A stretch of DNA of 64,000 nucleotides from Ectocarpus siliculosus (Eukaryota > Sar > Phaeophyceae > Ectocarpales > Ectocarpaceae): contig FN648905.1 of NCBI GenBank assembly GCA_000310025.1, positions 614,317-678,316 on the forward strand, read 5' to 3'. The notes below the pieces were generated by a model, which saw nothing but the letters and a program-made list of their open reading frames with translations, ran no database searches and had not been told where the DNA came from. Each line of letters opens with the position of its first letter. The stretch's first letter is position 1. A program made the position numbers and the translations under genes. Shown here one piece after another: positions 1-64,000 of the stretch.

Positions 1-171
1 CCCCCCCATTTCTAACAGCGATCGGGTTGGAATATCGCTGTTGGAAAATGGGCCAATGTTCTAACAGGCCGGCCGGAATCCTTGGAAATGTTCGGGCTGT
101 GAGCATTTGGGCTGTGATACTTTGCCATTTTCCTTCGCGTATGCAGCCCAATAATATGTTGGGAAAAGACC

Positions 172-650
172 CATCTTTATGGGAACAAATCTTCCCTTGG
201 TCTAATCTTGTCTTTTTCGACCTTTTGGGCAGTCTGCTTCCCGAACGAATTCAAATCAGCTGTTCGACCTTCGAGAATAGTCACAGCTTTGGTTGAGATC
301 TCTACAGAGCACCTATTGTTTCGCCAGGGTCCACGTTTGATTTGTTTCCAGCGGAGCAAGATTTGCAAAATTAGTCCAAGATTGGGCCGAAAAGCCAACT
401 CCGAGCAAATCTCGGGCCAAGATTTGACAAAATGCCGGTTTTGGAAGCATCTTGCTTGAAAATTGCACATGTTGAAGAAATCAAACATGGACCCTGGCGA
501 AAGAAGTACGTGATCTGTAGATATCTCAGCCAATGCTATGACTATTCTCCAAGGTCGAACAGCTGATTCGCATTCGTTCCGGAAGTAGACAGCCCCGAAA
601 AAGACAAGGTTTGCTCAAAAGAAGATTTTGTTCCCATAAATCGTGGTTTA
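172..650. repeat. Foldback (long inverted repeat) element
   Basis: The left arm (about 176-345) and right arm (about 483-648) are reverse complements at roughly 80 percent identity by eye. Both run from a shared end reading TTTATGGGAACAAA, through GAATCAGCTGTTCGACCTT-like sequence, to the inner ends CGCCAGGGTCCA. The centre is about 140 bp. Short open frames here come from the palindrome and are not treated as genes. It is probably a non-autonomous foldback DNA element; no target-site duplication was identified. Confidence 0.75.
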
Positions 651-655
651 AGAAA

Positions 656-2000
656 AGGACCCCTTCCCCAAATCCAAACGCCAGAAGACACGTTGCGCAT
701 GAAACAGTCTTGACTTCTCGGATGAAATTAGAAACTAGGACTGGCGGCTTCAGAGATTGGCTGGGTGACTACCACCCCGGCCTGTTTTTATGGTACTACC
801 ATGTCCCTCGAGGAAGACAACAGCGACAGATGGGAACATACCAGCCAACAAAAGAGCCTTGCGGCTCACAGGGGGCCGGAAGACCTCTCCCAGAGGGAAC
901 CACATCGTATTTCGCCCTTGGTACACGCATACCCAAACTCGTGTTTGACCTGGTCAAAGCTGTCTTCCTTGTACCAGGAAGCACCTGTGTTAGTTTTGCG
1001 GTCATCGCACCGGGTTACCTGCACTCAGGGACCGTCGAAGGGTCACTGTGTGTTGTTGCGTATCGCACCCATCGGCGTCATCGCACCGGGGGTGCGTTGG
1101 AAAATCGAAAACACTCTCACCACGGTGCCGTAACACGCACAACTACGGTAGAGAGATCCCAAAAGCCGGTGACTAGAATAGGGCCGGCGGCGCATCTGCT
1201 GAGTGGGCTGGGGCAGGTTGCGGGTGGTACAACGTGAAGTTGTTGTTGGACTACGGTCTTTGGCGCTTGAGTAGCAGTTTTCTTCCTTTCGAGAGGACTG
1301 TGATCGATCACCGCCCGCAGACTGAAACCGAGTGGTGGACACGATGTACAACCTCACTCTTATCTATTTTGTGCGTAAGAACCAAAAAATAATCTGTCGG
1401 CTTCACGTTCTCGAACAAAGTCTCGTCCAATGGCTGGCACGCTTATTTAGAGGTGACTGTGCTATGCGTAGATTCGCCCTGGTGTCGTTGCGAAGTCGGA
1501 GATTTATGCGTACTTCACGGTGCTCTAGCTCGGCTCGCCCTTGGAGTCTTGAGGTCGCGAAAGGGAGGGGCGTTGTGATCGAAAGATGGGCACGCTCAGG
1601 TTGGCGAAGATAGCCGTAAGAAGTTGTTTTATCGCCATTTCAAACCGATGTACCGCACCACAATGTCTAGCTGAAAGACTGAAATAACGGTTGCGTACGA
1701 CTCAGTGCCCTAACTCGACTTGGTTCACTGCACGTGGGCGGTGGTGTTGCTGAATGGTCGAGTGCGATGTGGGGACTTGGGTCATTCCAGACCCCGACGT
1801 CAAAGTCGGATTTCCCCGGCTTGGTACAGTTTTCGTGCGAGTACTGGGAGAGAAACAACTTTGAGGGGGGATCGGGCGCGAGGCTTGTGGGTTTCTAGCG
1901 CTAGTTCCTACCAACCTTCATTTCTCTCTCTTCGTCCCTGGTGATCTAGAAGCCGATAAAGGTGGAGCAATTCGAAAGAAAACAACACAGCTGTAGTCAT
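656..2000. other. No recognisable gene
   Basis: Open frames up to 208 codons exist (611-1237, +) but overlap in several frames on both strands and show no family motif or supported splice site. Between about 1005 and 1105 the motif ATCGCACC(C/G)G recurs. It resembles the subterminal repeats of the element at 30.4-30.9 kb, so part of this stretch may be a decayed relative. Confidence 0.4.
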
Positions 2001-2002
2001 CT

Positions 2003-2957
2003 ACAGTGGGGGGCCTTGTATAGGGCTGGGATGTGTCCCGAGATTTTACTGGCTATACCGGGCACCGGCACTATTCAGAATAGTGCCCCAATAGTGCCGG
2101 TTGAGGCTTCGAATATGGCACTACTGAGGCACTACGGCACTACTGAGGCACTATTTGATTTTATGGTGTGGCGCTAGCGGTTTGCGGCGCCAACAGAGTA
2201 CGAAATGGATCGAAACTGAAATTAGTGAAGTTCTAGCGTGAGGGTGGGCAGGCTTTCTCCCGACACTTTTGGTCCCACCCTGCCGAAGACGCAGACTTTG
2301 TTGCAAGATAATTAGAAAAAAATTGAAATAGAAAAAAAGAAACACGACGGCGCACTGCGAGCACCCGAAGCGAGCACCCGAAGACCCGAAGCGGTCTGCA
2401 ATCTGTGTGTGAGAGATCTTCGCATCCACTAGCTTGAGAATCTCAAGCTTGGTGTTGTTGTCCGCGCACGAGAGACCTTCTTACCCCCCCCCGTTCGTGT
2501 TCTTCCGGCGTTTAGATGGTCCCGCCCCAGCACCCTCAGCTGGTGTCGCTTTGCGCTTGGCAGTCCTAGCGGCGCACGTGCTGCAGATGCGGCGCAACTC
2601 GTTGTCCTCAAACATGCTGCCGAAGTTGCCGTGGAGCCGCCCGCCACATCCCCCCTGGCAGACGTGGCCATCAGAGTCTTGCGGCGTTCTGTCTTGTTGA
2701 AGGCACAGTTCACCTTCCCCACAAGGCATGGTGCACCTCTGCGTAGAGCTCTTCGGGTCTGCAGCAGCGCGTGTACCGTGGCGTCTGTCCTTCGTCTTGT
2801 GTGTTGTGTGTGTGTTGTGAACCGGCACTATAGCGGGACAGCCCTCAATAGTGCCTAACCGGCACTATTGAGGGCGCTGTCTGTGTCCAGCGATTTTACC
2901 GGCACTATACCGGGCACCATCCCTACTCAACCGGCATTATAGAGGGCCCCCCACTGT
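2003..2957. mobile_element. TIR DNA transposon with CCGGCACTAT subterminal repeats
   Basis: The ends are inverted: the left reads ACAGTGGGGGGCC and the right GGCCCCCCACTGT, and similarity continues inward (GGGATG on the left, CATCCC on the right). Both subterminal zones (2040-2160 and 2820-2945) are packed with direct and inverted copies of CCGGCACTAT and its variants. A small ORF on the minus strand (2481-2729) encodes a Cys/His motif protein. No clean target-site duplication was found. It has the same layout as the element at 19931-21736. It carries no transposase and is non-autonomous or decayed; the superfamily is undetermined. Confidence 0.75.
2481..2729 (-). CDS. Small transposon-borne Cys/His (putative zinc-binding) protein
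   Basis: An 82-codon ORF starts at an ATG whose complement is at 2727-2729 and stops at TAA (complement 2481-2483). The N-terminal part has MPCGEGELC. The centre has the motif HVCQGGCGGRLHG, followed about 15 residues later by RRICSTC, giving C-x3-C-x5-H plus C-x2-C, a plausible zinc site. The C-terminus is basic and Ala/Gly/Lys-rich (PSKRRK), like a nuclear localisation signal. A related but frameshifted reading (GELC then [14 protein letters not shown]) lies in the element at 19931-21736. Recurrence of the motif in two elements with different repeats suggests a real transposon protein. DNA binding is inferred; no enzymatic motif is visible. Confidence 0.55.
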   Translation of the reverse strand: MPCGEGELCLQQDRTPQDSDGHVCQGGCGGRLHGNFGSMFEDNELRRICSTCAARTAKRKATPAEGAGAGPSKRRKNTNGGG

Positions 2958-3002
2958 TCTTTTTTTTTTTTGCCTTTGCCTTTGCCTTTGTTTTGTTTTT
3001 TG

Positions 3003-3410
3003 CGGCAACCATGAATGGTGGTCGTGTAGATTATGTTGTGCGGGGTCGAGAACCCTCTCTACGCGCAAAGGGGATAATCGCACGTTGTGTTAAATTGGTC
3101 ACGCACCCTCGAGGCAGTTACACAGCGCTTACAACTGGGTATAGAAGTGAAAGCAACAGAAAATAAATTAAGTGATACGCAGCTGTCATCCGTACGCAAG
3201 GAAGTAAGCACAAGATGCCGAATACCCTTAGCAGGATGCAGCGCACCCTTCATGCGACTCGCCGAATACCTCACGGTGCTTCGCGCTTGGTGATGTGAGA
3301 GCCTGGTCCGGTGAGAACCCGGCATGCTCCGCCCCGGCTTTGTAGGGATGCGAGGTCAATGGTCTAACGACTACGACATGCACGACTATGAGTACACCCC
3401 CCCCCCCCCC
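3003..3410 (+). mobile_element. Poly(C)-tailed retroposon (SINE-like or LINE 3' end), copy 1
   Basis: This segment of about 400 bp recurs in reverse complement at 28512-28922. Both copies start next to a T-rich tract with GCGGCAACCATGAATGG-like sequence and end GACTATGAGTACA followed by a C-run. The last 90 bp (GCTCCG...GGTCAATGGTC...GAGTAC, then poly-C) match the 3' end of the LINE fragment at 14293-14870. It is therefore either a LINE-derived 3' end or a SINE sharing a LINE tail. No convincing tRNA A and B boxes were seen. Confidence 0.65.
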
Positions 3411-3420
3411 ACTGTACTTC

Positions 3421-6200
3421 GTATGATTGATTATGCGGACTACGTAGAAATAGATGTCTGGTGTACTTTTTTTCTGTGCCCTTACATAATATTTACAGTG
3501 GAGCTGCTAATTGTTGGTCATTTGGAAAACTGTTTTAAGGAAAAATTGACCCTGTTGTTCCCATCAAAATATCAACGACCAACGATCTCCTTACGGGGAA
3601 TTATTTTGGAAAAAGCCCGTTTTGGACCGGCTACTTGTCTTTTTTTGGGCGACTTTTGGGTCGGTTAGGCCTGTCAATAAGGATGTCATTTTTTTGCATC
3701 ATGCGCCGACGCTGACGACAGACACACACACATCACCAACCTGGAAATGGCTGCCATCGCTGTCGCAGCTCACTGGCAGCAGAAGTGGCACTTGCTTGGC
3801 TCCATCCTACATCAGCCGCCTGGGGTGGCCGCAACCGGTGTGGGCGATGCCCTCTGCCAGCAACCACTCTGGCTATGGCCTTGGTGGCCCTCGATGAGGT
3901 TCAACGCAACGACTTGTCGCAAGAGGAGGAGGGTCCCGCTAATGCCCTTCTCACCTCAGACTACTGAAGCCCGAAAGGGATTCAGGTTCTGTGGACGATA
4001 TTCTCAGAACCTATATTCGAAAACGACCCCACTGAAATGTGACCCCACCAAAAAGTGACCCCACTCTCTGCATATTCACTTGGTTTTAGAGTAGGCGATC
4101 TTCGGTCTCTTCTCTAGAAGCAAGTTTTTTTTCTTCGGTCAATGTTTCTCGAGATTCCGTCGACACGTTTTCGTGTGGGTTGGAAGAGTTGTCCCTCCTG
4201 GCCCGTTCCGCCCCTCCTGCGAGTTTGGTGCTAGCGCTTGGGTCAGCTTGTGAGAACGCGTCCGTTGTTGTATGTCTTATTCGTAGATCTCCCCGCTGCG
4301 CGAACAACCGAACCACCCCTCCCTCATCATTACCTCCAGTTTTACCCCCAATAGTCGCAAGTACCGCCGCGCCCACGACGGGGAGGATGCACGTCAACGG
4401 TTGGTTCAGAATCACGCACGAAAGTCGACGACTTTGGACACAGCCCAGGCAATAATGCCTGAAAGATGCCTCAAACTTTTGCCGATAACCACTGCTGTGT
4501 GTGACAAGCAAGGCAATGCTCGAAGGCAGAGCACACCTCACCAGCACTCAAGTAACCTCATCATTGAGTATAATATTTCTTTTTTCTCCTTCCAGACTGA
4601 CTGTGGACCACAGCAGCAGTATACAGTAGTCTGTGGACCACTCGCATTAGTAACATTATTATTTGGTATCTTCCAGACTGATTGTGCTGATTGTGACCAG
4701 TCACCATGGTCAGTCTCACCATCTACTGTATGTAGTGGCATGGGTGTCTCTCTCTTCTCAAAATTCCACATACATACATACATGAACCCGATAGTATAGG
4801 AACATGATTTTTTCTCCTGTTGCCCCTAGTATACAGGCCACACATCTCGCAAGAGGTCAACCTCATCAGGATGTGTACCAACCAGCTTGCAGAACTACAA
4901 CTACTGCTGTACTGCTGTAGTGAGGTTGCGCAAATTTATTTTTGGTCTCCCAGACTGACTGAGCACCACAGCGTAGTCGACACACAGTGACATCGAATCT
5001 CTCGTCAGAGCGTGTCTTCCCTGCACTTTTTTTCTGGTCAGGGTACGGTGGTACTACATGTATTTGTACGGCATACTATGCATAGACTACTATACGCAAC
5101 CAAATACCCAACCATGGGACTTCTATAGATACGCAATTCGACTGCCAACTGCCAACTATTGGACTTCTATAGATAGATACGCAATTCGACTGCCAACCAT
5201 GGTGGGTGTACAGGTCATACGCCTTGACTTCCCGTCTGTCTTGTCGTACACACCCAAGACTGCATCATGTACCCCCGGCTTGTCGCCTTCGCGGCTCTCC
5301 TTTTCCTGTTCGCGTTGAGTCCGGTCATGAAGAGGAAAACTCCTCCCCACAAAGCACTGCCGGCACGAGAAAATTTTGGGTCTACCCCAGCAACGACCCA
5401 CTTCTTTGCGTCCGGAACGGACTCCGGCGGCAATCCTCTCCCTGACGACTCCGTTTTACCCCTGGGAGGTGGCCTGCCCGCCTTGCCCTATCTTGGCCTC
5501 CCGTTCTTTTTCTACCTGATTTCCTTGTCTGATAGGGGACCGCATTTCCTGCGTTTTCCGACTTCATTTTCCCGTGTGTAATTGCATCCATCCTCGGTCT
5601 TGAGTCCATTTTGCACGTGCGTCTATAGGAGTGATCTGCGCACCTGGCCTTGCAGCGGCCACTCCCCTCGTTGCCGTTTTTGGGTACTACTTCGTAGGCG
5701 TATGTATCAGGATTTCGTGCTGCGTTCCTTGCCTGGAGGGACTACCTTTTCCGTCTGTATGTCGATTCTTTTGCGGTTTGCCGCTTGTATGCGGTATTCG
5801 TTGTGCTGCAGACACATGCCGGGACCATCAATAAAGAAAGTCCACAACGTTCACTTTAACACCGCCGGTGAACCCATCGGGGCTGCCCTCGATCATCCTC
5901 TCCCGTATTTGTCCAGCGGGGTAATTGCGGCGGTTAACGCTTCCCCATCTACCCGTCAAATGTTGGCCTTACCGTTATTGCCGACGATGGATACCACGGC
6001 CACGGCCGACGGCGCCCTGTCTCTTTGCCCCCTCTATGTCGTACTCATCCGCACGTCGAGTGGAGTTTAAGTCGAAAACGGGGAGAAATGGTGTTTCTTT
6101 CCTTCTTTCTTGTTCCTTCTTCGCTTCTTTCATTTAACATCCATGGATGGACTTATCCATCATCTTCATCACCGCCCCCAACTACATCATCCTCGACCCC
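3421..6200. other. No firm gene; weak ORF candidates
   Basis: Three open stretches are worth recording. 3785-3967 (+) reads into a short acidic tail (QRNDLSQEEEGP). 4086-4547 (-) ends in a hydrophilic tail (SRETLTEEKKLASREETED). 5267-5581 (+) begins MYPRLVAFAALLFLF, which resembles a signal peptide. None has a recognisable domain or supported splice sites. CAGACTGACTG-like and ACTACTGCTGTA-like short repeats occur at 4590-4990. The missing upstream exons of UCHL5 were looked for here and not found. Confidence 0.3.
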
Positions 6201-6219
6201 ACACATACATGCCCTCCCT

Positions 6220-8230
<2,011 letters not shown>

Positions 8231-8404
8231 TGGATCTCAATTTAGCACCGCCTCTGTCTGCATATATACACGCTGCTCCAATCATAGCTAAACTCTATGC
8301 CTATGCATACAGTAGTACATACAGCAGCAGTACCACCGTTCTTTCTTTGACAAGAGGGTTGATATTGTTGCGTTTGACGTGTTGTACACCGTGTGGGGAT
8401 TCAG

Positions 8405-10328
8405 GCATGTGGCAACGGAAGAAAGACAGCGTTGCATGCGGCGTGTGGAAGCTTTGGACCGAGAATTGTCGGGTAGAGGCGGGGTACAACAGCCCGAGGC
8501 CGCCGCGCTCTCTGCGCTGAAGCAGGTAAGACCTTCATTCACAACATATTCAGAATTGATGTGATCGAAAGTACTTCTTACTTCCTAGAGATGGGGGTGC
8601 CGATTCCTCCCATTTATTGTGGACGTCGGACTTGTACACCTTTCGGCACAATTTCGGACGTACTGGCCTGGGTCACACATCAGGAAGGCCACCTGGAAGC
8701 TTTGTTGGCCTTCCTTCCGCGGTGTTAGCCTTAAGTTTTATCGCGAATAGGATTCAGCCTTGCCTTTCGCTCGTCGACCGTGAAGTCGAATTTTGCGTAC
8801 ACACGAAGGTATGACTCTCCACATTGTTTGGGCATACACCAGTGAGATGAAATCTCCAGTTCGTGTTAGTTCGCCGACATTCGAACCTACGTCGTAAACC
8901 TCAGAAGGTTGCGTGGTTTTCTATTGAATCACTCAGCGAATGTTGTGTGACCTATCACCTCCAAGCCTCCTCCCCTTGTTTCGCACATAGTCATGCCGTG
9001 GTATCTTGTTATCGCTGTAGGAGGAAAACTTCGCGCTGGAGAGTCAGCGGGCGGCAGCGCTGCGCGTCGCCGAGGAGTGCGATGTGACCGTCGCTCTCGA
9101 GGAAGCGAAGTTTGCTCAATGGAGGTGAGCGAGGAAATAGGGACAGTTGACAATCTGTAGTAGGGGTCACTTTCGGCCCAGACGAAGTGACTGTCCGCTA
9201 GTCCAGATTCTAGATTCGTACGAAGACAGCGCTTGCAAATCCTTTTTCGGTTACCAGGGAACGTTATGATGCGTGCTGATGCCCATGTCGCGGGTGTTTG
9301 TGTTTGATGTAACGATGCAACACAAAATCAAACTCCATTCTTCCCGTGGGTTGTTCATGCGTTGTAGGAAGGAAAACATGCGCCGCAAGCATGACTATGT
9401 TCCGTTCGCTGTGAAGCTCCTGGACGTCCTGGCTGAAAAGGTAAGCGTCAAGGAAATAACCAACGAGGCGAAGGTAAGATGAATACAAGTAGGCACCAGG
9501 GCTACCGCGTGTTGTGCGACATATCGTCGGGTAGGAGTTGATCCGTTCTCTCTTGTTTCCCGTAAGATCACCCGTGCAATCATCACCTCTTGAAACCCCA
9601 CGCGTACCTTATGCCCCGCGCGTCTTGGGGACTGTCACCAAATAGATTTGGGTGCGTGCTCTGCATGCCATTTATGCTACGCTATGTAACGGATGAGAGC
9701 CTGCAATCGAAAAAACACCGCAGTCAGTCATGTATAGGGTTCAAATTCATGTCCGCATGTGTACCTTTTCATTGAACTGTATGACACGCCGGCGCTGTGG
9801 CACGCGGCCAACATGCATTCGAGACAATGTGCATCCTCTGAAACTGGCGTCTGGAATAAGTTTCAGAGCTGGGTGTACTCCTTTCTGTGACAAACCGTAT
9901 GCTCTTCGCCGTGTTCTGCGTTTACCACGTGTCCTCGAAACGTACGGAGCTAGATTAATTATCCACTTGCCTCGAAAGGCCGATCAGATTCACATCCGGG
10001 GTCAACTATCGCGTCGTTGCGCCCGTTTGCTCTTTGTGCTGTTAGCATCGCACACCGAAATGAAAGGACATGTTACGCAGTTCGGAAGCATGTCTCAAAA
10101 ACGCGGTAAAGCACCTTGTCCGCGGCCCGTTGCACCCCGTCGCGTTGCTACAAATGGGAGGCGTTTCTCAACATGTGTCGAAGTGACACAACCAAATTCG
10201 CCCATTCCATACCGTTGATGTGTATGCAGACAGACTTCAAAAACGTGGTCGACTCCATGAAATCCAAGGCGAAACACCGAGAAGACGCTAGGACTAGCGC
10301 TGGGGAAGGATCGGAGGGTTTTAAATAA
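8405..10328 (+). CDS. UCHL5: UCHL5/UCH37-like ubiquitin C-terminal hydrolase, C-terminal exons (5' partial)
   Basis: Four exons join in phase. 8405-8525 gives HVATEERQRCMRRVEALDRE...ALKQ, 9021-9124 gives EENFALESQRAAALRVAEEC...FAQW, 9368-9440 gives KENMRRKHDYVPFAVKLLDV plus LAEK, and 10230-10328 gives TDFKNVVDSMKSKAKHRED...GFK and TAA. Acceptors end CAG or TAG; donors are gtaaga, gtgagc and gtaagc. The block RRKHDYVPFAVKLLDVLAE matches the RRKHNYLPFIMELLKTLAE region of animal UCHL5. There this helical C-terminal part binds proteasome subunit Rpn13 or INO80 subunits and controls a cysteine protease that trims ubiquitin chains. The catalytic UCH domain is not in the visible exons. Exon 8405 needs two bases from an upstream exon, left of the Harbinger copy or outside the window. 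A second in-frame donor at 9474 could add 11 codons. Confidence 0.85.
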
Positions 10329-11916
10329 AAACCATCTCTTCGCCAGCGGCGACCCCCTCACGCACCAGCACCCTCCATTCTTGGAACGGAGCGATCCCGA
10401 GGGGAGTAGATAAAGTACCGTGGAGTTGTGAAGCCCACATACGCGATTTGAAGCGGGGCATGAGGTCGCTTGAAAGACAACAGGCGTCAACGTTGTCGAG
10501 TGCGTCATAAGACAGGCTATGGTGTTGAAAGCCAGGATCGCCGTACTAGAATCCTACTGACTGGCATCGGTTTTCGTTGTGTGGGTGTGTTCGTCCCATC
10601 TATTCTGGTGCGAGGCTACACATTCGGTGTATGTGGTGGGCGTATAAGTTGGGGTCGCACGGGACGAAGGTCGTACATGCCGCCGAAAATTTGAACACCA
10701 CCTATGTAGTCGCCACGCAAAGACAGAACAATTAAATTATTTTGCCGCCACACAAATACAGAACGCCCGCAGAGCAGAGACAGAGCCGCACTATGATGCA
10801 CACGAATGAATGTTTGATGACTCGACGTTCTCCCCACAATCTACGATTGTGTTTGCTGATTGGTCGCGGCGGTTCTGAACCAAGAACCAATGAGGGGCGC
10901 GATTCTCCGTAAGGTGTCAGTGCTGCGTAGATTTTCCCATATGCTGTTGCGAAGCCAGACATCCAAGTGTACTCAAGAGGATGAATCTCGGCTCGGGATT
11001 CGGGTCTTCAAACCGCGGCAGGACCGCTCTGATCGAAGATTTGACACGCTCAAGTGAAGACACCCGCAACACCACTTCAAACGCAATTACTAACAAAGTC
11101 GCGCGGTGTCGTAAATAAGGACACCGTGGAGGCGGTGCCGGTCATATCTCAGCGACATTGGGTCACTTTGGGCGAAAGAGAGCTTGCATGAAGGCTGCGA
11201 GCCGCGGAAACACAGTGAATGAATGTGTTTTCGAAGCATTATTCGAGCGAAGCGAGATTTCTAATCTGGCCTGAGGTCTCGCGGCAATAGGGTTCCATCG
11301 AAACAAAATAGTTTGCGTGTTTGCAATTGTCTCAGCTCGGACTTCCTTTGGACTTCAAAGATCAAACACAAACTCCAGTCAGCAAACACCCTATTAATCG
11401 GGCACGTTCTGTACTCAGCAACAACCGGACGATGTTGAAGACAATAACCACAAGACAACAACAACGTCGCCTCAACCACAGTCTACAATACCAAAATGGT
11501 ACAAGATATTATTTCACGTAGTCTACAGCAGTCCCGTGACCGATACTGCAGTACAACACAGCAGTCATACAAGTCTAGACCACCATATTAATATACTGTA
11601 GACTATAGATCAATTCTGAGCTGTGTATCTCTGACCAAATATATTATCACCACTTACCGTGCCAACCACGTGGGGCATGCATAGATATTACCTACTGTTA
11701 GTTCTTATTTCTAGCTGCAGTCTTAGCCATTCAATGGGCTCCAGCATACATGTCTGTTAATCTGCTCAAGTCTGCTACTACTGCTCGACATTCTGCTGTG
11801 TAGTCTACAAGTTGGTTGCTGCCTCTACATGAATGCATGCATACATACGTGCTGCAGCAGGATCCAATGGCCATTCAGAGTGTAACGCCATATGCATATT
11901 TCCTTTCCTCCTTCTC

Positions 11917-11971
<55 letters not shown>

Positions 11972-12388
11972 CCCCTCTCTCTCCCTCTCTCTCTCCCTCT
12001 GTCTCTCGCTCGCTCCCTCCCTCTCTCCCTCCCTCTCTCCGTCCACGCACATCCTGGGAGGACTTCACTGACGAAGAGGTTACGTAGCAATGTGAGACAT
12101 CACTCATAAGAGCCGCTGCAGGCGTGTAGACTACACTGCTGTGGTGCAAAAAACTGGAGCCCACTGTGTGTTCGAGATGTTTTGCGCCAATCTGACCACA
12201 CCAGCCCAGTTGTTGTGCTGGCCTCTACGGAGTGGCACCTGACCGTGCGAGGCTCTCAACACCTCGTGGGAAATGCATACAAAGATCCTACTCCGTTCGT
12301 TGTCTATTGTCTATTGCTACTGCTGTCGTCGGTTTATTCAGCCTATTCCAGGTTGGGAACCTCCACAGCCTGTCCCTGTTTCCGCGAA
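10329..12388. other. Intergenic region between UCHL5 and CK1
   Basis: This region of about 2 kb holds the 3' flank of the UCHL5-like gene (an AATAAAAA overlaps its stop at 10325) and presumably the CK1 promoter and 5' UTR. A repeat fragment at about 11235-11310 (TTCGAGCGAAGCGAGAT, TCTAATCTGGCCTG) recurs at 17199-17260. No additional coding exon was recognised. Confidence 0.5.
11918..12045. repeat. (CT)n pyrimidine tract upstream of CK1
   Basis: About 50 bp of pure CT is followed by about 75 bp of interrupted C/T-rich sequence, ending roughly 340 bp before the CK1 start codon. It may belong to the promoter or 5' UTR; a regulatory role is only a possibility. Confidence 0.95.
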
Positions 12389-15300
12389 ATGAGTGCCAGT
12401 ACAGGAACACCGGCCAGTCAAGGTCGCACCTTCGCGTCGCTCATGAATGAGCAATACAAAATAACGAAACGGCTCGGCGGCGGGAGGTGAGGAAGAGGCC
12501 ACATTGTATGTTTCAGAAGGACTCCAGAGGAGGTACCCTGTCCGTGCTACACTCGTCTCGTTTTGGCGGGGGAAAGGAGCCCGCTCGCTCATGGTTGTAG
12601 CAGTTCGGCGGTCGTCAACAAAAAACAAGTGTTGTACAATGCATACAAATTTGGTTGAGCCGCATTTGAGCCGCATGGTCTACGTACGTGTAGGACCAAC
12701 AGCAATATTTAGATCCAGCACGTTGTCAAGAGACACTGCGACGCGTTCCTGTAAGGTAGTTTACAACACACGAGATAACGGATGGTTTCTCCTCGACGTT
12801 GATAGACTAGACTGCAGACTGCAGGAGAGATGTCCTGTGAAATATTTGTACCTCTGCTGGCATCACTGATAAATATTCAGTGTATTATCGGCTTAAAACC
12901 AGGGTGTGGATAGTTTCCTGTTACCTGTAACAATGGCCTCTTGGTTCTGTTTTGTACTACAGTATTCTATCGCATATCGAATCCCCATAGCAGTGAAAAG
13001 CAAGCTGAAAAGCTCTCGTGAGTACCAAACTTCGACTTTAGACCGTCGACGAGGGAAAGGGACGGCTGGACTCATCTCGCGATACTAGATAGGGAGGGGT
13101 AACGAGCCCCGGGGTCGGCTCAATACCTGCAGTAAAGAACAGGTATCTATCTGCGATGGTGCTGTGTGCTGTGACTTCCTCCGCACTTCAACATATATAT
13201 CCGGAATATATTGAGCGGATCTTCAAGATTACGCATCCGCTCCCACTGGTGTCAATTGCTACACCAACGAAAGGCGGAGGAACACACGCACACGACATGA
13301 CACGCGATGCTACAGCAGTACCGCCAAACGATCGGCACCTAACAGCACTCCCGCAACATCAAAAATGAACAATATTGGCAACACGAGAACACCTCTAGAT
13401 AGAACCCATCGGGCAGCATTTCCAATTATTTCGAAACAAAAACCAGCCCGTTCTGTCGCAGACCGTTTGTTGTCAACACCTCAGCCTCTCTGCTCATGTT
13501 TCGCCTTCGCTGGAGGCCGTGTTCGTTTGCTTCCCTTATCCCCCGCCCTAGTGTTGGCCAGCGAAATATGCCATCCCTTTATCGTTCTGAGTCCCACGTG
13601 GCGACTGTGTCAACAGCACCAACCGCCTGAACTTTACTCTCCGCTGCTGTTGTTGTTGCTGCTGCTGTAGGCAAGACATCCCTATCATTTTCTTCCAACG
13701 GCCAACCATAGAACCGCCACGACTCTCCCTGTTATTTAGCCAGAGAGCGGGCACATCAGGTCCGCTTTCAGCTGTGCGTTACCTATGGAAGGGATGGGAC
13801 CACGGCGGGTGGGTTCTGTGGATGTGAGACTTCTCAGGGTGTTTCTTCTCCTGGCTTTTGAATCGCGCGCGCGTCAGATCTCCGCTTTTGCGTTCCCCCT
13901 TTTCGTAGAGAAAATCAGGGGACAGGGAGCAAAATCTCCTACGATTTTTGGGTACATATGGCGGTGAAGGCCGGAGCACGACCAAACCGGTGTGGACAAG
14001 AGGCCGCTATTTTTCTTCTTCCGCAGAAGCGAACAAATCGTCAATCGGTGCCCTAGATCTCGTTCTGGTCCCAAAGGTGTGCTATTCGGGCTTCCCGGAA
14101 ATCAAGTTTTGGGCCCCTGCATCGTTCGGCGGATATGCCGATATATAGAGCCTTTTTTCCCTCCTGGGGATGAAGGGAAAAACAGTCGCACTTCGCGCTC
14201 CTCGGCTCATTACTAGACTGGCCGGGGGCGGGGTAATAGTGTTTTTGGGTTGGAAAAACAGTACCTGCAGTAGGGTCGTGCGTTTAGAGGGCAGGGGGGG
14301 GGGGGTCGTACTCATGTGTTGCTTGCCGTAGTCATTTGACCATTGACCACGCGTCCCTTTCGAGACGGAGCACCGTTCCTACCCCTACTAGAGACACCAC
14401 CAACATTACCACCAACATTTGGGAGCTCTTTACGTTTCTGTCACAAATTCCATAAAAATTTCTTGCACATCTTATCTCCGTCCTCTAGGGCCTCTTGTGC
14501 CCACCATTTATCCCCAATTATCGCGATCGTTTTTTCGCTGTTGTCTAATTCACCGAACTTGTCCATGTCACACCCTCTCTGTCTCATTTCCTCCTCGAGA
14601 TCCCCTCTTTCCTTCCTGTACAACTCACACTCCCCAACTATGTGGGGTCTACTCTCCTCCGATTTGCCACATGGACATGTGTGTCTATCCTCCTCTTCCT
14701 CTCTCCTACGGCTGGTATACCTCTTCCTCCGTTCTGGCAAGTCCAGATCGCCTACTCGAAATTTGCAATTTCAGCTTTTTCGCGTAGTCCATGGGGCCGT
14801 CCAAGTACGTCTTCATCATCATGAGCTAGAGATAGGGGGGGTGTTATTCACCATCACCTTGCAGCGCAGAAAAAAAATACTCCCTCTGTTCCTCCTTCTA
14901 GGTCGAGCGTTCTTCTGGCAAAACACAACAAAGTGTGATGGATGACCAGACTAGCACGGAAGGCACACGTCACCCTAGACCCTCGAACACAAGTATACAG
15001 TGGTTTACAGCAAACATGCATCATCAATGGTGGTGTCTAAGCAGCGTGTTGGTGTGCCTCTCTCTGTCCTCTCTCTCGCTCGCTGATGACAACAAGCAAG
15101 CGCTGGTGGTCAAAACGAACGCTGATGGTGGTCAAAACGCACACCACCAACACAACCAAACGCTTTATTTCTCTTCTCTCGCTTCCTCAACCGATGGCTA
15201 ACAGCAGCATAGGGCACACCCTCCCGCCTCGCTCTCCCGGTGGTGTGTGTGTGTCTCCCGCCCCCCTTGCCCATGTTCCTAGTATTCGCAAAAGTATCCG

Positions 15301-18300
15301 CCACGAGCTGTGTCCATGCTCCGTCTTGTGTGGTGATTGATACAGACCAGGAGGATGTAGGACGGTCAGAAATTGCGAGCCAGAGAGTCCGGGACAGCCT
15401 GATTTATCCTCCATGTCTAGGTTTTGTTTACCAATGATCCCTCTCACACACCGAAGCAACAGCAATGACAATGGCACCAGCCACTAGCTCTGTGTATGAC
15501 TCCCTTCCCCCGCCAGTGCTGTCTTGCCACTCCCGGCGGTGTTGCGTGTTTTGCTGAGTGATTCCGCTGTTTCTCCTGGTGTGAAGCAGCCGCGTGCGTG
15601 TGGGTGTGAGATCTCCGATTTTTTGTTCCTCCATTACCTCGGCATCTCCCGGGGATAGGGGTGGGTATCTCCTATGGGTTTTGAGTACAAATGCCGGTGA
15701 ATTACGGCCATCTGCTGTCGGAGCACGACCAAGCCGGTGTGGTGAAGAGTGCCCTTTTTTTCTTCTACAAGCCAGCAGATCTTCGAACGGTGTTCTATAG
15801 ACCTGGTTCTGGTCGAAAAGAAGGTATACTCAGGCGGTAGATAGAGCCTGTTTTTCCCCTGCTGGGACGGGGAGAAAAGAACGGTCGCGCCTAGCGCTCG
15901 GGGGGTCATTAAAAACCCGTTGCAACGGACATCGACAGAAAGCCCCTCGATCCGTTGTCGCTGGCAATGGGTATTGATGTATTGATCGAACTCTTTCAGT
16001 CCACTGCCGCCGACAATGGGCATTGATATGCATCGATCTCTCTTGAATACATTGCCGCCGACAATGGATATTGATATTAACCCTCCTAGTACTGGAAGCC
16101 CAATGGGGACACTTTGGGGACACAGCACACAAATTCCTATTTACCGCATCGTATCACCCTAGGCTCCGCTGTGTGAAACGCACGTGAGAACCCTTGGGTT
16201 TATCATGCTTGGCTGAGGTGATATACGCTGTGTGATATGCTATGTGATGGGTCTCCTCGGCCTCTGACTTCGTGTACTGTCAACTTTTCCGAACCCAACT
16301 TCTGGCGTCCTATAGCTTCCTGGTCTGTATCAACCACCACACAAGACGGACCATACACACAGCTCGTGTCGGATACCTTTGTGCTTGAGTGGGTGGCGAG
16401 GGATCATCGGTAAACCAATGTTGCGTCACGGGTGAAAGAGTACCAAAAAGGGTGCTGGCGCCGTGGGCATTTTTCAGCGTGCGGTTGACTCTCGCCACCT
16501 CAGTTTCCGTGCCTCATATCGCCCTGTGGTCTCTATCAGCCGCTTCATAAGACGGACGATACACACGGCTCGCGGGGGACAGCTTTACAGTGCTGCCTCA
16601 CCCTGTGCAGAGAGTATCATCGAAAAACCACATCGGTGCGAAGGTACCTGTATGCGTGACGACCGGCCGTTGCAGAATTTCCTTTGTTTTGATCGGTGAA
16701 AAAAGGATCGACCAGCACCGTAAGAAGCGGGTCATCTTTTTTGTAGATCCTTTTTTGGGTCGTCGCTTTCGTGGAAACAAATATCTCCAAAAAAAGATAT
16801 TGGATAACAAATGGCCTAACCGTTGGCTATCCACCAAATTGAAGCCCCGTCCAATCTACAGCTGGATTGACAAGCGCTGGAATAGCTGTGTGTCGACCAA
16901 TTTTGCCTACCAACGAGAGGTTCGGGCCACACCGCTGCAACCCCCCTACGCGAAAGTATCTTCCACCGCTTTTCGCACGCGCACCAACAAATTGACAACT
17001 TGATGATTGATGATTCTCTCGTTTCCTCGTCGGAACACATCCATCTATGCACCCATTGTACAATAACTCCGATCTCGACCATGCGCGTCGTTGCTTCCCT
17101 GCCCGGGATTAGCCTACCAACAACAGGGTCGGGGCACACATCTGTCACCTGCCCCGCGGAGGCTGCTTGTTCCGCGGCGTTTCGGCGGCTACATTTATTT
17201 TATTCGAGCGAAGCGAGATATCTAATCTGGCCTGCTGTTGTAAGGCCTCGACGCAATATAGCCTACATCAAGAACAAAAAAATGTGCGTGTGGTTGTTCG
17301 CTTTATATAGGTTTTAGACTACAGCACTTGATTTTCAAGGGGGGTCAGCACTTTTTTTTAATTTCGGAGCACACAGCAAATTGCAGCTGCAGAACACAAG
17401 CACAGGCACACACGCAAAGCAGACAGCACACGCACAGCGGGAACAGCGGATAGAACGGCGACAAAACGTCGCGATCTGGTCGTTGTTTGTCCAAACCGAG
17501 ACATTGCATGGTGCCCTCGTCTTCGACTGCTGCTGTTGACGCGCGGGGATTTTTTGTATCACACAAGACAAACACGGACACAGTAGAACAGTAGAATGAG
17601 GACAGCAGCAGCCCCAAGGCCTCCAACGCGCTGATTCCTTCGGTTCGGCAGTCTATATGATCCTCACTCCCAGCGCTGTGCTGCTTCGTGGGTATTGGGG
17701 GCTCGGGTGCTACTCTAGAAGGTGTGTGACAGATGTGTACCACCTCGCCAAACTGCCGCTTGAAGAAATGCGGTGCTTATCCGCCGCTCTATGGTGAGCA
17801 AAGCCAATTTGACCATTCAGCGATAGGAAACGTTTCTTTGCGCCCATTGCTTTTTGACCGATCGGGGAATTTTTGTCACCCATTCGGTTTTTTGTGGGGT
17901 CGATGGGAAAACCCCTCAATAACACGCACTTCCGCCCGTGGCGCGCACGTCTGACGACAGTTACATCTATCAGCTGTCGCTCATTGTAGCTACAGCTACT
18001 CTTATCTTTTGTTGTTTTTTACACAGCATCGAGTCATAGCAACGACTTGAGGTAACAACTAACGTTAAGTTCAACTGAAATTCGTCGTTTGCAACCCCCG
18101 GTGGAAACGAGATACCACCTAAAAAAAAAAAGTAAAATCGTAGAGGACCAGCACGGTTGCCCGACGCAAGGTGCGATACCAATTTAGCTCTTTGTAGCCA
18201 AAATATTCTTCCGCAAAAAAAAGTAAGAAATTGGGAAAGTACGAGACATCCTGCCGACAATGAGAGGTAGGTCTCCAGGTTCACGCTGCGGCTCGAATTC

Positions 18301-21300
18301 CTTTCGGGATGTATGTCATGTGTGGTGTCCGGGCGCCCGACCCCCCCGCTTTTCGTCGGGATCGAAAGGGAGACGCACAACAGCAGAAAGGGTGCTTTGT
18401 CTCGTGGCATGCGGCGACTCGTTTGCTTGGTTGTCGCGTGTGGCGAGGGTGTGAACAGGACAATGTGGCCAGGACTGTCAATATTCCGGGCTCTGATGGG
18501 TCGAGGCATCGTAGATCTCGGAGACGCGACTTTCTGCCCTCTCTAGCGCTGCGCGACATCCGTTACGAGAGCGCGCGGCGCAGCGAGAGGGCCCTCGGAA
18601 CGCAGGGCTATCGGTAGATGCAAGTCTCGCGGCGAGGCGAGGTCCAGGGGCGGAGAAACGTCAATAAAACAGCTCCAGACCAACGAGAACATCAGGATTG
18701 GAAATGCTGCAAGCTCGTGTACCCTCAGCCCGCAGGAACTCCGTGTGTCTGTGCTGGAGTATCTATTATTTGTTTTGGGAGCAGGCGACGGTAATCGCGA
18801 AAACAAATTGCGAACACATACTTGTAGCCCGGTTGGGGGAAATTTAAATTTCGAAAAGTTACCACGAATGACACAACGAATTCGACCCATTCAGTGAGTA
18901 TTGCCGTCCTTCGGACGTTCGTATTCGACGACATCACAGCATCACCGATAAGATCTTGGCAATTGCGCACGTACGATACTTGTGATTATTGCTTTCTGCG
19001 ACAGGTACGAACCGTCCAGGTTGACAGGCAGGTGCGGTAGCGGAAAGTAGTTGGGTACATTTGTTTGTCTCAAGATATCATGTTATTATATTCAGCTCAA
19101 TATGACGCTGAAAGAAAGGGTGGTGGGTGAAGACTGTGCACAGCACATCAAGGGCACGAAGCTGGAAAAGACGTTCACCTGTATATGGTACTGTAGTAGT
19201 GTAGAGGCTACAGCAGCACCTTCAAACCACAGTGTTAAGGAGGACCCGATTCGCAGGGTATCCGTCGATTGACTTTTACCAGAATCGGTACACCTTCGCA
19301 TATGGCGTCAGCGGCTGGATACTGGTTCGAGTCTCCTTGGGTGCACGTTTTTTCTCCTGACTTGGACATTTTCCCATGGACACCATGTGTGTCAGTCCTG
19401 AGAACACCTCTTGGAATCGATCCTATAAAGAACCTTGTGACACTTCCATCGAATTACCCGTCCTGGCCACAAGAGGTTCCCAGTTGAGGGTAAATTCTGT
19501 GGGTGGAGAGTGTTAAGGAGGACCCGATTCGCAGGGTATCCGTCGATTGACTTTTACCAGAATCGGTACACCTTCGCAACAGCGTGTCGTTGGCAGTATT
19601 ACGGAAGAAGACAAAAACAAACTTGCAGTTCACGGTGTGAACGCAATGCATGTGATGTTCGAAAACTCAAAGCTCTAGCGAAATTGCTTTTGATAAAAAG
19701 CTGTGGCGTACAACAACAAACAAACGATACAAAAACAAACCCTGTCCAAATTCCTTCCCTCGGCAGCAGACCTACCTGTACTTTTGCAACCTTGCCTCAG
19801 GCTATGTATTATGCAGACCAACAAAGAATTCCACAAAAAGGTCAGGCTTTCACTCTCTATACCGACTAACTTCTGACTAACTCCCAGGAAATATTCCACT
19901 AAATGCTTGTGGTATCCACGAAATGTGCAAACAGTCGTGGGCCCGGTTTAGCGGTTCCCTGTTTAGCGGGATGCCCTGAATAGCGGTTATAAAATTTCGT
20001 GACACGGCTGCACGCCGGTTTAGCGGTTATAACCGCTAAACCGGTCGTGCCCTCAATAGCGGTTATTGGACATGTTTGCAGCCACCAATAGCGACTATCG
20101 GTTCAATTTTTGCGGGGACCTGCATGTAGTGCGCGCTTCGCTTGCACATTCTCACAGCACAGCGACTTGGTCAGCCTGTTAGCTGGTCGATGCTCATAAT
20201 AAAAAGGACACATCGAGAGACACACACACATACACCAAACGACGCAGGGTCAGAGAAGAATCGCCGAAAAATAGCTGAAGAATCGACGATGAGAGTGATG
20301 GTGGTGAAAGCAAGGAGGATGATGGTGAAAACACTCCAAGACGAACCCGAGTGCAAGGTGGCAGTTACCTACCGTGTCTGCCCTTACTCCGGGGAATAGC
20401 TTTTACCTGCCCCATGCCGCCCCCTCACGAGGTCCCAGTTAATGACATATAGAAGTGTTTTGTGTTTTCAACCGCGCTGAGACTGACGACGACGTCTTTT
20501 CATTGGTCAGCCAGTTAGCGCGGTCGATGCTAATAATAAAGACACACACCATGCGGCGCGTGGATGGAGAACTGTGCAAGCTTCTAGATGCGGCACGAGT
20601 CCAAGCGGCGCGCATGATTGTAAAGGTTGCTGTGGTGGCCGCATACACGGCATGTGTGTGGGGAGGTGGAGGTTCCGGATGAGCACGAGATGCAACCGGC
20701 GTACAATCAAGAAGACGCAGAGTTCCCCTCACTTCTCAACTTCGCCCAAGCGCCAAGAGGTGTTAGGTGGCTTTCTAGCACCAGGCGCGAGGAAAGAAAC
20801 AACTCGCGCTGCAGCTACACGACAACAGCCCCACACGCGGCTCTACGTTGGCTAGAATCTCGAGGTTTTGAAGCTTCTTGACCAGAAGGTAGCGCACGCA
20901 GAAATAGTGCGCACAGGAAGAGATCGCCGAAGCTTTGCGTAAAAGGGCGCGAATGACGAGGTTGTTGAAAGTTGTCCGGTATGTACATGGAGGGGGGCCT
21001 AACCCCTCCGACGACGACACGACGACCTAGAGCTAGGGCTAGATACCACCGCACAATTGGACGGAGCGAAGGGCAGGGGGGTGATGTCGCCGCCACCACA
21101 CTCGGAGGTATCATCGGATTTTGGCCAGCGTGGAGAGCGCGGAGTCGTGTGGCGTAAGCGAAGCAGCACACTATTTCGCAAGGAAAAAATGGCGTTCCTC
21201 GCAGCGCACACCGCTCCTCCAGCGCGCAAGGCAGATACCAGAGAGATTGCTTTGGGTGAAGAATGATCGATACGCAACACATGGCAGAAATGAGATGCTC

Positions 21301-24300
21301 AAGCACGTGGTTGATTGCCATTGCGTTGTCACAAGTTTGTCTCATCACCTACTTCACTTCGTTAGAGACGCGAACGATTTTCCAGTCATGATGAGGGGCA
21401 TACAGTCCGGAAGGGAGAATGATCTTCGTGCTTCGGCGAATTTAAATGCATCATTAATGAATGTGCTAGCGGCGTTGTCCTTCATTGGCTCGTTACTTCT
21501 TCGTCTGCACCTTCGTATGACTGCTGCAATGATACGCATGGCCCTATCAATATCAACTCTCCGCGCTGTTATTGTAGGGCAAAAATGGGCTTTTTCCCGG
21601 TTTAGCGGTTCATGACCGCTATTAAGCCTCCTGGTTTAGCGGATAATGACCGCTAAAGTGGTTTAGCGGCGATGCCCTGAATAGCGGTTATAAAAATTCG
21701 TGACACTATGGACCGCTAAACCGGGTCCACGACTGTAGTGGTATGACGACTAAAACTTTATCTATTTGTGTATATCTACCGTTCACCTGTGAAAGACAGG
21801 CGGGTATTATGTACTTGTAGTGGCACACCGCACAACAACGTGCGTAAACTCTCTACCGTTCACCTGTATACGGTAGAGTGTATAGGCTACGGCAGCATCT
21901 ACTGTACAGCGTCGTTGACAGTATTACACAGAAGACAAACAAACTTGCAGTTTTCCGTGAGATGTGCATGCATGTTTGAGAACTTAAAGCGCACCCGTGT
22001 CGTGACGTATTTCTTGATTATTAATGTATCGGGAAATATGTACATATAAGATTGGGTCATTTTTGGTGTTTCGGCATTTCTTTCTCTCGCGACAGTGAGT
22101 CTTTTCTCGCGCTTCCTTCTCAATGGCACGCAGAAGGCTCGTCGGCACATTAACGCTCATGCGCGGAGCTCGGCAGGCCTCCGTGGGGTGTGTGGTTGAC
22201 GGTCAAAGTCGCAAAAACTGGCTCTATATCCCGGGGACACGTTCCGCGCAGACAAAGCCTGGCGAACCACTTCTTCTGAAACCCATCAATAACGACAGAA
22301 AGGAAATGGCCCGCCCGCACGTTTCGAACAGGTTTGTCTCTGCCAACGACAACTAACCGGATAATAAACCTAATCATACGCCCCCACAATGAATCCCTCT
22401 TGCTTCTTCAAAGCTGGCGCCATCACCTCGGTTGGTGGTATCTCGGGCTGAAAACCAGGTGTTGTCCGGTTTTAGCAGCCTCTTATGCATATGTAGCGAG
22501 CAAGAATATAATTTAGAAATTTCGCCGCTTGCCTGATGTTCATCTCTATCATTCATCATTCGCTGATTCAACCTCGCCGTGACTCTTCGTGTTATCGCAC
22601 GCGATGTCCAACAACACCTACCTATCTTTGCTCTTCTACACTTCGCAGCGGGCCCAGCGAGACGCTGCTCGCTGCTGTAGACAAGTCTGAGCGCATGCAC
22701 CCAGAGTGTGGATCAAGTTTGTGTGCATTTGTTGTGTTGTTTCGATATTGTATCGTCTGCCCGATGTTGGAAATTCCTTATTGACTTGAAAATGTATGCA
22801 TTAACTAAATCCGGCTTTGTGTTTTTTGCGTTGTTTCTCTCACATTAGCTCTATAGTCCACAAAAATGGGGAGCCCGTGATCGCAAAACCCGGCACATAC
22901 GACGCCGCGGGGAAACAAAACAAGAATAGAGTACAAACCACTCGGAAAAAGAAAACAAAATGATAGAAAGAAAAGAACAGCTACCGCACCGACCAGTCGA
23001 GAAAAGGGGCCCTACGAAACCGATCAAAATAAAGGCAAAAATAATAGGGAAAAAGGAGCGCTTCCCACACCGCCTAAAAAAAATCAAAGGGTACCGTACC
23101 AGCATCAGGCACTACCCACCAGGGCATGGGGGTAATGGGGGCAACAGAAAAAAGAGGCGGCAGATGGGCAGACAGCCATTTATATAAAAGCAAAGGCAAC
23201 GGCAAAAGGGAGATCAAGGTACCTAACAAGGCAGAGTAGGCAGGGAGGACATGAAAAAATGAAACACAGCACTGAGGCCGAAGGCAATACAAAGGACATA
23301 CAGGAGTATAGCATACAGCAGCAGGGAGGGGAACAGGGTGCAACATCAGCCGGGTACATAGTTCGCCACAAGTGCTGCCTCGGCCGCCCTACTCGCTTCT
23401 ACATCAGCAGCACCCGGTCGCCGTTTCTTCCCCCCCACCGCCGCTTCCCCGACTCTCTTTCTTTTCGGTCCCGAGATGGCCGTACTCCCTGCTTCTGCTT
23501 CCCTCGCGCGCTGGCGCTTCGCGGACGCTTCCGCCTCCTGTCTGTGCCATTTCCTCATGAACCATGCCACCCCGTCCTCGACCTTGTTGTACCACGCCTC
23601 CGGGTCCTTGGCGCTCTCTTTCCATTTCCCCCCTTCCTTTTCGTCTCCCATGTTGAACGCCACGAGGTCCTCTCCTAGACGAGACACCCAGTCGCTCTCC
23701 TGCCCGCCCCGGTATCCCAAGCCCCCCGCCATCGCTCCTACCAGCATCCGCTTGGGGAGGCGGTTGTCCTCCATGCGCATAACGAAGCCCGCGAAACACA
23801 GTCTCCGTTTGCGCACGGTGGCCTCGATGGTTTCCTCGCAGCCGGCCTGGATGAGGGCCTGGGCATAGGACAGGGGGCGGTCTGAGCGTTTCCGCTTGCT
23901 CCAGCCGATGCACCGTGTCAGGAACTGGCGGTGGGTCCCATTGAGCTTCGTGTAGTGCTCCGCTGTTAGGCTCCACGAGGCGCACCCGTATAGGAGAGTC
24001 TCCACCACTTCAGCCTGGAGTAGCCGGATCTTGAGCTGACGGTCGGCCCGTCGCCTGTCGTACATCGAAGCACTGTTCCGGCGGTGTATAGGTCCCCGGT
24101 TTGACAGCTGAACGGCTGTGTAGGTTCTGTAATTTCAATCTGTATCCACAAGTCGCTTCCTCTGTGTACCCCCACCGCTCACCACGCCGTCGGCTTTCTG
24201 TGTAGATTTTTCTGAACTACTCAAAGGTTTGCGTCTCTGTGTACCCCTACCGCTCCGGTCTCAGGGCGTGTACTAACGTCCATTTTCTACGTCCATTTTC

Positions 24301-27300
24301 TGGACATGGAACAGGGAACACGGAACTCGGAATTATTGCCTGATTGGCCAGCCACACAAAATAACTTTGCTGGAAACAAGAAATGCCACACACGTTCCCT
24401 GTTTGAGGTAGTTACGCCGCACCATAATTTTAACTCCCGAGGGAGTTAATATTAGCCAAAAGACCGTAGGGAACGTGGAACACGGGCTCTTCGGTGGCAA
24501 CTCAGGACGTGGTGGGATGTATCGGGCATGCGGCTGCAACAGGTGCTGCATGCTACCGGTTCAGGCCGGTTAGGCATTGCCACCATTGTCAGGTGTCTCG
24601 CATGCGAAAAAACGGCGGCGGAGGCGCGTGAAGCAGTTTTATGGGGGAACAATAAGTGTCAATGAGATGGCAAGCTGCCATGGACCACAACTCAACAAAG
24701 CATGCCTTCCAGAGCACTGTCGAGGGTGCGGATTGCATGGCGAGCACCGCCTGTTTTAGCCGATGCGTAGCACATGTGTTTGATGTGCGATCGTCAACAG
24801 CTTCCTTCAAAACCTATACCACCTCCTCCCTCCTCTACCCCCCACTCGTCTTTGTGCGTCCATTGGTTATATTGGTTGCCTTCGAGTACCTGCGGGCCGC
24901 AAGCGCGCGCTGAAACGTTCCGTGGTCTTGGAAATGTGTTGTACGTTAGGACACAACCACACGGAACAGGGAACAGGGAATTCCGAGTTCTCTGTTCCCT
25001 GTTCCCTGTCCAGCAAAGGGACGTTAAGACACGCCCTCATATATGCATACGTCGTGAAATGAATATATTTGACTCTAAGTGCCCTTGCGTGCAGGCAGAG
25101 AGGCGAAAGTAAAACATACCAATACAAATTTATGTAGTGAAAACAGGCGTACGTGTATGTATGTGCCACAGCCCGTACGTGTATTATCTGCCACAGCGGT
25201 GCGTTCGACGGGCCAGAGAATACCAAAAGCAGGCGGGAATCAGAACGGTTACAAAACTTGCCGGCATGCGAGGGTTATGTATCTGCCCATCCAAAATAAA
25301 ACACAGCCTATTCGAGCAATGCGCATCATGTGGTCTTGCGTCGCCCGCAGGAGGCTTGACACCCACGTCCAGAAGGGAGAGCTTGAATATATATGTTTAT
25401 GCAAGGTTCCCCTGCGGGATTTAGGTGTCTTCCCTGCCGGGGGCGACGTAAGAGGACATAGCCAATCAATGTCATCGCGGGCGCATGGTTGCTCAACGCC
25501 ATGACGTTCGGTAGTGCCGGGTTTGAGTGCAACCTTCATAATTTGCCTGGAATTTGCATCATCATGTGCGGGGGTATTTGTTTTTTCCCGCCGAGACGTT
25601 TCGGTTGTTGAGCGCGAGTGTGTGCTTTTAGGCTAGTAGCGTCTTTGCTGCAGGTCCTACTGCTGTAAACCACTGCGTTTGATCACTGACCCTTCTCGCG
25701 TGATCGTGTTTCCCATGTACATACGGTCTGTGGGACTATTTCACCAACAACGGATCAAAGGGACGCTTAACTTGCCCAAGAACGGTCTCAGACATAGACT
25801 GCGTACCACATATTTGAATTTTTCGATTTTTCGGAATTGAAACATTAATTACCGCTGCCAGAGATGTGCGAGGGGACTTCTGTGTCGCGTGGTATGTTCT
25901 CATGAACAACATCAATCAAGAGCCTTTTGGTCCCCTCTGCGGCCATGAAAAACCGCTGTTTCCATCTGTGGTTGACAGCTCGCTGTGCTGTGTTTGCGCG
26001 GTACACGGTGGACTGCACAAGAAAGAAAACTTCTGTGCTAGTTGGCTGGTTGAAGAAAAAAACACGCCCCGTCGCCATTTACCGAATTCCAACGGATACC
26101 AAAGCTGTTAAATGTTCGTCGGGGTATTTGTTCCCGTTGGTTCAGTTGCAGTGTACCATTTGTGTTGAACTCCAGCGCCCAACTGGTCTTTCAATGTCGT
26201 TCCTCCAATGTTCTCAACAGACGAACAACGCGCAAAACTCATCATGGAAAAAGACACGCGCAACTAAACAAAACAGACCGCCAAAGCAAAACACGAAAAC
26301 ACCCCGCAATGCACATCCTGTCTCTTTTTGACTCTAAGAACACTTCCGAAAAAAATCGCGTACGAGCACATGATTACATGATTACCTGCGTATGGCGTGC
26401 GACATCGCGCGAGGGTACGCATGCTCTTGTAGCGTGCGACAGCTAGCCGCGTTGTCGCTCCGATGATGTTGCTATAGTATACTATCCTTGTATTTGCACC
26501 AGTTGTTGTGTGGTGGGTGTGTACACAACAAACAGCAGCTGTGTGGGCGCGTGGGGGCGTAGGCGCTTGGCGCGGGGCGCGGGGCAAAAAAAGTTATGTT
26601 TTTAGTTGTCATCCCGTTAGAGGAGGCTTCTACGGTTCGGATTCCCAACCCCTGAACATAGGGCCAGTCCCAGCGACTTTAGGCGACCCTAACGCGCACC
26701 ACCGGTGTCTTGTGAGAGCCTGCTTTAACGTTTGTTTTTGTCACCTAAGTTGAGGCCCTGCAAAAAGTAAGTTTCGGGGGGGTGTCGGGGGCCAAAGACG
26801 CTGATTGGTCAACAGGAAAAAACACGATGAGGCTTTCTCTGCCCGGAAAAGCGGGGCTTCGATACTGAATGCAGCAAAACACAATTGCAAATTGAATTGT
26901 TTTTTGCTGAATCGAAGTACCCGAGTTGCACTGCGCCCCTTTTGCACCCCCCGTGATGAGGTGAACTCGTGCTGGCGTTACCCCTGGCGGGACTGCATGT
27001 GGCACACTGGCCGTGCGGCACTCACACGCATCGCCCACTGCCCGCTGCTGGGAAATAGCTGTATTGCAATGAATCTGTGAGCGTGCCAACTTTTCGCGCT
27101 GGTTGGGTTGCTGGGGAATTGCTTTCCAATATGTGCGATGTCAAAAGTCAACGGCCGGTTGTGTGCAGCAAGACGGTCCAAACAACAGTTGTAGAGCAAG
27201 CCTGAGGATGAGGGTTGACCGCTGGCACCGCCTGCTGATGCTTAGCTTCGTGTGTGTGCTGATAATTTTTTACGGCTCTCGTGTGGTGCACATGGTCTAC

Positions 27301-30300
27301 CGCTGTACCTGGTTGGGTCACCACGTCACCTCGCGGCAGCGATTCCGCCGCATTTGGGTGTTGCTGAACTTCGGTGCTGCAAAAATGCGTGAAAACGACC
27401 CAAGCCCTTTTTGGCCGACAACCCAAATTGGTTAATCCAATTTATGTATTCAATTTAGGTGACAAAAATTAACGTTAATGCACGGCCTGAGCCCCACACG
27501 TAGCGGGTAATGTACCGGCGGGTCCGCTGCGTGCCATGTAGAAGAAAGTGCGAGAAAAACGCTGTCCCAGCGGAGAAAACGAATGCGACCGCCAATAACG
27601 TTGAAATGCTACACATGCATCTAAGGCTCCAATTGTTTTTTTCGTCTACATGGACAAGACAGGAAAACAAGCGTATCGCTGCAACGCCGGCGCCATGGGA
27701 TACCTCCTGCGAACCGACGAAGCGAACGTCATTGCGACACCACCTTGCGTGCACCTATGACATGCGTTTGTTGCTGTCGAACTACAGGACGACGAATATG
27801 TGTGTACTGCTGTGTCTATTTGAGCGACCTACAATGCGGTACATACGAAGGTGTAGAGAAGGGTGTTCTACTGCTGTAGAGTTCATGATGCTCCTCAACA
27901 GGTCTCGCTCCTCTCTGATTCGTTACACACGGGCTACTCTGTCAGCACATGCGGTCGAACGTGATAGGATAGGATGGATTGTAACTGCCGTCTCAAGTGC
28001 TGTCAGCTGTCCCATTGGCCGTTGCCATAGTCTATGCATCAATTCCGTTTTTCTTTGTCGGAAATGGCGGAATAATGTTTTTCAAACTTTCCACGGGATT
28101 CGAAAACACCCGCGTCAACTAACTATGGGCCGACGCAGGGGAGACGGCCACGAATGCCATCCACGCCGACAGAGAACTTGTGCCGCCGTTGACAACGACC
28201 CATTATCTCTTTGACTCGCATACAGCTTCATGTAGTTCCCTCCTGACAACGTGTTCAACCCCTGCCTTCCGTCCGCCTTGCACACGAGATATGTTGATCG
28301 GACGTCGACCTTTCCACAACACTCTTTTCCCTTTCCCCCCCCCCCCAGAAGTACCGATCTACGTACCGGACGTGGGGCCCTCACATCGTCAAACCCAACT
28401 TTGTTTCATCTTCTTTCGTAACGATATCGTCGTCACGTCTGCTTCCTCTGCGTATCGAACTCCCGCATCCATCCCACGCATTCTGGCCGCCCGCCGCCCG
28501 CCCCATTGAGGGGGGGGGGTGTACTCATAGTCGTGCATGCCGTAGTCGTTTGACCATTGACCTCGCATCCCTACAAAGCCGGGACGGAGCACACCGGGTT
28601 CTCACCGGACCAGGCTCTCACATCACCAAGCGCGAAGCGCCGTGAGGTATTTGGCGAGTCGCATGAAGGGTGAGCTGCATCCTGCTAAGGGTGTTCGGCA
28701 TCTTGTGCTTACTTCCTTGCGTACGGATGACAGCTACGTATGACTTAATTTATTTTCTGGTGCTTTCACTTCCAGAGACAGTTGTAAGCACTGTGTAACT
28801 GCCTCGAGGAAGCTTGACCATTTTAACACAACGTAGTGTGATCATCCCCCGTTGCGCGGAGTGAGGTTTCTCGACCCCGCACAACATGATCTGCTCGACC
28901 ACCATTATGGTTACCGCCAAAAAAAAAAACGAGGTAAAAAAAAAACACGGTAACCTGGTTGCCGAGTTCACGAAGTGAATTGGCTTGTTTTACAACGTCG
29001 TTGCCAAGCGACGAAAACCCAAATCCCGATGGCAAACACCGAGTGGGGGGCTTGTTTTACAACGTCGTTGCCAAGCGACGAAAACCCAAACCCCGATGGC
29101 AAACACCGGGGGGGGCGGCTTGTTTTACAACGTCGTTGCCAAGCGACGAAAACCCAATCCCGATGGCAAACCCCCGGGGGGGGGGGGGGGGCAATCTGTT
29201 TTTCCTTCAGTAATACAGAATGCGCCCGCACTGGAAAAACCTCTAGTTACGGCCAAGGCTGGGGTTCTTTGTTCCGAGTCATGCTACGAATACTTCCTGT
29301 CGGTGTAGGGGTTCTTAACCGAGCTCACAATTGGTGCTCAATCAAGTTCTTAATTTTAATTTTTGTTTGTCTTCAAACCCTTAACTCCTTGGTTCTTAAG
29401 GGGTGAAGAAAAGGGGTTTTGACGCTGGCTCTTTCCCCATACTTTAATCCTATACAAAGAACGAAAAACACCTTCGGGCTAGGGCTAGCTTTAGATTTCT
29501 CCAGTCATCAGAAGAAGACACCATGAAGAGGCGTCGTGCGTGCTGGCACGTTCAGGTTGTGCTACAGGAGCTGAAATATCGAAGGTCGCAGCAGCCTCTG
29601 AAACCAGTCCGAAATTTACGCCGGAACCAAGCGGCATCCAACATTTGTCACAGCCGTGCTCGCCACCACTGACCCCAATCTCCTGAACTGCGGGCTTACA
29701 GCAGTAGCTGTGACAAATATTGGATGCCGCTTGGTTCCGGCGCAGATTTCGGGCTGGTTTCAGAGGCTGCTGCGACCTTCGATATTTCAGCTCCAGTAGC
29801 AAACCTCAACGTGCCAGCACGTACGGCGCCTCTTCATAGTGTCCTCTACTGATGACAATACAAAACTTGTTTGAGCGCCTTCCGTTTGGGCTCTATTGAC
29901 TTGAATTTAAAATGCTTATTTCTACCTTGATTTCAAAGCAGGCGTGTGGAGGTGCAGTAGATGTGTGAAATGTATGTTTTGAGCAGCCTCGACTGCCGCC
30001 CTGCGCGAGAATCGTCGGTTGCTGTTGTTCGCAATGCCGTCCGACTGGTCTGTTGTACCTGTTGTGAAGTTTCTGGTGCTCTTGCGTTTGTAATTAGTCA
30101 CCATCCAAATTCTTCTTGTTCACCCCCGTAAGTGCGGGCGCGTTCTATATGTGAAATGTGTACGTAGGTTGGTTTTCAAATTGTAAGGGCAGACTTTCTT
30201 TCCGAAACGGTGTTCGCGCAAGTTGGCGCCACCATGCAACGAGAGGTCATGTTTCCCTGGCCACCCTCGGCCAGACGGGCGACAAGTTGGCTAGATGCTG

Positions 30301-33300
30301 CTGCAGAAGGTTTCATCGGGGTATTACAGACAGATATGATCATCGTCTGCCCTTTACCAGAAAATAGAGTACCGTAATAGTCGGAGAGATGGCACCGGTC
30401 GGGGAGATGGCACCGGGGTGCGCAAAGAAATACAAGAACGGCATGATTTTATTCGATTCACGCACCGGGGTCGGTGAGATCGCACGCGGTGCGATTTCAC
30501 CACCCCCCAAATCCAAGATTGAACTCCTTTCAGTTGCCGGAATGAGGTACATTTGCGTACCTTTTGCAAGTGGGGACGGCGTCAGCGGAGCGCCACTCCT
30601 GTCCTGTATGTACGTATGCATGGTCGCGGTTCACGTGGGATGGCAGTTGTCAACCGCACACTCAGCCAAACAACAACGTACAAGCCGCACCCTACCCCAC
30701 CTTACACAACACGAAACTATTCGGTATCCGTAGAGGAAGACCGAAACGAAAGAGGAAGACAGCCTGATACCGTACGTACCGGTCCCTCAGAAGGACGTAT
30801 CATTCGTTGTCCTTGTCACGCCATAGCCGAACTCACCTCCAAACACAAGACCCGAGGAAAAAATATGTAAAAAAACGATCGCACCCGGTGCCATCTCTCC
30901 GACTATTACAGTACCCTCGATTTGGTTTTTTCCCCGATGAAACACACATGTTGAAGAACTACGCGCAACTGCCACGATAAACCCCAACAACATCATGGCA
31001 TCGAGCATAGTACACGTCGGCCGTACTTGAAGCCCTACCGCAAGCCAATTAGGGGTAGCGCAGCTTTCGTAGCACGCACGTTTCCACACCACCCTTGCCA
31101 CAGTAGTAAGCCACACCAACGGATTTTTTTCCCGTGTCAAGCACGCGCGTTCAATCACGCGCAACCGCCAGATAGGCCGACACGTCGCAAATGATTTGAC
31201 AGCATCGGGCATAGACACCCAGTACACTTAGGCCGTGCTTGCAGGCCTACTGCAAGCCAATTAGTGGTGGCACGGGTGTGGTAGCACGCACGTATGTACA
31301 ACACGCTTGATGCAGCAGTAGCCCGCACAAATGAACTTCCCTGTGACACACACACCACGTTCCATCATGCGCAACTGCCATGATAAACACGGACACCCGT
31401 CGCAAATGATTGACAGCATTGAGCATCGACGCTCAGTGCACGTCATCCGTACCTGCAGACCTGCCCCAACCAATAGTAGTCATCTTTCGTACCACGGAAG
31501 TATCTATACCACTTGATACAGCAGTACGCGCAGCAGCGGTTATTCCTTTACGCGTACGGTGACTACCTCTCCCCATGAGACGAGACATAGAACCCTAGTG
31601 CTATAGTGCGTCCAATTATCCATCACGACAAACAAGCACCCCTGTATGGTTCGACAGTTGGGCACGGGTACACTACAGGACAACCTGGTCTTCCTAAAAA
31701 AACAATGACGAACCAAGTTCCTCGTTAAGGAATAGTACATCGCGCGCAACGATTTTCCTGTACCCACGATTCCCATCATACGTCAACCCCTGTCCTTACC
31801 CTCTTACGGGTATTGCCTTTCTCCTCGACCTCCCTCGCCTTATGACCCCATCGTCCACTGGGGGTGGGGGGGGCGATGCTTCACGCTACATCACATAGGA
31901 GGAACCAGCCTCAATGAGGATGCTACCGCGAATAACCCGGGGATCTCCGATACATGTCCCCGCCTCAGTGAAGACGCAGCAGCTGGAAACCCGGGGATCT
32001 CTGATACGTGCCCCCCCCTCCCCCGCCCGCGGACTCAGACTTCGATTAAGTGGGCCTATATTTCTTGAACTTGTTTTCGTGCATACCCTTGGAGCAGAAA
32101 CCAATGCTGTTCAGGATTGGAATACGCTCTCACACACACAACTGCGCTCTCCCCATGTATGTGGGAGGTGCTGTTATCTTTTTGATCCTCCTCGAATGTA
32201 TTTCCAAGCTTTCTGCTGTCTGTCTCTCTGTCGCTACGCAGCAGCTAGCTGTTGAAGAGTAGCAGTAGTTGCTCCTTCTCCCCCTCCCCTCCTTCTCACT
32301 CTCGCAGCGGGAGGGGGAAAGGGAGGGAGCTTCTGACGAGGCTGCAGACTATCATGAACATCATCTGCCCGTTGGATTACTTTTGGGGGGAAGATATCGA
32401 TTTGGGTGGGTTCTTTTGTAGCATTGTGACATTCGCTTGCTCCTGGTATGGGCTAGTCTTTTGCGCATCAGAAAGAAAGAGGTGATTGTGATCATGTGTG
32501 AGTGTCGTTCCTATGAACAGCTGAGAGTAACCTCCAACACCATACCTGGAACAAGCTTCGTTTGCGCGATTAGAAACAAATCGCCTCAAGTGTTTTGCTA
32601 CCGTGTGCAAATTTCCGGGGTTCGACCTATGCATTCACACCTAAAATTCCTAGGCCGTCCGTGGTCTCATCCTGACCACATGATCATGCTAACGATTCCA
32701 CAAATACATGCTCTCCCCCCGATGTGACCGATATTTTGGCTGTGGCAGTTTTGGCGACATTTACCTAGGTGTTGGTCAAAATGGCGAACAGGTGGCGGTC
32801 AAGTTTGAGAAGCATAGCACAAGATGCCCGCAACTGCGACACGAGTACAAGGTCTACCGCGAGCTACAGAACTGCACTGGGTTTGGGAGGGTGAGAAATA
32901 TCCGTCACGCCTCCACGCCCTTCGTCAGATCACGCTAGCACGCTTTAGAAAGTTGGGTATCAACTAGTGAGAGGCCGAATGGCCCGTGGCACTTCCGCGT
33001 TTTATACCAGAAAGAGGTAGCTTTTTTTTTCCGGGTTGCACTAATCAATCGCATACAATCGAATCCTGGGAAGCCCTTTCGACTCCACGAGAAACAGGGA
33101 TACAATTCAATTTGCTCAAGAGTTTTGCTGATTTTTTTCTGCTGATTCGTTGCCATTCCTTTCGTGGGCATCTGTGATGTCTAATTCACCAAACAAACTG
33201 ATCGTCCTTTCCGTTTGTTTGCATGACCCCCTGTGTTCAACACCCCAAGAGTCCACCCAAGAGAAATGATCATGTCAACCTCGAAGTATTTAGCAGCCGG

Positions 33301-36300
33301 ATATTGCCGTGGCAAGCAACAGCGAGTTTCGTGCTCGCTTCGATTTACATGAGCAGGTGTACTACTACGGAACATACAACAGCTATAACGCGATGGTGAT
33401 GGACCTGCTCGGCCCTTCTTTGGAAGACCTCTTCACCAAATGCGGTCGTAGGTTTTCGCTCAGAACCGTGCTACAGGTTGCCGACCAGCTACTGGACAGG
33501 ATGGATACGATGCACTCTAGGTACGGTTTACAGTACATCACCTCTTTTGTGCTGGAAGCGAAACGTAGATCTGCCGATTCTGTGGCCGAGATCGGGGCGC
33601 TTGTCTCTTTCATTCTGGGTGGGAACGAAGAAAAGGACATGGATACTTGTCCCATCCATCTGCTACCTGTACATCGAAAGATTCGTCGAGCGCCCGTGTT
33701 CCCCCATGTATTGCTGTAGGAGACGCCGTTCCGTAGTTGAACAGCTGTGACAATAAAATGAGTAATTTCTCCTTGTCTGCCAGGCATCTTATTCACCGAG
33801 ATGTGAAACCGGCGAACTTCGTGCTCGGGCCTGGTCGCGGATGCCAGACTATATTTTGCATCGATTTCGGGCTGAGCACGCGATACCGACACCCACGCAC
33901 TCTGCAACATATCCCTTACAGAGACGGAAGGTCTCTCACCGGCACCCCAAGGTAATATTTACTTCGTAGACTACATGGAGATTCGCGATGAAGCTAGGGA
34001 ATTGGTGTATTTTTGTTGCTGGGGGGAAGTTGGCACTCTTGAGTTGTCATGAACACAAAGCGCAAAGCAAGGAGGGCAGCCCTTCGTCCACAACAGGAGG
34101 CGATTGCGATTCCAGAGGGCAGTGTTTTTTAAATGGACGTAAGCCAGGTCTGATACAGCCACAGCACGGTGATAAGGTTGGTGGCTTGCTCATTTGACGA
34201 GCAACCGCGTCCTCGGTACACGGACAGTCTGAATGACACCCGCGTGCAATTTGTTTCTCTTCTGTGTGCTTCAAGTCATTCGCTCCAGCATCCAGCTATG
34301 TGCATTTGAAAGCGTGTATCTCCTCTCGAATATTCCGATTTGAGGTTCATCTTCCAGTGACTCGCTGCAGTGATTTGTTTCTCACCTTACCACATCGATC
34401 TCATTGACAAAGATATGCGTCCATCAACAACCACCTGGGTCTGGAGCAGAGCCGACGGGACGATCTAGAGAGTATCGGGTGAGTACATATGCTTTCGAGA
34501 AGGAGCGTTAGAGAACGCTCAAGGCGTGAAAACCTAGCGGTTGACATCTGGCGCTTGCGCATAAGACATTTTGGGTCGGTCGCATAGTAGTGAGGAGAGT
34601 TATTGTGCACAACCGAGGATGTTCTTCGCCCTTTCCTTATATTGTGTGAGATATGTTGGCTTTTCCCTCGCATGATTGTTGAACCTGTTTGTCGCCTTTG
34701 TGTAGACGTACGTGCCCATGGGAACGTCCGGATAACCTGGAGAGTCCGTTGGGATCAATTGATCCGGCCTGAAAACGGCTTTATCTGTTTCCCTGGCACG
34801 CACAACAAAGTGGCCACGTCCGTCCTCATCGCGATTGAGTGTTTGCAAAACAAAAAAACATTGTTCACTCGCGGCTCTTGATGGTGATAGACGACCTCCA
34901 CATTGACCAAAATCGTGAGTTCCACTCTGACCTTGCTTCATTGCTGCTTCCTTGCGCTTCCGCACAAGCTCAATCCAATGTGCCGACGTTTCCCCCATCG
35001 CGTATGGTTTTCCCGTTCCCGATACATTTTCGGCAGGTTCGTCCTGGTTTATTTCCTGAAGGGTTCCTTACCTTGGCAGGGACTGAAGGCCCGCAACGCC
35101 AAACGAAAATACAAAATTATAATGGAGCGGAAGCAAGCCATTAGCATACAGCAACTTTGCCAGGTATAGCCCTATAGGCGGATTTCCTGCTTGCTGAGGT
35201 CTCACGAGATTGCAGGAAATGCAATCCTGATGCTCTCGTCAGCCTAGAGCCCTTTTTTTGCGGTTTCTCCACCCGCAGACCTTGCCTCGAAGCGAGACTT
35301 GCACCTGCCGATAGCCCCGTGCTGCGAGGGCCCTCCCGGCGTGCCGCGCGCTCTCGGGGCGGACTGCGTGCAGCCCTAGTGAGGGCAGAAAGTCGCGTCT
35401 CCGACATCTGCCATGGATCCACCTGTCACACCCCGATTTCTTGACAGTGCAGGCCATTCATACATTTGGCAAGCGGTTGGCGTGGATGGTGCGTGTGCGC
35501 TGGCTACACACCACACACCACCCACGACAACCAAGCCACCACGTCTCCGCATGACACGAGACAAAGTACTCTACAGCTGTAGTGCGTCTCCCTTTTGATC
35601 CCGGCGAAAGGCGGGGGGGTTAGCGGCCGGTGTCGTGCGCACAGCTGTCTGCAAAAGTATACCCGCCCGAGAAAAAATTAAAAACATGAGTTACGTTGTT
35701 GTTCCTCCGTTTCATGGAAGGAAGGTCACCTTGTGTTTTATTTATCTTTTTTTTGCGAAAGCAGCAGTTAATTGCAGAGCGGCTACAGGGACACGCTCCA
35801 CATCCCAACACACACCACAGCACACGAACTTATACATCCCAAAACCCTCTGGCAGAGCATATACTGTAGCAATACTACTAGCATATACTGTAGCAATACT
35901 ACTGCTGCTGCTGCTGGGTTTTTGCCATATTTTCATAAATCTTCGCCAAAGTCGCCTGATCTCTGCTTGTGCTTACATGCAACGTGCTACAATAAATGAT
36001 ATTTGCGTTGCTTTCCTCACCTCCCGTACTCAACCCCGATTCTGATTCTGACCACCGACGGCTGTGCATACGAAGACCACACACACCCTAGAAGCGAACT
36101 TCGTTCAGCTACAACGTCTCGCTGAGGCGGTGGGTAGCACATGGGGGAGGAGGGGGAAGAGAGAGAGAAAAAAAGCTGCTTGGTATATCTTTCTTAGTCT
36201 TATTACTCGACATCCCCCCCCCCCCCCCCGTAACCCCTCGTTTCTTACATAGAGATTATTCATTATTTATTTATTTTTATTGGGTCGCTCCTCTGTTTTA

Positions 36301-39300
36301 TTATGGAGACGTTTCTTCTATAGTGTGGCCCAGATTGAGCTGTTATATTACTGCACCACCCTATTTTCCTCTTTTTTCGTGGAAAGTGAGCCTTTGCTTC
36401 TTATAAACAAATTTCTTACTCAGAGTAATTAACTACTCTCTTCCTCCGGCCGTCGCATAACATTTAAATGTATTCATTGATTAGTTGGTGGGTGTCTGCT
36501 CTTCGAAAAATAAAATGAGAACAAACAACTTTTTCCCTCTTCGCAACATTTTTTCTTTGTATCTCTCATTTCAAAACTCCACCCGCACACGCTTGTCATT
36601 GCCTATACAACCTACGAGCGTAGCGGCGACCGCGAAGCGGTACGCCGCGAAGAGCCCTTGTATTTAGTTCCCGCTGTATTTCTATCGCACGTTGTTAACC
36701 AGAAGTTATCAACCGTTATGCGTCGGGAATGCGCTCCCGGGTAAATTCTGTCCGTTTGCGACAACTGATTTCTTACAAAGAACCATGTTCGGACGGAAAT
36801 CCTTGTCGTGGAAGCAATCCCCCGAAGTACAATACTCGCACGACAAACGATAGCATGCGGGATCTCTCAAGATTTTGATACTGCCACGGTGCCCGCTGGT
36901 CCTTGTCAAATTACATGCTGGACGTCCTCCTAACATGCGCATCACGTTGGCCACGCCGTTTCTACGTACGTCTAGCATGCTTTATCAAGCGGGTCGTATC
37001 GGGAAACGATATACATTAACCTGCTGCTTTCATTTTTTACTCGTCGAATCCCGCTCCCCAGGGTCTTCCACAGCAGTTCGCAGAGTATTTGGCTTATTGC
37101 CGATCCCTGAAGTTCGAAGCCAAGCCAAACGTGCCTTATCTCCAGGTGAGCGCTGTATTGAAAAGCTTCCGGTACGAAATAAATTATCGTTCGCACTTGT
37201 CGGCTTCGTTGTATGTTTTGCGTTGTGGCTGATCTCTGCTCCACACGGGCTTGTGTCTGATAAACAAGCCCTCTCGGGGGGGTCGCCTGTCGCATAGCCG
37301 CGGTACCGTATGCTTTGCGTGGTCGGCATCGTTTGGCCGGAATCCTCTCGACAGTACGTCGATCGGTGCTGTGGCGGTGGTGCGCAATGTTTTGGTTCGA
37401 TCGCATCGACAAGCATCAACTACTGCTCAAACTTTTGCTGTGTTTTCTGCCCGAATGATAGTGAGGATGAAAAGGTATGGTACTTCATGTCAGCGGAATT
37501 CCATGCAAACACCTCCCAACCAACCAATCCTGATTTAGGTCATTCTCGGTACCGAACGGACCGAAGAGCCCGTACTCCATCCAACCTTGAAACCAGCGCC
37601 CGGAACGGAAGGTTGCTCGTTGCGTTTCCAACGGCACTCCGGTTGGGACCGTTTGGAAAGAGAGTCGGCGCGGTTAATGATCATCCCCAGCGGGCGGTGC
37701 ATGTTTGATCGCGGCAAGTGTGGCGAAAGGTTCAGGCGTTCACCATGTACCTGCTTGTTATCTGTGGTAGACTAAAATCCAAGTCCTTGAGAGGAATCAC
37801 GGCACGTTCATTTCTTCAAAGGAGTCAACGCAGCGATTTACCATGTGCCTTGGTGTGTCGACGTCCGCAGGGTTTACTGCGCGAGCTGTACAAGGTACAA
37901 GGACACTCGTCGTCAGGCACCCCAGAGTGGGATTGGAGTAAGTTCGAGGGCGGGTCCGGGCGTGGAGGGGTTGAAAATGTCAGCGGGGAAGCAATCGCCA
38001 CCAGCGACAAGCCTTGTGAAACACAAGTACCTGGAGTGTGGCAAGCAGTTCCTGCCGAGGTTAAGGCTACCACGAAGGCAAATGTGAGATGCATACGTGT
38101 CCCCGGCATATGGCGAGACATTGAACGAGCATGTGCGCTGCTGAGCAAGTGCCTTTAGGTCTAGCTCTTTTATTTGTTTCTGCAATAAAAAGGGGGGGGA
38201 GAGAGAGTGCGGGAGAGAGAGTCAGAAGTGCAGCAAAAAAGAGACGGTGTACTTCTGTAGACGCAACAGCTATTTTCACCCATAGGCCATGAAGGCAGCC
38301 CGCGACAGGATGTTGGGCACAGGTAAAGAAGGGTTGACGCATGGTCACGGTGCGGCCGGTAGGGCAGGTTAGGTTTGTAGGCCTTTAAAAGATCAGTCAA
38401 GCAGCCTAAACTACTCTTTTTTCAGTGTATTCAAATGATCAGTGAAAATGATCAGTGACAGCGCTTGTAGACCCAAGCTGGTGTCCCCTCCCCAATTTGA
38501 GCCCTGCCGGCTCACTACAGCTCACAAGCACGCAAGCACACCAGCAACACCTACCTTTGCATCAGTGGCTCTCTAGGTTCGGGCGAGGGTATGTGTGGGG
38601 CTGTAGAGTATGTGTTACTATTGTATGTTGGACTCGTCGGCCTGGTTGGGCTTGAAATGCCCTTTTTGCTGCCCTCTGCTCTTTTCTCTGTGGCTTCCTA
38701 GATTCGGGCGAGGGCATGTATGTGGAGCTACTGATGTGGGTCTCTGTGAAAGGATATGGGGAGAGAGTCATGGCGGCATTCGCAAAAAGCGCATTGTGCA
38801 TTTTTCGAATTTTGGCCGTTCCAGGGACCTTGATTTTTCCCGCCGGCACTAACGTCTTTTCGTTGGTCACCGGTTAGCGCGGTAGATGCTATTAATAACG
38901 ACACACCTATCTATGGACTTGCCACCACCTGGCGTGGGGGGATACAGGGCGGCAACTCCATGGCATGCCACCGCACCAGCATTTGTAAATGATCAATCCA
39001 TTTTATGTCAGGACGCCTGTAGACCAAAAAGGGTTAAGACTGTTCTTTGTCGGAACTTGTCATTGACAGCTGATACCTGTCGTCAGGAGCAAGAACGGAG
39101 ATAACCATGTTGGCAACCCAGGCGTTGGCCGTGAGCACGACCGACCCGGGGCGCAACCGGTAGCGAAACGGTCGATTACTGAGGATGATAAAAAACGCAA
39201 TTCGGACAGCACGAGTGACAGGTACTACATAACCCGACTTAAGTTGCCAGACTTCGCTTCATATCTGAACCACTTCACCACACCGTCATCGATCTCTGTG

Positions 39301-42300
39301 GGTTACGAATATTCTGAGGGCAGCTTTCGGTGCGCATGTCGTCGTGATGGTAGACCATGTAGCCGTGCTTATGAAGGTAGAGCACGAGAACACGAACTCA
39401 GAGGTTTTCACACCCAATTCAAAGTTCTGCGTGGCGCGTCCCTTTGAAGTTGCCAACTACAACCCCAGAATGGAGAAAATGACAACCAAGCGACGGAGTT
39501 CACTGGTAACAATCGGGGAAGGTGCGCGGGTGGCCGGAATGCAACTAGGCGCTCAAGAGGCCACAGCCCTGTACACGGGACAGCAGGATGGTCGATGTGG
39601 TAAGCGTCGCCATCGTAGAACCGGGACATTAGAGCCCTACGAGGCGGTCTGTTACGCTGGCTGGTGAACTCACGGCACACCCCAAGGCTTGACATATGTG
39701 ATGAAACGCCTGCCAGGTACACAAAATCACACCCAGAACTCAGCCACGACCGGTAAACATGACCGGGATGTACTGCATGCAAAATCTGATATGCGTTTGC
39801 GTGGAGGGGTTGGTTCCGTCAAGATGCACGACGGCGATTAGTTTCTACCGTTGCACCGGGCATACTTCGAACTTTGCTGCTGCCGTGATATTCCATGTTT
39901 TAACCGGAAAGTTTGAGGTTGTGACATGATGCAACTTGTACAGTGGTAAACGTGGTACAGGTGATGACTGATCGTCGGATTTCACAAAAACATTGGTAAG
40001 AACCGTTGGGCAGCACACACGCGCTGCCGAAACCGCACGTGGCCCTGACGAAGTTAGGAAGAAAGAGCACGCTTCCCGCTTCATAACCGTTTCAGTATTT
40101 ACTTGCGCGCTGCTCATTCGTATTGCGTGGGTGACCAACGTCTCAATGGCATGTCGGGCGTGTGCAACTAGTCCACTAGTCCAATGCTTGCGGCTTTCTG
40201 CATCGATGCGCTGGGGCTTATGCAAAACACCATGCAACAAATTACGGCTTTCCCGGCATCATACCTTTGGGCACATGCATCGCCCAATGCACTCCACCAA
40301 GACCAACGTGAAATTTTAAGGACTTCACGGCTGTTCGTAGTATGCTTGTTCTCGTTTCGCACCAACGTTTGCACTAGATCTGATAGTCGCAGTAGTTTTG
40401 TCCATAATGTGACATTTATCTTGACCCAGTAGTACCATCGTTCGCCGAAACAGCAAGTTTGTAGTGGGTATTTAAACTGATTGGCTTGCTGCTCTTGAAG
40501 CATACGAAAAATTTCAACTTGTTTTCTTTGGTACCCGGTAGGAATTTGCGACCCAAAGCCTCTGGAACATTCTGGGGAAGAGGTGTTCAAGAATCTACGC
40601 CATCAGAAGCTGGAAAAAGGGTACCAGGAGGAGGCCAAGCGCAAGTAGCGGCCACACTAGGCGTTGCCCAGGTTGCTCATGGCTCGTCTAGGAGGCCATC
40701 AGCGGGCGAAACGCCGCGAATCGAGGGTATGAGAGCGTGATGATTGTTCTTGGATACCGAAAGTTTGCCTATCAGACGTACAGGCGAAGCACGTTCCTCG
40801 GATATGATGGCGCCAACTAGGGACGGATAAGATGGCTGCGTCATGGTCGTGGGTGGGCAATAACCGGAAGGGTTTTAGGTGCGGGGGTTTTCGATAGCCC
40901 AGTACGTGCTGAATCAATCGAACCCAGTTGAAAATCACCGATGCTACGCTCAGACAAATGGATAAGGGCTTGACGGCGACGATTGGGTCTCGTACGTTTG
41001 ATGCGCATCGATTGCGGTGGTCACACGAGAGGGTTCAACTCAATTTACTCTCTCTGCTTTGACAAACAACGGTGTTCCAACCGCATGGTATTGAAGCATA
41101 TCTGTGTCCCTGAGGGTTGTTCGGCTTGCTTTGTACGTTGCGTCGACTGTTGCGCTGCTCCTTGCGAGGCTACATACTGTGTTCATCTTTTACAGGCTGT
41201 ATTTTCTTTCAGCTGTTCCAAGCAGTACGCCGGCTTTAAATGTCGGGTTCGGGACCTGGGGTACCAATACGCCTGTTTTGCTCTACATAAGCGTCGGGAC
41301 ACCGCATTCAATGGACATACACTCATCCATCGAGACAAGCACACCTCCAATTTTGGTTCGGGCTTCGACAGCATGCGTCTAGGAAGGAAGGGTAGGCTTT
41401 TTCGATTCAAGGGAAAACAAACTCTTGCTTTGGTTGTCTTTGCGGTTTTCGAACAATGACACGTTTCCAGTATTTGTGAATTAAGGCAGTTCGGTCATAT
41501 TTACTCTGGATCCGGCCGAATTGCTCAAGTGACAGACGTTGCGATACTGATGCAGGAGCCTGCACGGGACATGGTACTCACTGGGGCACCAATTCTGTGC
41601 CCCCTGATGTTGCCACCAAGAACGCGAGGCCGCATACGGCTCACGGCCTCAGAGAATCGGACATTACTAGGGGGCGAGGAGATGCTGCCCCGGTTGTTGC
41701 TGGCGCTCGCGGAATGATGAGGTATGTTTGCTGATTTCGATGTGACAAAACGTTGGTCAGTGGAAGATGTGAAAGTCTTTCGTGTGGTGTAGGCCTTATC
41801 CGACTAATCCTGCCAAGAACTGCATGCTTTTCAATGGCAGATACCGCAATGAACGTATCGACTCTGGCGGCAGAAGCTTGACTGGATATGCGTGCAACGG
41901 GGGAAATCCATCTTCATCAGGCCGCAATGGAGCGAATCACGCTTGGTCAGGCGGAGATGGCGGAAACCGCCGCCGCGATACCATCGATCGGGCGACCAGC
42001 ATAAAATCGACCGCCGTGCGGGCCACCGAGTCAACCTGCTTACTGGGGAGGTGCGAACTGTGGACCTACTTGAGATCAGGACCTCGTCACACCCACGTGG
42101 CGTTTTTGGCAGAGAGAAAACAAGCACCTGCGTCGGGGTTGCGATCTTGGTTCCTAGAAAGCACAACTCAAACGAGCGTTCGTTGTGAAACCAACAGACG
42201 TCCAGCGCGCCCAACCAACTTTTATCAACAATATTTGGCTTTACTACCGTACTGTAAACGGAAAACACACCCACCTACGATACGACCCCCCCCCACAGAA

Positions 42301-42333
42301 TACACCATGCTAACATATTTGGATCTCAGATGA
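12389..42333 (+). CDS. CK1: Casein kinase 1 family protein kinase, 13 exons
   Basis: A Ser/Thr kinase of the CK1 family. Exons: 12389-12486, 32749-32890, 33357-33520, 33784-33951, 34413-34478, 35037-35163, 37062-37145, 37871-37937, 38286-38322, 39087-39221, 40542-40726, 41556-41721 and 41841-42333. All are GT-AG with matching phases, giving 643 codons. Residues 23-40 hold the glycine loop ([18 protein letters not shown]), VAVK has Lys51, and [12 protein letters not shown] is at 95-106. The catalytic loop HRDVKPANF has Asp141 and the DFG motif has Asp162. HIPYR, LTGT and the CK1-specific SIN triplet (194-196) follow, then SRRDDLES and GSLPWQGLK. The domain ends near EWDWS (306) with no broken residue seen. 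Residues 307-643 form a Gly/Ser/Arg-rich, probably disordered tail, as in CK1 proteins autoregulated by tail phosphorylation. Weakest points are the small exon 9 and the 3' end: a gtgcga at 42051 could be another donor. ATG 32708 is an alternative start reading into exon 2. Confidence 0.87.
13870..14200 (+). repeat. Dispersed repeat C, copy 1
   Basis: About 330 bp aligns by eye with 15605-15920. Shared landmarks in order are GAGATCTCCG, GGCGGTGAA or GCCGGTGAA, GGAGCACGACCAA, CCGGTGTGG, TTTTTCTTCT, GGTTCTGGTC-like, ATAGAGCC, TTTTTCCC and CGCGCT. It has no coding potential and its class is unknown. Confidence 0.6.
14293..14870 (-). mobile_element. LINE (non-LTR retrotransposon) 3' end with poly(C) tail
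   Basis: The minus strand encodes the C-terminal end of a non-LTR reverse transcriptase ORF: an AKKLKLQ block, then [20 protein letters not shown] with the C-x-C...H...C pattern typical downstream of the RT, then [16 protein letters not shown] and [20 protein letters not shown], ending at a stop near 14441. Upstream frames are shifted. The 3' UTR ends GAGTACGA and a run of C (G13 on the plus strand at 14293-14305). It is 5' truncated and inactive. The tail is shared with the retroposons at 3003 and 28512. Confidence 0.75.
15605..15920 (+). repeat. Dispersed repeat C, copy 2
   Basis: Second copy of the repeat at 13870-14200, in the same orientation, with the same ordered landmarks and several small indels. 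Confidence 0.6.
15945..16078 (+). repeat. Short minisatellite, period about 49 bp
   Basis: Three degenerate units are marked by GACAATGGGCATTGATAT-like sequence at about 15963, 16012 and 16059; the last two also share GCCGCCGACAATGG. Confidence 0.7.
16810..17230 (+). repeat. Isolated module of the 45.8-57.4 kb repeat family
   Basis: The order CCACCAAATTGAAGCCCCGT, AGCTGGATTGACAA, GCCTACCAACGAGAGGTTCG, CCTCGTCGGAACACATCCAT, AACTCCGATCTCGACC and GGGTCGGGGCACAC is the same as in the large array. It lies inside CK1 intron 1, about 29 kb from the array, and ends next to the repeat fragment TTCGAGCGAAGCGAGAT, also found at 11.24 kb. Confidence 0.8.
18050..18200 (+). repeat. Isolated tail module of the same repeat family
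   Basis: GTTCAACTGAAATTC, GCAACCCCCGGTGG, ACGAGATACCACCTAAAAAA and GAGGACCAGCACGGTTGCCC occur in this order here and at 54500-54610 and 57240-57350, where they close repeat units. Confidence 0.75.
18290..18735 (+). repeat. Dispersed repeat B, copy 1 (CK1 intron 1)
   Basis: About 430 bp is repeated in reverse complement at 35185-35640. Shared sequence includes GGAGACGCGACTTTCTGCCC, GGGCTATCGG, TGCAAGTCTCG and AGCATCAGGATTG-like ends. It is GC-rich, has no clear coding content and its class is unknown. Confidence 0.75.
19233..19578 (+). mobile_element. TRIM (miniature LTR retrotransposon)
   Basis: A 346-bp LTR-kin element. Two identical 68-bp direct repeats (19233-19300 and 19511-19578) start TG and end CA. 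They are flanked by a 4-bp target duplication, ACAG (19229-19232 and 19579-19582). A primer-binding-site-like TGGCGTCAGCGGC begins two bases after the left repeat and resembles a Met tRNA-primed site. A purine tract GGGTGGAGAG precedes the right repeat. A paralogous sequence at 21850-21990 has a single ACAG at this point, i.e. an empty site. There is no coding region, as is normal for TRIMs. Identical terminal repeats suggest a recent insertion. It would depend on enzymes from a full-length LTR element elsewhere. Confidence 0.88.
19931..21736. mobile_element. TIR DNA transposon with TTTAGCGGTTAT subterminal palindromes
   Basis: The 1.8-kb element has inverted ends: left ACAGTCGTGGGCCCGGTTTA, right TAAACCGGGTCCACGACTGT. 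Both subterminal zones (19940-20100 and 21600-21730) carry many copies of GGTTTAGCGGTTAT and its complement, some fused into palindromes. The phrase GATGCCCTGAATAGCGGTTA occurs in both ends. A Cys/His motif frame lies at about 20551-20880. A repeated promoter-like block (TTGGTCAGCC...GTCGATGCT.ATAATAAA) occurs at about 20165-20215 and 20510-20545, and again at 38845-38905. No transposase was recognised and no clean target duplication seen. It shares its layout and ACAGT ends with 2003-2957. Confidence 0.8.
20551..20880 (+). pseudogene. Transposon Cys/His protein, frameshifted copy
   Basis: The ATG at 20551 reads [18 protein letters not shown]; after one frame change the downstream block is [15 protein letters not shown], followed by [11 protein letters not shown]. 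The order GELC then C-x-G-x-CGGR(I/L)HG is the same as in the ORF at 2481-2729, so the two are probably homologous and this copy is broken by at least one frameshift. The final C-x2-C pair is not evident. Confidence 0.5.
21845..21990 (+). repeat. Paralogue of the TRIM host site (empty site)
   Basis: CGTTCACCTGTATACGGTA, GGCTACGGCAGCA, TACAGCGTCGTTGACAGTAT and AAACTTGCAGTT-like sequence also occur at 19168-19232 and 19579-19640 on the two sides of the TRIM. Confidence 0.75.
23346..24120 (-). mobile_element. LINE reverse-transcriptase ORF, C-terminal fragment
   Basis: A long minus-strand frame (23346-24065) reads [60 protein letters not shown], then [20 protein letters not shown] and [20 protein letters not shown], typical of the region after the RT domain in non-LTR elements. 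The catalytic YADD region is absent. Upstream similarity changes frame near 24080. The C-terminus is Lys/Arg/Ala-rich. It is a 5'-truncated copy of a LINE family different from that at 14.3 kb. Its 3' UTR may extend to about 22860. Confidence 0.85.
24263..25037. mobile_element. Non-autonomous TIR element, AGGGCGTGT ends
   Basis: The left end, AGGGCGTGTACTAACGTCC, and right end, GGACGTTAAGACACGCCCT, are inverted. Subterminal GGAACAGGGAACA...GAACTCGGAATT is also inverted between about 24305-24335 and 24965-25010. The element is about 775 bp with no recognised protein. No target duplication was seen. Confidence 0.7.
26729..27474. mobile_element. Non-autonomous DNA transposon with TTAA target duplication
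   Basis: TTAA flanks both sides (26725-26728 and 27475-27478). The ends read CGTTTGTTTTTGTCACC and, inverted, CGTTAATTTTTGTCACC (15 of 17 identical), with CTAAGTTGA or CTAAATTGA following inward. TTAA duplication is characteristic of piggyBac and Kolobok elements; the family is not assigned. A 110-codon frame (27103-27435, +) with a hydrophobic stretch [15 protein letters not shown] lies inside but has no known motif. Confidence 0.65.
28512..28922 (-). mobile_element. Poly(C)-tailed retroposon, copy 2
   Basis: Reverse-complement copy of 3003-3410, with a G-run on the plus strand at about 28510-28519 marking its 3' tail and an A-rich tract (T-rich on its own strand) at its 5' side. Both copies share CTCCG(C/T)CCCGGCTTTGTAGG and GGTCCGGTGAGAACCCGG. 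Confidence 0.75.
28975..29190 (+). repeat. 67-bp minisatellite with G-runs
   Basis: Three units begin GGCTTGTTTTACAACGTCGT at about 28982, 29049 and 29117, and end GGCAAACACCG or GGCAAACCCCC followed by growing G-runs (6, 7-8 and about 15 G). Each unit has an internal inverted repeat (CGTCGTTGCC...GGCAAACACCG region; GTCGTTGCCAAGCGAC). Confidence 0.9.
29497..29853. repeat. Foldback element, arms about 155 bp
   Basis: The left arm (29497-29654) and right arm (29706-29853) are inverted: GAGGCG, CGTGCTGGCACGTT, GGAGCTGAAATATCGAAGGT, GCAGCCTCTGAAACCAG and GGAACCAAGCGGCATCCAA on the left recur as reverse complements on the right. The spacer is about 51 bp and unrelated to the arms. Arms are about 90 percent identical by eye. 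A DNA foldback MITE is likely. Confidence 0.85.
30371..30912. mobile_element. Non-autonomous TIR element with GAGATGGCACCGG repeats
   Basis: The ends (C/T)GTAATAGTCGGAGAGATGG are inverted and flanked by GTAC on both sides (30369-30373 region and about 30910-30914), probably a 4-5 bp target duplication. Subterminal GATGGCACCGG, GATCGCACGCGGTGCGAT and similar motifs repeat near both ends. There is no protein. The layout resembles the 2.0 kb and 19.9 kb elements. Confidence 0.75.
30940..31540 (+). repeat. Tandem repeat, about 200-bp unit, three copies
   Basis: GCGCAACTGCCA-like sequence occurs at about 30963, 31159 and 31369, each followed by GATAAAC or GATAGGC, ATTGACAGCATCG(G/A)GCAT, CAGTACAC, CCGTACTTG-like, CAAGCCAATTAG and GTAGCACGCACGTATG-like sequence in the same order. 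Copies are diverged, so the array is old. The AT-GCCA homology does not match other repeats in the window. Confidence 0.8.
35185..35640 (-). repeat. Dispersed repeat B, copy 2 (CK1 intron 6)
   Basis: Reverse-complement copy of 18290-18735. The two copies lie on either side of CK1 exons 2-6. Confidence 0.75.
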
Positions 42334-45300
42334 AGAGCCCACATACCACCGGAGTCACATGAGATACAATATAACGCACCTCTGAGGTAGTCGTTGATTA
42401 GTCTGCGATTGTTGTGGTTGGTCGTCTTGCATAAAGAAAGTGATGATGGTCGATGCAGCATGCATAAGCCTTTTTTTCGGGAGGAATAGTAATTAGTGGA
42501 AGTTCTTTGCACTCTGCGACCACGCGCCCCAGAGGGCCTCGATTAAAATAGCATTTTCCAATGGAAACCAATCAAGTGTATTTCTCCCCCGCTTTCTTTG
42601 CATTTACTCTTTTGTGTAGGTGATAGTGATGGATAAAAACTTTTGATTCTATCCAAACACGGACGTATGAAAATTTTCCATTCAATTGAAACACGGTCGC
42701 TGTTGTCGAGGAGGGCGCTATTGGCGCTAATCGCGGGAGCCATATGATGAGGGGGTTCATCACCCGGTTTTGGTCTTTCCCCCCCCCCCCCCCATCCTTT
42801 CACACGACTGCAACCACGTTCGGCAGGAACTTCACTGCTGTAGGCATGGTGTCAGTGGTATTACCCAAGATGCGGTAGCTCTTTGTAGGCAGTGCCTACC
42901 ACACACGGCCCCTGCAAGTGGGCGTGCGGCAGTGGTATCACACCCCCTGGTTATCACACCCACTTAATGACCCCCGAGACCACAATTTATCATCCGGTTT
43001 ATTGTTTTTCCTTCGAATTGCCTTGATTAATATTTTCTGTGGCCTACGGAGGGAGACTTCCCCCGTACCACACGTCCCGCACGGCACAAAGCCTCCGCGG
43101 TATCCTAACGTGTCTCTGCTACTAAACACAAATCTCCCTCCGAATACCACCAGACGGGACGAAACTGTTGTACAGTAGCAGTCTCGGACGATTGAGCCTC
43201 CCAATGGTACGCTACCATTCAGAAAACACCCCATGCTGAGCTAACTTGCTTCTACATAGCAAAGGTGGCTCCTCCGAGTCACAGAAAATATTAAGAGGCC
43301 TCTTCAAAGTGAGCCCACACTCGTAACATCTCTCCTATCCCCCACCTTCGAAAGAAAAGGGGTGGGTGGGTGGGAGAAAAGCCACGACATGATTGCTAGC
43401 TATCGTCCAAATTTCGATGTAGCTAGCTGCTGCCCTTCTGCCGCGTGACCCAAAGCGGGCTGCATTGTCCTTCTCACAACATGGCCCTTGGGTCCAGTGG
43501 ACAAGCGTCTATCAAACTCTTGCCGCAGGAGCAGCGAGGCAGCAGAATGAGAACTCCGTGAGACCTTTCTCTTTTTGGGACCCCAGAAAACCGAACCAAG
43601 ACATCCGAACCAAGGCGCCTCCAGGGCGGCACAACAAGAACCCAAATACACACGTAGATCTGGGAGATGTTCCGAATTCTTCCGTGCACAATAAACTACA
43701 GTTTGTTCGGTCTTCGACAACAAACTTTCATTTTACAAACCGTAACACCCCCACACTCGGAAAACAACACCCGGTGATGTTTTTTTGAACAGCTACACGG
43801 TGTCCACGGGGTGTGTTGTCCTGGAGGTCGTACATGGCATGTAAAAGGCTACCGTTTCACATGTATTGCTATGCGGCCGTTCGAGAGGCGAAACCACGCG
43901 TACTTTGCTCAACACAATCACATCGCAAGTTGCTACTCGGGTGTGAACCGCAGCTTTTCACAGCAAATACGACACACAATGCTTCGGTTGCGATATATTT
44001 TGCTCGCTGATTCCAGCAAATGTCACACCGAGAAGACCCCCTTATTCTACACCGCTCGCCAGATTTCCGAAAACAATAATGCATCCGGTTGTGAAATCGC
44101 GGTGCCTCTTCCTCGTAACCGAAAAAACTCCAAAAGAGAAAGTGGGTACCTACGCGTGCAACGAATGTTTTTTGTGCACCTCTGGTTGGTGCAATGTTCT
44201 TCGTTGACCCCAGGTGATTTCTCCAACAGGCGTTTGAATTGCTACATCCCGCCCCAGTCGCTCCTGCACTGAATATCACTTCGCATCGGGTATTGAAGCA
44301 ATTGGTACAGAACGTACAATGCCAGTCCAGTTTACACGCGGCCTTCGTCTTCTGCAGTGATGTCTTGGTGCCCATCACGTTTGAGTATTGGCTGTTGGTT
44401 GCGGTTCGGTCGTTCTAGTCAGTAATGCCATAAGAAGATTGTTGTCGCAGAAAGGTTGCGTTTCTTCCATGTATGGATACATACGCCTGACCTCTGCCAC
44501 GGACGTACGCGCCGCGGACTCGAGGGTGGAAGTGCTGCTTGGAGTAGGCTCGACAGCAACGAGTGTGGCGGTGGGTGCCTGCATGGTATGAATGGCGCCA
44601 GTGGGAGCAGTCTGGCGCCAACAGCGCGACCGCATACACCTGGTACCGGCACCAGCACCAGGGAGTCACGGTAAATCCCGGAATATAGCAGGTGGTCCCA
44701 TGTAGACCCGGATAGTCTAGCTCGCAGTTGGCGGACGAAGTAGGCCTGAGCTTCCAATTGCTTTTATATTCGAACGGTGTTCTCCAGGTGTACATGGACA
44801 CTGGGTCTTCACCAGAATGATGGACTGTCATGAAGGATAGACATCACGCTAGGTTCGGTCACTTGCTGGTGGCGCTAAACGAGAGAAACGTATTGCAATA
44901 TTTCAAGGTCTTGCTATACTGCAGTACCCAAGGGTAGCCTGTGTAACACCAACGGTAATAGGTGTTAACACCAACGGTAATAGGTGTTGTATGTTCATTG
45001 GAAACCCTTTGACTTCTACCTAGAATCTCTCTTCAACGATTTAGTGATGAAGGGCAAGTTCATGGCAAGAGGTTGATCCTTTGAGGCGTACGCTTGAAAA
45101 TCGAACGCCAAAAAAGCATTCCTTGGAAATCGAAATCGGTGCAGCATATGGTAGGCCAGACAACGTCTAAACCCAACGTAACCCCATCACGAAAACGTGT
45201 AACATATGCCGTTCGAACTTTTTATGAATGCTATCGTCGCACCTGGAGATCGTCGTGTGCGTATTGGGTGATTTCTACGAAAGCTCAGTAGTTTCGACGT

Positions 45301-45765
45301 TGTTTGATTGCGCAATAAATAGGTCTCCGAAACGAGGTAGACCCCGTCCAAGAGGCAAAACGCATCTACCATCTACAGTGTAATCCAAAGGTCGGTAGTG
45401 GACATCGTTTCACACGTGCTTTTTCTCGTGCATGATGACTGTGTCAGGCATCAATGTGGAAGCGACGGTGTGGCGATCGAAGGCGAAATTGTGTCATTTG
45501 GAACATGTTTCTTGCCGGCATCGATTGTACTCCTGCAGTGGTGCAGTGATGCGGGACACCTCTTTAATGATACTTCGCCTCGGATCCCCACAGGTTTCGG
45601 TTTTCCTGCCGTCACCGCCTCTCAAGTTCGTTGGAAGTACATTTACAGGATTTCTTTCTAAAAGGGCTCCACACACTCCACCCCCATGCGACGTGTTCCA
45701 AGCAGTTTATCCACATCCAAGGTCACCCCAGTAAGCGTGTGACTGGCCTTGTTTTTTTGCTTTTT
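42334..45765. other. No recognisable gene; weak ORFs
   Basis: Downstream flank of CK1. A C-run lies at about 42780-42793. Cys-rich 43869-44378 (-, 169 codons, with HCTFCTNC) and overlapping 44375-44831 (-) frames are open but unmatched. Copies of a 22-bp palindrome lie at 44944-44987. Nothing here supports a specific product. Confidence 0.35.
44944..44987 (+). repeat. Tandem 22-bp imperfect hairpin unit
   Basis: Two exact copies of a 22-bp unit starting AACACCAACGG and ending TAATAGGTGTT; AACACC and GGTGTT can pair within each unit. Confidence 0.95.
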
Positions 45766-48700
45766 TTGCCCTTTTAAGTATACTAGAAATTCAGTTACGG
45801 TCGGTAGAGGTCTCACTGAACCGTACAAAAAATGTGAACGTCTGATGCCGTTCACTCCGAACCTTCGAACCACGCACTTTCTTGTGCCGAACTCCCGATC
45901 GGCCGTCCTGCGCTACGTTAATCGCCGTCAGCAAGTTTGAGCTTGATTGCTGCCTCCCGCGTCAACGTTTGCCTGTGTCGGTGATCGACCGTCTCCACCT
46001 CAAAACACGTACGTACCGTAAGTTATCCCGACACCAAATCGGTCCGCTCTCGATCAATTCGTACGTACACGTTACCTACCCGTCATCTAGTTGAAGCCCC
46101 GTCCAACCTACAACAGGATGATGGAATGGCGGAGTGTCTACCGATTTGACCTGCCAAACAGAGGTTCGGGACGCACCGCTGGCACCTTTCCCGCGGAAGT
46201 ATGTTTCGCCTCATAATTGTTGTTGACTTCGTTCTCGTCGGAACACACATCAATCCATTGTAGTTTACTTGATCTCGACATATTTGCGCGTATAGCCGCC
46301 TGCATGTCATCAAATTGAAGCCCTGTCGTCCAATCTACACACAGGACTACCCATTTCGAGGCCTTGATAGCCAATGAGAGGCTCGGGGCACACCTCTGCC
46401 ACGTGCCCCGCGGTAGATTATTCCGCCGCGTTTCGACGGAACCATTTTTTTGTTCTTGTTATTCGCGCGCGCATTTAGAAAGTATACATCACCTCACAGA
46501 AAGACTACCCTGTTTGTCGGTGGCGCCTTTGACGCTAACAACAGTACCAATTCATTTGTGTTGGCTGGTCGTTTCCGGTGGGGGATGTTCGGGTGTTCTT
46601 TCACCTTCTGTTTCAGAAGCTGTTCGATTTTGAGAGTCGTTCATAATCTTTGCAGCAGCTATAACATTGTTTCCACCACGGTAGCACGTAAAACAGCGAA
46701 GGATACATTCATCAGGTAAAGAGCAGTTTGAAAAACAGATCCGGTCGAACCCCTTCAAGTCCAAGAACAGACCACAGATAAGTGCACAGAAATGGCGTTT
46801 GTATAGACCAGCAGCAGTCAGTTATTGCCGGTGTCCCGTGTTTGGGTGGGCACGCGCCCACACACGCTCGCATCCTGTCCACTCGAGAAGTAGTCTAAGC
46901 ATCTACATGTAAACCGCTGGGAAAAGCGGGTATACCATTCCATCTGAGAGTTGGGACGCTCTGGCTCTAATAACAGCTGGTGCTGGTGCAGGTGCTGTCA
47001 CCATGTATCTGTCGCTCCTATTCCATGTCATTTCAACAAAAAACTGAGACTAGACTACTACTCTACGCTCGGTTCGAGTTCAAGTCCTGTCGCTGCTACT
47101 GCTGCTGCTGTTATACTGCTGCTCGGGTTTGGTCTGTACGCTCATTTTGTGGGTTAGATACCTCCTTGGCTCTCATGCTTCGCGAGGCACAGACAAACGC
47201 TGTCCACAGGCTAACAAGCACCCACGACCTATACCCATTCCTCTACGAGACCGTTACGGTGTCTAGAGGTCTCACAGAACGGACAAAAAAAATGGTCTGT
47301 CGCCGTCCACTTCGAAGCTCCCAACCACGCACGTTTTGACCCGAACGCCCGAGGCGCGAGGAATCACACCATCGGCCGTCCTGCACAACGTCAGACGCCT
47401 TAATCAAGTTTCAGCTTGATTGTCGCCTCCTTCGTTAACGTTTTTGGCTGTGTCGGTGATCAGCCTTCTCAAGCACGAAACACGAGCACGAACCAGGTGC
47501 TCCCGGCACCAAATTGCTCCGATGTCGACGAATTTGTTACTAAACCTTGCATATCCTCCACCAAATTGAAGCCTCGTCCAATCTACAACAGGATGCACAG
47601 CCCGTTCGAATGACTTACGTGTCTTCCTATTTTGCCTGCCAACGAGAGGTTCGGGCAACACCGCTGCAACCTCCCGATGAGGAAATATTCTGCCGCATTT
47701 CGCACGCACACGAGACAACAACTTGATGATTGATGGTCTCTTTCACTTGTCAGAACACATCCACCCGTCCATGATTGATGTCATTCTGATTGGTAATTTT
47801 CGTATTCCTGTACGAGACGGTGACGGTCTTGAGGTCTCACAGGGTCTCACAGAGCGGTAACAAAAAATGTGTCTGCATGCATGAATGTCTGATAGTCAGA
47901 TCACGTTCAGCCGGAAGACCCGAACTACGTACTAAGTACCAAACCCCCGAGGCGCGAGAAGTCACCCCATCGGCCGTCCTGCACTACTTTGGACGCCCTC
48001 AGTAAATTTCCGAGTGATTGGCGCCTCCTGCATTACTGTTTGGCTGTGTCGGTGATCTGGCGTCTCAAGCACGAAACACGAGCATGTAACAGGTTTTTGG
48101 CACCAAGTTGCTTCGATCTCGATGAATTTGTGCCGAACGTTGCCTATCCTCCACCAAATTGCAGTCCCGTCCGATCTATAGCTGGATTGACAACTCCTTC
48201 GACGCTGGAATAGCTGTGTGTCGACCAATTTTGCCTGCCAACGAGAGGTTCGGGTCACACCGCTGCAACCTCCCGACGAGGAAGTATGATCCGCCTTCTT
48301 TCGCACGCACATCAATAACTTTCAACATGTGATTGATTACTCTCTCTCTCTTTTCCTCATCGGAACACATGCATCCATCCATGTTGTACAATAACTCCGA
48401 TCTCGACCAATTTGAGCGTGAGTATAGTGGCCTCCCTGCCCGGGATTACCCTCCCAACGACAGGGTCAGGGCGCGAATCTGTCACCTGCCTCGCTGAGAC
48501 ACCGCTGCCACCTTCCCCGCCGAGGATGTTCCGCCGCATTTCGACAGTTGCTTCCTCTAGACCGGTCGCCCGTGGTCTACACATCGTGATATCCTCGAAA
48601 CCGCTAAGCGCAAACGTCGTGGGTTCCGATACACATGGGGTGGATAATTTACACAATTTGCGGATGAAAGCGAAAAATAGCTGGAAAAGCCCTCGTGAGT

Positions 48701-48971
48701 ACCAAACTTCGACGTTAGCACCGTTGACGAGGGTAACCCTAACCCTTCTCGCGAAAAAAAAAAATTGGGCACGCACCGCAGGAGGAAGGTGGGGAACGAA
48801 AATATATATTAAGAAGGAAAAAGCCCTGACGTTTACCTCCCTCCTGTGTAACCCTGGATGTAGTGTGTACGAAAATATGCACTGAAAAGTGTAGTACTCT
48901 AGATAAACTGAAAAGTTCCTCTAGGAGACCGATACGGTCTCTAGAGGTTTCACAGAACGGTAAAAAAAAAA

Positions 48972-50491
48972 GGGGAAAACGACACAGCAGGGTATACCCT
49001 GGTCGAAAAGCGACACACCTGGGTACACAGTCATTAACAGCAGTAAATGCACGCATACCATTGGTCAACGCCCAACTTTACCCCAGTGCGTCCGAAAAGG
49101 CGCAGGGTATACCCTGCCGTGACTACTTTTCTCAACAACTGCTGTACCCTGTTTTCGGAAATGTACCCTAACCTGACGGGAAATGAGACCCTTTCATCAA
49201 TCATTTCCCCCGCAGGAATCTTCCCAACTCCTTTTCCCCTCCAACCATGGGATACCAAACGGCGAACCTTCTCGCCAAATATTAACCATGGCAACGGGGC
49301 AGGAATCAGTTTCCGACCCTGCGAAACAACACCATCACCTCTTCAGCTCTAAATCAACCATGGCCGGGCAATACCCCAGCACAATTGTTCCGTTTGGAAA
49401 CATGGACACACGCGTACAATACCCCGTGGACTACTGCTTGCTTCAGTCTATATGCGAGATGCACGGGTCACGCCATGAACGCGAGACCAATCCAGCATGG
49501 TTGACATGCATATATATGCATGTGTGCGTGCGTGTGTTGTCTGTTGTGTCTCGATTGCGATACGCCGTGTGTGCGTGCGTGTGTTGTCTGTTGTGTCTCA
49601 ATTGCGATGTGTTCCTTGCTTGAACTACTACTGCTGCTGCAGCGGTCACACTTACCAGCCAACCAAGCCGAACAATCAATCAATGTAGTAACAAGACGTC
49701 AGGCTTCAGCGGGATGGCCGATGAACTTCATCGTAAGCGCTCTTTCTTTTCTCTCTACTGACAGGGAGGGTGATTGAGTTGGACGACACAGCAAGGTGCC
49801 CTGTTGCTAGAGTAACGACAAGACTCGTGTGTGCGTGATTGATGTCAAGGGTGTGTCTGTGTGTGCTGGTCCTGCCTCTCCCCTCCACCCTATCTGCGGG
49901 CGCGAGCTCGCCGCCAGCACAGGTCCACACGTTGGCACATACATGCATATATGCATGTCAACCATGCTGGATTGGTCTCGCTTTCATAGCGTGACCCGTG
50001 CATCTCGCATATAGACTGAAGCAAGCAGTAGTCCACGGGGTATTGTACGCGTGTGTCCATGTTTCCAAACGGAACAATTGTGCTGGGGTATTGCCCGGCC
50101 ATTGTTGATTTAGAGCTGAAGAGGTGATGGTTGGCGTTGTTTCGCAGGGTCGGAAACTGATTCCTGCCCCGTTGTCATGGTTGTTATTCGGCGAGAAGGT
50201 TCGCCGTTTGGTATCCCATGGTTGGAGGGGAAAAGGAGTTGGGAAGATTCCTGCGGGGGAAATGATTGATGAAAGGGTCTCATTTCCCGTCAGGTTAGGG
50301 TACATTTCCGAAAACAGGGTACAGTTGTTGAGAAAAGTAGTCACGGCAGGGTATACCCTGCGCCTTTTCGGACGCACTGGGGTAAAGTTGGGCGTTGACC
50401 AATGGTATGAGTGCATTTACTGCTGTTAATGACTGTGTACCCAGGTGTGTCGCTTTTCGACCAGGGTATACCCTGTTGTGTCGTTTTCCCC
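48972..50491. mobile_element. Foldback transposon with about 550-bp inverted arms
   Basis: The left arm (48972-49524) and right arm (49940-50491) are reverse complements, about 97 percent identical by eye. The ends are GGGGAAAACGACACA(G/A)CAG. The arms contain CAGGGTATACCCTG and run inward to GTTGACATGCATATATGCAT-like sequence. It sits in the A-run of a repeat-unit head: A10 on the left and A7 on the right, which fits a poly-A target duplication. Other unit heads have AACAAAAAATGTGTCTG uninterrupted here. The 415-bp loop has a 46-bp tandem pair but no transposase. High arm identity implies recent arrival or gene conversion between arms. Confidence 0.9.
49524..49615 (+). repeat. 46-bp tandem pair in the foldback loop
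   Basis: Two units, each with GTGTGCGTGCGTGTGTTGTC then TGTTGTGTCTC(G/A)ATTGCGAT. Confidence 0.85.
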
Positions 50492-53400
50492 AAAAAAAGT
50501 GTCTGTCTGTCTGTCGCCGTTCAATCCGAAGCTCCGAACCACGCGCTTTTTTGACCCGAACGCCCGAGGCGCGAGGAATGAGACCATTGGCCGTCCTGCA
50601 CTACTTTGGAGGCTCTCAGCAACTTCCAGGTTGATTGGCGCCTCCTGCGTTAACGTTTGGCTGTATAGGTGATCGGCCTTCTCAAGCACGAAACACGAGC
50701 ATGAAGCAGGTGCTTCCGGCACCAAATTGCTCCCATCTCGACGAGTTTGTTGCTAAACGTTGCCTGCCCGCCATCAAATCGAAGCCTCGTTCAATCTACA
50801 ACAGGATGCACAGCCCGTTCGACGTGTGTGTCTGCCTATTTGGCCTGCCAACAAGAGGTTCGGGCCACACCGCTGCAACTTCCGACGCGAGAGTGTGTTC
50901 CGCCGCATTTCGCATGCATGCAAACTGGAAAACTTGACAACTTGATGATTGATGGCCCTCTTCTATTCGTCGGAACACACAGCCATCCATTCATGCATCC
51001 ATTGTTGTACCATAGGTCCAACGTATGTTATAGTTCCCTACCTGCCATTAATTTCCATTCTACAACGGGATTCGCCAGGGATTAGCCTGCCAACGAGAGG
51101 TTAGGAGCACACCTCTGTCACCTGCACCGCGGAGTGGTGTGCTTATTCCACCGCGTTTGACGGTTACAGTTAGACCATTTGTTCTTGTTTTTACGCCCGC
51201 GCGCGCATACTGTGTTTGTCGGTCTTATTCCACCCGTTTGGCGGCCAATCTATACAGCGGATTAATAACGACAACTGTAGATAGATGTTGATACCAATGC
51301 CAATAAGGTGGGGGACAAATATGTTGTGTTTCCTTGGTTGGGTGGTTGCCCGGCATAATAGCATGAACTCCGTCTTGCATTCGCCTCACATGGTTGTGTT
51401 AGCATAATTTGGTACATTAACAACTTGACATACTTGATGATTGATGACTCTCTTTTTTCGTCGTCGGAACACATCCATGCATTCATTGTGACTGATTGGT
51501 GATGATTCGTACACCACCAACTTCACAGCATTGACTGACTGGTGATGGGTGCACAAAGTTTCACGAACAAGAAGCACTCCCACAGATAGATTCGTAATAA
51601 TCGCTCTGCGCGTCGGAGATGTATGTGACGATGGGGAATGCCGGCCAACGAGAGGTTAGGGGCAAACCTCTGTCACCTGCACCGCGGAGTGTACTAATTC
51701 CACCGCGTTTGATGGGTAAATTTATTGGCTGCCCCGCGGAGACACCGCTGCCACCTTCCCTGCGGAGGATGTTCCGCGGCGGAGGATGTTCCGTTGGAAC
51801 ACATCATTATCACCATCCACTCATTCATTGTACAATAGCTCCGATCTCGACCAACTTGCGCGTGCGTATATAGTTGCCTACCTGCCATCAAATTCCAATC
51901 TACAACCAACGGGATTGTTAACCCTTTTCTCGCGGCCGGGAGTAGCTTGCCAACGTCAGGGTCGAGGCACACCTGTACCTGCCCCGCGGAGACTACTTCC
52001 GCCGCGTGTTGGAGTTTTCAATATTTGTTCTGTTTTTCTTGCGCGCGCGCATAATGTTCTTTGTCGCCTCCTTTGACGATATCCTCACCATCTACATCAA
52101 GATGGGTAATTATCCATGCTCTCTAGCGCACATAATAATTGTTGTTGACTTCTCGGCGGAACACACCAATCCATTGCACAGTAGGTTACCTCCGATCTCG
52201 ACATGTTTGCGCGTATAATTGCCTACCTGCCATGAAATTGAAGCACCGCTGTCCGACACACATACATCATCATGCCTCGAGGCCAGGACAAGGCTGCCAA
52301 CGAGAGGTTCGGGGCACACCCACCTCTGCCACGTGATGCGTGATAGAAGGTTATTCCGCCGTGTTTGGACGGAAACAACAATATTATTTGTTCTTGCTAT
52401 TCGCGTGCGCTCCTTTGACCATAAACTTGTGCCATGTTTGACCGATTTTGAACTTCTGATTTACCCACATTATAATCCTTCTCGCACCTGCAGCACCTCA
52501 TATCACCTAAAAAAACTCCCAGAGGACCAGCACGGTTGCCCGATGCAAGCTGCGATACAATATAGTACACGTCTCACGTCGAAAAAATTAGGGAACTGTC
52601 GCCATAATAAGTAGGACGAACACACACACACACAAGAGGTCTCACAGAACGATAATAAAAATAAATGCGAAATAATGACTCAATGGTCACGTTCACTCCG
52701 AAGCTCCGAACCACGCACTTTTTTGAGCCGAACGCCCGAGGCGCGAGGGATAAGACCATCGGCCGTCATGCACTACTTTAGACGCCCTTGACAAGTTTCC
52801 GCTTGATTGGTGCCTCCTGCGTAATCGTTTTGCTGTTTTGGTGATCGGCCTTCACAAGCACGAAGCACGAGCCTGCAGCAGGTGCTTCCGGCACCAAATT
52901 GCTCCGATCTCGGTGAACTTATAGCTAAACGTTGCCTATCCTCCACCAAATTGAAGCCCCGTCCAATCTACAGCTGGATGGACAACCCCTTCGACGCCGG
53001 AATAGCTTTGTGTCGACCAATTTTGCCTGCCAACGAAGGTTCGGGGCACACCGCTGCAACCTCGCGACGCAGAAGTATGTACCGCTGCAGTTCCCACGCA
53101 CACCATGACAACTTGAGATTGATGATTGATGATTGATGACTCTCTTCTCTTTTCTCTTTTCCTCGTCGGAACACATCCATCACCCATCTGTGCATCATTG
53201 TACAATAACTCCGATCTCGACCAATCTGCGCGTGCGTAATATTAGTTACCTACCATCAAATTCCGATCTACAACGGGGCCACCCACTTCGAAGCTGCCAA
53301 CGACAGGGTTGGGGCACACCTATTGCCTGCCCCGCGGAGGCTGCCTATTCCACCGCGTGTTCTTGACCATCCATATGATCAATGATGCGTAATTTATCGA

Positions 53401-56400
53401 TGCTCTACTAGTTTGCTAGATTTTAGGATTAGCAACTGACACGAGTTTAATGTGAAGGCAACAACAACAACAACAACTATTACTACTCCTGTAACGTCTT
53501 TGACAGTTAATCTTTGTGTAGCGCGCCAATAACTGTTGTTGACTTCTCGCCGGAACACATGAATCCAGTGTACAGTAGTTTTCCTCCAATCTCGACAGGC
53601 TAGCGCCTATAGATAATTGCTTACCTGTCATGAAATTGAAGCCCCGCTGTCCGATATACATACATACATCATTTCCCGCCTCGAGGCCAGGACAAGTCTG
53701 CCAACGAGAGGTTCGGAGCACACCTCTGCCACGTCGTCCGTGATAAATAATCCTCCGTGTTTGGACGGAAACATAGTTCGTTCTTGTTATACGCGCGCGC
53801 ATATATATGTTTGTCGGCAGGGCTCCATTGACAAAAAGGTTGTGCCATGTTTGTTTGACATCGGCTGTATGAATCTCTATTGCTGCTCTCGGTGTACCAG
53901 CACACGAGTTGGCACCTTCTTCGCTTTTAACTAGGATGATGAGTGGTCGTGCCCGTGGTTTCAACTGGGATGAGCGGTCGTGTCGTGCCCGTGGTGTGCT
54001 GTACAGCAGCATAGGGCCGTCGAAATTGTCTTAGCGTGGCATCACAGAAGCAGGGAGCGTGCGTACATAGGCGTGACGTATGTATATGGAGAGTAGAACT
54101 TGCGTTGATCACTCTCTTGTCTGGCACACATCATATCTGGCGCTGATCCGTGCACCCGCAGATGATGCGTGCGACATCGAACGCTGTACAAGGATGCAAC
54201 ACGATTACAAGCGCGCGTACTTTTGCACGCACAACCAATTTGTCGTGGTTGCATGCATATATGTGAGGCTTTTTTCGCCTGTGCTCTCCCCATCAGATTG
54301 AATATTAGCCGATGTCCGTCTGTGCCTACCGCTTTCTTTCGTAACAAAAACGTCGCCGTAATGCAACAAGATTTTAAGCATGCAAAACGTTTTGCACACA
54401 GGTTGACACAGGTATTGATCGGTTGTGTGCGAATCTTCATCTCGCCTGTGTCCTCTACACCACCTTGAGTCACCTGGTAGTAACAAGTGGTGACTAGGGT
54501 TAAGTTCAACTGAAATTCCGCGTTTGCAACGCCCTGTGGAGACGAGAAACCACCTAAGAAAAAAAAAGCTCGTGAAGGACCAGCATGGTTGCGCGAGGCA
54601 AAGCTGCGACACGATATTTATCTTCGCGCCCATACCATGTACGAATTTGTTTTTGATGACTTCGTTCTCGTCGGAACACATCCATTGTAGTCTCTCCTTC
54701 ACCAAATTGAAACCCCGCCCAATTTACAGTTGGATTGACAAGTCCTTCGATGCTGGAACTGCTGTCTGTCTACCAAATTTGCCTGCCAACGAGAAGTTGG
54801 GCCGCACCGCTGAAACCTCTGACGAGGAAGTATACTCTACCGCATTTCGCACGCACATCAACAACTGAAAACTTGATGAACGACTCCCTCTTTTCTTCGT
54901 CGGAACACATCATCGTCCATCCATGCATCCATTGTACAATTAACTCCTATCTTGACCAATTTGCGCGTGCGTGCGTATAGTGGCCTCCCTGCCCGGAATA
55001 GCCCTTCCAACGACAGGGTCGGGGCACACATCTGTCACCTGCCCCGCGAAAACTGATCATTTCGCGGCATAGTGAGTTAATTTTATTGATATATTTTTAT
55101 TTGTTCTGTTTTACGTGCGCGCGCATAGGTGTGTTTGTTGATTCTCGTCGGAACACATCAACCTATTCTAAAGCAGTTTCACTCTGATCTCGACAATGTT
55201 TGCGCGTACATAGCTGCCTATCTGCCATGAAATTGAAAGTCCCGTGGTCCAATCTCTGTACATACTACATTTCCCGCTTCGAGGCCAGTTCTTATCCTGG
55301 ATTTGTTTTCCTATGTGGTGGGTTCTGTGGCGAGACTGTCAGTAACGATCCTCAGAACGATCGTTTCACTCAATATCGGTTTTCCTGAGATAATTTTTGA
55401 GTCCGAATTTGTCTACACAACTAGCAAATAACAAGAATAACTTGTAAGGACCAGCACAGTTGCCCAGGCAAGCTGCGATACCAATTATTTATCGCTCTGC
55501 GCGTCGGAGATAGATGCAAGGACCGGTGTGGGTGGAAGAAACACTATACACAAAGCTGTGGCTGGCGGTGCATTTAGGCTGGATGGAAGACACGCACCAC
55601 AGCATTGATTGGTGATTATTCGAATTTATTCCTCTAAGACGGTTACGGTCTCTAGGTGGTCTCACAGAACGGTAACAAAAGTGTGAATTATCACGTTCAC
55701 GCCGAAGCTCCGAACCACGCACTTTTCTTGACGCGAACGCCCGAGGCGCGAGGAATCAGATTATCGGCCGTCCTGCACTACATTAGACGCCCTCAGCAAG
55801 TTTCAGCTTGATTGCCGCCTCCTACATTAACGTTTGGCTGTGTCAGTGACCGGCCTTCTCAAGCACGAAGCACGAACGAGCATGCGGCAGGTGTGCCCGG
55901 CACAAATTTGCTCCGCTCTCAATGAATTTGTGCCTAAACGTTGCCTATCCTCCACCAAATTGAAACCTCGTCCATCCTGCAGCTGGATTAACAAGTCCTT
56001 CGACGCTGGAATAGCTGTGTGTCTACCGATGTTGCCAACCGACGAGAGCTCGGGCCACACCGCTGCAACATCGCGACGCGGAAGTATATTCCGCCGCATT
56101 TCGCAGCATATCAACTTGACATTGATGATTGATGACTCTCTCTTTTCCCCGTCGGAACACGGCTATCCATCCACGCATCCATTGTACAAGAATAAATCCG
56201 ATCTGCCCAATTTGCGCGTGCGTATAGTTGCCTACCTGCCATCAAAGTCCAATCTACAACGGTATTACCCACTTCGAGGCCGGCATTAGCTCGGTCGGGG
56301 CACAACTCGTCGCTTACCTCCCGGAGACTGCTGTTTCACTATGTTTCGGTTGTTGTTGTTTTCTTCACATTAAACTCGTGTCAGTTGCTTATCACGAAAT

Positions 56401-59251
56401 CCATCAAAGACTCGGTCCGTGGTCGCAAAAATGCATGGGCCACCAGAAGATCTAAAGAACACGCGCACTTACATAGCAAGAAAAGGGTTACACAAGCCCT
56501 GGTTACATTTTTTTGGTCTTGTTTCGGTCCTCTTGTTTTTTTCGCGCGCGCATGTATATGTTTGTCGGCTCCTTTGACAAAATATTTTCTCTGTGTATCA
56601 CCGTGTTCATCATCTACACTTAAAACCATTCCCCCACATCTATCCTTGTGTGTATTTTGTTCTTCTCTCGGTGGACCGGCACACGGGCGGACACCTTCTT
56701 CTTCGCTTTCAACTGGGATGAGCGGTCGTTGGTGTGGTGCCCGTCGTGTGCTGTACAGCAGCGTTGGGCCGTCGCGATTGTTTTAGCGTGGCATCGCAGC
56801 AGTAGGCAGAGCGTGCGTTGTGTGACGTACGTATGTACAAGTATGCGTTGATGGCTCTTTTTTGGCAAACATCCAGCATCATCATCATCATCATCATCTG
56901 TCGCTGATCCGTTCACCCGCAGATGATGCGTGTGACATCGAACACTATAGGATGCCGAAAAAGAAAAGCGCAAATACGTTTGTACGCAGCATCGATTGAT
57001 TGTGAATGTGTGCGTATGCGAATCTTTTTCTGTCCGTACTCTACATCCGATTGAGTATTATTTGACGATGGTTGTCAGTCTTTTGTTGTGGTTTTCTAAG
57101 TGACAAAACCTTCGTCGTAAGGATGCACGCATTAAATAAATGCACGCATGCATTTTCACACAGACAGGTATTGATTGGTTCTGTGTGCTCTCTACACCAC
57201 CTGCAAAGAGATACCAAGGATCTTTTGAGTGAAGCTAACACTGAGTTCAACTGAAATTCCGCGTTTACAACGCCCGGTGGGAACGAGAGACAACTATGTA
57301 AAAAACTAGTAAGAAACTCGCACGGTTGCCCGAGGCAAGCTACGATACCAATTCAAGTGTATATGGAACTGACGTGGTGCAGACAATCTATGTGTCAACA
57401 ACTACCGTATGCCAATAGGCAATACACACGTCGGCATTGTGTGCGAACAGCTGCAGCAGCTGCAACTAGTAAAGCAGAAACATTTATGTAGTTTCCAGCA
57501 GTCGAGCCATGTCGTGGCGGTGTCAGCAGAGGTGCAGAGCAATGCAGACCGTGCTGACCGCCGCGCCTCAGGTTGGGACCGACTGCGATACGAATGGCAC
57601 GAGGACCATCACGGTCAACCTGCGATGCTAATGGAAAACTACTTTGGGCATCATTGGCATGATGTCGCTACATGCCCGACACATACGGTTGGTTCTTCGG
57701 GCAAAATGTGGGCAATTGGCGCAAAACCCGATGAGTCCTTTGGATAGCCCTCTTCCGCGGTACCTAGTGCAGGTTTCGGTCCTTTTGTGTTGCAAGATAT
57801 CCGAACTGCATTTAGTTGGTAGAGTGGTGTGCGATCAGCCAGCGACTCTCATCCCGACTAACAACCCCCAACGTTGTCGGTAATCGACTAGCACTTGTGC
57901 AGTAATTACGCCAAGAATAGGGCATCAAAGGAACTAACGAAAGTGTTATCGGGAGCTGTCTACTGTTTTCGTCCCGTACGCATTGCACTTAAACCTGCGC
58001 GGCTAATCGAACGGCGGGTAACCAAGACTAGTAGTGCCTTCTTTATTCGTCTACAAATCATTCCGACGCGAACCCTCGCCCTGATAACTTCATCTGTCGC
58101 CTCCTTTGGGTCGCGCTGTTCCGCTTTTTCATCGACACCGGCGATGCCTCACGTAAATTGGCACTTTCGTGTGCCCGTGGCTGCAGTCTCCCGCTATGAA
58201 AAATATGCATGCTACGTATCAAGAACGAATTGCAATGTTGTTATTCGCGCAGGCTCCCTTGATTGATCGGGTCTCAAACGCCGATCTCGAGCTAAGGCCC
58301 ACGTCTCACGACACCCCAAGCATGCCTTGGTAGGGCATTACAAGCCATCACCCCCTCCAAGTTTCAGTTCCGCTCTCTGCATCGGACAAGATGCATCGTT
58401 TGTATTTCGCCCTCTGAATTACGGGGGTTGACTAAACCAAGAGGGCCCCGTTCACCAAAAATATGGAGAAGTCGGTCCACGAAAAACATTCTCCTGGCAG
58501 AGTTGGGCATGAGGCTTGGTTCTTCTGTATGCACAAGTCGTGCAGCGGTCCATTACTGTTGGTTGTTTGCTGCAGAGAGTGCACGGTGTGTGTCGAAGCT
58601 ACACGAATCAATATTTCGGTCCCTTGGCCATATATGCTATCCACTCGCTCAAGAATTCGGTGGGCCAGTGTGCTGTGGATGTGTAAACACATTCGGCAAC
58701 GCGAGGAGCCTTCCACTGGAACAACGTGACTCTATACCACTTCCACGACGCTGGGGGAAGCTCCTATGGGTGCCCTGCCTTTCTCTCCTCCCTTCCCTCT
58801 CCTGACGGGCTATTTTCGGGGAGAAAATCAAATTGAGGTCAGCGCTTGTTTGGTCCCTCCCTCTCACTCCGGGTGCGAAAATGAGAGTGTATTCTGGTGC
58901 TACAGTAATATTCTGAAACTGTGATCGACGGCAAAGGAAGAAAGAGTGGACGTACAGGCGAAACTGACAAACTTTTCTGTTGAATGTGTTCTGTACCCAT
59001 GCGTGACTCGTCTTCTGTTCGGGCCCTGGCGAACTCTTCTCGTTTCATTTTTGGCGCGACAAGGATTTCATGGTCCTCGTATGTATGTGTGAAGGATGTA
59101 CGTAGACCACGATGGCACCACAGCAGCAGCAAATATATCAGTCGGTGTTCGTGTTGCACACACACGCGAGACGAGTTTAAGAGGAAGGGGGGTGATGCTC
59201 TCTGACCAACGACTAGGAGAAGGTCTTGTAAAAGGATGTTTATGACAGAAC

Positions 59252-59725
59252 GTGCGGGCTAAGATGGTATGGTCGTATTTTCTGTTGTCCCCTAAAGACC
59301 GGGCCCGAGGTAAGGAAAGTTCCGCGGATTCACAAGGCTCAAAAGCTCACGAAAAGCGAGAAAATAGGGCTAAGAAATCTTGGTCACAACGAAAGAAACG
59401 CTCCAATCAGAAACAGGGAGCGATCGACATCCCAATGCATAAGAATCAACAGGTAGCTGAGAACGGGAGGGGGTTGTCGAATAGGAACCATCGCTACCCC
59501 GTCGCTAAGTTGCCGGTGGGGTCGTATAGCACGGATGAAGCCGCGGCCGTTGGGGCGCGGATGATGTTGGAACTGGGCCAAGAGGGGGGAGGCAGTCCGG
59601 AAGTTCAGGAGGCGATAGCCCCCAAGCTTTGTTCGCCACACCAAGCTTTCGGAGGAATGGCGCGCATGCATGTTGGCCGTGTTGTATTCTCAGCAAGAGA
59701 CAAGAAACAAGCAGGATATGGTTGA
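59252..59725 (+). CDS. Hypothetical ORF, Lys/Arg-rich N-terminal half
   Basis: About 150 codons. The N-terminal half is very basic (KAHEKRENRAKKSWSQRKKR), followed by a more ordinary segment (STDEAAAVGARMMLELGQEG, HQAFGGMARMHVGRVVFSAR). It has no known motif and no start-context evidence. It could be a coding exon, a decayed transposon ORF or chance. Confidence 0.25.
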   Translation: MRAKMVWSYFLLSPKDRARGKESSADSQGSKAHEKRENRAKKSWSQRKKRSNQKQGAIDIPMHKNQQVAENGRGLSNRNHRYPVAKLPVGSYSTDEAAAVGARMMLELGQEGGGSPEVQEAIAPKLCSPHQAFGGMARMHVGRVVFSARDKKQAGYG

Positions 59726-59800
59726 ACCAGGCCCCAACCTTACCATGCCTCGACTACATTGACCACGTCTTTGCGACCCCCTAACGTGCTAGCTCTGACC

Positions 59801-59924
59801 CCTGCTCTATCATAGTTGCTCGTAGTTCAAGTGCGGTAGCTGACTGACTTTGTCGGGTGATTCCTGCTCTATCATAGTTGCTCGTAGTTCAAGTGCGGTA
59901 GCTGACCGACTTTGTTGGGTGATT
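59801..59924 (+). repeat. 62-bp tandem duplication
   Basis: Two adjacent 62-bp units starting CCTGCTCTATCATAGTTGCT differ at two positions (GACTGAC versus GACCGAC, GTCGGG versus GTTGGG). Confidence 0.97.
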
Positions 59925-62734
59925 TCCGTTACGTGTAGCTCGTGAGTGCCACTTTTTGTGTTTATACCTTTCGTGTTTGCTTTTGCTAATTTCTGATGTA
60001 ATGATACACCCATCGTGCCACCGGCCTGGCATGCAGGGGGATCCCTTCCCCGCTTCTGTTCTCAAGCGCGGGGCAATATGGAAAAATAGTGAGCTTGAGA
60101 CTACCAACGCGGACGATGTTCGTCGGCTTGTTTAAATATATATATATTTTCAGGCGTTCGTATAGTCATTATTGTACCACGTGGCCCAAAATCATCACGG
60201 GCTCCGCGGATGGTGGACGTTGGGGTTACAAACAGGTCGACATGTCAGTGTGGCGCAACTAGACGAGCGGGTGGATTTACGGCTTGACATGTTCTCATAG
60301 GTTGTGCGACGGCCGCGCATACCGCATGATACCGGTAGCCGTGCAAAGAACGTTCGGTACCTTGACGGCGTATAGAGGGTGAACCAAAGTAAGCTCCGTG
60401 GGTGTCTTCCCTATTGTTGATGTGGTAATTTGTACAACGAAACCGACGTACGCCCCAAACGAGACAATGTTCCTACTTTCTGCTCTCTGCATCTGCTCTC
60501 TGCAGAGTAGTCTATACTGTAGGTTCACAATATTTGTTTAGCAACGCTCCCACTCCCTTTCGACTGCCGAAAAAACATTGTCTAGGCCTGCTATTGCGAT
60601 TGCCCTACTGGTCGAAACTCGCAGTCGTGAGGCGCGAAAATACCGGCAAATCAGCCCAACTACGATAACACTGCAAGTGACGTGCTTCGATGATGGGCTT
60701 GTTTCTACAAGACAAAGTTTGCACCCACAAAATTAAAGTAGCACTGTGAGTGGGGTAAATGCTTCTGCGCGGTCTTCTTCACGGAACCACCAATGGCACT
60801 TAGCGTTCTCCGCCTGCCCAACACGGAAACAGTAGTCCTATAACTACAGTACCTGTATTCCATCGACCTTTTGACATGTTCAGATGTTCGTTTTTCTTCG
60901 AAAATTGATCGGATACTAATATTGAAGGTCGGGGAGTTTCGGGTGGCAGCGGGAGGTGTGTTCAATTTCATGCTCTGTTCACACGCCTGATGTCCTCGAT
61001 GTCGATTTTGTTGTGGAAGGCTCTCGGAATTTTCGAGGAACAATCGCCACGCTCTTGAAGGGCCACGCCCTTTAGGTCTTCAGCCTTGATGGACCACCCT
61101 TCATACGCCGTGAAACTACATGTGCTGTAGCGCGTCTTCCAATGACATTGACCACGCCATACGCTGAGTGACACAAGGACGGGCCAAGCTAACGATCTGG
61201 ACTAGATAAACCATATTACGAGCATGCCGTGTAGCTGCGGGCAATCACGCGCTTTCGCTGTCTATATAAGATGGACGGCAACACAGTATATGTTGTACTT
61301 GACGGCATTAAGGTTTAGAAAAGGCACCAGTATACCGATCTTGACACGCCCCAAATAGATGTTGTTGAAGATCCTTGATAAACTTGATAATAACATTGCC
61401 GACAACATTCCCGCGTGCGGTGTCTATGGCATACTGTCATGTTTCCGTTTTTGCAGGTCTTCGTACGCCTTTGGAAGAAGACATGACATTGCTTTGCGAA
61501 ATGCGGGGGATACCAAAAAATATGTAGTCACAGCCAGAATTGCCGAGGGCCGCCAACGCCCGTCGTCAGCAAGGTCGCGTGGGCTGGCAGCGTCACCAAC
61601 GTTCATTCATCCATCCAGGTGACGTGGTTCTCACACCTAACCATAAATTTTGACATGCTTGGCGTTAGGAGTGAGTTTTCCGTAAATCTAGGGGCTCAGA
61701 TCCAATGCGGGTAGGTGGGTGGCTTACGAAGTTTAATTATTTTGCACGAAGCGCGTTCTAGGTGTGTTGGGGGCGCGGGTGTTTTCTGCAGTAAAGTAAA
61801 TCCCCCCTTCTAAGAAGACGGGCGTGAGTATTTGATGCATTTTTTTATGGACATGGAGTGCTATGAAATATGGCATCTCACAGCATTGATTGGACGTTGT
61901 AGGCTGGAATTTATATAGAAGGAATACCATAAAGCATGCCGCTTATCGAACTAGCGTTACGCGCCTCATGCAGCGTTTTTTTTGCGTTCATATAAATACG
62001 GCTACGCCACCTTCGACGCTCTGAAAACATGAAAACGCCGGTTCCAATCGCTTTGCACATTGCACTTCATGTGTACCCCAGTCGGTAATGGGGGCAGACA
62101 AGCAGCAAGCAAGCGGCATACGAGTGCCCTCTCTTACGGTTCCAGAGAATGATGGTTTGGCGCTGCTGTACGTTCCCATACCTTGTGCAAAGATTGACCG
62201 GCGAATCAAGATCTCGGGGCACTGGATCAAACCGTGCCCGTTTTTCGCGCGTTCGCAGTTTTGTTCAATAATATTACTGTAGGGGTTTGTTTTGTTTTTG
62301 CGGTGGAAATCGCTCACTGCAAAATAGGCAGCAGCCGTTCTGTGGTTGTACGGGTGTAGGCATTCCTGCTAATGTTGCGCAGTCAGAGAAACATTGCTTT
62401 CAGTCAGGGTTCTACCTTTACTTGTACTTCCCGCAGAGTGCTTAGATACCAAGGACTACATTTCCCCAGAAGCGCACATTGGGGACGCGATGTCAACATC
62501 GCGCACACTGAAACCATTGCGAAGCGATTCAAATCCTTCTACTCCATTCGGGTAACGCACCGTTGCTCAGGTTTCCTTTTTTGGTGCATATTCAAGTTCG
62601 AACATATATTCTCTTTGACGAATCACAAAGCGTTGGAGTTTCAACCCCAGCAATACGACCACCGAGATACATCGCACAAGAAAAGTAACCTATGAAGCCG
62701 AACAGCGGAGACATGAGGAAACGCGTTGTCGTGT

Positions 62735-63390
62735 ATTCCTCTCAGAGACCTACACGGTCTCTAGGTTCAACTACGTTCCAACATGTAAGTTTCTATATAA
62801 TCGTTTTCTGTAGGAAGCTCCGAACCACGTACGTTTCTTTGCCTTACCCCCGAGGCGCGAGAACCATCCCAAGCCCTCTCGAGCCCTCAGCAAGTTTGAG
62901 CTTGGGTGATGCCTCCTGGGTGCAGGCTTTGCTGTGTCGGTGTTCGGAGTCTAGAACTCGAAACACGTAGGAACTGTATGGGGCCTCATACGCCCAACTT
63001 GTTCCGATCTCGATTTATTTGTTCCCAAAGGTTGCCCAGTCCAATCTCCGAAACGCTGGATATCCTTTCGAAGCCGGGGCGGTCGTGTGACTGCTTATTT
63101 ACGGGATCGGTGTGCCACCAGCCCCGCTAATTCGGTCTTGTTTCGACGGTTACATCTATCGTTTCTTTTGTTCTGAACACATCAACATCATCATCTTCTT
63201 CATCTGTCTCTGATGTCCGTGCAACGGTGGTTGACGTGGTCATCCTGTGACATCGAACGCTCCGTGTATGATAGAATCAACGCCCAACTGTCGCCCTTCG
63301 GGATTGATTGTGTGCAAATCTTCATGTCGTTCGTAGTATTTGAGTATGAGATCGAGTACACGATCACTGTCCGCTCTTGTTTGTCGTTTA
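62735..63390 (+). repeat. Compact single copy of the higher-order repeat unit
   Basis: In about 650 bp it carries, in array order, the head hairpin AGAGACCTACACGGTCTCT, GAAGCTCCGAACCACGTACG, CCCCGAGGCGCGAGA, GCAAGTTTGAGCTTG, GCTGTGTCGGTG, TTCCGATCTCGATTTATTTG, CTGAACACATCAACATC, GTCTCTGATGTCCGTGCA, CTGTGACATCGAACGCTC and ATTGATTGTGTGCAAATCTT. The internal module duplications of the 45.8-57.4 kb array are absent. Confidence 0.75.
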
Positions 63391-64000
63391 CAGGACGATA
63401 CGGTGGTTACTCACCGTCCCGCATCATGGCAACAACACCACCTTTAAAACAACGACGATGTCTTGAGAGGATTTGTATGCTTGGCTGAGGCCAGCTCCGT
63501 TGCCAATTCTATTTTACCTAGAGTAGTTGCCGATATGCAGGTAAAGCCGTCTGCTTTGGGCCATAGAAGTGCAGCTCATGAACGGTCTACCAATGACAGA
63601 ACCACCTCTGCACAGTAGTTCTATACAACAGGATGGTTCACTGGTCCTACTGCTTTGAGGCACTCGCCCTCCCCCATTAAATGTATTTGATTGTCCTGGA
63701 GGGGGTACCATTTTGCGTTGCCACGCCGACAAAAGCTTGTCAATTCGAAGTGCCCATGCCGACTCCTGAAAAACATTAACAGGACACAGTCGGCAGGTAA
63801 AGCGTCCATATACTACATGGGAATTCTTGGGACACCCGACGTCTTGAGATAAAGGTCCGTTGAACGGATGCTGGTGCGCTTTTCCCCTCGCGGCCCCCAT
63901 TCTCCATGCTGTCTGGAGATTGGTGTTTTTCACCGTGCGAAGTACCAAGTCGAAGTATATTCAGTACTCTGCAGCAGGTACATGGGCCTATAAATATGCG
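63391..64000. other. Window end, no recognised gene
   Basis: A minus-strand frame at 63514-63948 (144 codons) and an overlapping second minus frame (63621-63809, with SRHGHFELTSFCRRGNAKW) are open but unmatched. The alternation of plausible stretches between frames would fit a decayed transposon ORF. Confidence 0.3.

Follow-up and report, generated by a model that had tools for sequence, protein, structure and literature searches.

A 346-bp TRIM and its probable mobilisation by a NADAR-domain Ty3/Gypsy element with a largely dissimilar LTR

The window, that is the whole stretch of 64,000 nucleotides analysed here, carries a small LTR element at positions 19233–19578, and a diverged paralogue of its flanks lies at 21790–21990. 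The features are:

19229..19232, + strand: left copy of the target site duplication (TSD), ACAG, from the sequence and from comparison of the flanks with fetched copies
19233..19300, + strand: 5' LTR, 68 bp, TGTTAAGG...CCTTCGCA, the same as 19511–19578; fetched copies have the same ends
19301..19510, + strand: interior, 210 bp, non-coding
19303..19320, + strand: primer binding site (PBS) TGGCGTCAGCGGCTGGAT, which pairs, one mismatch aside, with 18 nt at the 3' end of CCA-tailed tRNA-Ser(CGA)
19501..19510, + strand: polypurine tract GGGTGGAGAG, with one T, abutting the 3' LTR
19511..19578, + strand: 3' LTR, 68 bp
19579..19582, + strand: right copy of the TSD, ACAG
21790..21990, + strand: diverged paralogue of the TRIM flanks, by alignment, with the element absent and a single ACAG at 21906–21909

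The element is built as LTR (68 bp), interior (210 bp) and LTR (68 bp), 346 bp in total, with LTR ends TG...CA. The two LTRs are the same at 68/68 nt, and AG is common to both upstream sides, so that the raw repeat measures 70 nt. Elsewhere in the window no other copy of its LTR or interior was found, nor of the LTR of element X described below. TRIMs are recognised by short direct LTRs with TG...CA ends, a length below 1 kb, a non-coding interior, a TSD of 4–6 bp, a PBS after the 5' LTR, a purine tract before the 3' LTR and a dispersed family. All of these were found, the last in the assembly-wide search; the fetched set holds 40 complete units, and an exact 4-bp TSD flanks 27 of them, as ACAG does the copy in the window. 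The assignment of 19233–19578 as a TRIM is well supported. The earlier note had proposed this identity together with matching 68-bp TG...CA terminal repeats, an ACAG duplication, a tRNA-primer-like site and a purine tract; each of these holds at the positions given above, and the primer site can now be refined to tRNA-Ser(CGA).

Downstream of the TRIM primer site stand a T-arm-like GGTTCGARTC and a T6 run, as might be expected of a retrozyme, another ribozyme-bearing element or a small retroelement driven by Pol III. We find such an origin hardly credible. An Rfam search of 18900–22500 returned two sub-threshold matches only, neither of them on the TRIM, and a retrozyme was rejected since no hammerhead ribozyme match appeared in this interval up to E=5. 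A Helenus-type element, with tRNA-like sequence in the LTR, was likewise rejected, as no tRNA gene was found in the window and no Rfam tRNA match in 18900–22500. An A-box-like stretch, if there is one, is spaced by about 20 nt, and apart from the T-arm-like motif and the T6 run nothing was seen in support of a Pol III promoter in the TRIM, which was also discarded.

The flanks of the TRIM, joined with one ACAG removed, align across the junction to 21790–21990 with a score of 160 (maximum 47 in 200 shuffles), and the score falls to 97 when the TRIM is kept in. An empty-site paralogue with a single ACAG had been placed at about 21.85–21.99 kb; it is confirmed and its extent widened, and it does not align without a gap at this point, the TRIM being absent from it. 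Since the identity to the flanks is 76% over 95 bp and 78% over 50 bp, the paralogue is an old duplicate and not an allele. Between the two diverged paralogues sits a unit bounded by a 25-bp inverted repeat (96%; 19931–19955 and 21712–21736), which encloses about 1.8 kb, carries subterminal repeats of the GCGGTTA type and looks like a DNA transposon.

The assembly searched comprises 189 Mb in 492 contigs. The EsV-1-7 cysteine repeat is a brown-algal marker, and at least 150 matches to it were found here (best 150 of 880 candidates) and 0 in 14 control genomes, which places the assembly among the brown algae. A passage on EsV-1-7 in Ectocarpus is present in the available part of PMC12477816. 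A 35-nt pattern from the TRIM LTR, allowing up to 3 mismatches, matched 245 places assembly-wide (100 of them listed), and the reversed pattern matched none, which refutes the notion that there are no other copies. A search with the TRIM, among the best 40 of 248 candidates, gave 45 matches, and 41 of these span most or all of the element at 95–100% identity. At the window copy and 39 fetched loci (n=40) the TSD is an exact 4 bp in 29, 3 bp in two and absent in nine. Among the 13 complete units lacking an exact TSD, nine sit in tandem, extended or composite structures, and L013, L016, L023 and L038 are simple-looking complete units without a 4-bp TSD. Tandems and partial tandems (LTR-interior-LTR-interior-LTR, LTR-LTR) were observed at L042, L034, L022 and L010.

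The two LTRs of the 40 complete units differ at 0 positions in 16 units, 1 in 15, 2 in four, 3 in one, 4 in one and 5 in three. The recent spread suggested by the earlier note is borne out by these figures, which point to recent or current activity of the family. Pairs of the same sequence are common (16/40), and over an LTR of 68 bp the window insertion itself can be dated only roughly in this way.

The commonest primer site of the family, TGGCGTCAGCGGCAGGAT, is perfectly complementary to the final 18 nt of CCA-tailed tRNA-Ser(CGA), and stops just before A58 (position numbering is our own). The 3'-end pattern of this tRNA occurs at three places in the assembly, all of which ARAGORN calls as tRNA-Ser(CGA). 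The PBS 18-mer has 49 exact matches and 22 with one mismatch, the control none. A second, short form of the TRIM primer site consists of TGGCGTCAGC followed by TGGAT or AGGAT, and matches the tRNA over 10 nt. We compared 58 distinct primer-site-plus-interior sequences, a non-random sample in which some loci were fetched for the long form and duplicate copies were merged; 30 carry the long form and 28 the short form. The GGC triplet, present or absent, is found with A as well as with T, so that each of the four combinations is represented among them. The window copy (GGC with T) has the rarest, found once in 58, and combines features of the long and the short form found in other copies. The idea that the two forms mark subfamilies was not supported: they show no clear tie to the interior sequence, and the difference between and within forms was reached by 587 of 1000 permutations of the 58 sequences. 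Nearest neighbours agree in form in 35 of 58 cases, a value reached by 85 of 1000 permutations. We read the two forms as the probable outcome of repeated overwriting of the site by copied tRNA.

A candidate mobiliser, element X, was traced via 20 loci fetched for the PBS 18-mer away from known TRIMs. The sequence preceding the 18-mer is X in nine of these, a TRIM-type LTR end in six and neither in five. LTR similarity did not lead to X: the 68-bp search gave only near-identical LTRs among the best 40 of 352 candidates. X begins with TGTTAAGGAG wherever its start is in view, and its LTRs form 13 same-strand pairs among the best 40 of 191 candidates, spaced 13.5–14.4 kb in nine pairs and 3.2, 4.7, 10.5 and 11.2 kb in the others. 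X is mostly about 13.7 kb long with LTRs of 297 bp, the LTR being taken to end in CTCCTTTAAA. An exact 4-bp TSD flanks nine of the ten resolvable pairs, C219 being the pair without one; of the other three, two could not be resolved at the 5' flank, and the third, C27, has an inverted TRIM at its end. In one copy the Pol frame is 1755 aa, or 1772 aa open-ended, with the following Pfam matches:

residues 59–210: NADAR (PF08719), E 3.2e-44
residues 729–887: RVT_1, E 4e-25
residues 981–1085: RT_RNaseH, E 1e-27
residues 1499–1556: Integrase_H2C2, E 1.5e-13
residues 1573–1672: rve, E 4e-7, at 30.6 bits just under the Pfam cut-off of 32.6

X is of the Ty3/Gypsy type, having LTRs and a Pol in which reverse transcriptase (RT), RNase H and integrase follow the order typical of Gypsy; at the start of Pol it has a NADAR domain. 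A 375-aa frame behind Pol gave no Pfam match, and so none to a chromodomain, and a 1504-aa frame in the Gag position upstream of Pol, in another copy of X, gave no Pfam match either. No RT match among the best 150 of 519 or the best 150 of 1041 candidates lies inside the 13 X pair intervals; the RT of X scores 89 bits, below the range of the matches listed in the best 150 of 1041.

The LTRs of the TRIM and X align only over their first 10 nt, starting with TGTTAAGGAG, and the purine tracts are alike and in the same place before the 3' LTR (GGGTGGGCTAG in X, GGGTGGAGAG in the TRIM). The native X primer site, TGGCGTCAGCTGGCATTACACGG, has 22 exact matches and three more with 1–3 mismatches, one of them a TRIM/X junction, and has its first 13 nt in common with the short TRIM form. 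The predicted primer of both the TRIM and X is tRNA-Ser(CGA). A third family uses the 18-nt tRNA-Ser site as well: L092 (G000:C6:560950-561770) and L097 (G000:C24:3093330-3094150), both among the five loci with neither X nor a TRIM-type LTR end before the 18-mer, are 87% identical over 262 nt and end directly at it, so that the primer is not enough on its own to identify X as the partner. At L090, L093 and L106 the tRNA-Ser primer site, which has one mismatch at L106, follows unrelated sequence.

We link the TRIM to X because of hybrid insertions with spanning duplications. TRIM sequence is joined to an X LTR at 15 of 24 loci with an X LTR, which is not a rate since the loci were picked by LTR or primer-site matches; one further locus (L094) is ambiguous. 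Twelve composites were tested for one 4-bp duplication across the TRIM and X parts, and ten have it (GAGC, GTAG, TCGG, CATG, GAGG, CCTG, CGCA, AGGG, GAGC and GGGG, of which GGGG falls within a run of G), where about 0.05 would be expected by chance. In the two without, L104 and L078, the left end adjoins TRIM or X sequence, and it may not be the outer end of the composite. For composites beyond these 12, one outer end was read each. One shared duplication around TRIM and X parts is what is expected of one reverse transcription followed by one integration.

The junctions lie either at the primer site or at, or close to, a CCTT that the two LTR ends have in common. At L026 and L080 the TRIM LTR runs into the X primer site and interior. 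At L060 (G000:C456:17000-26500) 4.3 kb of X interior, 96% identical to L107, and an X LTR interrupt the 3' LTR of a TRIM, and the whole lies within one GAGG duplication. C9 and C476 are X copies with an X-TRIM-X 5' end and differing junctions, L063 (duplication CTAT) is a TRIM that carries an additional primer site and LTR end, and the head-to-head forms L056 and L058 are centred on the primer-site palindrome. A TRIM LTR also adjoins a native X primer site at G000:C33:808274-808390, and two same-strand TRIM LTR matches lie 12.4 kb apart at G000:C17:4608897 and 4621264, which might be a long element.

Composites might also arise after integration, through nesting of one insertion in another or ectopic recombination, or be errors of the assembly; they would then be silent on joint reverse transcription. 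Some insertions are indeed merely adjacent, as at L069, where a TRIM and an X LTR lie apart and are not joined. We nevertheless consider such an origin very unlikely for the composites as a whole, given the single 4-bp duplication spanning both parts in 10/12, junctions at the primer site or CCTT that differ between loci, and head-to-head forms centred on the primer-site palindrome.

A further set of products continues from an X LTR and the 18-nt site into unexpected sequence: sense X interior from far downstream at L098 and L091, inverted X interior at L087 and a second piece of LTR end at L089. Beyond the X LTR and 18-nt site at L094 and L096 there was no match to the available X interior pieces. 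At L100 (G000:C340:315570-316390) the X LTR and primer site lead into reverse-complemented tRNA-Ser(CGA) and then into X interior. The tRNA stretch comprises the T arm, variable arm and anticodon, and matches the tRNA at 57 of 58 nt including TGG; the sole mismatch is A for T at position 58. The retroviral plus-strand strong stop has been ascribed to m1A58, with longer products if the base is passed, in the accessible text of PMC13191261. From this one locus we infer that the mismatch marks a modified A58. The products at L087, L089, L091, L098 and L100 look like misplaced second strand transfers.

Together, the joint products strongly indicate mobilisation of the TRIM by X. The full-length mobilising LTR family predicted by the earlier note is very probably X, although LTR similarity does not reveal it. 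We put the probability that the TRIM is a non-autonomous element mobilised by the NADAR-domain Ty3/Gypsy element X at roughly 0.85, and no higher because the third family uses the 18-nt primer site too. Another LTR element might instead mobilise both, the TRIM and X being clients that share its particles. This is consistent with the existence of the third family, with TRIM and X LTRs that are unlike beyond 10 nt, and with RT searches that scored the best 150 of 519 and of 1041 candidates. It is improbable given the long open Pol frame in the copy of X that was read, the 4-bp duplications of X itself, its TRIM-like LTR start, and the fact that the hybrids seen are with X, among loci picked by TRIM or X LTR or primer-site matches.

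If X is the mobiliser, TRIM RNA would be packaged together with X RNA, primed by tRNA-Ser(CGA) and copied by the X reverse transcriptase. The X integrase would recognise the common TGTTAAGGAG end and insert the TRIM with a 4-bp duplication. Plus-strand synthesis would extend 18 nt into the primer tRNA and in most cases halt before A58, and this tRNA copy may overwrite the shorter primer site of the RNA. Faulty strand transfers at the tRNA copy would give rise to TRIM/X hybrids, head-to-head dimers and tandem copies. The odds are, in our judgement, slightly in favour of this fuller picture, in which the TRIM acts as satellite to a NADAR Gypsy, the two having almost no LTR sequence in common. 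Repeated overwriting of its primer site by reverse-transcribed tRNA would be the reason that the TRIM pairs with the shared tRNA-Ser primer over 18 nt, against about 10 nt in native X. The genome would then keep a legible record of strand transfers between satellite and helper that went wrong, among them a readthrough in which the only error marks a modified A58.

The interest lies in the route to the partner and in the tRNA fossil. Most TRIMs are without a known mobiliser, and the present case suggests one reason, namely that the partner may differ through the whole LTR save the integrase end. Hybrids with one spanning target duplication point to a partner without experiment, and other genomes could be searched for them. 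The hybrid and tRNA loci would also record the primer tRNA, its usual stop before A58 and strand-transfer mistakes, in a lineage only distantly related to plants, animals and fungi.

TRIMs, pairs of partner elements and template switching are already known kinds of phenomena (PMC4717578, PMC11302176, PMC1950507; these and the papers below are cited from the accessible parts of their texts). Among the matches listed in open-licence text, up to 20 per search and supplements aside, we found no paper on the TRIM/X pair, and the pair may be in a repeat library under another name. The available part of PMC12477816 lacks the words TRIMs and miniature LTR elements, and gives 26 'LTR/Unknown' families. 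The same source describes a NADAR-bearing Gypsy lineage in Ectocarpus, e.g. Gypsy-12_Ec32. X resembles this lineage as a Gypsy with NADAR at the start of Pol, and is set beside it by description only; the lineage has a C-terminal chromodomain, whereas X gave no Pfam match for one.

As in plant TRIMs, the element is a small non-coding LTR-interior-LTR unit with a TSD of 4–6 bp and tandem or inverted arrays, and larger putative mobilisers are known for some plant subfamilies (PMC4717578). Rice OsajRetroS10 and OsajLTRA10 are an example of plant TRIMs with putative autonomous partners, and in the plant survey 11 of 289 TRIM subfamilies had larger relatives, recognised via LTR identity of 79–98% (PMC4717578). 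In contrast, the X LTR has 10 nt in common with the TRIM, and X was found via the primer site and hybrids. Cassandra, Helenus and Ajax TRIMs also contain small-RNA-related sequence, animal Helenus has 4-bp duplications and Cassandra tandem forms; their tRNA- or 5S-like sequence lies within the LTR, whereas in the present TRIM it is the primer site that matches a tRNA (PMC7215508, PMC10886601). The autonomous/non-autonomous pair Cereba and Quinta of wheat was likewise argued from a common primer site, LTR ends and purine tract (PMC11302176), but Quinta is long and encodes Gag, whereas the client here is 346 bp and the hybrids add direct evidence. Finally, the composites resemble template-switch complexes in Triticeae, which also have one flanking duplication and were read as abnormal template switching (PMC1950507); those complexes join similar elements, whereas the TRIM/X hybrids join unlike LTRs, also head to head.
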